Shown here in pieces: positions 1 through 44,696 of a stretch of DNA of 44,696 nucleotides. Made by a program: the position numbers and the translations under genes. The stretch is from the NCBI GenBank assembly GCA_027488975.1, contig JAIYAQ010000003.1, positions 1 through 44,696 on the forward strand, read 5' to 3'. The notes below the pieces were generated by a model. It worked only from the letters and a program-made list of their open reading frames with translations. It made no database searches and had not been told where the DNA came from. Positions within the stretch are counted from its first letter, which is position 1; every line of letters begins with the position of its first letter. The stretch is from Cyanobium sp. E1_MAG_00006. Its GTDB lineage: Bacteria > Cyanobacteriota > Cyanobacteriia > PCC-6307 > Cyanobiaceae.

Positions 1-277
1 CGGCCCTGACGCAGTGAAAGCGTCAGTTCCTAAACGTTTCAGTTGTCCAGGTGCTCCGATCACCATTCGCCCTCTCAGGCACACCTCAGAGGTTTCCCCC
101 CTCAGCTCCGGCTCTCGGTGTCGCGGTCTCGCAACCGCCTTTTGAACCTACATCACCGGCTTCCGCCTGGCTCTCGGTTCCTGCTCACCTCTCCCTCACC
201 TCGCGGTTCAGGTCCCTCGCCTCTCGGCTCGGTTTGGCTCGCAGTCCAAAACACTAGCACCATGTTGCCGGGTGCCG
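1..277. other. Gene-free left edge, C/T-rich
   Basis: No convincing gene is visible. Short open frames exist but have no family features and an Arg/Ser/Pro-rich shadow composition. Positions 6-12 and 20-26 form a perfect 7-bp inverted repeat around a 7-base loop; without a clear T-run it is a weak terminator candidate for a gene beyond the left edge. From about 90 to 245 the plus strand is C/T-rich, with repeated variants of CTCTCGGT. A short GCACC/GGTGC hairpin (257-261 and 271-275), with TAGTGTTTT following on the minus strand, could be a weak terminator for the minus-strand gene that stops at 278. Confidence 0.4.
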
Positions 278-1087
278 TCAAGCCCTGGCAATCAGGGCGT
301 CAGCCCAGGGCTGGAAGGTGGTCAGGGTCTGGGCATCCCGGGCCGCCAGCACAGGAAAGTCAGCCTGAGCCAGATCCTCACCGGACTGGAGGCTGCCTGG
401 ATCGCGCTGCAGCCAGCGCAACGGGCAGTGCAACTCATCCAGCACCAACCAGGCGGCTGCCAGATCCCAGATCTTGGGGGTGGCCTCCAGGGCCGAGATG
501 GTCTGCCCCATGGCCACACTCACCAGGTTGAGGCTGGCGACCCCAAGCAGGCGAATCTTGCCGGGAAAGCGCTGCTGAGGCAGCGTCTGCAGGACGCGGA
601 TCGAACGGCTGCAGAGGGAAGCACAGCCCGCCACCTGGTTCCGGGACGACGGCGGTTGCAGCCGCTTGCCCTTGCGCCAGGCTCCGCCACCGCGGATGGC
701 CACGATGCGCTGACGCAGCGGCGGCACATCGAGCACAGCCAGCACGGGGACGCCCCCCTCGAAGCGGGCCAGGGAGATGGCCCAGTAAGGGATACCGGCG
801 GCGAAATTTGTGGTGCCATCAAGCGGATCCACCACCCAGTAGGCGTCGCTGGAAGGAACCCGCTGACTGCCCTCCTCACTGAGGACTCCCTCGCCGGGAT
901 AGAGCCGGTCCAGGCCTTCCACAAGGGTCGCATCACTCCAGCGGTCGCAGGCGGTGATCAGGCTGCCGTCGGCCTTGGCTTCGGAATCCAGTTGACCGAA
1001 ATCCTGGCGCTGGCGCTCAGCCACCCGGTCCAGCAGCAGACCAAGGGCCTCCAGGCCCTGCGGCATCAGGGTGGCGGTGATGGTCAT
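278..1087 (-). CDS. Inositol monophosphatase family protein
   Basis: A 269-residue member of the IMPase/FIG superfamily, Mg-dependent phosphatases that hydrolyse inositol-1-phosphate, 3'-phosphoadenosine 5'-phosphate or sugar phosphates. The metal-binding signature is complete: EEG at about 71-73, WVVDPLDGTTNF around 84-95 with D87 and D90, and the C-terminal WD motif with D208. The length is normal for the family. It is the last gene of the minus-strand run from uppP. Its ATG overlaps the TGA of the pucC-like gene (ATGA at 1084-1087), so the two are probably translationally coupled. The family is certain; the substrate cannot be read from sequence, and inositol-phosphatase or CysQ-like roles are both possible. 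Confidence 0.9.
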   Translation of the reverse strand: MTITATLMPQGLEALGLLLDRVAERQRQDFGQLDSEAKADGSLITACDRWSDATLVEGLDRLYPGEGVLSEEGSQRVPSSDAYWVVDPLDGTTNFAAGIPYWAISLARFEGGVPVLAVLDVPPLRQRIVAIRGGGAWRKGKRLQPPSSRNQVAGCASLCSRSIRVLQTLPQQRFPGKIRLLGVASLNLVSVAMGQTISALEATPKIWDLAAAWLVLDELHCPLRWLQRDPGSLQSGEDLAQADFPVLAARDAQTLTTFQPWADALIARA

Positions 1088-2463
1088 CCAAGCTCCGCGG
1101 CGAGAACACGATCGAGACTGCGGCCGGTGTCCTCACGGAACTGACGCAGGTTGAGACGACTCAGCAGCTGCAGTGCCAGCACGGCAAGGGCGGCCTCCAG
1201 CAGAAACACAGCGGCGAAGTGCAGGTAGGGGAGAGCACCGGGCAGGGCCCGGCGGGCCACATCCAGCAGACCGCCACCGAGCAGCTTTCCGAGAGCGCGG
1301 GAGAGGGCCTGAGCCAGCCCCCAGACGCCCACGAACGTCCCGGCCGCCTCGGGCAGTGTGAGATCCAGCATCAGAACCAGGGTGCTGTTGGTGCCGATCC
1401 CGGAGGCCAGACCGAACAGGAACATCACCAGCTGCAGCAGATCGGTGCGAGCCGGAATGCCGGCCAGAACCAGCAACAGCAGGCTGGCCAGGATAAGCTG
1501 ACAGCCGAGACGGGCACAGGCGAACTTGCCCAACCTCGGCACGAGCCAGAAGCCAGCCAGCAGCAGACCCAGCAGAGTGCCGACACCCCAGACGCCACTG
1601 AGCGAGGCCGTGGCGGCGATCGGCATGGCGAACACCTCGGCGCCGTAGCTCTCGAGGATCGGATCCTGCAGGAACAGCGCCAGGGTGAAGGCCAGCAGGA
1701 AGGCGAAGAACACCAGCACCTGGCGGCTGGAGGTGATCAGGCTCCAGGCTGCCCTCATGCTGATGGCATCCTCCCGATCGGCAGCTCGGCTCAACCCTGC
1801 AGCGGAGTCGTTAGCGGGCTCCTGGCCCCAGGTGGCCACAACGGTGAGCAGCAACACCACGGCGGCGACCCGCAGCATGAAGACCTGCAGCGCCGGCTGG
1901 AGCTGAGCGGGATCGCTGACCCCATCCAGCCCGCGCAGGCTGAGGGCCGTGGCGATCGCCCCCGCCACGATGCCGACGGTGAGCAGACACCAGATCAGAC
2001 CCACGGCCCGCGGACGCTCCTCTTCCTCGGTGAGATCGATCACCAGCGCCAGATACGGCGTGCTGGCCAGGGAAATGGCCAGGCCATAGGCGGCGAACAG
2101 ACCGCAGAGGGCGGCGATACCGAGGCCGATCGACCAGGTGCTGCCGCTGGCGAAGGCCTCATGCAGGCGGAAGATCAGCGGAATCGCCAGCACTGCCAGC
2201 GCGGAGAACAGCGCCGTACCCAGCCAGATGTAGGGGGTGCGGTGGCGTCCAGCGAGCGGATGAGCATCGGACACCTGGCCGAACAGGATGCGCGCAGGCG
2301 CCATGAACTGCTCGAAGGCCAGGGCTCCGCCAACCAACAGGCCGGGGAAGCCCAGTTCGCTGAGCATCACACGGTTAAGCAGCCCGGCGAAGATCACAGC
2401 CAAGCATCCAAGACAGCCCTGAAACAGGCCGAGGCGGATCAGACGGGGGAGGGGAAGGGACAG
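1084..2463 (-). CDS. PucC/BCH-family MFS transporter
   Basis: A polytopic membrane protein (about 12 hydrophobic segments) of the BCH/PucC branch of the major facilitator superfamily. Related proteins assist chlorophyll-protein or light-harvesting complex assembly; in cyanobacteria a pigment-handling role is likely but unproven. It carries the typical N-terminal LNRVMLSELG and FEQFMAPARILFGQVSD segments. The start is unclear. The only common in-frame start codon is TTG at 2403, but the frame is open upstream to a TAA, and the upstream residues (LIRLGLFQGCLG) match the expected start of the first membrane helix. I therefore extend the gene to the in-frame CTG at 2463 (459 residues); with TTG it would be 439. 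It starts 27 bases after the tolC-like stop and overlaps the phosphatase gene by 4 bases. Confidence 0.85.
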   Translation of the reverse strand: MSLPLPRLIRLGLFQGCLGCLAVIFAGLLNRVMLSELGFPGLLVGGALAFEQFMAPARILFGQVSDAHPLAGRHRTPYIWLGTALFSALAVLAIPLIFRLHEAFASGSTWSIGLGIAALCGLFAAYGLAISLASTPYLALVIDLTEEEERPRAVGLIWCLLTVGIVAGAIATALSLRGLDGVSDPAQLQPALQVFMLRVAAVVLLLTVVATWGQEPANDSAAGLSRAADREDAISMRAAWSLITSSRQVLVFFAFLLAFTLALFLQDPILESYGAEVFAMPIAATASLSGVWGVGTLLGLLLAGFWLVPRLGKFACARLGCQLILASLLLLVLAGIPARTDLLQLVMFLFGLASGIGTNSTLVLMLDLTLPEAAGTFVGVWGLAQALSRALGKLLGGGLLDVARRALPGALPYLHFAAVFLLEAALAVLALQLLSRLNLRQFREDTGRSLDRVLAAELG

Positions 2464-2490
2464 CTGGGCTGGTTCAGCTGACCACGGACG

Positions 2491-4287
2491 TTAGGACGCT
2501 TTGCGCTCCGAAACTGCGCTGGCCGCGCAGGCCGGCTGAAGGGGCTCGGGGGGCACCGGCACATCCACATCGGCCTTGGGCTTGCCGGCGGGCAGGTTGA
2601 CCGCAGGGCAGAGGGCCACCTGATCCAGGCCGGTACGGCGGCGCAGCTCCGCGAGATTGGTGTTGTACTCAGCCAGGGCCTGGGCGTAGCGCACCTCGGC
2701 CTGCGTGAGATCACGCTGGCTGTCCACCACCTCCCGCTGGGTGCTGACACCGGCCTGGAAGCGCAGGCGCGACAGACGCAGGGCTTCGCGGGAGGAGATC
2801 ACTTCGCGCGAGGTGGTCTGGATGTTGCGGTTGGCCCGACCGAGGTTGTAGAAGCTCTGCTCCACCTGGAAACGCACCTGATCGCGGGTCTGGGCGAAGC
2901 GGAAGGCGTTCTCCTGGGCTTGCTGCTTGGACTGGCGGTACTGCGCCCGGGCAGCGCCACCATCAAAGATGTTCCAGGTCATGTTCAGGCCGAAGCTGTT
3001 CTCGACAGCCCAGCCGCTGCTGCCCGGCAGATCAACGATGACCTGCTCGTTGCCCTGGTAGCGGACGCCGCTCAGAGTGGCGAACACATTCAGGAAGGGC
3101 TGAACGGCGCCAAGGGCGCTGTTGGCCTGGCTGTTGGACACGGAGATGTCCAAGATGGCGTTGTCGATTTCCTCACGGAAGGCGAAGGCCGCCACGATGC
3201 TTTCCTGCAGCGAGGGGGTCCAGAGGCCGATCGGGCGCAGCGGTTCCTTGGCCGTGGGCGTGATGTTCTGGGGGAGATCGAGCAAACGGGCCAGATCGCG
3301 ACGGGCGACTGACTGGTCGTTGAGGGCATCCGTGAGCAACTGCTGGTCGCGGGCCAGCTGGGTTTCCGCCTGCAGAACCTCCAGCTTGGTGGCGACACCG
3401 GCCTGGAACCGTGCCCGTGCATCGCGAAGGCTCACCAAGGAAGCGCGGACCGATTCCTGGCCGATGCGCACGCGATCATCGGTGAGCTGCAACTGGAAGT
3501 AGGCCTGCGCAGCCTGCAGGCGCAGCTCGCGCAAAGAAATCAGGTATTGATTTTTCGATTGTTCAAACTGATCACGGGCGGCGCTCACCTGGGGCACCCG
3601 CTGGGGGTTGATCAGCGCCCACTGGGCCGTGAGGTTGGCCGTGAGGTCCCAACGGTTGGTGTAGGTGTACTGATTGGTACCGGCCGGCGCGAAAGGGGTG
3701 CTGCCGCCTGAGGTGCTGCGCTGATTGCCACCGGTATAGGCGGGGAAGTTGTTGAGGTTGAGGTTGAGGTTCGGATACCAGGCGGCCAGCTGGGCGCGCA
3801 GGTTGGACTGGGCCTGATCCACCTGGCTGGCGATCGCCTTGAGGTTGGGATTGTTGACCTCGGCCAGGTTCTCGACGTCCTTGAGGGACAGGGGTCGCAG
3901 CGCCTGGATGCGCACCTGCTCCACCTTGGTGGGCAGGGCCAGCGTGGCGGGTGCAGCCAAACGCTGCAGAGCCGGATCGAGTCGCGTGGCAGCCGGGGGC
4001 AGTACGGAGGGATTGGACTTCGGCCGCGGGCCGATGACGGCCGGAGCCAGAGGCAGAGGCACCGGTGGCGGATCGATCAGAGGTGTTGCCGCATCAGCGG
4101 CCTGAACCTTGATGGACCGAGACTCCGGAGCGGCTGCCGTGCTCTGCCCAGCGGGAGCGACCTGGGCAGGGGGAGTGATCTGCTGCGCCGGTGCTACCGA
4201 CTGCTGAGGAGCCGCGAGGGATGAGCCAGCAAATGGGATGAGGCCGGCACCGGCTGCAGCGAGACAGGCCCTGAAGTTCCGTGCCAC
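2491..4287 (-). CDS. TolC family outer-membrane efflux protein
   Basis: A 598-residue outer-membrane channel of the OEP/TolC family, the exit duct for tripartite efflux pumps and type I secretion. A GTG start gives a signal peptide with an Ala-rich core and cleavage near SSLAAP (about residues 20-26). A Pro/Ala/Gln-rich linker follows to about residue 125. Two OEP repeats come next, with the family's helical pattern (LRLQAAQAYFQLQL in the first, LRLSRLRFQAGVSTQREV in the second). The long low-complexity N-terminal linker makes it larger than E. coli TolC. It lies 35 bases downstream of the radical SAM gene and just upstream of pucC. No membrane-fusion or pump gene is adjacent, so its inner-membrane partner is encoded elsewhere. 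The family assignment is firm. Confidence 0.88.
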   Translation of the reverse strand: MARNFRACLAAAGAGLIPFAGSSLAAPQQSVAPAQQITPPAQVAPAGQSTAAAPESRSIKVQAADAATPLIDPPPVPLPLAPAVIGPRPKSNPSVLPPAATRLDPALQRLAAPATLALPTKVEQVRIQALRPLSLKDVENLAEVNNPNLKAIASQVDQAQSNLRAQLAAWYPNLNLNLNNFPAYTGGNQRSTSGGSTPFAPAGTNQYTYTNRWDLTANLTAQWALINPQRVPQVSAARDQFEQSKNQYLISLRELRLQAAQAYFQLQLTDDRVRIGQESVRASLVSLRDARARFQAGVATKLEVLQAETQLARDQQLLTDALNDQSVARRDLARLLDLPQNITPTAKEPLRPIGLWTPSLQESIVAAFAFREEIDNAILDISVSNSQANSALGAVQPFLNVFATLSGVRYQGNEQVIVDLPGSSGWAVENSFGLNMTWNIFDGGAARAQYRQSKQQAQENAFRFAQTRDQVRFQVEQSFYNLGRANRNIQTTSREVISSREALRLSRLRFQAGVSTQREVVDSQRDLTQAEVRYAQALAEYNTNLAELRRRTGLDQVALCPAVNLPAGKPKADVDVPVPPEPLQPACAASAVSERKAS

Positions 4288-4322
4288 CGAATACTCTGCC
4301 CAGAGAAATAGACGGCCTGAGC

Positions 4323-5714
4323 TTAGGCAGCTTCGTCAAGGAAACCGAGACACGCGGCCACGATGTCATCCGCCCCTTGCACCAGCCGGATCGGCACAGG
4401 CAACTGGGATGTGAGATCCTCCAGGCGCTGATCGTCGAGAAAGACGGGCTCCCCCTGCCGCAGCATCACCGCAGGCAGCAGCAGTTCTGCACCAAGGTCC
4501 CGCCCGGCCAGCCCCCGCAGCAGATCAGACCCGGTGAGAAGCCCCGTGACCACCTGATCCTGCCCCCAGTACGGACTGGGCAGGCCATGCAGCAGAACCT
4601 CCAGTCCCGCCACAGCATTGAGGCGCTCCACGGCAGGACGCAGCGCCTCCGCCACCAGCAACCCCACCACCCAGCTCACCCGCCGCGGCTGGTCCAGGGC
4701 TGCGGGCAGGCGGGTCGTTGCCGCATCCATCGCCTCCAGGAACGCGCGGATGCTGCCCACGCCATTGCCCTCCTGGGGCAGGTCTTCGTAGTTGTCGCGG
4801 GGGGGCAGGGGGTAGCCCGCCATCAGATACCACTCATCGGAAAGCCAGGCGAAGCGGCTGCCCAGCTCAGCCTGGAAGCGTGCCTGCAGGGGCTCCACCT
4901 GGGCAATCACCCGCCGGGCGCAGGCTCGATCCACCGGCACAAGGCCATCGCCGTCAGGCCTGTAGCGCGTGAGGCCCACCGGCACCACCGCCGCCGAAAG
5001 CACGGCCGGCCAGTCGCCCCCAGCAAAGCCCGCCAGATCGGTGATGGTGCGCTCGAGGGCGGGACCATCGTTCAGCCCGGGGCAGACCACCACCTGGGCA
5101 TGGATCTGCAGCCGATGTTGCCGGAACCAGGCCAGCTGCTCAAGCAGCAGCCCGGCCCGCGGATTGACCAGCAGACGGGAGCGCAGCTCAGGGTCGGTGG
5201 CATGCACCGACACGAACAGCGGCGAGAGGCGCTGCTCCTCGATCCGCTGCCAGTCGGCGGCGGTGAGGTTGGTGAGGGTGAGGTAGGAGCCGTAGAGAAA
5301 GCTGAGGCGGTAGTCGTCGTCCTTGAGATAGAGGCTGCGGCGGTGGCCTGGGGGCTGCTGATCAATGAAGCAGAAGGGGCAGTGGTTGTTGCACTGCCGC
5401 AGCCCATCGAACAGGGCCTCGCTGAAGCCCAGGCCCAGCCCCTCATCGGCATCCTTCTCCAGATCCACCACCTGGACGGTGCCATCGGGATCCTGAACCT
5501 CCAGCGTCAGCTCCTCATCACCGCTGAGCAGTTGGAAATCGATCAGATCCCGGGGACGGATGCCATTGATGCTCAGCAAGCGGTCGCCGGGCTGAAAGCC
5601 CAGCTCCTCGCCGATGGACCCCGGTTCCACGAACTCAACCACCGCCGGCTGCGGAACGCGGGCCTCAGGATCGAGCGCCGCGAGCACCACACCAGCAGAC
5701 GGTTCCTTCCACAC
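4323..5714 (-). CDS. PDZ/radical SAM DUF512 protein (TIGR03279-like)
   Basis: A 463-residue protein matching the cyanobacterial Fe-S family I know as TIGR03279/DUF512. An N-terminal PDZ-like domain (about 22-85) is followed by a CX3CX2C radical-SAM-type cluster motif at C108, C112 and C115 (CNNHCPFCF), a radical SAM-like barrel with the conserved FLYGSYLTLTNL segment, and the C-terminal DUF512 region. No reaction has been established for the family as far as I know. The start is GTG at 5714, since a stop (the uppP TGA) lies upstream in the same frame. It sits 27 bases after uppP and 35 before tolC, so it is probably co-transcribed with both. A general oxidoreductase or RNA/protein-modifying role would be a guess. 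Confidence 0.85.
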   Translation of the reverse strand: MWKEPSAGVVLAALDPEARVPQPAVVEFVEPGSIGEELGFQPGDRLLSINGIRPRDLIDFQLLSGDEELTLEVQDPDGTVQVVDLEKDADEGLGLGFSEALFDGLRQCNNHCPFCFIDQQPPGHRRSLYLKDDDYRLSFLYGSYLTLTNLTAADWQRIEEQRLSPLFVSVHATDPELRSRLLVNPRAGLLLEQLAWFRQHRLQIHAQVVVCPGLNDGPALERTITDLAGFAGGDWPAVLSAAVVPVGLTRYRPDGDGLVPVDRACARRVIAQVEPLQARFQAELGSRFAWLSDEWYLMAGYPLPPRDNYEDLPQEGNGVGSIRAFLEAMDAATTRLPAALDQPRRVSWVVGLLVAEALRPAVERLNAVAGLEVLLHGLPSPYWGQDQVVTGLLTGSDLLRGLAGRDLGAELLLPAVMLRQGEPVFLDDQRLEDLTSQLPVPIRLVQGADDIVAACLGFLDEAA

Positions 5715-5741
5715 GGGCGGGCACCGGACACAACGGTGTTC

Positions 5742-6635
5742 TCAGTTTGGGCCCCCGGGCAGGGAGCCGGCCGCGAGCTGGCCGGCACCGAGCAGCAGGG
5801 CCAGGCCGAACAGCAGGCGATAGCCCACGAACCACCAGGTGCTGTGCTTCTGCAGAAACTGCAGCAACCAGGCAATCGCCAGCCAGGACACCACAGCCGA
5901 GGAGACGATGCCCACCAGCAGAGGCAGAACACCGCCGGCCGCCGAGGTGCCGAACGCAGCCTTCATCTCCACCAGGCCCGCCAGGGTGATGGCAGGGATG
6001 CCAAGCAGAAACGAGAAGCGGGCCGCATCAGCCCGGCGCCAGCCATCGAACAGGGAAGCGGTGAGGGTGCTGCCGGAGCGCGACACCCCGGGCACCAGGG
6101 CCAGGGCCTGGGCCAGCCCCACCAGCAGGCCATCACGCAGGTGCACCTGCTGCAGAAGCCGCCGCCGCCTGCCGAGCTGTTCAGCCAGAGCCAGCAGGCA
6201 GGCCATCACGATCGAGACGATCCCGATCGACGTGAGGCTGCGCAGGGGGGAGTTGTCGAAATCGGCCACGAACAGCTTGATGGCGAGCCCGGCCACCACG
6301 ATCGGGATCGTGCCGAGGGCGATCGCCAGGCCCAGTCGGGCTTCCGGCGCATCCCAGCGGCGGGACCGCACGGCCTGAAGCATGGCCACCGCCACCTCCC
6401 GCAGATCCGCACGGAAGAAGGCGATCACCGCAACGATGCTGCCCAGCTGAATCACCGCGGTCACGGCCACGCCGGGATCCCCCCAGCCCAGCACCACCGG
6501 CACCACCTTGAGGTGGGCGGTGCTGCTGATCGGCAGGAACTCGGTGAGCCCCTGCACCACCCCGAGCACCAGATAACGCCAGCAGGCCTCCAGCAAACCC
6601 AGCTGATCGGTTGGAGCCAGTGCAGCCATCGCCAT
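5742..6635 (-). CDS. uppP: Undecaprenyl-diphosphate phosphatase UppP/BacA
   Basis: An integral membrane phosphatase that recycles undecaprenyl diphosphate to the monophosphate carrier used for peptidoglycan and other envelope polymers. Both signature motifs are present: GVVQGLTEFLPISSTAH (about 25-41) and PGVSRSGST (about 182-190), in a protein of about 297 residues with multiple membrane helices. I chose the ATG at 6635; the frame is open for another 28 codons to 6719, but that extension is hydrophilic and unlike the family. It is the first gene of the minus-strand run and diverges from the DUF3120 gene. Its product is relevant to the lipid-carrier-dependent glycosylation genes at 38-44 kb. 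Confidence 0.95.
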   Translation of the reverse strand: MAMAALAPTDQLGLLEACWRYLVLGVVQGLTEFLPISSTAHLKVVPVVLGWGDPGVAVTAVIQLGSIVAVIAFFRADLREVAVAMLQAVRSRRWDAPEARLGLAIALGTIPIVVAGLAIKLFVADFDNSPLRSLTSIGIVSIVMACLLALAEQLGRRRRLLQQVHLRDGLLVGLAQALALVPGVSRSGSTLTASLFDGWRRADAARFSFLLGIPAITLAGLVEMKAAFGTSAAGGVLPLLVGIVSSAVVSWLAIAWLLQFLQKHSTWWFVGYRLLFGLALLLGAGQLAAGSLPGGPN

Positions 6636-6707
6636 CGATTCGGGCACCACACGGGCACAACGATGGCCCGACCCTATGGCGGCGGCCCGGACCTGACCAC
6701 CCCCGTC

Positions 6708-6732
6708 AAGCCAAGCCAAGCCGAGCCGAGCC
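6708..6732. repeat. Five tandem RAGCC pentamers
   Basis: Five consecutive 5-base units, AAGCC three times then GAGCC twice, lie in the divergent spacer between uppP and the DUF3120 gene. A perfect unit count is seen directly. Such an array could vary in copy number by slippage. Confidence 0.8.
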
Positions 6733-6793
6733 GATGCAGCCGCAGGCCGGCCGCCCCATTCCCTTAAGGTTGAACACCTTTCTTCACAACCGG

Positions 6794-7546
6794 GTGATCG
6801 GCGTACCGCCCAGCCTGACGACGCCTGCCCCGGCCAGCCCCCTGGCCGGATCGTTCGCCGCGGTCCGCATCCCCTCGGCCAGCCGCACCACCTCGAGCTG
6901 GCTGCTGCCGCTGAGCGCGTCCCTGCTGGTGGCCCTGCCGGTGTTTCTGCAGGCCCCCTGGGTTCGTCTGGCCCCCTTCAGTGCGGCACTGTTCACGGCT
7001 CCTCTGCTGCTGCTGGCCCTGGTCCTGGAAAGCCGCCAGAGTTCCCGGTTGAGCAGCACCGGTGCGCTGCTGGTGGGCTTCAGCGGTAGCTGGCTGGGCG
7101 GCTGTTTGTTCTGGGGCTGGTTCCGCCTGCACCCGCTCTGGCACCTGCCGATCGAGGCCTTCGCCCTGCCCCTGGCTCTTGGCGGTCTGCGGGGCCGCTG
7201 GCGGCTGGCAGCCAGCTTCTATCTGGCCTCGCTGCTCGGCACGGCCTGCACCGATGGCGTGATGGCCGTCACCGGCGTGATGGGCAGCTGGACCAGCGTG
7301 CTGCTGGCCCCTCTCGATCAGGCACCGTTGCTGCTCCAGCAAGCCGCCCTCGGCGTGCTCGAGCCACTCCCGCTGGCGGTGACCCTTCTGACGGCCACGG
7401 CGCTGACGGCACTGTGCCGACGCTTCTGGCAAGACCCTGATCCGGCCTGGCAGCTGGCCGCCTCCGCCGTTGCCACAACCCTGGCGGTGGATGGTCTGTT
7501 CCTGGGGGCTGCCCTGTGGGCGCCCCGGCTCAGCGGCCTGATCTGA
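6794..7546 (+). CDS. DUF3120 membrane protein
   Basis: A hydrophobic protein of about 250 residues with several membrane segments, recognised as the cyanobacterial DUF3120 family, whose function is unknown to me. Marks include the WGWFRLHPLWHLPIEAFALP stretch and the LGTACTDGVMAVTGVMG stretch that follow the second and third hydrophobic blocks. The start is uncertain. I use GTG at 6794, which gives the usual length; an ATG at 6734, right after the pentamer array, would add 20 residues. TAAGGT at 6765-6770 could be a -10 element just upstream of the GTG. It diverges from uppP and precedes psbU by 110 bases. Confidence 0.75.
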   Translation: MIGVPPSLTTPAPASPLAGSFAAVRIPSASRTTSSWLLPLSASLLVALPVFLQAPWVRLAPFSAALFTAPLLLLALVLESRQSSRLSSTGALLVGFSGSWLGGCLFWGWFRLHPLWHLPIEAFALPLALGGLRGRWRLAASFYLASLLGTACTDGVMAVTGVMGSWTSVLLAPLDQAPLLLQQAALGVLEPLPLAVTLLTATALTALCRRFWQDPDPAWQLAASAVATTLAVDGLFLGAALWAPRLSGLI

Positions 7547-7597
7547 AGAACTGCAAAAGCCTCCCGAGTCGATCCCAGCGATCCGGCCCCACACCTG

Positions 7598-7603
7598 TAG
7601 GTT
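7598..7603 (+). promoter_or_regulatory. Possible psbU -10 element
   Basis: TAGGTT preceded by TG one base upstream resembles an extended -10 element. It would place transcription start near 7610 and give a leader of about 47 bases before psbU. No good -35 box is visible, so this is only a candidate. Confidence 0.3.
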
Positions 7604-7656
7604 TGCGGAGCTGGCTGCACTGCAGCTTTGTGGTCCCCGTTCAGACGGAGTGTTCG

Positions 7657-8034
7657 ATGAAACGGCTGGTTTCGTGGCTCATGAGTGGAGTGCTGCTGGC
7701 CGGCCTGCTGCTCGGCCTGATGGTCGGTCCCGCCGCTCAGGCTGCTGAGCGGCCCAACGTGGCCGACGAAAAGATTGCCGAGCGCGCCGGCAAGATCGAT
7801 CTCAACAACTGCTCGGTGCGCCGCTTCCAGGCCTTCCCCGGGATGTACCCCACCCTGGCCGGCAAGATCGTGCTGGGCGGTCCATACACCAGCGTCGACG
7901 ACCTGTTCCAGCTGGACCTGACACCTCGCCAGCAGGAACTGGTCGAGAAGTACAAGGAGAACTTCACCGTTACCCCGGCTTCGATCGCCCTGAACGAAGG
8001 CTTCGACCGCATCAACGACGGTCAATACCGCTGA
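7657..8034 (+). CDS. psbU: Photosystem II 12 kDa extrinsic protein PsbU
   Basis: A 125-residue lumenal subunit that caps the oxygen-evolving complex of photosystem II and stabilises the manganese cluster and chloride. A signal peptide (about 1-30, ending near AQAAE) targets it to the thylakoid lumen. The mature part has the helix-hairpin-helix-like core with KIDLNNCSVRRFQAFPGMYP and GGPYTSVDDLF. The ATG at 7657 is preceded by GGAG at normal spacing. The gene is monocistronic: a spacer of 110 bases lies before it and a strong terminator follows. The presence of psbU argues against most Prochlorococcus and fits Synechococcus/Cyanobium. Confidence 0.95.
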   Translation: MKRLVSWLMSGVLLAGLLLGLMVGPAAQAAERPNVADEKIAERAGKIDLNNCSVRRFQAFPGMYPTLAGKIVLGGPYTSVDDLFQLDLTPRQQELVEKYKENFTVTPASIALNEGFDRINDGQYR

Positions 8035-8128
8035 CGCGAGAGCACCGAGCTCAGCCCTGCTGAGGCTGGTTCGTCGCCCCGGGGCGGGCGATTCGTCTTC
8101 AGGCCTTACATTCACGCGACTGAGCCAA

Positions 8129-8156
8129 GCCGCCGGGCCCTCCCGGCGGCTTTTTT
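8129..8156 (+). terminator. Rho-independent terminator of psbU
   Basis: A perfect 9-bp GC stem (8129-8137 with 8142-8150) and 4-base loop is followed directly by six T. It ends the psbU transcript and rules out the TTG at 8155 as a start for nadB. Confidence 0.9.
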
Positions 8157-8181
8157 GCAGGCACCTTCCGCTTCCGCCTTG

Positions 8182-9876
8182 ATGCCCGAGCTGCCCCGCC
8201 AGTGGGATGTGATCGTTGTCGGCGGTGGCGCTGCGGGTCTGATGGCCGCCCTGGAACTGCCGGAGGGGCTGAGGGTTCTGCTGCTCAACAAGGACGGCAG
8301 CGCACCCCGCTCAGCCAGCCGCTGGGCACAGGGGGGGATCGCCGCCGTGACGCGACCCGAGGACAGTTTCGACAGCCACGTGCAGGACACCCTGCGCGCT
8401 GGGGCCGGTCTGTGCGACCCCGCCGCTGTGGCCCTGCTGGTGCGTGAAGCCCCGGCCTGCGTGCAGCGACTGCTGGAGCTGGGCATGGACTTCGACCGTA
8501 ATGGCGAGGTTCTGAGCACAACCATGGAGGCCGCCCACAGCCACCGCCGGGTGCTCCACGCCCAGGACCGAACCGGCGGTGCGCTGGTGGAGGCGCTTGA
8601 ACGCCGGGTTGCCGCGCGTGAGGGACTGACCCGTCGCGCCGGAATGCTGGCCCTGCAGCTGCTGGTGGAGGAGGGACGCTGCTGCGGCCTGCAGGTGCTG
8701 GACGGCGAACACGTGCACTGGCTGCGGGCGCGGGCGGTGGTGCTGGCCACCGGCGGTGGCGGCCACCTGTTCGCCAACACCACCAATCCCCCCCAGGCCA
8801 GCGGCGATGGCATCGCCATGGCCTGGCAGGCGGGAGCGGTGATTCGCGACCTGGAGTTCGTGCAGTTTCACCCCACGGCGCTGATGCTGCCGGGTGCCCC
8901 CCATTTCCTGATCTCCGAAGCGGTGCGCGGCGAAGGCGCTCGGCTGGTGGATGAGAGGGGCGTGAGTCCCGTGGCTCAGCTGGCCGGCGGGGACCTCGCC
9001 CCCCGCGATGCCGTCAGCCGCGCCCTGGTCCAGCGGATGCGGGAGGGTCAGCTGTCCCACCTCTGGCTTGATCTACGGCCGGTTGGAGTGGCGCGGCTGG
9101 AGCGACAGTTCCCAACCATCCTGGGACGCTGCCGCGAGCTGGGACTCGAACCCACCGCCGCACCGATCCCGGTGGCACCGGCGGCCCACTACTGGATGGG
9201 TGGCATTCGCACCGACCACCAAGCCGCCACCACCGTGCCGGGGCTCTACGCGGTGGGCGAAGTGGCCAGCAGCGGCGTACACGGTGCCAATCGCCTGGCC
9301 AGCAACTCGCTGATGGAATGCCTGGTCTTCGCCCGCCAGCTGCGGCAGATCAACCTGGGGCCGGCTCCCGCCCAGTGCCAGCCTGCCCCCAGCCGTTCTG
9401 CCGCCATCCGTTCGGAAGCCTGCCGAGGGCCGGCCACCCAGCCGAACCTGGCGGAGCTGCAGCACCGCATCCAGGAGCTGCGGCAGCTGTGCTGGCAGGT
9501 GGCCGGGGTGGAACGCGAGCCGGCCCCCCTGCGCGAAGCCCTGCTCGCCGCGCAGCAACAGGCTGCAGATCTGGCCGGCGTGCCGCTTCTGGATCAGGTC
9601 GCCAATCTGCCAAGCGATGCTCACCTGCCGCTCGACGGCTCCACCGTCAGCTGGCTGCGCTCGGTCCACGACCTGCAGCAGCGTCTGCGCCTGGCTGCAC
9701 TGCTGCTGGAAGCGGCTCTGTTCCGCCAGGAGAGCCGGGGCGGGCACTATCGCCTGGATGCCCCGGCTGCGCAGCCGTTCTGGCGCTGCCACACCCTGCA
9801 ACAGCGCGGGCAGCGGATCCACACCGAAGCGGTTGGCTCCGATGCGCTGGCTCAGAAATCAATCGGTCCCTTGTAG
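8182..9876 (+). CDS. nadB: L-aspartate oxidase NadB
   Basis: A flavoenzyme that oxidises L-aspartate to iminoaspartate, the first step of NAD synthesis; NadA then makes quinolinate. The 564-residue protein has the N-terminal FAD-binding motif VVGGGAAGLMAALEL (about 12-26), the SRWAQGGIAAV segment, the substrate region with FHPTAL and SEAVRGEGARLVDERG, and the HGANRLASNSLMECLVF flavin-binding signature. The start is ATG 8182, since the frame extension to 8155 runs into the psbU terminator. The last 25 bases overlap the 3' end of the convergent VKOR gene. The neighbouring psbU is a separate transcript. Confidence 0.95.
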   Translation: MPELPRQWDVIVVGGGAAGLMAALELPEGLRVLLLNKDGSAPRSASRWAQGGIAAVTRPEDSFDSHVQDTLRAGAGLCDPAAVALLVREAPACVQRLLELGMDFDRNGEVLSTTMEAAHSHRRVLHAQDRTGGALVEALERRVAAREGLTRRAGMLALQLLVEEGRCCGLQVLDGEHVHWLRARAVVLATGGGGHLFANTTNPPQASGDGIAMAWQAGAVIRDLEFVQFHPTALMLPGAPHFLISEAVRGEGARLVDERGVSPVAQLAGGDLAPRDAVSRALVQRMREGQLSHLWLDLRPVGVARLERQFPTILGRCRELGLEPTAAPIPVAPAAHYWMGGIRTDHQAATTVPGLYAVGEVASSGVHGANRLASNSLMECLVFARQLRQINLGPAPAQCQPAPSRSAAIRSEACRGPATQPNLAELQHRIQELRQLCWQVAGVEREPAPLREALLAAQQQAADLAGVPLLDQVANLPSDAHLPLDGSTVSWLRSVHDLQQRLRLAALLLEAALFRQESRGGHYRLDAPAAQPFWRCHTLQQRGQRIHTEAVGSDALAQKSIGPL

Positions 9877-10793
9877 CCGCTCAGTTCGGCCAGCTTCGCC
9901 AGGGGCTTCACACCCGAATCCAGCTGACCGTTGATCTCCCAGGAGGGGAAACCCTGGATCCCCTTGGCCTCACAGAGGGCCTTCTGGCTGTTCTGCCCGT
10001 CCGGTGCGCACTCGATCACCTTGAGCTTGGCGGTGGCGTCGCGGCCGAAGAGCTCCTTCTGCTCATGGCAGTGGGGGCACCAGTAGGCGGTGTAGAGGGC
10101 GGCGCCGCTGGCGGTGAGGTGCTCGGCTAGGGCGATCTTGGCGGGGCTGCTCGCGGCCTGCACGACCGGTGCAACCCCTTTGCCGGCCACGGCGGCCGGC
10201 TTGCCAACGGATGCAGCCCATCCCAGGCCAAGCACCCCCACCAGAAGGGCCGTGATCACGCCTCGGAACACCAGCTGGCCGCGGTCCTCCCAGTCGCCGC
10301 CAATCAGGCTCAGCACGAACAGGGCGGTGCTGAGCGTGGCCGAGAGGATGCAGAAGGGGCAGCAGTCGCGGATGCCGAAGGCCATCACCCCCAGCAACAC
10401 GGCGCTGAACACCGCCATGGCGGTGCTGATCAGGAACAGGCCCCACCAGCTGCTCTGGCCGAGCTTCACCCTGGCCTCGCCCTGCAGCACCAGCGGAGCC
10501 ACCGCCAGCAGCAGCACGGCGGCATAGGCCAGGCAGCCGAACAGCGACAGCGGCTGGCCGAACAGGCTGCCCCAGGCGCTGGCCAACACCTTCTCGCAGC
10601 CATTGCAGCCGAAGAAGCCCTGGCTGCTGCAGCTCAGGGACCCCAGCAGGCCCCATTTCTTCAGGGTGATCGAACCGGTGTCGATCACGCCGATGGTGGC
10701 GAGCACGGCCATCACCACCCGCACCCAGCGCCGTCCCAGATCCGGGCGACGCCGCTGGCCGGCGAGGCGATCGCTGAGGCGGGAAGAAGTCAC
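9852..10793 (-). CDS. VKOR-thioredoxin fusion, disulfide bond formation
   Basis: A 313-residue membrane protein that joins a vitamin K epoxide reductase domain to a thioredoxin-like domain. Such fusions oxidise thiols of proteins outside the cytoplasm or in the thylakoid lumen and pass electrons to quinone. The VKOR part has several membrane helices, loop cysteines C63 and C66, and the quinone-site CCPFC (144-148). After a linker the thioredoxin domain carries WCPHC (238-242). Start is GTG 10793. It is 49 bases downstream of the secreted unknown and converges with nadB. The fused form is common in cyanobacteria and plastids; likely lumenal targets include extrinsic photosystem proteins, which is inference. 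Confidence 0.92.
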   Translation of the reverse strand: MTSSRLSDRLAGQRRRPDLGRRWVRVVMAVLATIGVIDTGSITLKKWGLLGSLSCSSQGFFGCNGCEKVLASAWGSLFGQPLSLFGCLAYAAVLLLAVAPLVLQGEARVKLGQSSWWGLFLISTAMAVFSAVLLGVMAFGIRDCCPFCILSATLSTALFVLSLIGGDWEDRGQLVFRGVITALLVGVLGLGWAASVGKPAAVAGKGVAPVVQAASSPAKIALAEHLTASGAALYTAYWCPHCHEQKELFGRDATAKLKVIECAPDGQNSQKALCEAKGIQGFPSWEINGQLDSGVKPLAKLAELSGYKGPIDF

Positions 10794-10842
10794 GAAGGGC
10801 TGATCAGGCTGGCCTGATTGTGGCAGCTGTGGCCCGTTCAGG

Positions 10843-11337
10843 TCAGAGGCCCGGCACCGACTTCAGCTGGGCGCAGGAGCGGCTCGGCAGCAGCACCGGC
10901 GGCGGGGAGGGCGGCAGGAGTGGCGCACCATGCTCCGCGTGGGGTGTCTTGTCCCAGCTGATGCGGGCCTGGCTGGAGCTGAACACGATCGTGAGCGGCG
11001 CCTGATCCTGCTGCCCTTCCTGACTGAAGCGATAGAGCACCCGTGCGGTTCCAGGTGACGACACCCGGCCCTCGAGGCGACCGACGCGACGATCCTTCTG
11101 CCAGGGGATCCAGCGGTAGAAGCCCGTCACCCGTTGGCCATCGCGATCGAGTCGCAGCTGCTCCACATCGAGCTGGCCGGCACGGCCGCTGAGCTTCTCG
11201 AAGCAGAGCGGGGTGGCGGCCATGGCAGGTGTGCCCAGCAGTGCAGCAAGGGAGCCAGCCAGCAGCAGGGCCGTTGGTAAGGCCGCACTGGCCACGGCAC
11301 AACGCTGGGGCAACAGGGGAGCGGGGCGAAGGCGCAT
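10843..11337 (-). CDS. Secreted protein of unknown function
   Basis: I do not recognise a family. The protein has about 164 residues, with a signal peptide rich in Leu/Ala and an AMA-A cleavage site near residue 40. The mature domain begins with TPLCFEKLSGRAGQ and contains LRLDRDGQRVTGFYRWIPWQKD, then a Pro-rich segment and a second Cys near the C terminus. The two Cys residues could form a disulfide, which would fit co-transcription with the VKOR-thioredoxin gene 49 bases downstream. I chose ATG 11337; a GTG six codons upstream is possible. It is probably periplasmic or lumenal. Confidence 0.65.
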   Translation of the reverse strand: MRLRPAPLLPQRCAVASAALPTALLLAGSLAALLGTPAMAATPLCFEKLSGRAGQLDVEQLRLDRDGQRVTGFYRWIPWQKDRRVGRLEGRVSSPGTARVLYRFSQEGQQDQAPLTIVFSSSQARISWDKTPHAEHGAPLLPPSPPPVLLPSRSCAQLKSVPGL

Positions 11338-11435
11338 CAGAACGGTGAGGACCACGCTCGTGCAACGTAGGGAGATCCGTTGCCCTCGGCCAGGCCGTGC
11401 CCCAGGAACCCCAGGCTGCCGCTGCCAGCCCCAGC

Positions 11436-12812
11436 ATGGCGAAACCCACCGTGGCCTTCGCCCACCTGGGCTGCGAGAAGAACCGGGTCGACACCGAGCA
11501 CATGCTCGGCCTGCTGGCCGATGCCGGCTATCGCGTGAGCGCCGACGAGAGCGACGCGCGCGTGGTGGTGGTGAACACCTGCAGCTTCATCCAGGAGGCC
11601 CGCGAGGAGTCGGTGCGCACGCTGGTGGAGCTGGCGGAGCAGGGCAAGGAGCTGATCATCGCCGGCTGCCTGGCTCAGCACTTCCAGGAGGAGCTGCTGG
11701 AAAGCCTGCCGGAAGCCAGGGCGATCGTGGGCACGGGCGACTACCAGCACATCGTGAGCGTGCTGGAGCGGGTTGAAGCCGGCGAACGGGTGAACCAGGT
11801 GAGCGCCAATCCCACCTTCGTGGGCGATGAGCATCTGCCGCGCTACCGCACCACCAGCGAGGCCGTGGCGTACCTGAAGGTGGCCGAGGGCTGCGATTAC
11901 CGCTGCGCCTTCTGCATCATTCCTCACCTGCGCGGCGATCAGCGCTCGCGCCCGATCGAGAGCATCGTGGCGGAGGCACAGCAACTGGCGGCCCAGGGGG
12001 TGCAGGAGCTGGTGCTGATCAGCCAGATCACCACCAACTACGGCCTCGATCTGGCCGGCAGGCCGCAGCTGGCGGAGCTGCTGCAGGCCCTGGGGGAGGT
12101 GGAGATCCCCTGGATCCGAGTGCACTACGCCTACCCCACCGGCCTCACCGAGGCGGTGCTGGCGGCCTACCGCGAGGTGCCCAACGTGCTGCCCTACCTG
12201 GATCTGCCGCTGCAGCACAGCCATCCCGAGGTGCTGCGGGCGATGAACCGCCCCTGGCAGGCGGATGTGACCGGCGGCGTGCTGCGCCGCATCCGCGAGC
12301 AGCTGCCCGATGCGGTGCTGCGCACCACCTTCATCGTGGGCTTCCCCGGCGAAACCGAGGAGCAGTTCCAGCACCTACTGGATTTCGTGGCCGAGCAGCA
12401 GTTCGATCACGTAGGCGTGTTCACCTTCTCGCCGGAGGAGGGAACCCCGGCCGCCGACCTGCCCGATCAGGTGCCCCATGCGGTGGCCGTGGAGCGCAAA
12501 GACCGGCTGATGGCCCTGCAGCAACCGATCGCCGCGGCCCGAAACGCCGCCTGGGTGGGGCGCATCGTGGATGTGCTGATCGAGCAGGAGAACCCGAGCA
12601 CCGGCGAGATGCTGGGCCGCTGCGCTCGCTTTGCCCCCGAAGTGGATGGCGACGTGCGCGTGCTGCCGGGCGAAGGTGGCCTCTGCGCCGCACCTGGAAC
12701 CATGGTGCCGGTGCGCATCACCGCCGCCGACACCTACGACCTGGTGGGTGAGGTGGTGGGAGCGAAGGCGATGGTGGGCGAGGCCCTCGCCGCCCGGCGG
12801 ACAGGGGTTTGA
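11436..12812 (+). CDS. rimO: Ribosomal protein S12 methylthiotransferase RimO
   Basis: A radical SAM enzyme with two 4Fe-4S clusters that methylthiolates a conserved aspartate of ribosomal protein S12. The N-terminal UPF0004 cysteines are C13, C49 and C78, and the radical SAM cluster is C153, C157 and C160 (CDYRCAFC). The later part has the TNYGLD segment, [10 protein letters not shown] and a C-terminal TRAM-like domain. At 458 residues the length is normal. The ATG at 11436 follows a 98-base divergent spacer; a GTG 13 codons upstream would add a low-complexity Ala/Pro/Ser extension. The stop overlaps the TTG of the MFS gene by 4 bases (TTGA). Confidence 0.95.
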
Positions 12813-14089
12813 GCCAGGCCACTCGCGCCGCAAGGGGGGCGCGCCGGGCTCTCGGGCGGATCCGCACCCGGTTGACCCGCCACCAGCGCACCACCTTCCT
12901 GCTGGCCTCGGGCGTGAGCACCGCCGGATCCTTCGCCGGTCTCACCGCCAAGGGCTGGCTACTAATGGAGGGCGCCCACAACCCGCTGCTGCTGGCGCTG
13001 CACTTCGCCCTGCTCACCCTGCCCACCCTGCTGGTGAGCGGCCCGGCCGGCGTGCTCACCGATCGCATCGGTAGCGAGCGGGTGCTGATCCGCGCCCAGT
13101 GGGCCCTGTTCGCCGCGGCCGTGCTCGGCGCCCTGGCGATCCCGGTGAGCCGCGGCGGGGTGCAGGACGCCCTGCTGCTGCTCAGCACCCTGGGGATCGG
13201 CACCGCCAGTGCCTACGAGCTCACCGCCCGCAACAAGTACGTGGCCCTGCTGGTGGAGGAGCCGGCGCAGCTGGGGCCCTACCTGGCCAGCTTCTCGGTG
13301 ATCTTCAACGTGGGCAAGCTGGTGGGCCCGCCGATCGGCGGCCTGCTCCTGGCGGCCACCGGGCCCACCCTGGCCCTGAGCCTGGATGCCGCCAGCTACC
13401 TGCTGCCGATCAGCACGCTGCTGTGGCTGATGCAGCCCCGGCGCGATCAGGAGCGCCGCAGCGGCCCCGGCGCCGGCGCCAGCCTCGGCACAGCCTGGCG
13501 CGAGTGCGGCGATTCCCTGCGCCATGTGCTGCGCTTCACGGCGCTGGCCTGCCTGGTGGGCTTCTTCCATCCCGGCCTGGCGCCGCTGATGGCCGATCGG
13601 CTGATGGGGCCCAGCCCCCTGGCCCTGGGGCTGTTCACCAGCGTGATCGCCGCCGGCAGCATCACGGGCGGGGTGGTGCTGCAGCGCAATGCGGTCGCTC
13701 TCGGCCGCCGGCCGGGGCTGCTGCTGGGTGCCAGCTGTCTGATCACCGGGCTGGCCCAGATGGGGCTGGCCCTACGGGGGCTTGGCCCCCACTGGCCGCA
13801 GTCCTGGGGCCTGGCGATGGCTTTTCTGATCGGCCTGGGCACCGCCTCCCTGCTGGCGGGCACCAACCTGATCATTCAGGTGCATGCCCCGCAGGTGCTG
13901 CGGGGCCGCATGGCCGGGCTCGGCCAGATCGCCTTCCTTGGCGGCGGCGGCCTCAGCGGGCTGGCGGCGGCAGGTCTCAGCCTTTGGCCGCCGCTGGGGG
14001 TGTGGGGCTGCTTCGGGCTGCTGGGCAGCCTTGGCGCCCTGCTGGGGGGAACCGAGCTGCTGCTGCGCCACCGGATGCGACTGAGCTGA
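12809..14089 (+). CDS. MFS transporter (EntS/MFS_3-like)
   Basis: A 426-residue permease with about 12 membrane helices and the MFS loop motif near [13 protein letters not shown] (GxxxDRxGxR type) between helices 2 and 3. It resembles the MFS_3 group that includes enterobactin exporters, though the substrate is unknown. The start is TTG at 12809 inside a TTGA overlap with the rimO stop, so translation is probably coupled. Candidates for a later ATG exist at 12965, but that would delete the first helix. Nothing nearby points to a siderophore or drug cluster. Confidence 0.85.
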
Positions 14090-14116
14090 GCGGAGTGGTG
14101 CTGAAGAAGCGCCCCC

Positions 14117-14209
14117 TCAGATCAGCTTGATGCCGCGCAGCACGAAGGAGATCGCCGCCGCAGCCACCAGGCCGCCGCCGACCAAGACGAGATAGATGAC
14201 GGGACCCAT
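14117..14209 (-). CDS. petL: Cytochrome b6f subunit PetL-like peptide
   Basis: A 30-residue ORF with ATG at 14209, too short for usual gene callers. It encodes a single membrane helix starting MGPVIYLVLVGGG and ending VLRGIKLI. The short N terminus, one helix and the R-x-IKLI end match my memory of cyanobacterial PetL (cytochrome b6f subunit 6), a peripheral helix that stabilises the complex. The region is free of other genes on that strand and diverges from the B12 radical SAM gene 172 bases away. Other single-helix photosynthetic peptides are possible, so the name is likely rather than certain. Confidence 0.6.
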   Translation of the reverse strand: MGPVIYLVLVGGGLVAAAAISFVLRGIKLI

Positions 14210-14328
14210 GGCGGATGCGCTGGAAAACGTGGCGTCATTAGAGCAGATCGTCCACGACGAGGGCGAAGCCGCTTAGGGTTGTGTGACGCCCTCGGTTCAG
14301 CCTCAGGAATTGGCCGCTGGTCGGATTC

Positions 14329-14360
14329 AGCTCCAGGACCATCCAGCTCAAGGACCATCC
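14329..14360. repeat. Tandem duplication of a 16-base unit
   Basis: Positions 14329-14344 and 14345-14360 are two direct copies of a 16-base unit starting AGCTC, differing at one base. The pair lies in the 5' leader of the B12 radical SAM gene, 21 bases before its ATG. Confidence 0.8.
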
Positions 14361-14381
14361 AGCCCCCGGACCAGCGACGGC

Positions 14382-15992
14382 ATGCGCACGCTCTTCATCT
14401 ATCCCGAGTTCCCGAAGACCTTCTGGAGCTACGAGAAGATCCTCGAGCTGGTGAACCGCAAGGTGCTGCTGCCGCCGCTCGGCCTCGTGACCGTGGCGGC
14501 GCTGCTGCCCCAGAACTGGCCAATGAAGCTGGTGGATCGCAATGTGCGCGAGGTCAGCGAAGCCGAGTGGGACTGGGCCGAGCTGGTGGTGATCTCCGGG
14601 ATGATCGTGCAGAAGGCCGACATGGCCGTACAGATCGCCCGTGCCAAGCAGCGGGGTCTGCCGGTGGCGGTGGGTGGACCATTCGCCAGCTCCACGCCCG
14701 ATGCGCCCGAGATCGAGCTGGCCGATTTCAAGGTGCTCGATGAGGGTGAAATCACCCTGCCGATGTTCATCGAAGCCATCGAACGGGGCGAGAGCGGCGG
14801 CCGCTTCAGCTCCAACGGCGAGAAGCCGGATGTGACCTCCACACCCGTGCCCCGCTTTGATCTCCTCGAGCTCGACGCCTACGACTCGATGAGCGTGCAG
14901 TTCTCGCGCGGCTGCCCGTTCCAGTGCGAGTTCTGCGACATCATCGTGCTCTACGGCCGCAAGCCCCGCACCAAAACCCCTGAACAGCTGGTCGCCGAGC
15001 TCCAAGCCCTCTACGACCTGGGTTGGCGGCGCTCCATCTTCCTGGTGGACGACAACTTCATCGGCAACAAGCGCAACGCCAAGCTGCTGCTGCCGGCCAT
15101 CAAGCAGTGGCAGATCGAGCGGGGCTATCCCTTCAGCTTCGCCACAGAGGCCTCCGTGGATCTCGCCTCCGACGACGAGATGATGCAGATGATGGGTGAA
15201 GCCCGCTTTGACGCCGTGTTTCTGGGCATCGAAACACCGGATGAAGCCAGCCTGTCCGTGGCGGGCAAGCACCAGAACACCCGCAGCTCGCTGGAAGAAT
15301 CGGTCGACCGGATCACCAGCTATGGCATCCGCGTGATGGCTGGATTCATCATCGGCTTCGACGGCGAGAAGACAGGCGCCGGCGATCGGATTGTGCGCTT
15401 CGTGAGCCGCACCGGCATCCCCGCCGCGATGATGGGCATGCTGCAGGCCCTGCCCAACACCGGCCTCTGGCACCGCCTCGAGAAGGAGGGCCGTCTGATC
15501 CAGGAGAAGGCGGACGCCAAAGGGGTCAATCAGACGAACCTGCTGAACTTCGTGCCGACCCGGCCGATCCGCGACATCGCCAACGAGTACGTCGACGCCT
15601 TCTGCCGCCTCTACGAGCCGAACGCCTACATCGATCGCGTCACCCACTACTACGGCAAGGTGGGCGCCCCCCGCTGGAGGGCCTTCTACAAGCCTGAGAA
15701 CTCCGACAAGCCGGCCCTGCCCGAAAAGAATGACATCCGCGCGCTGGCCACGGTGATCTGGCGCCAGGGTTTCAAACGCAACACCCGCTTCCGCTTCTGG
15801 CGCTCCCTGGCGCGCATCGCCCGCCGCAATCCCGCCAACCTCGAGCAGTTCGTGGTGACACTGGCCCACAACGAGCACTTCCAGGAGTACCGGGCCGTGG
15901 TGACCCGCGAAATCGAGCAGCAGCTGGCCTGCCTGCCTCCGGAGCCGCCGCCGGCCACCGCCGACAGGGCCCGCGAGCTGCAGCCGGTCTGA
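14382..15992 (+). CDS. B12-binding radical SAM protein (DUF4070 type)
   Basis: A 536-residue protein with an N-terminal cobalamin-binding-like Rossmann domain (about 1-140), followed by a radical SAM domain whose cluster motif is in [18 protein letters not shown] (CX3CX2C) and a C-terminal DUF4070-like region. It begins [19 protein letters not shown], typical of a widespread cyanobacterial family whose substrate I do not know; other members methylate hopanoids or other lipids. The ATG at 14382 fits the family start. An open extension to 14283 contains the 16-base duplication and is not conserved-looking. It diverges from the petL-like gene and converges with the DUF4346 gene after 18 bases. 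Confidence 0.87.
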
Positions 15993-16010
15993 GCCAGAAC
16001 AGGCTCGGGT

Positions 16011-16397
16011 TCAGTCCTGGATGTACTCGCTGCCCTGCTCCAGGCAGAACTCAGCCTTCTGCAGTTCCCGGCCGAGATAGAGGGCGTGATCGAGGCAACT
16101 GATCGGATGGGGCCCCTCCCCCTCCGTCAGGGCCATGCCGAGCTCCTTGGCGGATCGGCCGCGATAGATCGCCTGCGGCTGGCGGGGCCCTGCGCCGCGG
16201 CAGCTCAGCACTTCACCGGTGTCCGGGTCTGTGGCCAGGCCGCGGGCGTCGATGCCGTTGCTGTAGTGCTCGACGATGAGCTCACCGGAGGCGCGGTCGA
16301 GCTTGATCAGGACGTAGCCGGCAGGATCGAGGGCGATGAAGCGCTTTGAAAGCCGCTCATCCAGCTCGCGGCGTTGCACAGCGCTGAAGGAGGTCAT
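16011..16397 (-). CDS. DUF4346 domain protein
   Basis: A 128-residue soluble protein recognised as the cyanobacterial DUF4346 family. Marks are FIALDPAGYVLIKLD near the N terminus, an IVEHYSNGID core and the C-terminal DHALYLGRELQKAEFCLEQG segment. Function is unknown to me; in some cyanobacteria the domain is found with pterin- or folate-related proteins, which I cannot confirm here. It lies 34 bases downstream of the FemAB-like gene on the same strand, so the two are likely one operon. Confidence 0.75.
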   Translation of the reverse strand: MTSFSAVQRRELDERLSKRFIALDPAGYVLIKLDRASGELIVEHYSNGIDARGLATDPDTGEVLSCRGAGPRQPQAIYRGRSAKELGMALTEGEGPHPISCLDHALYLGRELQKAEFCLEQGSEYIQD

Positions 16398-16431
16398 CGG
16401 CGGATGCTACGCAGCCGTGCTTCAGCCAGCC

Positions 16432-17622
16432 CTAGGCCGCCGCACCACCGAGATCCGGGGGGCGGGCCGTGAACGGCAGCTCGGCATTGATCGCCTCGAT
16501 CTCCTCCAGCTGCTGGGCATTGGCCTCCGGCAGCCAGCGGCGCACGATTGCATCAAAGCGCGGGTGGCGCCAACGGTGCAGCGAGGCATGGGGCCGGGCC
16601 AGGAAACCGCGGCGGCGCTTGTGGCTGCCACCGGCACCAGGATCGAACTGGCGGATGCCACGCTGGATCGCCCAGTCGATCGGAGCGTAGTAGCAGACCT
16701 CGAAATGCAGGTTGTCGATCTCCTCGTCGCTGCCCCAGTAGCGGCCCCAGAGCATCGTGTCGCTGTGCACGCACAGCGACATGGCCACCGGCTGCAGCGG
16801 ATCGCCGCGGTGGGCGCTGAACAGCACCAGGTGCCGACGCAGCTCGGGATCATCAGCCAGCTGCGCGAAGAAGGTCTCGGTGAGGTATTTGCTGCCCCAG
16901 GCCCCCCAGCGGCTGCAGTGCTGCTCGTAAAAGTCGTGCATGCGGCGTACCAGCAGCGGGGGGATCGCCTCACCCACCAACGGCGTGACGCTGAGGCCGG
17001 CAGCCGTGATGGCCCGGCGTTCGCGCTTGATGTTGCGGCGCTGATTGGCGTTGAAGCTGAGCAGGTAGTCGTCGAAGCTGGTGTAGTTGTGATTGGTCCA
17101 CAGGCTCTGCTGGTTGAGCCAGGTGGCGCAACCGGCCGCTTCCGCCAGGGGCTGCCAGGCCGGGTCCACGTAGAGAAAGTTGCAGCTGAGGATCTGCTGC
17201 TCGGCGCAGAATTCGTCGATCAGCTGCAACATCACAGCGGTGAGGGCGGCCTCATCTTCAGCGGCGGCGATGTGGAAGCGGTAGCCCACGATCGGGCTCA
17301 CCGGGCTCATTCCCAGCAGCTTCGGGTAATAGCGAACCCCCAGCTGACCGGCCAGCTGGGCGAACGACTGGTCGAACACGAATTCGCCATAGCTGTGCCC
17401 TTTGAGATAAAGCGGCGCCACCGCCACCGGCTGCTCGCCCCGCCAGAGGGCCAGATGCAGGGGCTGCCAGCCCTGGCGTGGCGCAACACTGCCGGAGGTC
17501 TCCAAGGCGATCAACCAGCGCCAGGAGTAGAAGGGAAGCCCCGATGCCGCCGTGAGCGATTCCCAGTGCACCTCAGGAATCTCCGCCAGCGAGCCGTGCC
17601 AACGGGCCGTGAGTTCGGCCAT
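16432..17622 (-). CDS. FemAB-like GNAT acyltransferase (DUF482)
   Basis: A 396-residue protein of the DUF482 / FemAB_like family, related to GNAT and peptidoglycan-bridge aminoacyl transferases. Conserved elements are the N-terminal FYSWRWLIALE segment, FNANQRRNIKRERR, and the family hallmark FDPGAGGSHKRRRGF near residue 345, followed by the C-terminal HASLHRW motif. Its acceptor is unknown; a role in envelope or amino-acid conjugation is inference. A 36-base spacer separates its ATG from the divergent secreted protein, and DUF4346 follows 34 bases downstream. Confidence 0.85.
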   Translation of the reverse strand: MAELTARWHGSLAEIPEVHWESLTAASGLPFYSWRWLIALETSGSVAPRQGWQPLHLALWRGEQPVAVAPLYLKGHSYGEFVFDQSFAQLAGQLGVRYYPKLLGMSPVSPIVGYRFHIAAAEDEAALTAVMLQLIDEFCAEQQILSCNFLYVDPAWQPLAEAAGCATWLNQQSLWTNHNYTSFDDYLLSFNANQRRNIKRERRAITAAGLSVTPLVGEAIPPLLVRRMHDFYEQHCSRWGAWGSKYLTETFFAQLADDPELRRHLVLFSAHRGDPLQPVAMSLCVHSDTMLWGRYWGSDEEIDNLHFEVCYYAPIDWAIQRGIRQFDPGAGGSHKRRRGFLARPHASLHRWRHPRFDAIVRRWLPEANAQQLEEIEAINAELPFTARPPDLGGAAA

Positions 17623-17658
17623 GGGCCACCAGGGTGCCGGAATGACCGCGCCAGGCTA

Positions 17659-18177
17659 GTGAGAAGCCGCCCGGCAGGACCAGGCTTCGGCCGCACAGCC
17701 TGGAGCGCTGCTCTGGCGGGAGTGGTGCTGGGCTCCGGCCTGCTGCCGGCCAGTGCACCACCTGCCCGGGCCAGCCTGTTGGGGCCGTTGCTGCAGCTGT
17801 TGCGCCCCCAGCTGGAAACCCGGCTGGCGGCCGCCTGTGCACAGTGGGCCAGTGGCGGCGATGTTGCCCTGGCCCTGCAGCTACAACGGCCCTGCGCCGC
17901 CCTGGCGGCCCCCGCCAGCCGTTGCCTGATCGAGGAGACCGAGCGCAGCGGCCGCAGCCTGGCGCTGATCGGCGAGCTGGCGGCGGGCCGTCTCGGCGCC
18001 GATGGGGAGCAGGTTGTGAAGCGCTGCGCCAGCCGACTGCTGGGGCTGCCGCCCGACAGCCTCCGGGATGTGCCCCTGCAGAGCCTGGCGGAACGCTTCC
18101 GCGGGCGGGCGGGCCGGCCATCCCTGGCGAACCCTGAGCCGATCCAGCCGTTGCCTCAGGCCGGCAGCCGCCCGTAG
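17659..18177 (+). CDS. Secreted protein of unknown function
   Basis: I do not recognise the family. From GTG 17659 the protein has 172 residues, with an Arg-containing N terminus, a hydrophobic signal segment (WSAALAGVVLGSGLLP) and cleavage near residue 40. The mature part is helical, with three Cys residues (AAACAQW, RPCAAL, SRCLIE) and a fourth in KRCASRLL. The frame is open far upstream to 16336, but that part is antisense to the FemAB-like gene, so I use the first start after it. Its last 22 bases overlap the convergent RibD-C gene. It is probably periplasmic or lumenal. Confidence 0.6.
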   Translation: MRSRPAGPGFGRTAWSAALAGVVLGSGLLPASAPPARASLLGPLLQLLRPQLETRLAAACAQWASGGDVALALQLQRPCAALAAPASRCLIEETERSGRSLALIGELAAGRLGADGEQVVKRCASRLLGLPPDSLRDVPLQSLAERFRGRAGRPSLANPEPIQPLPQAGSRP

Positions 18178-18809
18178 CGCAGCAGCAGCTCCTCGCCCTC
18201 CAGCGGCCGCTGCTCCAGCAGCTGCCAGCGGGTCGGAGCCAGGCTCACCTCGGCGGGCAGCCAGCTGTGGCGACCGCCCAGCACCATTGGGCAGACAGTG
18301 AGCTGCAATTGGTCCACCCGATCAGCTGCCAGCAGCTGGCCGGCCAGCTCGGCACCGCCCAGCAGCACCAGCCGCCTCAGACCGGCGTCAGCCAACCCGG
18401 CCAGGGCGTCAGCCCACGTGTTCAGGGGGTGGCAAGCCTGGAAGCCGGCGGGGAGTTGGGCAGGCTGGGGCGGCGACAGCAGCAGACGACGCTGCAAGGG
18501 CTGGCGGAAGAAGCGCAGCTCCGGATCGAAGCGCCCGCAGCGGCTCACCACCACCGCATCCGGCTGACTGGAACGGCCCTGACGCCGCCTCTCCTCCAGC
18601 AGATCAGCGGCGTGAATCAGGCAGGTGCTGCCATGCAGGCGCAGGGTGCGCCCGCCGATCAGGCAGGCATCCGCCCAGGCGAGAGCTTCTTCCAGCACGC
18701 GCCGATCGCCGCGGCCGCCGATCTGGGCCGCGCCACCCTGCGGGGGGGCCAAGCGGCCATCAAGGCTGACCGCCAGAACCAAGCGCAGTTCCGGCCTGAT
18801 CGCCGGCAC
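18156..18809 (-). CDS. RibD C-terminal-like (DHFR-fold) reductase
   Basis: A 217-residue stand-alone RibD_C domain. In riboflavin synthesis this domain uses NADPH to reduce the ribosyl side chain of a pyrimidine intermediate; other members reduce pteridines. The sequence shows the N-terminal LVLAVSLDGRLAP strand and Asp, IGGRTL, and the NADPH-binding LVLLGGAELAGQLL loop near residue 150. No deaminase domain is present. The GTG start at 18809 is 5 bases after the stop of the two-domain pterin synthase, so the two are co-transcribed. That pairing makes a pterin substrate as plausible as a flavin precursor, which is inference. Confidence 0.82.
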   Translation of the reverse strand: MPAIRPELRLVLAVSLDGRLAPPQGGAAQIGGRGDRRVLEEALAWADACLIGGRTLRLHGSTCLIHAADLLEERRRQGRSSQPDAVVVSRCGRFDPELRFFRQPLQRRLLLSPPQPAQLPAGFQACHPLNTWADALAGLADAGLRRLVLLGGAELAGQLLAADRVDQLQLTVCPMVLGGRHSWLPAEVSLAPTRWQLLEQRPLEGEELLLRYGRLPA

Positions 18810-18814
18810 CGCGA

Positions 18815-19822
18815 TCAGGCGCCGGCCAGAGCCTCAAGGGCCAGGGGCTTGATGCCCAACTGCGGCACCTCGGCGAACACCTCGGCGGCGTTGTTTGGGC
18901 TCTCCTGCAGGCGCACCTTGTGCAGGCTGGCGCCGATGGCGGCGATCGGTGCACTGAGCAGGTCGGCGATGTGCAGGGCGATGTTCTCGGCGGTGGGCAC
19001 GGTGCTGGCGAAGTGGGCCACGTCCTTGTTGAGGAAGGTGTGGTCGAAGGGCTCCACCACCAGCTCATCCACCAGGGCCTGCAGCGCCGCCAGATCGCAC
19101 ACCATGCCGGTGCGGGGATCGATGGCGCCGCGCACGCTCACCTCCAGCAGATAGTTGTGGCCGTGGCCATGGGGGCGGGCGCACTTGCCGTAGATGGCGT
19201 CGTTCTCCTCGGGGCTGAGCTCAGGCCGGGCCAGGCGGTGAGCGGCGGCGAAGTGGGTCTGGATCGTGAGGAAGGCTTCCATGGAATCGCCGAGCACATC
19301 GGCCCAGAGCTTGTTGGTTTCGTAAACACGCAACCCCATCAGGGGCAGGTGCGGGGCCAGTCGGCGCCAGATCGCCAGGGCGAGGGCCTCCGTGGTGGGC
19401 AGCATCCCCTCGGACCGGCTGAGATCGAACTCCGGCCAGGCCTGGTTGAGGCTGCGGAAATCGAGCTGCGCGGTCACCTGCTCGCGGATGGCGTGCTTCA
19501 CCTCGGAGAGGTTGAGCACCATGCCGTCGGCGTCGAGACCGCCGCCCATCGCCACGATCAGCTCATAGTTGTGGCCATGACCCGGCTCGAAGCTGCAGGC
19601 GCCGAAGCGGCTGCGATTCTCCGCCTCATTCAGTTCGGGAAGCCAGTAGCGGTGGCTGGCACTGAAGCCGGCCCTGCGGGTGATCAGGCAGGGGCGTCCC
19701 CGGCCATGGGGATGCTCGCCCGCTGGCTGTTGGGGCGTTGGTGCCGTGGGTGGTGCGGCCGGAACGTTCGAGGTGGCGGGCACCGGGCTCGCCGGGGGCG
19801 CCGCCATCACAGGCGGGGTCAT
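18815..19822 (-). CDS. Two-domain 6-pyruvoyl/6-carboxy tetrahydropterin synthase
   Basis: A 335-residue protein with two tandem PTPS/QueD domains after a Pro/Ala-rich N terminus. Such enzymes act on dihydroneopterin triphosphate to give 6-pyruvoyl- or 6-carboxy-tetrahydropterin. Domain 1 has Zn ligands H57, H82 and H84 and Cys C76. Domain 2 has H195, H220 and H222, C214, the catalytic Asp-His pair D260-H261, and E279 in PTAEN. In domain 1 the Asp-His pair reads D121-F122, so the catalytic His is missing. I start at ATG 19822; one upstream ATG (19846) and one later ATG (19807) are possible. It is followed directly by the RibD-C gene and diverges from aroK. Confidence 0.88.
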   Translation of the reverse strand: MTPPVMAAPPASPVPATSNVPAAPPTAPTPQQPAGEHPHGRGRPCLITRRAGFSASHRYWLPELNEAENRSRFGACSFEPGHGHNYELIVAMGGGLDADGMVLNLSEVKHAIREQVTAQLDFRSLNQAWPEFDLSRSEGMLPTTEALALAIWRRLAPHLPLMGLRVYETNKLWADVLGDSMEAFLTIQTHFAAAHRLARPELSPEENDAIYGKCARPHGHGHNYLLEVSVRGAIDPRTGMVCDLAALQALVDELVVEPFDHTFLNKDVAHFASTVPTAENIALHIADLLSAPIAAIGASLHKVRLQESPNNAAEVFAEVPQLGIKPLALEALAGA

Positions 19823-19882
19823 GGCAGCGCATATCAGGCCCCGCATCCTAGGAAGGTGGCCGACGGGGATGTCGACAAGGCC

Positions 19883-20497
19883 ATGGACGCAACGCTGCGG
19901 CAGCGGCTGGAGGGGCTCAATCTCTACCTGGTGGGGATGATGGGCAGCGGCAAGAGCACCGCCGGCCGCCATCTGGCCGAGCAGCTTGGCTACCGCTTTC
20001 TCGATGCCGACACCAGCCTCGAGCAGGTGGCAGGCCGCTCCATCCCGGAGATCTTCGCCAGCGAAGGCGAAGCGGGATTCCGGGCGCTGGAGGCGGCTGT
20101 GCTCAACCAGATCGCCGCCTGGCATTCCCTGGTGGTGGCCACCGGCGGCGGCGTGATCACGCGGCCGGAGAACTGGGGCCACATGCGCCAGGGGGTGGTG
20201 ATCTGGCTGGATGCGCCGGAGGAGCTGCTGCTGCAGCGGCTGGCGGCGGATCCCACGCCGCGGCCGCTGATGGCCAGCCCTGATCCCGCCGCTCGACTGC
20301 GCCAGTTGCTGGCGGAGCGCCGCCCGCTCTACGCCCAGGCTGACCTGCAGATCGTTCAGGACGGCGGCCCGCCGCAACGGGTGGCTGCGCAGATCCTTGA
20401 GGCGCTGCCGGGAATCCTGCGGGAACGCCCGGCGGCGCCGGAGGGACACCTGCAGGTGGTGAACGAATCCGGCGAGGTGGCCAGCTCGATCAACTGA
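19883..20497 (+). CDS. aroK: Shikimate kinase AroK
   Basis: Phosphorylates shikimate at the 3-hydroxyl with ATP, the fifth step of the chorismate pathway to aromatic amino acids, quinones and tocopherols. The 204-residue protein has the P-loop GMMGSGKST (about 18-26), the DADTSLEQ shikimate-binding segment (about 44-51), the ATGGGVI motif (about 88-94) and the lid with RPLM. The ATG at 19883 is used; a GTG nine codons upstream is in frame. It diverges from the pterin synthase across 60 bases. A 13-base duplication covers its stop codon and the bases after it. Confidence 0.95.
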   Translation: MDATLRQRLEGLNLYLVGMMGSGKSTAGRHLAEQLGYRFLDADTSLEQVAGRSIPEIFASEGEAGFRALEAAVLNQIAAWHSLVVATGGGVITRPENWGHMRQGVVIWLDAPEELLLQRLAADPTPRPLMASPDPAARLRQLLAERRPLYAQADLQIVQDGGPPQRVAAQILEALPGILRERPAAPEGHLQVVNESGEVASSIN

Positions 20498-20526
20498 GTT
20501 GGATTCATTGAGTTCGATCAACTGAG
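20486..20526. repeat. 13-base direct repeat at the aroK stop
   Basis: TCGATCAACTGAG occurs at 20486-20498 and again at 20514-20526, separated by 15 bases. The first copy contains the aroK stop codon and the second repeats that end, between aroK and the convergent crr7-like gene. Confidence 0.75.
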
Positions 20527-20530
20527 CCGT

Positions 20531-20794
20531 TCAGCGGGCCGGCGGCTCCAGGCGGATGGCGAACCACTGGACCGTCACGCCAGGCTCGATCTCCAGCTCA
20601 CACGCCGTCTCGAGCAGCCGACAGGCACGGGCCGCTCCATCCGGCAGATCCGCCAGGTCAGCTGGCGTTTCCTCCAGACCCGTGAGCACCGCTTCCAGCC
20701 AGGCCTGGGTTTCGGCCGCACTCAGCAACTGCTCAGCGCGCCCCGGTTCCAGCACCACGTAGTGGTCCCGCTCGCGGATCAGGGGATCGGACAT
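20531..20794 (-). CDS. Crr7-like protein (DUF3571)
   Basis: An 87-residue soluble protein resembling chlororespiratory reduction 7 (PF12095, DUF3571), which in plants is needed for accumulation of the chloroplast NDH complex. Seen here are the N-terminal HYVVLEPGRAEQLLSAAE segment, a central acidic stretch, and the C-terminal CELEIEPGVTVQWFAIRLE. The cyanobacterial role is less well defined; a function in NDH-1 assembly or stability is inference, and ndhO also occurs in this window. It ends 33 bases from aroK and diverges from the DUF6816 gene across 53 bases. Confidence 0.72.
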   Translation of the reverse strand: MSDPLIRERDHYVVLEPGRAEQLLSAAETQAWLEAVLTGLEETPADLADLPDGAARACRLLETACELEIEPGVTVQWFAIRLEPPAR

Positions 20795-20847
20795 CGGTCG
20801 CCGTTGTCGAGCCAGGATCGGCGCAGCCTGCCACGCCCCTGCAGCCC

Positions 20848-21549
20848 ATGCGCCCGCTCGCCGCTCCGCTCCGGCATCTGCTGAGGACGCTTCTGGGGGC
20901 GCTGCTGACGCTGGGGGCCCTGCTGGGGGCGATGGCGCCAGCCGCGCTGGCCATGGAGGGCACAGGAGCGCTGGCCGAACGGCTTGAGGCCTGGCCGCAG
21001 TGGCAGCTGCCCGCTCCGCTGCCGCGGCCCGGGCGCACGGATCTGATCTACCCGGACTGGTTCGAGGGGCAGTGGCAGGCCAGCCTGCAGGATCCCAGTG
21101 GGCTGCAACCGGAGTTGCGGGTGGTGCTGCGCTTCCAGCGCGATCGCAGCGGGGCCGTGGTGGGGGATCGGGCCTTCAATGCGGCCGCCATCGGCCGGGC
21201 CCTGCTGGGGGAGAGCCTGCTCAGCGTGCGCGACGATCCCCGCAATCCCAACCGTCAGATCGCCCTGCTGAGCGGCGACCGCCAGCTGGAATCCACCGTG
21301 GTGGGCCGGCGGCGCGAACAACCGGATGCAGCAACCCTGCTGGCCGATGAGCTCAGCCTGCAGGTGCTGCATGGCAGCGGCGATCCCCGCGTGAGCCGGG
21401 TGGAAACTCTCAGTCGTTATCGATTGCTGGCGCCCGGACGGATCGACGGGGAGCAGTGGCAGGCGAGCTACGACTCACCGGCACAGGGCCTGGCGGCGGC
21501 AGCCCGGCGCAGCTGGAGCGGCACGCTGCATCTGGACCGGGTGAGTTGA
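20848..21549 (+). CDS. DUF6816 family secreted protein
   Basis: A 233-residue protein with a signal peptide (hydrophobic core about 12-32, AALA-M cleavage near 35). The mature domain matches the DUF6816 family of cyanobacteria and plastid thylakoids, with DLIYPDWFEGQWQASLQDP as the clearest element and a beta-rich remainder ending SWSGTLHLDRV. No biochemical function is known to me. The location is probably thylakoid lumen or periplasm. It stands alone between the divergent crr7-like gene and the convergent GST gene. Confidence 0.78.
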   Translation: MRPLAAPLRHLLRTLLGALLTLGALLGAMAPAALAMEGTGALAERLEAWPQWQLPAPLPRPGRTDLIYPDWFEGQWQASLQDPSGLQPELRVVLRFQRDRSGAVVGDRAFNAAAIGRALLGESLLSVRDDPRNPNRQIALLSGDRQLESTVVGRRREQPDAATLLADELSLQVLHGSGDPRVSRVETLSRYRLLAPGRIDGEQWQASYDSPAQGLAAAARRSWSGTLHLDRVS

Positions 21550-21585
21550 AGCCTCTGGTGCGGGAGGGGCGATCGGAGCGACTGC

Positions 21586-22296
21586 TCAGGGGCGACCGAC
21601 TGCGGCACCGATGCGATCGCGCCAGGCGAACAGCGGTGCAAGCCGGGGGTCATCCGCCAGGCCGGGAACGCCCCGGCCCGCCAGCGGGGCTCCAGCAGAG
21701 GCCGGAAAGCTCAGCAGCGAGAGCTGGGCCACCACGGCCAGATCGGCCAGCGACAGGGCCTCGCCCACCAGATAGGGCTGGGCCTGTACCAGGGCGGTGA
21801 GCTGCTCGAGGCTGGCGCGCAACTGCTGCAGGGCTCCTTGGTCCACCACCTGACCGAGACCCGCCAGCAGCCCGCCGGGCAGCGACCCCACCAGCGTGCG
21901 CAGCCCATCGGGGGTGGCCTCCGGCAGCAGGGCCGAACGCAGCACGGCATCGGCCGCCGCCGCCTGCACCAACGCCAGACGGACACCGCTGGCCAGGGCG
22001 GTATCAGCCCAGTCCTCCAGGAGCAGCACCTGGGCCCGCTGGGCCGGATCTGACGGCAGCAGAGCTGGTTGCGAAACCCGGGCCTCCAGATGCAGGGCGA
22101 TGGCGCTGGAATCGGCGATCACCTCCGCCCCATCCACCAGCACCGGCACCTGGCGCTGACCGGAGAGGCGCAGGAGCGCCACCTGGCCCACCCCAGGGGT
22201 GACCTCAACCACCGAATAGTCGAGGCCCTTGGCCGCCAACAGCAGGCGCACCTTCTCGCAGAAGGCGGAATGGCGGAACTGGTGAAGCTCCAGCAT
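21586..22296 (-). CDS. Glutathione S-transferase family protein
   Basis: A 236-residue GST-fold protein. The N-terminal thioredoxin-like domain has LHQFRHSAFCEKVRLLLAAKG with Ser/Cys near the usual active site, the cis-Pro loop QVPVLVDG, and the glutathione-binding ADSSAI segment (about 63-68). The C-terminal helical domain has PYLVGEALSLADLAVVAQL. The ATG at 22296 begins the domain correctly; an upstream GTG extension is not family-like. The substrate is unknown. It diverges from the DUF751 gene. Confidence 0.88.
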   Translation of the reverse strand: MLELHQFRHSAFCEKVRLLLAAKGLDYSVVEVTPGVGQVALLRLSGQRQVPVLVDGAEVIADSSAIALHLEARVSQPALLPSDPAQRAQVLLLEDWADTALASGVRLALVQAAAADAVLRSALLPEATPDGLRTLVGSLPGGLLAGLGQVVDQGALQQLRASLEQLTALVQAQPYLVGEALSLADLAVVAQLSLLSFPASAGAPLAGRGVPGLADDPRLAPLFAWRDRIGAAVGRP

Positions 22297-22358
22297 CGGC
22301 AGACCTTGCCTTGTGGCGGCAGAGTAGCCAGCACACAGCAGCAACCGCCCCGGCCCCG

Positions 22359-22565
22359 ATGCGGGATTTCTTCCTCAACGTGACGCGCTACCCGCGCTAC
22401 CTGATCGCCTTTGGCCTGGGGGTGGCCAATTCCGTGTTCGAGCCCCTGGCCCAGCGGCGCAGCAACCCGGTCACGGCCGTTGCCCTGATCGGCGCCCTGG
22501 TGAGCGGACTGCTGAGTGTGGCGCTGATCCTGCGTGCCATGGTGAGCCCTGAGGTGGTGGCGTAG
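22359..22565 (+). CDS. DUF751/Ycf33-like membrane protein
   Basis: A 68-residue protein with two hydrophobic segments, matching DUF751, the family of plastid Ycf33. The N-terminal [19 protein letters not shown] is diagnostic. Function is unknown to me. The ATG at 22359 fits the family. The stop is only 2 bases before the rbfA ATG, so it heads the DUF751-rbfA-GH3 operon. Confidence 0.82.
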
Positions 22566-22567
22566 GC

Positions 22568-23005
22568 ATGGCCCAGAGCAGGCGCGTGGAGCGGGTGGCG
22601 GCCTCGATCCGCCGCGAGGTGAGCGAGCTGCTAGTGAACGGCATCAGGGACGAACGCGTCGGCCTGGGGATGGTGAGCGTCACCAACGTGGATGTAGCCG
22701 GTGATCTGCAGCACTGCAAGATCCACGTGAGCGTGTACGGCAGCGCCGAGGTGCAGCAGCAAGCCCTGGCGGGACTGCGCTCAGCCGCCAGCTACGTGAA
22801 GGGCGAGCTCAGCCGCCGCCTCAACATGCGCCGCACGCCCGAGGTGATCTTCCAGCTGGATCGCGGCATCGAAAAGGGCACCTCCGTGCTCGGCCTGCTG
22901 AACCAGCTCGAACAGCAACGCCAGGAGCGCGGCGAGATCCCCGAAGGCTCCGACCAACTCGATGGCGCTGCCCTGAACGATCCGGATGCCGGTGATGGCG
23001 ACTGA
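22568..23005 (+). CDS. rbfA: 30S ribosome-binding factor RbfA
   Basis: A 145-residue KH-like protein that binds the 30S subunit and helps maturation of the 16S rRNA 5' end, including in the cold. Seen are [18 protein letters not shown] at the start, the [21 protein letters not shown] strand and the [18 protein letters not shown] segment. An acidic, Gly/Asp-rich tail follows. It follows DUF751 by 2 bases and its 3' end overlaps the GH3 gene by 11 bases. Confidence 0.95.
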
Positions 23006-24608
23006 GCTCAGGCGCCAGCTGGCCAGCCTGGTGGTGGTGCGCGGCAGCGGCCACGGCAGCGATGGCCAGCGCCGCTACCCCCGCTGGGAGCTGAGCAACG
23101 AGCAGCTCAGGGAGCTGCTGGCACAGGGGGTGGGCGGCGTGATCCTGCTCGGGGGCAGTGCCGCCGAACTGCGCCTGCGCACCGAGCAGCTGCAGCGCTG
23201 GGCCGGCGGACCGCTGCTGCTCTGCGCCGACGTTGAAGAAGGCGTGGGCCAGCGCTTTGAGGGGGCCAGCTGGCTGGTGCCGCCCCTGTCCCTGGGACGG
23301 CTGCACCGGAGCGAACCGGAGCGGGCCGAGGCGCTCGCGGAGCGCTACGGGCACTGCACAGGCCGCCAGGCACGGCTGCTGGGGCTCAATTGGGTGCTCG
23401 GACCGGTGTGCGATGTGAACAACAACCCGGCCAACCCGGTGATCAACGTGCGCGCCTGGGGCGAAAACCCGGAAACGGCCGGGTCCCTGGCGGCGGCCTT
23501 CGTGCGGGGCTGTCAGGCGGAGGGGGTCCTGGCCTGCGCCAAGCACTTCCCCGGGCATGGCGACACCAGCAGCGATTCCCACCTGGAGCTGCCGCTGCTT
23601 GCCCACAGCCGCGCCCGTCTGGAGTCGGTGGAGCTGCCGCCGTTCCGGGCCGCCATCGCCGCCGGCGTGGCCTCTGTGATGACCGCCCACCTGCAGTTGC
23701 CGGCCCTGGACAGCCAACACCCGGCCACCCTCTCGCCCGCGGTGCTGACCCAACTGCTGCGCAGGGATCTGGGCTTCAGCGGCCTGGTGGTGACGGATGC
23801 GCTGGTGATGGAAGCCATCAGCGCCCATCACGGGGCAGCGGAAGCAGCGGTGCTGGCCTTCGCCGCAGGCGCCGACCTGATTCTGATGCCAGCCGATGCG
23901 GAGGCCGCCATTGATGGTCTGCTCGAGGCGCTGGAAACGGGCCGCCTCAGCCACGCGCGTGTGGCAGAGAGCCTGGAGCGCCGGAGCAGAGCTCTGGCGA
24001 ACTGCACACCCAGCTCAGAGGTGCCGGCCAGCAGCCCGCTCGACGATCTGGAGCAACTGGTGAGCCCCGATGAGCAAGGGCTCTGCCGGGAGCTGCTGAC
24101 CCTCACGCTGGTGAGCCCAGCCGCCCCCGCGGCACTGGCCGCGGGCCCGGGGGTGAACCTGATCCGGCTCGACACCCAGCTCCAGGCCCCGCAGTTGCCG
24201 GCCATGGCCCCGGCACTGCTGCGACCTGCCGCCCTGGGCTATGCCGCCACCGTGATCGACGGCCGCAGCCCCAGCCCCTGGAGCGGCAAGCCAGAGGCGC
24301 CTCTGGCCGTGGAGCGCCTGGCCAGCGGGCCGGTGCTGCTGCAGCTGTTCGTGCGTGGCAATCCCTTCCGCGGCAGTGCCGGCGGCGATGAGCCCTGGCC
24401 GGCGGTGATCCGCCAGTTGCTGGCCCTGCAGCGACTGGCGGGGCTGGCGGTGTACGGCAACCCCTACCTGTGGGAGCAGCTGCAGCCGCTGCTGCCGGCG
24501 GATCTGCCGGCGGCCTATAGCCCCGGCCAGATGCCCCAGGCCCAGGCCGTGCTTCTGGAGCAGCTCGGGCTCAAGGCGGCGGCCCTGGAGGGCGGCTTCA
24601 CCGACTGA
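22995..24608 (+). CDS. Glycoside hydrolase family 3 protein (NagZ-like)
   Basis: A GH3 hydrolase of about 537 residues. The N-terminal TIM-barrel domain carries the NagZ-type motif [20 protein letters not shown] and the nucleophile region [11 protein letters not shown] with the catalytic Asp. A C-terminal domain of about 190 residues follows that is absent from short NagZ. The likely reaction is removal of beta-N-acetylglucosamine from muropeptides during peptidoglycan recycling; beta-glucosidase activity cannot be excluded. I use ATG 22995, with ATG 22986 three codons upstream possible. It overlaps rbfA by 11 bases. No signal peptide is seen, which supports a cytoplasmic recycling role. Confidence 0.88.
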
Positions 24609-24668
24609 AGCCAACCCAACCCGAAACCGAACCCACCCCGAACCCAGCCCCGACGCAGCCCAGCCGGC
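24609..24668. repeat. Low-complexity C/A-rich spacer
   Basis: Between the GH3 stop and the glycosyltransferase gene the plus strand consists of degenerate repeats of CCRACCC/CCGAACCC type, almost lacking T for about 60 bases. No gene or terminator is visible in it. Confidence 0.55.
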
Positions 24669-24716
24669 CGCTGCCCCTAGCCTCAGCCCATCGCCTCCTG
24701 CACCGCGGTCGCCGCC

Positions 24717-25910
24717 ATGCTCAGCCTGTCGATGATCGTGCGCGACGAGGCGGAGCGGCTCGCGGCCTGCCTGCGCTCAGTGCAGGGTTTCGTCGACGAG
24801 ATGGTGGTGGTGGACACCGGCTCCAGCGACGACACGGTGGCGATCGCTGAGGGTCTGGGGGCGACCGTGCATCGGATCGACTGGCCGGGGGATTTCGCAC
24901 CCGCCCGCAACCAGGCCCTGCAGTGGGTGAGCGGCGACTGGGTGCTGGTGCTCGATGCCGATGAGCAGCTGCGGCCCGAGGCCCGCGAACCGCTGCGGCA
25001 GCTGATGGAGCAGCCGGAGCTGCTGCTGGTGAACCTGCTGCGCCAGGAGCTGGGAGCGATTCAATCGCCCTACTCCAACGTGAGTCGCCTGTTCCGCCGC
25101 CACCCCGCCATCCGCTGGAGCCGTGCCTACCACTCACTGGTGGACGACAGCGTGGCCGAGCTGCTCCAGCGCGAACCCCACTGGCGCATTGCCGACTGCA
25201 GCACACCAGCCCTGCTGCACGACGGCTACCGGCCGGAGCTGCTGAGCGCCGGCAACAAAGCCGCACGCCTGCGCTCGGCGATGGAAGCGGAGCTGCTGGC
25301 CCGCCCTGACGACCCCTACGCCTGCGCCAAGCTCGGCAGCCTCGAGGTGGCCGAGGGGCAGGCGCAGCGCGGCATCGAGCTGCTGCGCCGCGGGCTGCAG
25401 CACTGCCCTGCGGGCGCCCATCCCGAGCGCTACGAACTTCTGCTGCACCTGGCCATGGCGGAGGCGGAGCGCGAACCGGCGGCCGCCATCGCGCTCTATC
25501 GCCAGGCGCTGGTGACACCCCTGGCGCCGCGGCTCACCCTGGCGGCACGGCTGAACCTGGCGGCGCTGCTGCTGCACCAGGGCCAGCTGGAGGACGCCGA
25601 GGAGCTCTGCCACCAGGCCACCACCGTGGCACCGGAGATTGGCCTGGGCTGGTTCAACCTCGGGGTGATCCGGCGGCGGCGGGGCGATCTGGCTGGCGCC
25701 CTGGAGGCCTACCGCCAGGCGGCGGCGCTCAGCCCAGACCATGCCGAAACCCAGCAGAACCTTGCCGTGGCCCTGTTGCTGGGCGGCGACATCATCGGAG
25801 CGCGCCAGGGCTTTCGCCAGGCGATCCAGCTGCTGGTGCTGCAGGGACGCGGCGACGAAGCGGAGCAGCTGCGCCAGCAGGCTGGCCAGCTGGTGAAGCT
25901 GGAGGCCTGA
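24717..25910 (+). CDS. GT2 glycosyltransferase with TPR domain
   Basis: A 397-residue protein. The N-terminal GT2 (GT-A fold) domain, about 1-200, begins LSLSMIVRDEAERL, has VDTGSSDDTV (about 32-41) and the metal-binding DAD (80-82) in LVLDADEQLRPE. The C-terminal half (about 215-390) holds several TPR helices, for example GWFNLGVIRRRRGDLAGALEAYRQ. SPYSNVSRLFRRHPAIRW between the domains is typical of the SunS/WaaE-like subgroup. Donor and acceptor are unknown. It is 5 bases upstream of hemD, so the two are probably co-transcribed. Confidence 0.9.
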   Translation: MLSLSMIVRDEAERLAACLRSVQGFVDEMVVVDTGSSDDTVAIAEGLGATVHRIDWPGDFAPARNQALQWVSGDWVLVLDADEQLRPEAREPLRQLMEQPELLLVNLLRQELGAIQSPYSNVSRLFRRHPAIRWSRAYHSLVDDSVAELLQREPHWRIADCSTPALLHDGYRPELLSAGNKAARLRSAMEAELLARPDDPYACAKLGSLEVAEGQAQRGIELLRRGLQHCPAGAHPERYELLLHLAMAEAEREPAAAIALYRQALVTPLAPRLTLAARLNLAALLLHQGQLEDAEELCHQATTVAPEIGLGWFNLGVIRRRRGDLAGALEAYRQAAALSPDHAETQQNLAVALLLGGDIIGARQGFRQAIQLLVLQGRGDEAEQLRQQAGQLVKLEA

Positions 25911-25915
25911 TCGCG

Positions 25916-26767
25916 ATGGTGCCATCCACCTCTGCCGACCCCAACCCGACCGATCTGAGCGGCCACACCATCGCCGTGACCCGGGCCGAGCAGCAGCTGG
26001 GTGAGGCGCGGCGACTGTTCGAGCAGGCGGGGGCCCAGGTGCTGGACCTACCGGCCCTGGTGATCGGCCCGCCGGACACCTGGGGCCCGCTCGACGACGC
26101 CCTGGCCGAGCTAGAGGACTTCCACTGGCTGGTGGTCTCCAGCAGCAACGGCGTGGAGGCGGTGGAGCAGCGGCTCCGGCGGCTGGGCGGCAGCCTGGCC
26201 CGCCGGCCTGCCGGGCTGAAGATTGCCGCGGTGGGCCGCAAGACCGCCGCCAGGCTGGAGGAGCTCGGCGCAGCGCCGGACTTCGTGCCGCCGGCCTTCG
26301 TGGCCGACAGCCTGATTGAGCACTTTCCGGTGTCTGGCTGGGGGTTGCGACTGCTGCTGCCACGGGTGCAGAGCGGCGGACGCACCCTGCTGGCGGAGGC
26401 CTTCGGCGAGGCGGGGGCCCGCGTGGTGGAGGTGGCGGCCTACGAATCCCGCTGCCCGGAGAGCCTTCCGTCCAGCACCGCCGAGGCCCTGGCAACAGGC
26501 AAGGTGAGCGCGATCACCTTCAGCAGCGGCAAGACGGTGCAGCACACCGCCCAGCTGCTGGAAGCTGGCCTTGGCGAAAGCTGGCGGGAGCAGCTGGACA
26601 GGGTGGCTCTGGTCTCGATCGGGCCGCAGACCAGCCGCAGCTGCCGGGAGGTGCTGGGGCGGGTCGATGCGGAAGCCGACCCCCATGACCTGGACGGTCT
26701 GGTGGTGGCGTGCGGGCGCGCCCTCAGGACGCGAGCGGAACAACCTGGCGGAACCCACCGAAGCTGA
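25916..26767 (+). CDS. hemD: Uroporphyrinogen-III synthase HemD
   Basis: Closes hydroxymethylbilane into uroporphyrinogen III with inversion of ring D, the branch point to haem, chlorophyll, bilins and cobalamin. The 283-residue protein has the two-lobed HemD pattern: IAVTRAEQQLGEARRLFEQAG at the start, WLVVSSSNGVEAVEQRL, AVGRKTAARLEE, and in the second lobe AITFSSGKTVQHTAQLL and ALVSIGPQTSRSCREVLG. Sequence conservation in this family is low, but this set of motifs is convincing. Its last 44 bases overlap the 3' end of the convergent lipoprotein gene. Confidence 0.93.
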   Translation: MVPSTSADPNPTDLSGHTIAVTRAEQQLGEARRLFEQAGAQVLDLPALVIGPPDTWGPLDDALAELEDFHWLVVSSSNGVEAVEQRLRRLGGSLARRPAGLKIAAVGRKTAARLEELGAAPDFVPPAFVADSLIEHFPVSGWGLRLLLPRVQSGGRTLLAEAFGEAGARVVEVAAYESRCPESLPSSTAEALATGKVSAITFSSGKTVQHTAQLLEAGLGESWREQLDRVALVSIGPQTSRSCREVLGRVDAEADPHDLDGLVVACGRALRTRAEQPGGTHRS

Positions 26768-27269
26768 GGGCGAGCAGGCCGTTCACCGCATCAATACCGG
26801 TGACGCGCCAGCCCGGCGGCAGAAGCGGCTGATCGGCCAGAGGGCCTGCGCAGCGGCCACGGGCACCCAGGCAGAGCGGCCCGCTCTGATCGCCGATCTG
26901 CACGAAGGCTTGGCTTTGCCCACCGGTGCGGATCACGCCGGTGAGCCGGAAACCGGCCGGCAGCTTGGGGCGTGCCGGCTGGCCCGTGGGTTTTCCAGTC
27001 GGACCCAGCTCAGGCTGGGACTGAGCTGGAGCGAAGGGATCCGGGCGTCCAACCGGAATGGCCTCCACCACCTGCTGGGGAGTGGCCAGTGGTGTGAGCG
27101 CCACTGGCGGCGCCAGCGGGGTGGCGGGCTTGGCCGGATTCAACGCCGCTGCAGCAGGTGGAGAAGCCGGTGTCGCTGCCGGCGGACTGGATGCGTTGGG
27201 GGCTGGAGAACCGCAGCCGATCAGACCAACCGAGGCCAGCAGCACCACAGCCGGGAGTGCGCTCCGCAC
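26724..27269 (-). CDS. Putative lipoprotein of unknown function
   Basis: From GTG 27269 the protein has 181 residues, with a lipoprotein signal ending in a lipobox (LIGC) near residues 18-21. A Pro/Ala-rich linker runs to about residue 80, followed by RPDPFAP and a compact domain with LPAGFRLTGVIRTGG, FVQIGDQSGPLCLG and WRVTGIDAVNGLLALSFG. I do not recognise a family name. It starts 7 bases after the SRPBCC stop, the third gene of the crtQ operon. Its 3' end overlaps hemD by 44 bases on the other strand. It is likely anchored to a membrane facing the periplasm or lumen. Confidence 0.7.
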   Translation of the reverse strand: MRSALPAVVLLASVGLIGCGSPAPNASSPPAATPASPPAAAALNPAKPATPLAPPVALTPLATPQQVVEAIPVGRPDPFAPAQSQPELGPTGKPTGQPARPKLPAGFRLTGVIRTGGQSQAFVQIGDQSGPLCLGARGRCAGPLADQPLLPPGWRVTGIDAVNGLLALSFGGFRQVVPLAS

Positions 27270-27276
27270 CTGCAGC

Positions 27277-27732
27277 TCAACCCTGCTGAAGATCAACGTC
27301 CTGCTCCACGAGATCCCGGAAGCGATCCAGATTGGCCTGGAGTTCCCTGGTGACAATCCCTCCCAGGATGGAGGGTTCCATCAGCGGTGCCAACACCGCC
27401 GGCAGCTCATAGCTGACGCTCAGTTTCACCGCCGTGCCAACAGGTCCCATCGGATAGAACCGCACAGCGCCCTTGGTTGGCAAGCCTCCAACGGACTCCC
27501 AGTGCAATTGCTGCGCGTCCACACGCATGGTGATGCGTGCTTTCCAGTGGAAGCGGAAGCCCTGGGCCGCCAGGGTCCAATCCGTCAGGTCAGGATCATT
27601 CGGCTCGGTGATCACCGATTCGATCCAGCGCATCCAGCGGGGCATCGTTTCAAGATCACTCCACACCTCCCACACCCGCTCCACCGGCGCCTGGATCTCT
27701 GTGGTGACGCTGTGCTCAAGCCAACGGCCCAT
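27277..27732 (-). CDS. SRPBCC (cyclase/dehydrase-type) protein
   Basis: A 151-residue START-like/SRPBCC protein with a hydrophobic ligand cavity. The N-terminal VTTEIQAPVERVWEVWSDLE and the MPRWMRWIESV segment are typical. The C-terminal helix has ELQANLDRFRDLVEQ. Its position 36 bases after crtQ suggests that it binds or delivers a carotenoid or other lipid, which is inference from context. The ligand cannot be read from sequence. Confidence 0.85.
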   Translation of the reverse strand: MGRWLEHSVTTEIQAPVERVWEVWSDLETMPRWMRWIESVITEPNDPDLTDWTLAAQGFRFHWKARITMRVDAQQLHWESVGGLPTKGAVRFYPMGPVGTAVKLSVSYELPAVLAPLMEPSILGGIVTRELQANLDRFRDLVEQDVDLQQG

Positions 27733-27768
27733 GGGGGTTACGGCAATGGGACGGGGGTAACGGCTTGA

Positions 27769-29262
27769 TCAGGCCACGGCGGCGTTGCTGGCGAGTTCAG
27801 CCTGACGGCCGAGAATCGCGGCCGCCGCAAGCCGGCCACTCATGGTGGCGCCTTCCATCGAATCGATGTAATCCTGCCGGGTATAGCTACCGGCCAGGAA
27901 GAAGTTGGCAACCGGTGTGCGCTGCTCCGGCCGGTAGGGCTCCATGCCGGGTGCTTCGCGATACAGCGACTGGGCCAGCTTGACCACGTTGCTCCACACC
28001 AGCTGGAGATTGCGGGCTGAGGGGAACAGGCGGCGCACCTGCGCATCGGTGGCGGCCACGATCTCCTCGGTTTTTTTCGGGATCCAGGGATCGCCGGGGG
28101 TGAGCACGCATTGCAGCAACGAGCCCAGCCCCTCCTTGCGGTAGTCCTCCGGGCTGGCCAGGGCCAGATCGGCGAAGCAGCTGAAGTCGGCGTCCGCCGT
28201 GTAGAGCAGGTTGTCGAGCCCGGTGGGGCGGGCCAGATCGCGGCGGGCCGCCTCATTCAGGGGCGACTCGCCAAGCTCTGTCACCCAGCCGTCGTAGCGC
28301 AGTTGCACCGTGGCCACCGGCACGGCCTCGAGCTTGTAGAGGTTGTCGAACAGGGGCCAGCGGCGCCAGGCGGCCGGGATCATGCGCTGGATGCCGGGCA
28401 CGTCGCAGGCGGCCAGGTAGGCATCGGCCTGCACCTGGATGTCGCCCTCGGGGGTGCCAAGGGTGAGGCCGCACACCTGGTTGGTGGGCTGTCCATCACT
28501 GCCGGCGGCGCCCTCCTCGAACTGCACGTCGGTGACGCGATGACGCAGGTGCAGCCGGCCGCCGCGCTGCTGGATGTAGTCGAGGATCGGGCCGGTGAGC
28601 CAGCGGTGCGGTGAGCCCTTGAGCAGGTTGAGTTTGGAGGCCTCGGTTTTGGCCGCGAACATCATGAAGATGGTGAGCATGCAGCGGGCCGAGATCGCCT
28701 CGCAGTCGATGAAGCCGAGGGCATAGGCGATCGGATTCCACATCCGCTTGATGCTCTGCTCGCTGCCGCCGTGGCCGAGGAACCACTGCTGGAAGCTGAT
28801 GCGATCGAGGTCGCGGATCACCTTCATCGCGCCCTCGTAATCGATCAGGCCGCGCACGATCGGGCTGGTGCCCAGGGCCAGGGCGTTGCGCAGCTTGTCG
28901 AGCCAGTCGAGCTGGGGGGTGGTGAAGAAGGCCTTGAGGCCGTTGAAGGGCGCGCCGAGGGCGAAGCGGAAATCCAGCTCGCGCAGATCGCCTCCGGTGT
29001 TCACGAACAGGTGGGTGTGGTCCTTGGGGAGCAGGTTGTCGATCGCCCCCACCTTGCGCAGCAGGGCGAAGAGGTTGGCGTAGTTGAAGAAGAACACATG
29101 CAGCCCCATCTCGATGTGGTTGCCGCCCTCATCCACCCAGCTGCCCACCTTGCCGCCCATGAACGGCCGGGCCTCATAGAGATCCACCTGATGGCCGGCG
29201 TCCACCAGATCCACGGCGGCAGCCAGCCCGGCCAGTCCCGCACCCACGATGGCCACGCGCAC
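27769..29262 (-). CDS. crtQ: Zeta-carotene desaturase
   Basis: A flavoprotein that introduces the last two double bonds converting zeta-carotene through neurosporene to lycopene, feeding beta-carotene and zeaxanthin synthesis. The 497-residue protein has the FAD motif [17 protein letters not shown] at the start, [15 protein letters not shown], the [20 protein letters not shown] region and the C-terminal [19 protein letters not shown] flavin-binding signature. These are typical of plant/cyanobacterial ZDS rather than bacterial CrtI. GTG 29262 starts the FAD domain directly. It heads a minus-strand operon with the SRPBCC and lipoprotein genes and diverges from the SufA-like gene. Confidence 0.95.
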
Positions 29263-29360
29263 CCTGTTGCCCTCTCAACGTGGGCCGACTCTATGGAGAG
29301 GGCCCACCCGGCAGGGGCTGCAGGAGCTCCATACAGTGGTGGAAACGACCGTCCGTCCCC

Positions 29361-29795
29361 ATGACCAGCCAGGTCGCCAGCCTCCAGACCGCCAGCCCAG
29401 ACCCCGCCGCCCAGCCCGAGGCCCAGGCCACCCACACCGGCAGGGACGGCAAGGGGATCCTGATCACCGAGAGCGCCATGAAGCAGCTGGGCACGCTGCT
29501 GCCCGCGCAGGGCGCGGGCAAGGTGCTGCGGGTGGGCGTGCGCTCGGGGGGGTGCAGCGGCATGAGCTACACGATGGACTTCATCGATGCCGCCGAGATC
29601 AGGGGCGACGACGAGCGCTACGAGTACGAGCCCAGCGGTGCCCCCGCCTTCACGGTGGTGAGCGACCCCAAGAGCCTCCTCTACATCTATGGCATGCAGC
29701 TGGATTTCTCCAGCGCCCTGATCGGCGGCGGCTTCAACTTCACCAACCCCAACGCCAGCCAGACCTGCGGCTGCGGCAGCTCCTTCGCGGTGTGA
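29361..29795 (+). CDS. Iron-sulfur assembly A-type carrier (SufA/IscA-like)
   Basis: A 144-residue HesB/IscA-family protein that binds iron or Fe-S clusters and passes them to target proteins. The three conserved cysteines are C65 (GGCSGMSY), C136 and C138 (TCGCGSSF). An extra N-terminal segment of about 30 residues precedes the core, which begins ILITESAMKQL. The ATG at 29361 is the only reasonable start. It diverges from crtQ across 98 bases and leads the TPR and LpxB-like genes. Confidence 0.92.
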   Translation: MTSQVASLQTASPDPAAQPEAQATHTGRDGKGILITESAMKQLGTLLPAQGAGKVLRVGVRSGGCSGMSYTMDFIDAAEIRGDDERYEYEPSGAPAFTVVSDPKSLLYIYGMQLDFSSALIGGGFNFTNPNASQTCGCGSSFAV

Positions 29796-29857
29796 GTGCA
29801 CGCGTGCGGGCAGCCCGGGTGCGAATCTGAGGGCACGATCAGGCTCATCACCGCTCC

Positions 29858-30292
29858 ATGACGACCGCTGAAGAGACCGCTCAGGAGACCTCCCTGTTCG
29901 AGCAGGCCCTCCAGCGCTACCAGGAAGGCGCTCCGCTGGAGGAGGTGATCGCCAGCTTCCTGGAGATCACCCGCCAGGAGCCGCGGCTCTCCGCCGGCTG
30001 GACCTGCCTGGCCTGGCTGCAGCTGCTGGACAACCAGCCCCAGGCTGGCCTGCGCTCGGCCCGCACCGCCGTGAAGCTGAACCCGCAGGACCCTCAGGCC
30101 CGCATCAATCTCACCCTGGCGATGCTGGAAACCAATGCCAAGGGTGTGCGCGAGCACATCGAACTGGTGCAGCGCCTGCGGGTGATGGCGCCGGAACTGG
30201 CCAGCGAGCTCGATGACGCCCTGGCCGATGGCCTGGTCCGCCGCCCCGACTGGCAGGCCCTCCTGAAGGTGCAGGCTTGGCTGCAGGGTTGA
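29858..30292 (+). CDS. TPR-repeat protein
   Basis: A 144-residue helical protein with about three TPR-like units, including WTCLAWLQLLDNQPQAGLRSARTAVKLNPQDPQARINLTLA (given as a whole region, about 48-88). It has no signal peptide and no catalytic domain. The genomic neighbour order SufA-like, TPR, LpxB-like suggests a shared transcript, but the partner is not known. Its TGA overlaps a TTG start of the next gene (TTGA at 30289-30292). Confidence 0.8.
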   Translation: MTTAEETAQETSLFEQALQRYQEGAPLEEVIASFLEITRQEPRLSAGWTCLAWLQLLDNQPQAGLRSARTAVKLNPQDPQARINLTLAMLETNAKGVREHIELVQRLRVMAPELASELDDALADGLVRRPDWQALLKVQAWLQG

Positions 30293-31527
30293 ACCGACGC
30301 CAGGCCGAGGCGAAGCCGGCACGCATCCTGCTGCTGAGCAACGGGCACGGCGAGGACCTCAGCGGCGCCCTGATCGGCCTGGAGCTTCAGAAGCTCGGCC
30401 ATCAGCTGGACGCCCTGCCCCTGGTGGGGCACGGCCGGGCCTACGCCCAGGCCGGCCTGCCCCTGCTGGGCCGCACACGCGAGTACAGCACCGGCGGCCT
30501 CGGCTACACCAGCCTGCTGGCGCGGCTCACGGAGGTGGTGCAGGGCCAGGTGCTCTACCTGCTGGGCAGGCTGGCACTGCTGGCTCGGGTCGCCCACCGC
30601 TACGACCTGATCCTGGTGGTGGGGGATGTGATCCCGGTGCTGGCCGCCTGGCTGAGCGGTCGCACTTTCGCCACCTATCTGGTGGCCTATTCCAGTCACT
30701 ACGAAGGGCGCCTGCGGCTGCCCTGGCCCTGCGGCCGCTGCCTGCAGAGCCGGCGCAGCCTGCGCCTCTACAGCCGCGACCAGCTCACGGCCGACGATCT
30801 CAGCCGCCAGCTGCAGCGCTCGATGCTCTTCGCTGGCAATCCATTCATGGATGGCAGCCTCGGCGTGCACGACGCGCTGCCGGGAGCACCGCTGCAGCGG
30901 CTGGGGCTGCTGCCCGGCAGCCGGCTGCCCGAGGCGGTGCAGAACCTGGAGCTGATGCTGCAGGTGTTGGAGCGTCTGCCGGAGGAGCTGAGGCAGCCCT
31001 CGCGCCTGGGCCTGCACGCCGCCCTGGTGGGCAAGCTGACCCCCCAGGAGGTGGCTCCCGTGGCCAGCGGCCTCGGCTGGCGGCTGCATCTCGATGGCGA
31101 GCAGCGCTGCCGGCTGCAGCGCGGGCCGCTTCAGCTGCAGCTGGAGTGGGGCCGCTTCGCCGCCGTGGTGCAGCAATGCGATCTGCTGCTGTCGATGACG
31201 GGTACCGCCGCTGAACAGTGCGTGGGCCTGGGCAAGCCCGTGCTGCAACTGGCCGGTGGCGGCCCGCAGTTCACGGCAGGCTTCGCGGAAGCGCAGCGCC
31301 GCCTGCTGGGCCCCGGGGTGTTCTGCGCCGAAGGCAGCCTGGGCAGCGAGGAGCAGCTCAGGGGAACGGGACAGCTGGTGCAAACCCTGCTGGAGCGTCT
31401 GCAGCAGGAGCCGAACTGGCACCACGAGCTGCAACAGCTGGGCGCGCAACGCATCGGCAGCGGTGGCGGCGCCGCCAGGATGGCGGCCGATCTGCACCAG
31501 CTGCTGCTGCAGCGCATCCATGGCTGA
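30289..31527 (+). CDS. Lipid-A-disaccharide synthase-related protein (TIGR03492)
   Basis: A 412-residue protein of the cyanobacterial/plant family TIGR03492, distantly related to LpxB. It begins with ARILLLSNGHGEDLSGALIG, followed by LPLVGHGRAYAQ and LILVVGDVIPVLAAW. The second half has LGLLPGSRLPEAVQN and the C-terminal sugar-nucleotide site LLLSMTGTAAEQCVGLGKPVLQL. It probably is a GT-B glycosyltransferase, but no substrate is known to me and no lipid A genes are nearby. The TTG at 30289 overlaps the TPR stop; TTG 30277 is a second option. It overlaps the small membrane gene by 8 bases. Confidence 0.85.
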   Translation: MNRRQAEAKPARILLLSNGHGEDLSGALIGLELQKLGHQLDALPLVGHGRAYAQAGLPLLGRTREYSTGGLGYTSLLARLTEVVQGQVLYLLGRLALLARVAHRYDLILVVGDVIPVLAAWLSGRTFATYLVAYSSHYEGRLRLPWPCGRCLQSRRSLRLYSRDQLTADDLSRQLQRSMLFAGNPFMDGSLGVHDALPGAPLQRLGLLPGSRLPEAVQNLELMLQVLERLPEELRQPSRLGLHAALVGKLTPQEVAPVASGLGWRLHLDGEQRCRLQRGPLQLQLEWGRFAAVVQQCDLLLSMTGTAAEQCVGLGKPVLQLAGGGPQFTAGFAEAQRRLLGPGVFCAEGSLGSEEQLRGTGQLVQTLLERLQQEPNWHHELQQLGAQRIGSGGGAARMAADLHQLLLQRIHG

Positions 31528-31789
31528 CAACGGCGGGCTGGGCCAGCGCCTCAAGGGCTGGATCGACACGCTGCTGGTGATCGACGTGTTTGTGGTGATC
31601 GCCGGCGCCGTCTGGTTCGGGGTGGCCGTGGTCTGCCACAGCCGCAGCATCGAGGCCCCCCTGAATCTGTTTCAACAGCTCTGGGAGCCGCTGTTCACCC
31701 CGGCGATCGGCCTGCTGATGGGGGCCGCCATCCTCAGCGGGGTGCTGGGCTGGTGCCTGCGCTGGTGGCAGCGGCGAGCGCAGCGCTGA
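31520..31789 (+). CDS. Small two-helix membrane protein, unknown
   Basis: An 89-residue protein with two predicted membrane segments, about 18-42 and 58-80, separated by a short loop with SRSIEAPLNLFQQLWEPLF, and ending in basic residues. I do not recognise a family. The ATG at 31520 lies inside the end of the LpxB-like gene (8-base overlap), which supports translation in the same operon. The last 56 bases overlap the 3' end of the convergent TIGR01777 gene. Confidence 0.7.
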   Translation: MADNGGLGQRLKGWIDTLLVIDVFVVIAGAVWFGVAVVCHSRSIEAPLNLFQQLWEPLFTPAIGLLMGAAILSGVLGWCLRWWQRRAQR

Positions 31790-32687
31790 GCTCCGCATCC
31801 TCGAAGCGGAATCCCTGCTGCTGCAGACGCTGCGGCAGCACCTGCTGCCCCTCCAGCACCACCCGCGCTCCATCACCAAGGAGCAGCTGCAGCATCGGAG
31901 CCGGAACCGGCAGCAGGCTGGGCCGCCCCAGGCAACGGCCTAGGGCCGCCGCGAAGCTGGCCATGGAGCAGGGCTGGGGGCCCACGGCGTTGTAGACGCC
32001 GCTGTAGGCGGCATCGCTCAGGGCCGTGGCGATCAGCCGGCAGAGGTCGCGGCGGGAGATCCAGCTCATCCACTGGCGGCCGCTGCCGATCGGGCCGCCG
32101 AAACCGAGGCGGAACACCGGCAGCATCTTGCCCAGGGCCCCGCCATCAGCCGCCAGCACGATGCCGATGCGCAGGAGCACCACACGGCAGAACGGTTCAG
32201 CGCGCTGGGCCTCCGCCTCCCAGGCCAGGCAGAGCCGGCCGAGCACATCGGCGCCGGCGGGGCTGCTCTCCTCAAAGCGCGCTGTGTCGCTGGTGCCGTA
32301 GTAGCCAACGGCTGAACCGCTGATCAGCACCTGAGGCCGCTGCGACTCCGGCAGAGCAGCCAGCGCCGCCACCAGGGCGCGGGTGGTGCCGATGCGGCTG
32401 TCGTGCAGGAGCTGCACATGGGCTGGCGACCAGCGCTTCTCGGCGATCGGCTCACCGGCCAGGTTCACCACCGCCTCCGCGGCGGCCAACGCCTGCTGCA
32501 GTTCGGTCTGCTGCCAGCTGGCGGCCTGAGCAGGATCCGCCTGCAGGCGCTGCAGCTGCGGGTGATCGAGCGCCGGCAGCGGACGCGCCGAACGACTCAC
32601 CAGGGTGAGGCGATGGCCCTGCTCCAGCAGCAGGGGCACCAGGGCCCTGCCCACGAAGCCACTGCACCCCACCAGCAAGATCCGCAC
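31734..32687 (-). CDS. TIGR01777 family NAD(P)-dependent epimerase
   Basis: A 317-residue short-chain dehydrogenase/reductase-like protein of the TIGR01777 (YfcH) family. The nucleotide-binding loop is GCSGFVG (about 8-14), followed by VVNLAGEPI, RIGTTRALV, SGSAVGYYG and the C-terminal DUF1731-like tail with LLLGDGARVVLEGQQVLPQRL. The reaction is not established; in cyanobacteria and plants homologues have been linked to cell division or plastid function, which I cannot confirm here. It converges with the LpxB-like operon and diverges from ndhO. Confidence 0.88.
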   Translation of the reverse strand: MRILLVGCSGFVGRALVPLLLEQGHRLTLVSRSARPLPALDHPQLQRLQADPAQAASWQQTELQQALAAAEAVVNLAGEPIAEKRWSPAHVQLLHDSRIGTTRALVAALAALPESQRPQVLISGSAVGYYGTSDTARFEESSPAGADVLGRLCLAWEAEAQRAEPFCRVVLLRIGIVLAADGGALGKMLPVFRLGFGGPIGSGRQWMSWISRRDLCRLIATALSDAAYSGVYNAVGPQPCSMASFAAALGRCLGRPSLLPVPAPMLQLLLGDGARVVLEGQQVLPQRLQQQGFRFEDAELSAALAAATSAGTSPAPR

Positions 32688-32784
32688 GCGCTGCTCCGCT
32701 TTGAACCGGGCAAGGCTAGAGAAGGCGACCGAATCAGGCGGGCAGCGGCCTTAGGCTGGCGCCATCTGCTTCCATCCCCTCAGC

Positions 32785-33024
32785 ATGGCCGAAACGCCCT
32801 CCGCTGCTGCAGCTCCTGCCATCAAGAAGGGCAGTCTGGTGAAGGTGAACCGGGCGGCTTATCAGCGCAGCCTTGAAGCCTCCGCCAGCGATGGCGACGC
32901 ACCCTCTTACCTGTTTGAGGGCCCCGGCGAGGTGCTGGCCACCCGCGGCGATTACGCCCAGCTTCGCTTCCGCCGCCCGGTGCCGGACATCTGGCTGCGG
33001 CTGGATCAACTCGAGGCTTTCTGA
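32785..33024 (+). CDS. ndhO: NDH-1 subunit O
   Basis: A 79-residue subunit specific to the cyanobacterial/chloroplast NDH-1 complex, which carries cyclic electron flow and respiration; NdhO sits on the peripheral arm and modulates activity. The sequence KKGSLVKVNRAAYQRSLEA, the YLFEGPGEVL strand and RFRRPVPDIWLRLDQLE are the conserved core, after a short Ala-rich N terminus. The gene stands alone between the divergent epimerase and the convergent J-domain gene. Confidence 0.95.
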   Translation: MAETPSAAAAPAIKKGSLVKVNRAAYQRSLEASASDGDAPSYLFEGPGEVLATRGDYAQLRFRRPVPDIWLRLDQLEAF

Positions 33025-33074
33025 CCCGAAGCCTTTTGGCTCCAACCCTTCTTAACTGAGAGCTCGCCCTGAGT

Positions 33075-33785
33075 TCAGATCTCGAGACAGCGTCGCTCCT
33101 GCTGCAGGCGGCTGCGGCGCTGGCGGGCTTCGCGGATCATCTCCCTCCCATCGCGCAGGTAGCTGTCCACGTAGCCCATCGTGTAACGCTCCAGCTCAGT
33201 CAGCGCGTCCTGCACCTGCGATAGGCAGTGGTAGAGGCTGAGGCTGAAGCCGCGGGCTGAGGCCGGCGCCGGCAGGCCGCGATAGAGGGTTTCCACCTTC
33301 TCCAACCGGGCCTGGCTCTGCTGCAGGAAGGTGCAGAACGCCTCCATCAGGGCGTCGTCGTACGGATCGGCGGAGAGCTCGCGCAGCTGCGCCGGGAAGG
33401 GGTTGATCACCTGGCCGAGCAGGCGATCGATCGGGGCATACACTTGCTGCAGCCACTGCAGCAGCTCGGCATCACCGCGGCCAGCCTGCTCGCTGACGCT
33501 ACGGGCGGCCCGGCTGAGCGGCTCGTCTGCCCCCGTGCCAGCGGAGGCTGACGACGCTGCCGAGGCAACCGCAACCGCGCGGTGCTGGCGATCGTGGGCG
33601 GCGCGCCGTTCACGGTCGCCCAGCACCTCCCAGGCGGCGTTGAGGGCCAGGATCATCTGGGCATCGCCGCCCGCATCGGGGTGGTGCTGCTTCACGAGGG
33701 CGCGATAGGCGGCCTTGATCTCGGCGGCCGTGGCCGTGGCGGCCACGCCGAGCACCCGATAGGGATCCCGTGATGGCTGAGGCAT
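33075..33785 (-). CDS. J-domain (DnaJ-like) protein
   Basis: A 236-residue protein with an N-terminal J domain (about 6-68) containing the HPD motif (35-37) that stimulates Hsp70 ATPase. There is no Gly/Phe or zinc-finger region. The rest is helical, rich in Arg/Glu/Gln, with a conserved-looking YAPIDRLLGQVINPFPAQL segment. It is a specialised Hsp70 co-chaperone of unknown client. It lies downstream of porin 1 on the same strand but is separated by a terminator, so it has its own promoter. Confidence 0.9.
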   Translation of the reverse strand: MPQPSRDPYRVLGVAATATAAEIKAAYRALVKQHHPDAGGDAQMILALNAAWEVLGDRERRAAHDRQHRAVAVASAASSASAGTGADEPLSRAARSVSEQAGRGDAELLQWLQQVYAPIDRLLGQVINPFPAQLRELSADPYDDALMEAFCTFLQQSQARLEKVETLYRGLPAPASARGFSLSLYHCLSQVQDALTELERYTMGYVDSYLRDGREMIREARQRRSRLQQERRCLEI

Positions 33786-33854
33786 CGGCAGCGCCTGCGA
33801 CCAGCGGCGCCTCCATCATCCGGGATCGGCCGGGCAAAGGCGACGCCTGCCCAT

Positions 33855-33880
33855 AAAAAAGCCCCCCGTTGCCGGGGGGC
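33855..33880 (-). terminator. Terminator of porin 1
   Basis: On the minus strand a 7-bp GC stem (33874-33880 with 33861-33867) and 6-base loop is followed by six T. It closes the porin 1 transcript. Confidence 0.88.
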
Positions 33881-33939
33881 GGAAGGGTGTGTGAGTAAGC
33901 GCGAGGAGCGCGTGAGGAGTGGTGGATTCGTTTCTCGAA

Positions 33940-33955
33940 GGGGGCCGAAGCCCCC
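33940..33955 (-). other. 3'-UTR hairpin of porin 1
   Basis: A 6-bp GC stem (33940-33945 with 33950-33955) around a 4-base loop lies 9 bases after the porin 1 stop, without a T-run. It may protect the mRNA 3' end. Confidence 0.55.
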
Positions 33956-33964
33956 TAACTGAGA

Positions 33965-35683
33965 TCAGAACCTGAACTGAGCGGCAAGAAGGCCACCGAA
34001 CACGTTCGCACCGGTGTTGATCGGCGCGGCAGCGGTACCGCCGTTGGCACCAGCGCTGCTGGGATTGCTCAAGTAGAAGAGCATCGGGGTGATCGAGATG
34101 TTGTCGGACACCTGGAACCTGTACCACCATTCCCAGGCGTAGTTGCCATCGAACGGGGTCACACCGTTGCGGGTGGAGGTCACGAAGGACGGCTGACCGA
34201 CGGCCATACCGGCGGAGTTGCCCTTGGCGAAGACATCCTTCCACTGCAGGCCCACAGTCCAGGACTGGGTTGCAGAGATGTTGGTGGCAGCAAGCGCACT
34301 GCTGATGCCTGAGTTGGCGGTGGTGTTCGACGTGCGCACAACCGGAGCAGCCTGGTTGCCGTAGGCGTAGGCGCTGTAACCCCAGCCACCGCTGATGGAA
34401 GGAACAATGGTGCCGTTGTTCTTGGGCTGCCAGGCGAGACCAACAGCAAAGTTGTTGTTGTAGTTGTCGCTGGTCCAGCCGGTAGCGGTGTTGCCGCAGC
34501 TCTCAGCAGCCACAGCAGCCTGGGTACCACGACGGTTCACAGGCTGACCACACTGGCCGTAGCGCCAGCCGAAGGTGGCCTTCCACTGCTGAGCCTGATA
34601 ACCCAGCTGGGTGGTCCAGCTGCCGCCACTGCCGTTGGTGAATACACCACCGTTGGAGGGGTTGGAGCTATCCGAGTTGGGAGCGGTATAGCTGGTGGAA
34701 ACAGCGAAGAACGGCTTGCCCTTCTTCACGTTCTGCTTCCACATCAGGCCGGCGAAGCCACCGGTAGCCTTGTTGTAGGTGCCGGGAGCGCCGTGCAGGG
34801 TGAAGAAATCAAGACCCGCGAAGTCGCCGTAATAGAAGGGGAGGATCGCCAGGAACTCAGTGTTACGAGCGCGGGGGCCAACCATCGCCGTGAACTCCTT
34901 ACCAACCGGGAAGCGGTAGTAAAGACGATCAAGGTTGAAAACGTTATTGCCACCGGTCGGCGAGAAGGCCCTGTCCAGTGCCATCAGGCTGTAGGGCTGA
35001 CCGTTAAAGGCGCTGTTCGCGAAGTTACCCGAACGCAGGCGGGTGTACAACTGATCCTTGCCGGTGAAGCTGGTGATCAGATTCAGGCGCAGATCGTAGT
35101 TGAACGTTGTAGCGCCAAACGTGCTTGCGTTGCGCTGGGTGCCGTTCACAAGGTTGTTGTTCTGGCCGCCATACACCGGAGCACCGAGTGTCCAGTAGGT
35201 GTCACCCTGGAGCTTGGTGGTGGTGGAGAACTGGGTGGCTTCCAGCTTGCCCACCTTCTTCTCGAGACCGTCAACACGGCCCTTGATCACAGCGAGCTCC
35301 TTGGCGAAGTCCTGCTGCAAGCGCTGGATTTCGTCGGTGATCTCGGTGACGCGATCCAGGCAGGCGTTCAGCAGAGCGGCCGCTTCATAGCGGGTCATCG
35401 CCTGCTGGCCCTTGTAGGTGCCGTTGGGATAGCCGGCCACACAGCCGTACTTTTCCACCAGGTTGCTGAGTGCCTGGTAGGCCCAATCGGTGGGCTTGAC
35501 GTCAGACAACTGGGTGACGGAGGTCACCTGGTTCTGATCCGCCCAGACGCGGAAGTTGTGCAGATCGCTCTGCTGGATGTAGCCGTTCATGCCAGCGGAT
35601 GCCAGATCCGAGGCTTGGGCGCCAACCGGAGCCATAAGGCCCAGGGCAGCAGGCGCCAGAAGAAGTTTCTGGAACAGTTTCAT
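33965..35683 (-). CDS. Iron-uptake-type porin with SLH domain (porin 1)
   Basis: A 572-residue outer-membrane porin of the cyanobacterial OprB/Som type. A signal peptide (MKLFQKLLLAPAALGL...) is followed by an SLH domain (about 58-105, with SDVKPTDWAYQAL and CVAGYPNGTYKG) that anchors to peptidoglycan-linked polymer, then a coiled coil (about 110-150), and a beta-barrel of about 400 residues. The last residue is Phe, as expected for outer-membrane barrels. Homologues carry inorganic ions, and some have been called iron-uptake porins. An AGG-containing ribosome site precedes ATG 35683. It has its own terminator. The barrel differs from that of porin 2, although the first 20 codons are nearly identical. 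Confidence 0.9.
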   Translation of the reverse strand: MKLFQKLLLAPAALGLMAPVGAQASDLASAGMNGYIQQSDLHNFRVWADQNQVTSVTQLSDVKPTDWAYQALSNLVEKYGCVAGYPNGTYKGQQAMTRYEAAALLNACLDRVTEITDEIQRLQQDFAKELAVIKGRVDGLEKKVGKLEATQFSTTTKLQGDTYWTLGAPVYGGQNNNLVNGTQRNASTFGATTFNYDLRLNLITSFTGKDQLYTRLRSGNFANSAFNGQPYSLMALDRAFSPTGGNNVFNLDRLYYRFPVGKEFTAMVGPRARNTEFLAILPFYYGDFAGLDFFTLHGAPGTYNKATGGFAGLMWKQNVKKGKPFFAVSTSYTAPNSDSSNPSNGGVFTNGSGGSWTTQLGYQAQQWKATFGWRYGQCGQPVNRRGTQAAVAAESCGNTATGWTSDNYNNNFAVGLAWQPKNNGTIVPSISGGWGYSAYAYGNQAAPVVRTSNTTANSGISSALAATNISATQSWTVGLQWKDVFAKGNSAGMAVGQPSFVTSTRNGVTPFDGNYAWEWWYRFQVSDNISITPMLFYLSNPSSAGANGGTAAAPINTGANVFGGLLAAQFRF

Positions 35684-35698
35684 GGTCCTCACACCAAA
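35628..35698 (-). repeat. 5'-end repeat, copy 1
   Basis: These 71 bases cover the signal-peptide codons, start and leader of porin 1. They match 37526-37596 at 69 of 71 positions. Confidence 0.85.
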
Positions 35699-35707
35699 TC
35701 GAGGAAG

Positions 35708-35721
35708 CCCCTAAATAGGGG
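35708..35721 (-). promoter_or_regulatory. Inverted repeat and possible -10 of porin 1
   Basis: CCCCTA and TAGGGG form perfect 6-base arms around two bases, 25 bases upstream of the start codon. On the minus strand the centre reads TATTTA, a plausible -10. The arms could be an operator overlapping the promoter, or a leader hairpin. No good -35 is seen. Confidence 0.4.
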
Positions 35722-35841
35722 TCGGCCCAGCTTAACGATCGCTGGCGCCACGCAAATCCGCCGCAAGCACGCAGCAGTGTAATGCAGAGCACATCAAACA
35801 GCCGGGCATTGCAAACACCAACCAGCGCCAACTGAGCCCAT

Positions 35842-35870
35842 AAAAAAAGGTCGCGACCGAAGCCGCGACC
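35842..35870 (-). terminator. Terminator of porin 2
   Basis: On the minus strand a 7-bp stem (35864-35870 with 35849-35855) with an 8-base loop is followed by seven T. It closes the porin 2 transcript upstream of porin 1. Confidence 0.88.
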
Positions 35871-35899
35871 AGAAACGAATGGAGGTTATGTGAGGAGAA

Positions 35900-35944
35900 C
35901 GATCGGGAACTGGCGATGTGTGAGGAAGGTGCCAGTTCCGATCG
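35900..35944 (-). other. Long 3'-UTR hairpin of porin 2
   Basis: Arms at 35900-35914 and 35931-35944 are complementary over 14 bp with one bulged base, with a 16-base loop. It lies 17 bases after the porin 2 stop and upstream of the terminator. It has no T-run and so is not itself a terminator. Confidence 0.7.
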
Positions 35945-35961
35945 AGTGATCTGATTGAGGA

Positions 35962-37581
35962 TCAGAACTTGAAGGTGGTCTTGATGATGCCACCGAAGTT
36001 GGTGAGTGCCGCACCGTTGCTGCCGCTCACTTGGTTGGCGAGGAAGCTGCCCTGACCCAGCGGGTTGCTGAGGTAGTAGATGGCCGGGGTCACGCTGATG
36101 TTGTCGGTGACCTGGAACTTGTACCACCACTCCCAGGCGTAGTTGCCGTCCTGAGGGCTGAAGTTGTTGTTGCCGTTGCCGGACACGAAGGTGGGTTGGC
36201 CCACAGCCATGCCGAGAGCATTGCCCTTGATGAAGGCATCAGCCCACTGCAGGCCTACATACCAGCTCTGACTCTGAACGCCATCAAAGTTGAAGGCGGT
36301 GTTGGCTTCGCTGTAGCCGTTGATGCCCCAGCCGGCACTGATCGATGGAACCCAGCCGCTGGTGCTGGGCTGCCAGTAGGCGCTCAGGCCAAAGGAGTTG
36401 ACGGTGTCGGCAAACGCACCGAGACCTGCCAGAACAGCGAAGGGGGTACCGGAGGCCGGGCCCACGCCATCGCTGTAGTTGTAGGCAACAGCAGCACCCC
36501 AGTTAGAGGCGGCGTAGCCGACCTGGAGGGTACCGGTTTGCTGGGCTCCGTTAGTACCGATACCGCCGAGGCCAGGAGCGCCCACATCACCGTTGGCAGA
36601 CACGTAGTTGGCGCTGACGCTCCAGCCGTTCTTCTGATACCAGATACCGGCACCAGCACCCAGGTTCAGATTATAGGTGCCAGGAGCACCGCCGTAAGTG
36701 AAGATGTCGAGAACGGTGTCAGCGGGGTACACGCTGGGCCACATGGCCAGCATGTCGTCCTGACGGACGCGGGCACCGAAGGTGGCTTTAAAGCCGTCAC
36801 CGATGGGGAATTGGTAGAAGAGGCGGTTGATGGCGACCACGTCACCGCAATCAACGCCGGTGCCGCATCCTTCCTGGAAGGCGACTTCCAGAGCATTCAG
36901 ACCCAGGGTTGCACCGTTGGGGCCAACAACAGGGCCGCCACCGAAGGCGGAATCAGCGAAGTTGCCTGCGCGCAGAGTGGTGCGAAGCAGGTCCTTGCCG
37001 GTGAAGCTGGTGTCGAAGTTCAGGCGAACGTCGTAGTTGAAGCTGGTGCCGCCTTCGAGGGCGATGGCCTCATCTCTGAGGCCGGAGTTGTTACCGCCAA
37101 AGGAGTTAGCGCCCAGCACGAAGGTGGCAATACCCTTCAGCTTGGTGGTGGTGGAGAACTGGGTGGCTTCCAGCTCACCCACTTTGGCTTCGAGGCCATC
37201 CACGCGGCCCTTGAGCACGGCGAGTTCCTTCTCGAACTCCTTCATCAGGCGCTTGAGCTCGTCGGTCACTTCGGTGATCCGGTCGAGACAGGCGTTCAGC
37301 AGGGCCGCCGCTTCAAAGCGGGTCATGGCCTGGCCGCCCTTGTAGGTGCCGTTGGGGTAGCCGGCAACGCAGCCGTAGCGCTCGATCAGGTTGCTCAGAG
37401 CCTGATAGGCCCAGTCGGTCGGCTTGACGTCGGAGAACTGAGTGATCGAGGTCACCTGCTCCTCGGAGCCGGTGGTGTACTGGCGGACGCCAGCAACGTT
37501 GAGATCAGCGGCGGAAGCAGCCACAGGAGCCATCAGGCCCAGGGCAGCAGGCGCCAGAAGAAGCTTCTGGAACAGTTTCAT
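35962..37581 (-). CDS. Iron-uptake-type porin with SLH domain (porin 2)
   Basis: A 539-residue paralogue of porin 1 with the same plan: signal peptide starting MKLFQKLLLAPAALGL, SLH domain (SDVKPTDWAYQALSNLIERYG), coiled coil, and a C-terminal beta-barrel ending in Phe. The barrel is clearly different, with Gly/Asn/Ser-rich loops and EGCGTGVDCGDV, which could be disulfide-bonded. The ATG at 37581 is preceded by the same GTGTGAGGACC leader as porin 1. Open frame upstream to 37719 is not a signal peptide and is rejected. Both porins are monocistronic. Confidence 0.9.
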   Translation of the reverse strand: MKLFQKLLLAPAALGLMAPVAASAADLNVAGVRQYTTGSEEQVTSITQFSDVKPTDWAYQALSNLIERYGCVAGYPNGTYKGGQAMTRFEAAALLNACLDRITEVTDELKRLMKEFEKELAVLKGRVDGLEAKVGELEATQFSTTTKLKGIATFVLGANSFGGNNSGLRDEAIALEGGTSFNYDVRLNFDTSFTGKDLLRTTLRAGNFADSAFGGGPVVGPNGATLGLNALEVAFQEGCGTGVDCGDVVAINRLFYQFPIGDGFKATFGARVRQDDMLAMWPSVYPADTVLDIFTYGGAPGTYNLNLGAGAGIWYQKNGWSVSANYVSANGDVGAPGLGGIGTNGAQQTGTLQVGYAASNWGAAVAYNYSDGVGPASGTPFAVLAGLGAFADTVNSFGLSAYWQPSTSGWVPSISAGWGINGYSEANTAFNFDGVQSQSWYVGLQWADAFIKGNALGMAVGQPTFVSGNGNNNFSPQDGNYAWEWWYKFQVTDNISVTPAIYYLSNPLGQGSFLANQVSGSNGAALTNFGGIIKTTFKF

Positions 37582-37596
37582 GGTCCTCACACCAAA
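37526..37596 (-). repeat. 5'-end repeat, copy 2
   Basis: The porin 2 copy of the 71-base start region; only two mismatches to 35628-35698. Confidence 0.85.
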
Positions 37597-37716
37597 AGAG
37601 GAAGTGGGCACAGAGGCCCTGACGAGAGTGTTGCAGCCACGGCCGGTAGCAGCGAGGAAACGTGTGCCAGAACACACAACGGCCTCCCCCGGCTCAACCA
37701 GGCACACCCCACCGCG

Positions 37717-37756
37717 CAAAACGATGCCCCCGCCCAGGCCAGGCCTGAACGGGGGC
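37717..37756 (-). terminator. Terminator-like hairpin after the 17-codon ORF
   Basis: On the minus strand a 7-bp GC stem (37750-37756 with 37726-37732) with an inner CAGGC/GCCTG stem is followed by ATCGTTTT. The T-run is weak. It lies between the 17-codon ORF and porin 2 and could end the short upstream transcript or act as an attenuator. Confidence 0.5.
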
Positions 37757-37811
37757 TCTCGCCGGATCCGCTCTGTCGCAGAACCGTGTGATCGGGATCA
37801 GGAGGCCGAAA

Positions 37812-37865
37812 TCAGCCGGCGTTCTCCGCGATCAGCAGACCCTGAGTGAAACAACTGGAATGCAT
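37812..37865 (-). CDS. 17-residue ORF with strong Shine-Dalgarno
   Basis: The ATG at 37865 opens a 17-codon frame (MHSSCFTQGLLIAENAG) ending in TGA. It is preceded by AGGGAGGAGG at 5-base spacing, by far the strongest ribosome site in the window. A terminator-like hairpin follows about 55 bases later. No family is recognisable. It may be a small protein or a regulatory leader peptide for porin 2. The frame is also open upstream to 38114, but that part lacks a ribosome site and is low complexity. A coding role is inferred from the ribosome site, not from conservation. Confidence 0.4.
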   Translation of the reverse strand: MHSSCFTQGLLIAENAG

Positions 37866-37870
37866 GAGCA

Positions 37871-37944
37871 CCTCCTCCCTTGGGGACAGATGACAGCCGG
37901 CGAAGCCTTCGGATACCGCTGAGACCAAGGCCCCGGCCGTATCC
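37871..37944 (-). promoter_or_regulatory. Structured leader and SD of the 17-codon ORF
   Basis: The SD lies at 37871-37880. Upstream, GGATAC (37939-37944) pairs with GTATCC (37911-37916) on the minus strand, enclosing a C/G-rich segment. TAGGCT at about 37969-37974 may be a -10. No known riboswitch class is recognised. Confidence 0.4.
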
Positions 37945-38044
37945 ACCTCACTGCTGCCAGAACAGCTGAAGCCTATCGGCCGCGACCAGCGCGCTGCTGA
38001 TCGGCGGCGATCGGCCTCAGATCCGCCGGTGCCACAGTGCCGGC

Positions 38045-39652
38045 ATGAGGCGCCTGCTCCTGCCACCACTCCTGCTCGCTGGCCTGCTGCTGCCGCTGCT
38101 GCTGACAGCCGCACCGCAGAGCCATCTGGCCCACGACGCGGGCTACTACGCCCTGCAGGCGCGCTGGATAGAACAGAGCAACCAGTGGTTGGCGCCGCTG
38201 TGGTTCGGCCAGCCGCTGTTCGACCGCTGCATCGGCGCCCAGTGGCTGATGGCCCTGGCCCTAAGGCTCTCCGGCGGGGCCGCCTGGGCCGAAACAGCGC
38301 CGGCGCTGCTGGCGGCGTTCGCGAGCGTGCTGCTGTGTGGCTGGCTGGCCCAGCAGCTGCTGCCCGGCAGCGCTACCGAGCGGCGGCGGCTGGGCTGGCT
38401 GAGCGCAGCCGTGCTGGCGCTGACGCCGCTATGGCTGAACTATGCCCATCTGGCCACCCAGGACATTCTGCTGCTGGCGGTGGAACTGGCGGGGCTGGCC
38501 GCTCTCGTGGCCTGGCGACCAGGGGGCGGCGATCACTGGGCGCTGCTGGCCGGGCTGACACCCGGACTCGCCTTTCTGATCAAGGGGTTCATGGTGGCCC
38601 TGCCCCTGCTGGCCATCGCGCCCTACCTGCTTGTGGAGCGCCGCCGGCTGCTGCGGCACTGGCAGCTCTGGCTGGGGCTGGGGCTCGGCTGGCTGCCGGT
38701 GCTGCTCTGGCTGAGCGCCAGCGTGCACAGCTACGGCCTGCCCGTGGTGGCAGGCCTGTGGACCAAGCTCCTGTTCCTCTCCAGTTCCGACAGCTTCGCC
38801 CCAGGCCCTCTCTATTACTTCTGGAATATTCCGGCCAACACTGCGCCCTGGATCCTGCCGGCGCTGGCGGGCTGGCCGCTGCTGTGGCGCGCGCCGCTGG
38901 AGCGGAGCCAGCGCCTGCTGCTCCTGCTCTATCCGCTGCTGTTGCTGCTGTTGCTCAGTGCCTTCCGCACCAAGACGCCCTACTACGGCCTGCAGCTGAG
39001 CCCCTTCATCGCCATGGCGGCAGCCGTGGGCCTGCAGAGCTGGAGCCAGGTTCCCGGCGGCTGGCTTCGGCGCTTCGATGGGCTGATCGCCAGCATCGGG
39101 GCCTTGCTGGTGCTCGGGGCTGGCCTGCTGCTGTGGCCAGCCGGAACGCTGCGCGGGGCACTGGCGGCAGCGGAAGGCCTGCCCAGCTGGGTGGCCCTGG
39201 CCGCCGCAGCGGCCGGGCTTGGCCTGAGCTGGCTGGCGGTGCCCTGGCAGGCCACACCACAGCGGAGGCTGGCCGCCGTGCTGCTGGGCCCCTGGCTGGC
39301 GCTGGTGCTTCTCCACCAGGCGGGGCTGTTCAGCGACCGCACCCCTGCACTGCGCCGTGCCCTGGAGGGGTCGGCCGCCCAGGCGGAGTTGCGGCAGGGG
39401 CCGATCGCAGCAGCAGCCGGCCAGCCGCTCAGCGGCAACGACCATGCCCTGCTGATTTCACTGGCACTGGCCACACCGCAGACTCCATCTCAGTTGCTGC
39501 AACCCTCGGCAGTGGGCGAAGGGCAGACGGTCTGGATCCGGCGTAGCGAGCTGGGCGATCCGCAGGCCTGGCGGGTGGCCGTGGAGGCACCAGCCCTGCA
39601 GGGCTGGCTGCTGGCGCAACGGCGCCACACCACGCAAACACCGATCCGATGA
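38045..39652 (+). CDS. GT39 (ArnT/PMT-like) membrane glycosyltransferase
   Basis: A 535-residue polytopic protein of the glycosyltransferase 39 family, which transfers sugars from polyprenyl-phosphate donors to lipids or proteins on the outer face of the inner membrane. The N-terminal helix is followed by the first periplasmic loop with HDAGYYALQARW, where D31 is the expected catalytic acid. Later come the ATQDILLLAVELAGL segment, KGFMVALPLL and KTPYYGLQLSPFIAMAAA, the usual GT39 landmarks, and more than ten hydrophobic segments. A C-terminal extracytoplasmic part of about 100 residues ends the protein. It overlaps the next gene by ATGA and heads the four-gene envelope cassette. Confidence 0.87.
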   Translation: MRRLLLPPLLLAGLLLPLLLTAAPQSHLAHDAGYYALQARWIEQSNQWLAPLWFGQPLFDRCIGAQWLMALALRLSGGAAWAETAPALLAAFASVLLCGWLAQQLLPGSATERRRLGWLSAAVLALTPLWLNYAHLATQDILLLAVELAGLAALVAWRPGGGDHWALLAGLTPGLAFLIKGFMVALPLLAIAPYLLVERRRLLRHWQLWLGLGLGWLPVLLWLSASVHSYGLPVVAGLWTKLLFLSSSDSFAPGPLYYFWNIPANTAPWILPALAGWPLLWRAPLERSQRLLLLLYPLLLLLLLSAFRTKTPYYGLQLSPFIAMAAAVGLQSWSQVPGGWLRRFDGLIASIGALLVLGAGLLLWPAGTLRGALAAAEGLPSWVALAAAAAGLGLSWLAVPWQATPQRRLAAVLLGPWLALVLLHQAGLFSDRTPALRRALEGSAAQAELRQGPIAAAAGQPLSGNDHALLISLALATPQTPSQLLQPSAVGEGQTVWIRRSELGDPQAWRVAVEAPALQGWLLAQRRHTTQTPIR

Positions 39653-42033
39653 GCGCTCCCCTCTCCGTCCGCCTGCGCCGTGATGCCCTCGGGCTTGGAG
39701 GGTTGTGGCTGCTGGGTGTCCTTCTGGATCTGATCTGGGTGCAACAGCACGCACTGCCTCCCGCCTGGGACCAGGGCGATCACCTCAGCCGCGCCCTGGG
39801 TTTCTGGCAGGTTCTGCAGCACAGCGAGCCCTTCAACCCCACCTGGTGGCAGGCGCTCTGGGCCCAGGCCCCCAGCTACCGAGGTCCGCTCACCTACCTG
39901 ATCACCGCACCGCTGTTCTCGCTGCTGGGGCCGGGCTACGGCACGGCGATCCTGAGCAACAGCCTGTACCAGGCGCTGCTGCTCGTGAGCCTCTATGGCC
40001 AGGGATGGCTTCTGGGGCGGCGCTCGGCAGGCCTCTGGGCAGCCTTCCTGGCCAGCGTGGCACCGGCGCTGCTGAACCAGCGCACCGACTATCTGATTGA
40101 TTTCAGCCTCACGGCCGTGCTCACGGCCAGCTGGCTGCTGCTCAGCCTCCGCCATCTCGCCGCCGCCCGCTGGCCATGGCGCAGCAGCGCCCTGGCGGGG
40201 TTGGGGCTGGGGGCTCTGCTGCTCACCAGGCCGACAGGGCTACTGCTGCTCTGGCTGCCGTTGCTGTGGCTGGCGCTGCGGGCGATCAGCCAGCTGCTGC
40301 GGGGGCGCTGGAGCCTGGCCGGCCAGGGACTGCTGGCCGGCGGGCTGGCCTGGCTCGTGGCCGGAGGCTGGTTCAGCCAGAACTGGCTCACGATCATCAG
40401 CACCGTGAACAATGCCCGCCGCTGGGGGGTGCTCTACCAGGAGGGGCTGGAGCCCAACACGCTGGACGGCTGGCTCTACTACCCGCGGCTGCTGCTGGCG
40501 ATGGTGGGCGCCTGGCTGGTGGGCGTGGTGCTGGTGGGCTGGCTGCTGCGCTGCTGGCGCCAGCGGCGCTGGCCCAGCCTGCCCGCCGACGGCCCCGCCC
40601 GCTGGCGGCTGGCCTGGTGGCTGAGCTTCCCCCTCGGCGGGATGCTGCTGGCCTCGTTGATGAGCACCAAGGATTTCCGGTTTGTGCTGCCGCTGCTGCC
40701 GCAGCTGCTGATGGCCCTGGGGCTGCTGATCGCTACGGCAGGGCGCTGGCTTCAGGCGGTTGTGGTGCTGCTAGGGCTGAGCGGGCTGCTGGCCTGCCAG
40801 TTCAGCATCGGGCCCAACCTCACCGGCTTTCCTGCCCATCCGCCCCAGCGCGGCGAGCACTGGCCCGTGGCGGAGATCATTGGTGTGATCCGCAGCCAGA
40901 GCCCCAACCAGCTCTCCACGCTGGCGGTGCTGCCGGACAGCGAATCCCTCAATGCCTTCAACCTGGAAGCCGAAGGCCGCCGCCAGCACTTCCGCGTGGC
41001 GGCCCGACAGACCGTGGCCCCACTGGAACACCTCGATGAGGATCTGGCAGGGTTCGACTGGTTCCTGCTCAAGGGCGGCGACCAAGGGGTGATGAGCGAT
41101 GAGCGCCAGGCCTGGCTGAGCTCCCTGGTGCGCCAATCGCCAGCCTTCGTGACCGCCGGCAGCTGGCGGCTGCCCGATGGCAGCGAGGCGGTCCTCTACC
41201 GCCGGCGTGCACTGAGCTTGGAGGTGGTCGCCGCCGCCTGCCCAACAGCGAGCCACGTGACGCTCGATCTCTGGCCAGAAAGTGGCGTCAGCCGGCTGAA
41301 CGGGCCGGCCGATCAGCTCGCCGGCAGCCTGCTGCTGCTTGAAGGGCACGACCGGGCTCTCGGCCAGGGCATGCTGCGCCTTGAGAACCAACCAGCGAAT
41401 CGCACCGCAGCTGGCTGCATGGCGATCACGGAACGGTTGAGCCCTGCCTTGCGTGCAGACGACGCAGCGGCGGCCGTCAACGCGGCGCGGTTGCTGCTGC
41501 CAACGGGCCAGGAGTTGCCCCTGCAGGTCACGGTGCATCAGCCTGCGGCTGACGCGATTCCATCCAAGGAACCGTTGCTGGCCAACCGTCATCAGCAGCT
41601 GCTGGAGCTGGGCCAGCTGCTGCGCCGCGGCGAGCTGGATGAACTGTTCGCCCGGGTGGGCCGGATCAATCAGCACGATCCGGAACAGCTCTACCTCGCC
41701 AATGGCGAGACGATCCTCCAGGCCCGGCTGAAGCGTGATCCGCAGAATCTGGAGCTGCTCTACCCCCTGGCCCTGGCCCAGGCGCTGCAGCGCAAGGCCG
41801 ATGCCGCCGCCCACACCCTGAGCCGCATCACCCGGCTCGATCCCGGCAATGCCAACGCCCATCTCGGACTGGGCTTCGTGCAGCTCTACCGCTTCAAGCC
41901 CTGGGCGGCCCAACCGGCGCTGGACCAAGCTGCACAGCTGAATCCCGCCGACACCACCCTGCGCACCCTGCGCGCCGTGGCAGCGGCCCTTCGGCTCGAC
42001 CTCATCGAGGCCCACTCCTTGATCCAGCAATGA
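39649..42033 (+). CDS. GT39-like membrane protein with C-terminal TPR
   Basis: A 794-residue protein. The first 390 or so residues are a GT39-like membrane domain with the N-terminal acidic loop WDQGDHLSRALGF (D41, D44), RTDYLIDFSL and TRPTGLLLLWLPL, plus STKDFRFVLPLLPQ. A soluble region of about 240 residues follows. The C-terminal 150 or so residues hold TPR helices (LYPLALAQALQRKADAAAHTL, ANAHLGLGFVQLYRFKPWAAQPAL - regions about 700-770). TPRs on a polyprenyl-sugar transferase could recruit acceptors or partners, which is inference. The ATG overlaps the previous stop and its own stop overlaps the next ATG (ATGA at 42030-42033). Confidence 0.85.
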   Translation: MSAPLSVRLRRDALGLGGLWLLGVLLDLIWVQQHALPPAWDQGDHLSRALGFWQVLQHSEPFNPTWWQALWAQAPSYRGPLTYLITAPLFSLLGPGYGTAILSNSLYQALLLVSLYGQGWLLGRRSAGLWAAFLASVAPALLNQRTDYLIDFSLTAVLTASWLLLSLRHLAAARWPWRSSALAGLGLGALLLTRPTGLLLLWLPLLWLALRAISQLLRGRWSLAGQGLLAGGLAWLVAGGWFSQNWLTIISTVNNARRWGVLYQEGLEPNTLDGWLYYPRLLLAMVGAWLVGVVLVGWLLRCWRQRRWPSLPADGPARWRLAWWLSFPLGGMLLASLMSTKDFRFVLPLLPQLLMALGLLIATAGRWLQAVVVLLGLSGLLACQFSIGPNLTGFPAHPPQRGEHWPVAEIIGVIRSQSPNQLSTLAVLPDSESLNAFNLEAEGRRQHFRVAARQTVAPLEHLDEDLAGFDWFLLKGGDQGVMSDERQAWLSSLVRQSPAFVTAGSWRLPDGSEAVLYRRRALSLEVVAAACPTASHVTLDLWPESGVSRLNGPADQLAGSLLLLEGHDRALGQGMLRLENQPANRTAAGCMAITERLSPALRADDAAAAVNAARLLLPTGQELPLQVTVHQPAADAIPSKEPLLANRHQQLLELGQLLRRGELDELFARVGRINQHDPEQLYLANGETILQARLKRDPQNLELLYPLALAQALQRKADAAAHTLSRITRLDPGNANAHLGLGFVQLYRFKPWAAQPALDQAAQLNPADTTLRTLRAVAAALRLDLIEAHSLIQQ

Positions 42034-43424
42034 CCAATCCTGCCGCCCAGCTCCACTTCCATCAGCGCAACCGGGCCTATTACGAGGATCTGGCTCGACT
42101 GCACCACCTGCTGGTGGGGCAGGGGCTGCGGGTGCTGGAGATCGGCTGCGGAATGGGCGATCTGCTGGCGAGTGTGCGGCCGGCCCATGGTGTTGGCGTG
42201 GAACTGGATCCAGCTCTGACCCGGGCGGCCCAGGAGCGGCATCCGCAGCTGCGCATCCTCTGCGCCGACGCCGAGACAATCACCCCGGAATCGATCGGCG
42301 AACAGGAGCCCTTCGATGTGATCCTGCTGCCGAACACCCTCAACACGCTGCAGGACGTGCAAGGGGTGCTCGAGCGGCTGGAGGCCTTCTGCCATCCGCG
42401 CACCCGGCTGGTGGTGAGTTTCCACAACTGGCTCTGGCAGCCATTGCTCAAGGCCGCCGAGCTGATCGGCCAGCGCCAGCCGCAACCACCGGAGAGCTGG
42501 CTGACGCCGCGCGATGTGGGCAACCTGCTGGATCTGGCGGGATGGGAAGTGCTCAAGAGCGGCCATCGCTGCCTCCTACCGCGCCGCATCCCCCTGCTCA
42601 CCCCACTCGCCAACCGCTGGCTGAGCCAGCTGCCCGTGCTGGAGCAGCTGGGGCTCACCCACTGGCTGGTGGCGCGGCCCGCCCGCCAGCAGCCCCAGCA
42701 GCCGAGCGTGAGCGTGGTGATCCCAGCCCGCAACGAAGCCGGCAACATCGCCCCGGCGATCGAACGGCTGCCCCAGCTGGGCCGCTCCACCGAGGTGATC
42801 TTCGTGGAGGGCCACTCCACAGACGACACCTGGCAGCGGATCGAGCAGGTGTGCGACAGCTACAGCGGCCCCTTCCGGCTGAAGCGCTTCCGTCAGAGCG
42901 GCAAAGGCAAGGCCGATGCGGTCTGGCTGGGCTTTGAGCAGGCCGAAGGGGAGATCCTGATGATCCTCGATGCCGATCTCACCGTGCGCCCGGAAGACCT
43001 GCCCCGGTTCGTGCAGGCCATGGCCGAAGGCCGCGGTGAATTCGTGAACGGTTGCCGGCTGGTTTACCCGCGCAGCCATGCCGCCATGCCGCCGCTGAAC
43101 ACCGCCGCCAACCGGTTCTTCGCCGCCGTGTTCTCCTGGCTGCTGCGCCAGCGCCTCAAGGACACCCTCTGCGGCACCAAGGTGATCTGGACGCAGGATT
43201 ACGCGCGCCTCAAGGCCGGCCGCAGTTACTTCGGCAACTTCGATCCCTTCGGTGATTTCGATCTGCTGTTCGGCGCCAGCAAGCTGAACCTCAAGATCGT
43301 GGAGGTGCCGGTGCGTTATCAGGAACGCAGCTACGGCAGCTCCAACATCGCCCACGTGAAGGAGGGCTTGATCCTGGCGCGGATGTGCGCCTATGCAGCC
43401 CGCAAGCTGCGCTTCGCACCCTGA
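42030..43424 (+). CDS. Methyltransferase-GT2 fusion protein
   Basis: A 464-residue fusion. Residues about 1-190 are a class I SAM methyltransferase with RVLEIGCGMGDLLA (34-47) and GVELD (56-60). Residues about 226-464 are a GT2 domain resembling dolichol/polyprenyl-phosphate sugar synthases: VSVVIPARNEAGN (227-239), VEGHSTDDTW, and the metal-binding DADLT (314-318), then TLCGTKVIWTQDYARL and FGDFDLLFGASKL. The GT2 domain probably makes a polyprenyl-phosphate sugar for the GT39 enzymes, and the methyltransferase may modify the sugar or lipid. That division of labour is inference. It is coupled to the GT39-TPR gene by a 4-base overlap. Confidence 0.88.
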   Translation: MTNPAAQLHFHQRNRAYYEDLARLHHLLVGQGLRVLEIGCGMGDLLASVRPAHGVGVELDPALTRAAQERHPQLRILCADAETITPESIGEQEPFDVILLPNTLNTLQDVQGVLERLEAFCHPRTRLVVSFHNWLWQPLLKAAELIGQRQPQPPESWLTPRDVGNLLDLAGWEVLKSGHRCLLPRRIPLLTPLANRWLSQLPVLEQLGLTHWLVARPARQQPQQPSVSVVIPARNEAGNIAPAIERLPQLGRSTEVIFVEGHSTDDTWQRIEQVCDSYSGPFRLKRFRQSGKGKADAVWLGFEQAEGEILMILDADLTVRPEDLPRFVQAMAEGRGEFVNGCRLVYPRSHAAMPPLNTAANRFFAAVFSWLLRQRLKDTLCGTKVIWTQDYARLKAGRSYFGNFDPFGDFDLLFGASKLNLKIVEVPVRYQERSYGSSNIAHVKEGLILARMCAYAARKLRFAP

Positions 43425-43440
43425 GGCACCAGCCACGGCC

Positions 43441-44394
43441 ATGAGCAAGCGCTGGCTGATTCCCCTGGTGGCCGCCCTGGTGATCTACATGGGCCTGGGG
43501 CTGACCTTCGGCCTTCACGATTTCGGCAGCACCCTGCAGCGGCTGCCGCTCTGGTGGTGGTTGCTGGCACCGGCCGTGGCGCTGTGCAGCCACGGCCTGC
43601 TGTTCCAGCGCTGGCAGTCCTATCTGCGCCAGCTGGGCTTTCCCCTGCCGTGGCGGGCCAGCAGCAAGATCTACGCAGCCGGGCTGGCACTGATCGCCGC
43701 GCCCGGTCGCAGTGGCGAAGCGCTGCGGGGGTTGTGGCTGCAGCGGCGCCATGGCTTCCCGCTGCAGGTGGGGGTTGGCATCACCCTGGCGGAACGGCTG
43801 GCGGATCTGGCCAGCGCCCTGCTGGTGCTGAGCTGGGGGCTGGGGGAACGGGTGTGGGCCGCCGTGCTGGTGGGTCTGGCGGTGCTGGCCGCCGGCGCCT
43901 GGCTGCTCACCCATCCGCGCATGATCCGTCGGCTGGAGCACGGTCTGGAGCGACTGCCGCTGCACCCTCGCTGGCATGGACTGATCCGCCTGCTGCGCGA
44001 GGGCTTACTGGCCATGGGCCGGGTGCGCCAACTGATGAAGCCGCGGCCCCTGCTGATCGGCACCCTGCTGGCCTGCCTGTGCTGGCTGATCGAAGCTGGC
44101 GTGCTGCAGGGGCTCTACGCAGCACTCGGCACAACCCTGACCCTGAATCAGAGTGCCGTGATCCGCACCGCCACAGGGCTGGGAGGGGTTATCTCCCTGC
44201 TGCCGGCCGGGCTGGGCACCAGCGAAGCCACGGCGATTGGACTGGCCATGGCCTTCGGCGCCAGCCGCCCCAGCGCCCTCGCCGCCACATTGATGCTGCG
44301 TTTCTCCACCCTGGCAGTGCCCTGCCTGATCGGCGTGATCACACTGCTGCGGCAGAAGGATCTGAGCCGGGGCGGAGGGGGTCCAAAGGCTTGA
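43441..44394 (+). CDS. LPG synthase/flippase-like membrane protein
   Basis: A 317-residue membrane protein of the UPF0104/LPG_synthase_TM superfamily, with about 8 hydrophobic segments. Landmarks are the first-loop LALIAAPGRSGEALRGLWLQRRHGF, TLAERLADLASALLVLS and the C-terminal GLGGVISLLPAGLGTSEATAIGL. Proteins of this fold include the membrane part of MprF and archaeal/bacterial proteins tied to lipid-linked sugars. Here it lacks the MprF catalytic domain, so a flippase or accessory role is more likely. It begins 16 bases after the fusion gene. Its stop codon lies within the heptamer array. Confidence 0.83.
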   Translation: MSKRWLIPLVAALVIYMGLGLTFGLHDFGSTLQRLPLWWWLLAPAVALCSHGLLFQRWQSYLRQLGFPLPWRASSKIYAAGLALIAAPGRSGEALRGLWLQRRHGFPLQVGVGITLAERLADLASALLVLSWGLGERVWAAVLVGLAVLAAGAWLLTHPRMIRRLEHGLERLPLHPRWHGLIRLLREGLLAMGRVRQLMKPRPLLIGTLLACLCWLIEAGVLQGLYAALGTTLTLNQSAVIRTATGLGGVISLLPAGLGTSEATAIGLAMAFGASRPSALAATLMLRFSTLAVPCLIGVITLLRQKDLSRGGGGPKA

Positions 44395-44460
44395 TCCCTC
44401 ATCCTTGATCCCTCATCCCTAATCCCCATTCCGCATTCCTCGTTCCTCATTCGAGAGTCC
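44391..44460. repeat. Ten-unit degenerate heptamer array
   Basis: Seventy bases divide exactly into ten 7-base units, the first four alternating TTGATCC and CTCATCC, then diverging (CTAATCC, CCATTCC, GCATTCC, TCGTTCC, TCATTCG, AGAGTCC). The consensus is NNNWTCC. The array starts at the last codons of the upstream gene and includes its stop. It resembles the short tandemly repeated repetitive sequences known from other cyanobacteria. Confidence 0.8.
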
Positions 44461-44507
44461 TTGAGGGGAGCATTTGGAGAGGGGCCGAAGCCACAAAGCG
44501 CAGGCAA

Positions 44508-44533
44508 TAAAAAAGGCGCCCCGAGGGACGCCT
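44508..44533 (-). terminator. Terminator of psbD
   Basis: On the minus strand AGGCGTCCC pairs with GGGGCGCCT (one G-U pair) and is followed by six T. It lies 34 bases after the psbD stop and closes the transcript without any further gene. Confidence 0.9.
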
Positions 44534-44566
44534 GCAAAGGGGATGATGAATCCCTGGTATAAAAAA

Positions 44567-44696
44567 TCAAAGAGCGTTGCCGCGGGGCAGAACCTCTTCA
44601 GGGAAGACGAAGTTTTCGTGCGGCTGGTCAGCCGGTGCCATCCAGGCACGCAGACCTTCATTCAGAAGGATGTTCTTCGTGTAGAAGGTTTCGAAC
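44567..44696 (-). CDS. psbD: Photosystem II D2 protein, C-terminal fragment
   Basis: The window ends inside this gene; only the last 42 codons are present. The residues [19 protein letters not shown] and the end [17 protein letters not shown] are characteristic of D2, the photosystem II reaction-centre subunit that with D1 binds P680, pheophytin and plastoquinone QA. In psbDC operons psbC overlaps or follows this end, but here a terminator follows at once. That marks it as the likely monocistronic second copy, often called psbD2. The copy number cannot be seen from this window. Confidence 0.93.

What the first reader, a model, noticed from the sequence alone, without database searches (positions are those of the whole stretch)
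38045..44394. Compact lipid-linked glycosylation cassette
Four plus-strand genes with 4-base overlaps or a 16-base gap encode a GT39 enzyme, a GT39-like/TPR protein, a methyltransferase-GT2 fusion and an LPG-synthase/flippase-like protein. GT2 enzymes of this type make polyprenyl-phosphate sugars, and GT39 enzymes use them. The set could therefore build, flip and transfer a methylated sugar onto an envelope lipid or protein. I know of no named pathway with exactly this composition.
Basis: partly seen in the sequence, partly recalled or inferred. Interest (0 to 1): 0.65.

Follow-up and report, generated by a model that had tools for sequence, protein, structure and literature searches.

The report
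Methylating three-component sugar-transfer operon
Four neighbouring cyanobacterial genes look like a compact machine that loads a sugar onto a membrane lipid, probably methylates it, carries it across the inner membrane and hands it to a cell-surface molecule; the general design is known, and the unusual part is the methyltransferase welded to the sugar-loading enzyme, a pairing found in many bacterial phyla.

Summary
The four genes are real and correctly placed. g1 (535 aa) is an ArnT-like GT-C transferase (PMT_2). g2 (794 aa) has no family hit over cut-off, but its predicted structure is an ArnT-fold GT-C enzyme (Z 26.8) with a C-terminal TPR module. g3 (464 aa) fuses a SAM methyltransferase to a GT2 domain of the DPMS/ArnC class. 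g4 (317 aa) is an LPG_synthase_TM "flippase-like" protein. Acidic catalytic positions, the GT2 DAD motif and the SAM motif are intact. The order g1-g2-g3-g4 recurs in Synechococcus/Cyanobium, with rearrangements in Prochlorococcus. It is patchy (fusion in 23 of 151 family genomes). None of 14 phylum loci outside the family has the full set; two have g1-g3, one g2-g3-g4. The fusion itself spans ten phyla, and 27 of 49 loci outside the family have a large polytopic protein directly beside it (background 35 of 319 genes). Best reading: a variant three-component glycosylation system (polyprenyl-P-sugar synthase, flippase, GT-C) with a methyltransferase built into the donor-making enzyme and two transferases. 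Donor sugar, methylated position, acceptor and the flippase role of g4 are not shown. New variant of a known kind.

The parts
38045..39652 (+). g1: ArnT-like GT-C glycosyltransferase, 535 aa (PMT_2)
   Evidence: Pfam PMT_2 41.6 bits over cut-off; profile of 15 cyanobacterial g1 rows finds ArnT 5ezm E 1.7e-15, profile positions 9-410; D31, D60, R61, D140 in 15 of 15 rows, facing Asp, Glu-Lys and Asp of ArnT in the printed alignment
39649..42033 (+). g2: GT-C fold membrane glycosyltransferase with an alpha/beta and beta region and a C-terminal TPR module, 794 aa
   Evidence: AlphaFold2 model pLDDT 85.8, pTM 0.84; ArnT 5f15 Z 26.8, 424 residues, rmsd 4.0, model 7-522, and TPR chains such as 8chy Z 15.7 on 646-794; D41, D147, D151, R194, K341-D342-x-R344 in 14 of 14 rows; no Pfam family over cut-off
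42030..43424 (+). g3: SAM-dependent methyltransferase (about 1-218) fused to a GT2 polyprenyl-phosphate-sugar-synthase-like domain (about 222-464); no membrane helix by hydropathy
   Evidence: Pfam; model pLDDT 89.3; GT2 part DPMS 5mlz Z 25.0, ArnC Z 24.1, GtrB Z 21.2; MT part 1vlm Z 21.9; D314 and D316 in 28 of 28 rows, SAM motif-I Gly39 and Gly43 in 27 of 27 MT-bearing rows; no hydrophobic segment over threshold
43441..44394 (+). g4: LPG_synthase_TM / flippase-like (TIGR00374) integral membrane protein, 317 aa

Best explanation
The operon is a variant three-component glycosylation system of the inner membrane. g3's GT2 domain transfers a sugar from a nucleotide sugar (GDP- or UDP-linked, identity unknown) to polyprenyl phosphate on the cytoplasmic face. 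g3's fused methyltransferase methylates that sugar, most simply on the nucleotide sugar or the freshly made lipid-linked sugar (inferred). g4, which lies next to g3 and may also anchor this helix-less enzyme, helps move the lipid-linked sugar to the periplasmic face (inferred). There g1 and g2, both GT-C enzymes, use it as donor to decorate an envelope acceptor; g2's TPR module may hold the acceptor (inferred). Shown by sequence or predicted fold: the four protein classes, intact catalytic positions, tight same-strand packing and recurrent order in the family genomes that carry it. Not shown: sugar, methylation, flipping, acceptor. The confidence given is for the three-component reading as a whole; I put the methylated-donor step at about 0.55 and g4 as flippase at about 0.5.
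For: GT2 domain nearest to Pol-P-sugar synthases (DPMS, ArnC, GtrB) by sequence and fold, ahead of the phosphoglycerate glycosyl synthases at Z about 18. g1 ArnT-like; g2 with an ArnT/STT3/ALG12/PglB-like fold, enzymes that use polyprenyl-linked donors (recalled). Conserved catalytic positions. In 23 of 23 family genomes with the full-length fusion a GT-C gene (g2 or g1) lies just upstream, and g4 follows in 20 of 23 within the 1.5 kb held. Complete order g1-g2-g3-g4 in 21 of 43 loci (19 after removing duplicates), several others cut by contig ends. Outside the family a large polytopic protein sits directly beside the fusion in 27 of 49 loci against 35 of 319 background genes; of 56 polytopic proteins within four genes of the fusion, 15 match PMT_2 at E 0.01 or better and 4 carry TPRs. 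The published logic of synthase + flippase + GT-C is described in passages of PMC11127046 and PMC7389260.
Against: No sugar-nucleotide gene lies in the operon, so the donor is unknown. LPG_synthase_TM proteins lie within five genes of the fusion in 11 of 49 loci outside the family (22%) against 14% of background genes, not a clear excess, so g4 as the dedicated flippase rests on picocyanobacterial synteny. In 11 of the 14 phylum loci outside the family no g1, g2 or g4 is seen beside g3 by profile, so the fusion can do without them. Two GT-C enzymes for one donor is more than a three-component system needs. Most of the 56 polytopic neighbours have no PMT_2 match and 2 are MFS transporters, so calling them GT-C is inference. 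The adjacency background comes from the same loci, and some of the 49 are near relatives (for example L071/L072, L077/L078), so they are not independent. The genome holds three more PMT_2 places and a second LPG_synthase_TM gene that could share or replace these roles.
Confidence: 0.72

Rival explanations
1. The cassette is a lipid A or LPS-core modification system of the Arn/Rgt type: g3 makes a polyprenyl-phosphate uronic acid or aminopentose and g1 puts it on lipid A.
For: g1 is ArnT-like and g3's GT2 domain ArnC-like; a review passage states that cyanobacterial lipid A lacks phosphate and carries galacturonic acid (PMC4390846, passages).
Against: Patchy: full-length fusion in 23 of 151 family genomes and 23 of 386 phylum genomes, absent from same-genus G064, G134 and G150, so it is unlikely to be the general lipid A galacturonylation enzyme. 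It would not explain the methyltransferase or g2. The ArnT equivalog model scores 26.9 against a cut-off of 567.
Confidence: 0.2
2. It is a protein O-glycosylation system: g2, a GT-C enzyme with TPRs like eukaryotic TMTC proteins, glycosylates secreted or outer-membrane proteins, perhaps the SLH-OprB porins encoded divergently from g1.
For: g2 combines a GT-C fold with TPRs; other phyla carry multi-membrane-segment, TPR-rich proteins near the fusion (L055 three genes away, L056 and L075 directly beside it); a porin lies divergent to g1 in 26 of 26 Synechococcus/Cyanobium-type loci with enough upstream DNA, window included, 4 of them duplicates.
Against: The psbD-side flank is conserved too, so porin adjacency may be plain synteny; 8 of 8 Prochlorococcus-clade loci have no porin in the DNA held; TPRs are promiscuous; no PMT match was found in L056 or L075 among the rows shown. 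The TMTC comparison rests on a search listing with abstract starts.
Confidence: 0.25
3. g4 is not a flippase but an anchor, scaffold or lipid-modifying enzyme relative; an unlinked transporter flips the donor.
For: g3 has no membrane helix of its own by hydropathy, unlike ArnC and DPMS (recalled); g4 scores far below the MprF and HpnL models' cut-offs; g4 linkage outside the family is not clearly above background; flippase activity is undemonstrated even for the published prototypes (PMC11127046 passage).
Against: TIGR00374 is named flippase-like and scores above its cut-off; g4 is next to g3 in 36 of 43 loci.
Confidence: 0.35
4. The methyltransferase half acts on something other than the donor sugar (for example the phosphate, or the end of an acceptor glycan), or has become a structural domain.
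For: No substrate evidence; structural neighbours of the MT part are a broad mix (1vlm, 2gs9, CmoM, TylM1); GT2 relatives in four low-GC family genomes lack the SAM-binding half, so the GT2 step can do without it.
Against: SAM motif glycines kept in 27 of 27 MT-bearing rows and the fusion kept in ten phyla point to an active enzyme coupled to the GT2 product.
Confidence: 0.35

Closest known systems
Three-component glycosylation systems (GtrA-GtrB-Gtr(type); CsbB-GtcA-YfhO; Citrobacter undP-Ribf system with GT136)
   Same: Polyprenyl-phosphate-sugar synthase (GtrB type; the Citrobacter one is of another type), membrane flippase candidate and GT-C transferase; periplasmic transfer logic (passages)
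   Different: Methyltransferase fused to the synthase; LPG_synthase_TM protein in place of GtrA/SMR/MATE proteins; two GT-C enzymes, one with TPRs; synthase without membrane helix by hydropathy; acceptor unknown
ArnC / ArnT (lipid A 4-amino-4-deoxy-L-arabinose)
   Same: g3 GT2 domain is ArnC-like by fold (Z 24.1); g1 (profile) and g2 (fold) are ArnT-like
   Different: Far below the ArnT equivalog cut-off, no Arn sugar genes in the operon, no SMR-type ArnE/F beside it, patchy
DPMS / AglJ-type dolichyl-phosphate sugar synthases
   Same: Best NCBIfam hit AglJ 93.5 bits; best PDB sequence match and best Z DPMS
   Different: Below the AglJ cut-off (325 bits); bacterial; fused MT
TMTC1-4 (eukaryotic GT-C + TPR O-mannosyltransferases)
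   Same: Domain plan of g2: GT-C membrane part then TPRs
   Different: No sequence match to them was seen here; bacterial, short TPR module; comparison is by architecture only (search listing with abstract starts)

Membership tests
Three-component glycosylation system | Cytoplasmic synthase of polyprenyl-phosphate sugar | tested here: inconclusive
   Fold and motif of the DPMS/ArnC/GtrB class present; activity cannot be tested here
Three-component glycosylation system | Polytopic GT-C transferase with the conserved acidic residue near the first external loop | tested here: met
   g1 D31 15 of 15, g2 D41 14 of 14; ArnT alignment and fold
Three-component glycosylation system | Linked membrane flippase of a recognised type (GtrA, SMR, MATE) | tested here: not met
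   g4 is LPG_synthase_TM/TIGR00374 instead; so filed as a variant that works like one, not as a standard member
Three-component glycosylation system | Sugar reaches a periplasmic acceptor through the lipid donor | not testable with these tools
   needs mutants and mass spectrometry
ArnT lipid A aminoarabinose transferase | Passes the equivalog cut-off | tested here: not met
   NF009784 26.9 bits against 567
GT39 (taken as Pfam PMT PF02366) | PMT PF02366 match | tested here: not met
   g1 and g2 show no PF02366 row at E 0.1; g1 matches PMT_2 PF13231
MprF bifunctional LPG synthase/flippase | Full MprF model over cut-off | tested here: not met
   33.3 bits against 600; only the TM-region model matches
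SAM-dependent class I methyltransferase | Glycine-rich SAM motif and Rossmann-type fold | tested here: met
   G39 and G43 in 27 of 27 MT-bearing rows; fold match 1vlm Z 21.9

The most novel reading that the evidence does not exclude
The MT-GT2 fusion is a widespread bacterial class of methylating polyprenyl-phosphate-sugar synthase: it makes an already O-methylated lipid-linked sugar, so that methylation is decided in the cytoplasm at the donor and the finished methyl sugar is flipped and transferred outside by partner GT-C enzymes. Methyl sugars on bacterial envelopes would then be added as ready-made units instead of by methylating finished glycans.
Probability: 0.4. Interest if true: 0.62.

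Novelty: new variant of a known kind. Interest (0 to 1): 0.45.

Why it matters
O-methyl sugars recur on bacterial surfaces and the point at which the methyl group enters is often unknown (recalled, not searched). A fused methyltransferase-synthase gives one clear, testable place for it. The fusion occurs in ten phyla by submitters' titles and in freshwater and oceanic picocyanobacteria, where patchy surface glycans could bear on phage and grazer recognition (that last link is speculation). It also offers LPG_synthase_TM proteins as candidate flippases for lipid-phosphate sugars.

Tried and rejected
g1, g2 and g4 single-sequence PDB searches gave none, TPR only and none; profiles helped for g1 only. 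Search for g2 in viral contigs: no relative confirmed. Paper searches aimed at this gene combination held no paper with the terms; others gave general or unrelated listings. So 'no paper found on this combination' rests on those searches of one open-licence library.

Porin as substrate: not made a main claim, since the whole region is syntenic. LPG_synthase_TM excess near the fusion outside the family: 11 of 49 against 14% of 319 background genes, not a clear excess. GDP-fucose as donor: GDP-fucose-synthase-like genes lie near the fusion in L120, L066 and, more weakly, L050, all below that model's cut-off of 500 bits (451, 466, 291), with GMD over cut-off in L120; too few, and too common a gene pair, to commit. 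G000 has a GMD over cut-off on another contig. Lipid A modification: kept as a rival, disfavoured by patchiness.

Sampling cautions: the 80 loci are the best 80 of 180 found, so the distant set is not random; most are metagenome bins and their phyla follow submitters' titles. In one search my simple gene caller missed g3 in nine cyanobacterial loci, which were then handled by tblastn. Of the 151 family genomes, 95 are at least 90% complete with at most 5% contamination, so some absences may be gaps. For one search I gave 56 of the 83 polytopic neighbours, mostly leaving out the shorter ones. Gene starts in relatives were chosen by script. Only 14 of the 386 phylum genomes' loci (those outside the family with a match) were read for neighbours.
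Full report
OBSERVATION. The window is contig C28 of a 2.70 Mb, 40-contig, nearly complete genome whose closest g3 rows are Synechococcus-type picocyanobacteria.

WHAT EACH GENE IS. g1 matches PMT_2 over cut-off. A profile of 15 cyanobacterial g1 proteins finds ArnT 5ezm at E 1.7e-15 over about 400 positions. D31, D60-R61 and D140 are invariant in 15 of 15 rows and face the Asp, Glu-Lys and Asp of ArnT in the printed alignment; that these are ArnT's catalytic or donor-binding residues is recalled. g2 has no Pfam family over cut-off, but its predicted structure (pLDDT 85.8) is a GT-C fold: ArnT 5f15 Z 26.8 over 424 residues, followed by OST/STT3, ALG12, Pmt4 and PglB chains; residues 646-794 are a TPR module at Z about 15.7. 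D41, D147, D151, R194 and K341-D342-x-R344 are kept in 14 of 14 rows. Two g2 relatives have PMT_2 rows below cut-off (L033 22.0 bits; L162 19.7 bits). g3 joins a class I methyltransferase to a GT2 domain. The model (pLDDT 89.3) puts the GT2 part with DPMS (Z 25.0), ArnC (24.1) and GtrB (21.2), ahead of phosphoglycerate glycosyl synthases at about 18. D314 and D316 of the DAD motif are kept in 28 of 28 rows and the SAM-motif glycines 39 and 43 in 27 of 27 MT-bearing rows. My hydropathy count finds no membrane helix in g3. g4 is LPG_synthase_TM/TIGR00374, over both cut-offs, and far below the MprF and HpnL cut-offs.

CONSERVATION OF THE SET. Of 151 genomes of the family examined, 23 carry the full-length fusion (over 700 bits); in the window's own genus 4 of 7 do. 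In 23 of 23 the DNA just upstream encodes g2 or g1; g4 follows in 20 of 23 within the 1.5 kb held, one of the three exceptions being at a contig end. In L007 a 599-residue frame lies between g3 and g4. Prochlorococcus-clade loci show g1-g3-g4, g1-g3-g4-g2 or g1-g3-g2. Across the phylum 23 of 386 genomes carry the fusion at E 1e-60 or better, 9 of them in the family. Of the other 14, one has g2-g3-g4, two have g1-g3, and eleven show none of g1, g2, g4 beside g3 by profile, L175 having only a weak g1 match (34 bits) three genes away. The Oscillatoriales locus L035 has a cut g1-like frame just upstream (107 bits). In a quick maximum-likelihood tree the rows of the cyanobacterial class form one supported group (SH-aLRT 99) and L162, with g2-g3-g4, is sister to the family rows. 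So the linkage g2-g3-g4 seems to predate the family, and the patchiness is better explained by loss than by recent transfer (inference). Two relatives without the cassette, G064 and G134, keep the psbD-side flank.

THE FUSION ELSEWHERE. Full-length relatives at 44-53% identity occur in Bacteroidota, Chloroflexota, Acidobacteriota, Nitrospirota, Pseudomonadota, Planctomycetota, Myxococcota, Thermodesulfobacteriota and Ignavibacteriota by submitters' titles. In the 49 loci outside the family (L035, L037-L084), 27 have a protein of at least 450 aa with at least eight hydrophobic segments directly beside the fusion; among 319 other genes of the same loci 35 do. Some of the 49 are close relatives, so they are not independent. 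Of 56 polytopic proteins within four genes of the fusion, 15 match PMT_2, 4 carry TPRs and 2 are MFS transporters. LPG_synthase_TM proteins lie within five genes in 11 of 49 (22%) against 14% of background genes, which is no clear excess. I therefore count a link to large membrane proteins, part of them GT-C, as general, and the g4 link as picocyanobacterial only.

MECHANISM. The composition fits the published three-component logic: a synthase makes a lipid-phosphate sugar, a flippase carries it over, a GT-C enzyme transfers it (passages of PMC11127046; PMC7389260). What is shown here is protein class, intact motifs and gene order. What is inferred is the sugar, its methylation, the role of g4 and the acceptor. 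The genome also holds three further PMT_2 places and a second LPG_synthase_TM gene, so the division of labour is not certain. A GT2 relative in four low-GC family genomes (G017, G095, G117, G136) lacks the SAM-binding half but keeps a weak trace of the C-terminal part of the methyltransferase (E 1.5e-4 to 2.6e-3 in six of six records, which are four genes, among 623 frames), so the methyltransferase may be dispensable for the sugar-loading step. That trace is modest evidence; in two of these genomes the g1 relative is next door, in the other two it is not, and a separate 311-residue frame about 8 kb away matches the SAM half at 24-25 bits in both larger stretches examined, so a methyltransferase in trans is not excluded.

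ACCEPTOR. Lipid A galacturonic acid is described for cyanobacteria (PMC4390846 passages), but a cassette found in 23 of 151 family genomes is unlikely to be the general enzyme for it. A porin divergent to g1, 62-398 bases between matched ends, is present in 26 of 26 Synechococcus/Cyanobium-type loci with enough upstream DNA (window included, 4 duplicates) and in none of 8 Prochlorococcus-clade ones; as both flanks are syntenic this is only a lead.

VERDICT. New variant of a known kind.

Noticed in passing
window 33965-37719 (-) and g1 start: Two SLH-OprB-type porin genes lie divergent to g1; a porin lies 62-398 bases (between matched ends) from g1 in 26 of 26 Synechococcus/Cyanobium-type loci with enough upstream DNA, window included, 4 of them duplicate records. 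The genome has 5 OprB matches in all.
   Followed up: partly
window 44570-44695 (-): The window's right end encodes 42 residues identical to the C-terminal part of L115:5107-6414, a photosynthetic reaction-centre protein (PF00124); the contig seems to break in a gene with more than one copy.
   Followed up: partly
window 44390-44450: A degenerate heptamer array (ATCCCTC-like, 8.3 copies from 44394) starts at the g4 stop codon.
   Followed up: no
L122:9733-10821 (-) and L136:9698-10468 (+): GT2 relatives without the SAM-binding half of the methyltransferase, each next to a g1 relative; a possible natural non-methylating version.
   Followed up: partly
L055:3569-5647, L056:1839-4139, L075:469-2493: Multi-membrane-segment proteins with long TPR arrays lie near (L055) or directly beside (L056, L075) the MT-GT2 fusion, recalling eukaryotic TMTC architecture.
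   Followed up: partly
L015, L016, L020 and similar, porin-g1 intergenic region: A short inverted repeat (GGCGCA-A-TGCGCC) and a conserved block precede g1 in Cyanobium-type loci.
   Followed up: no
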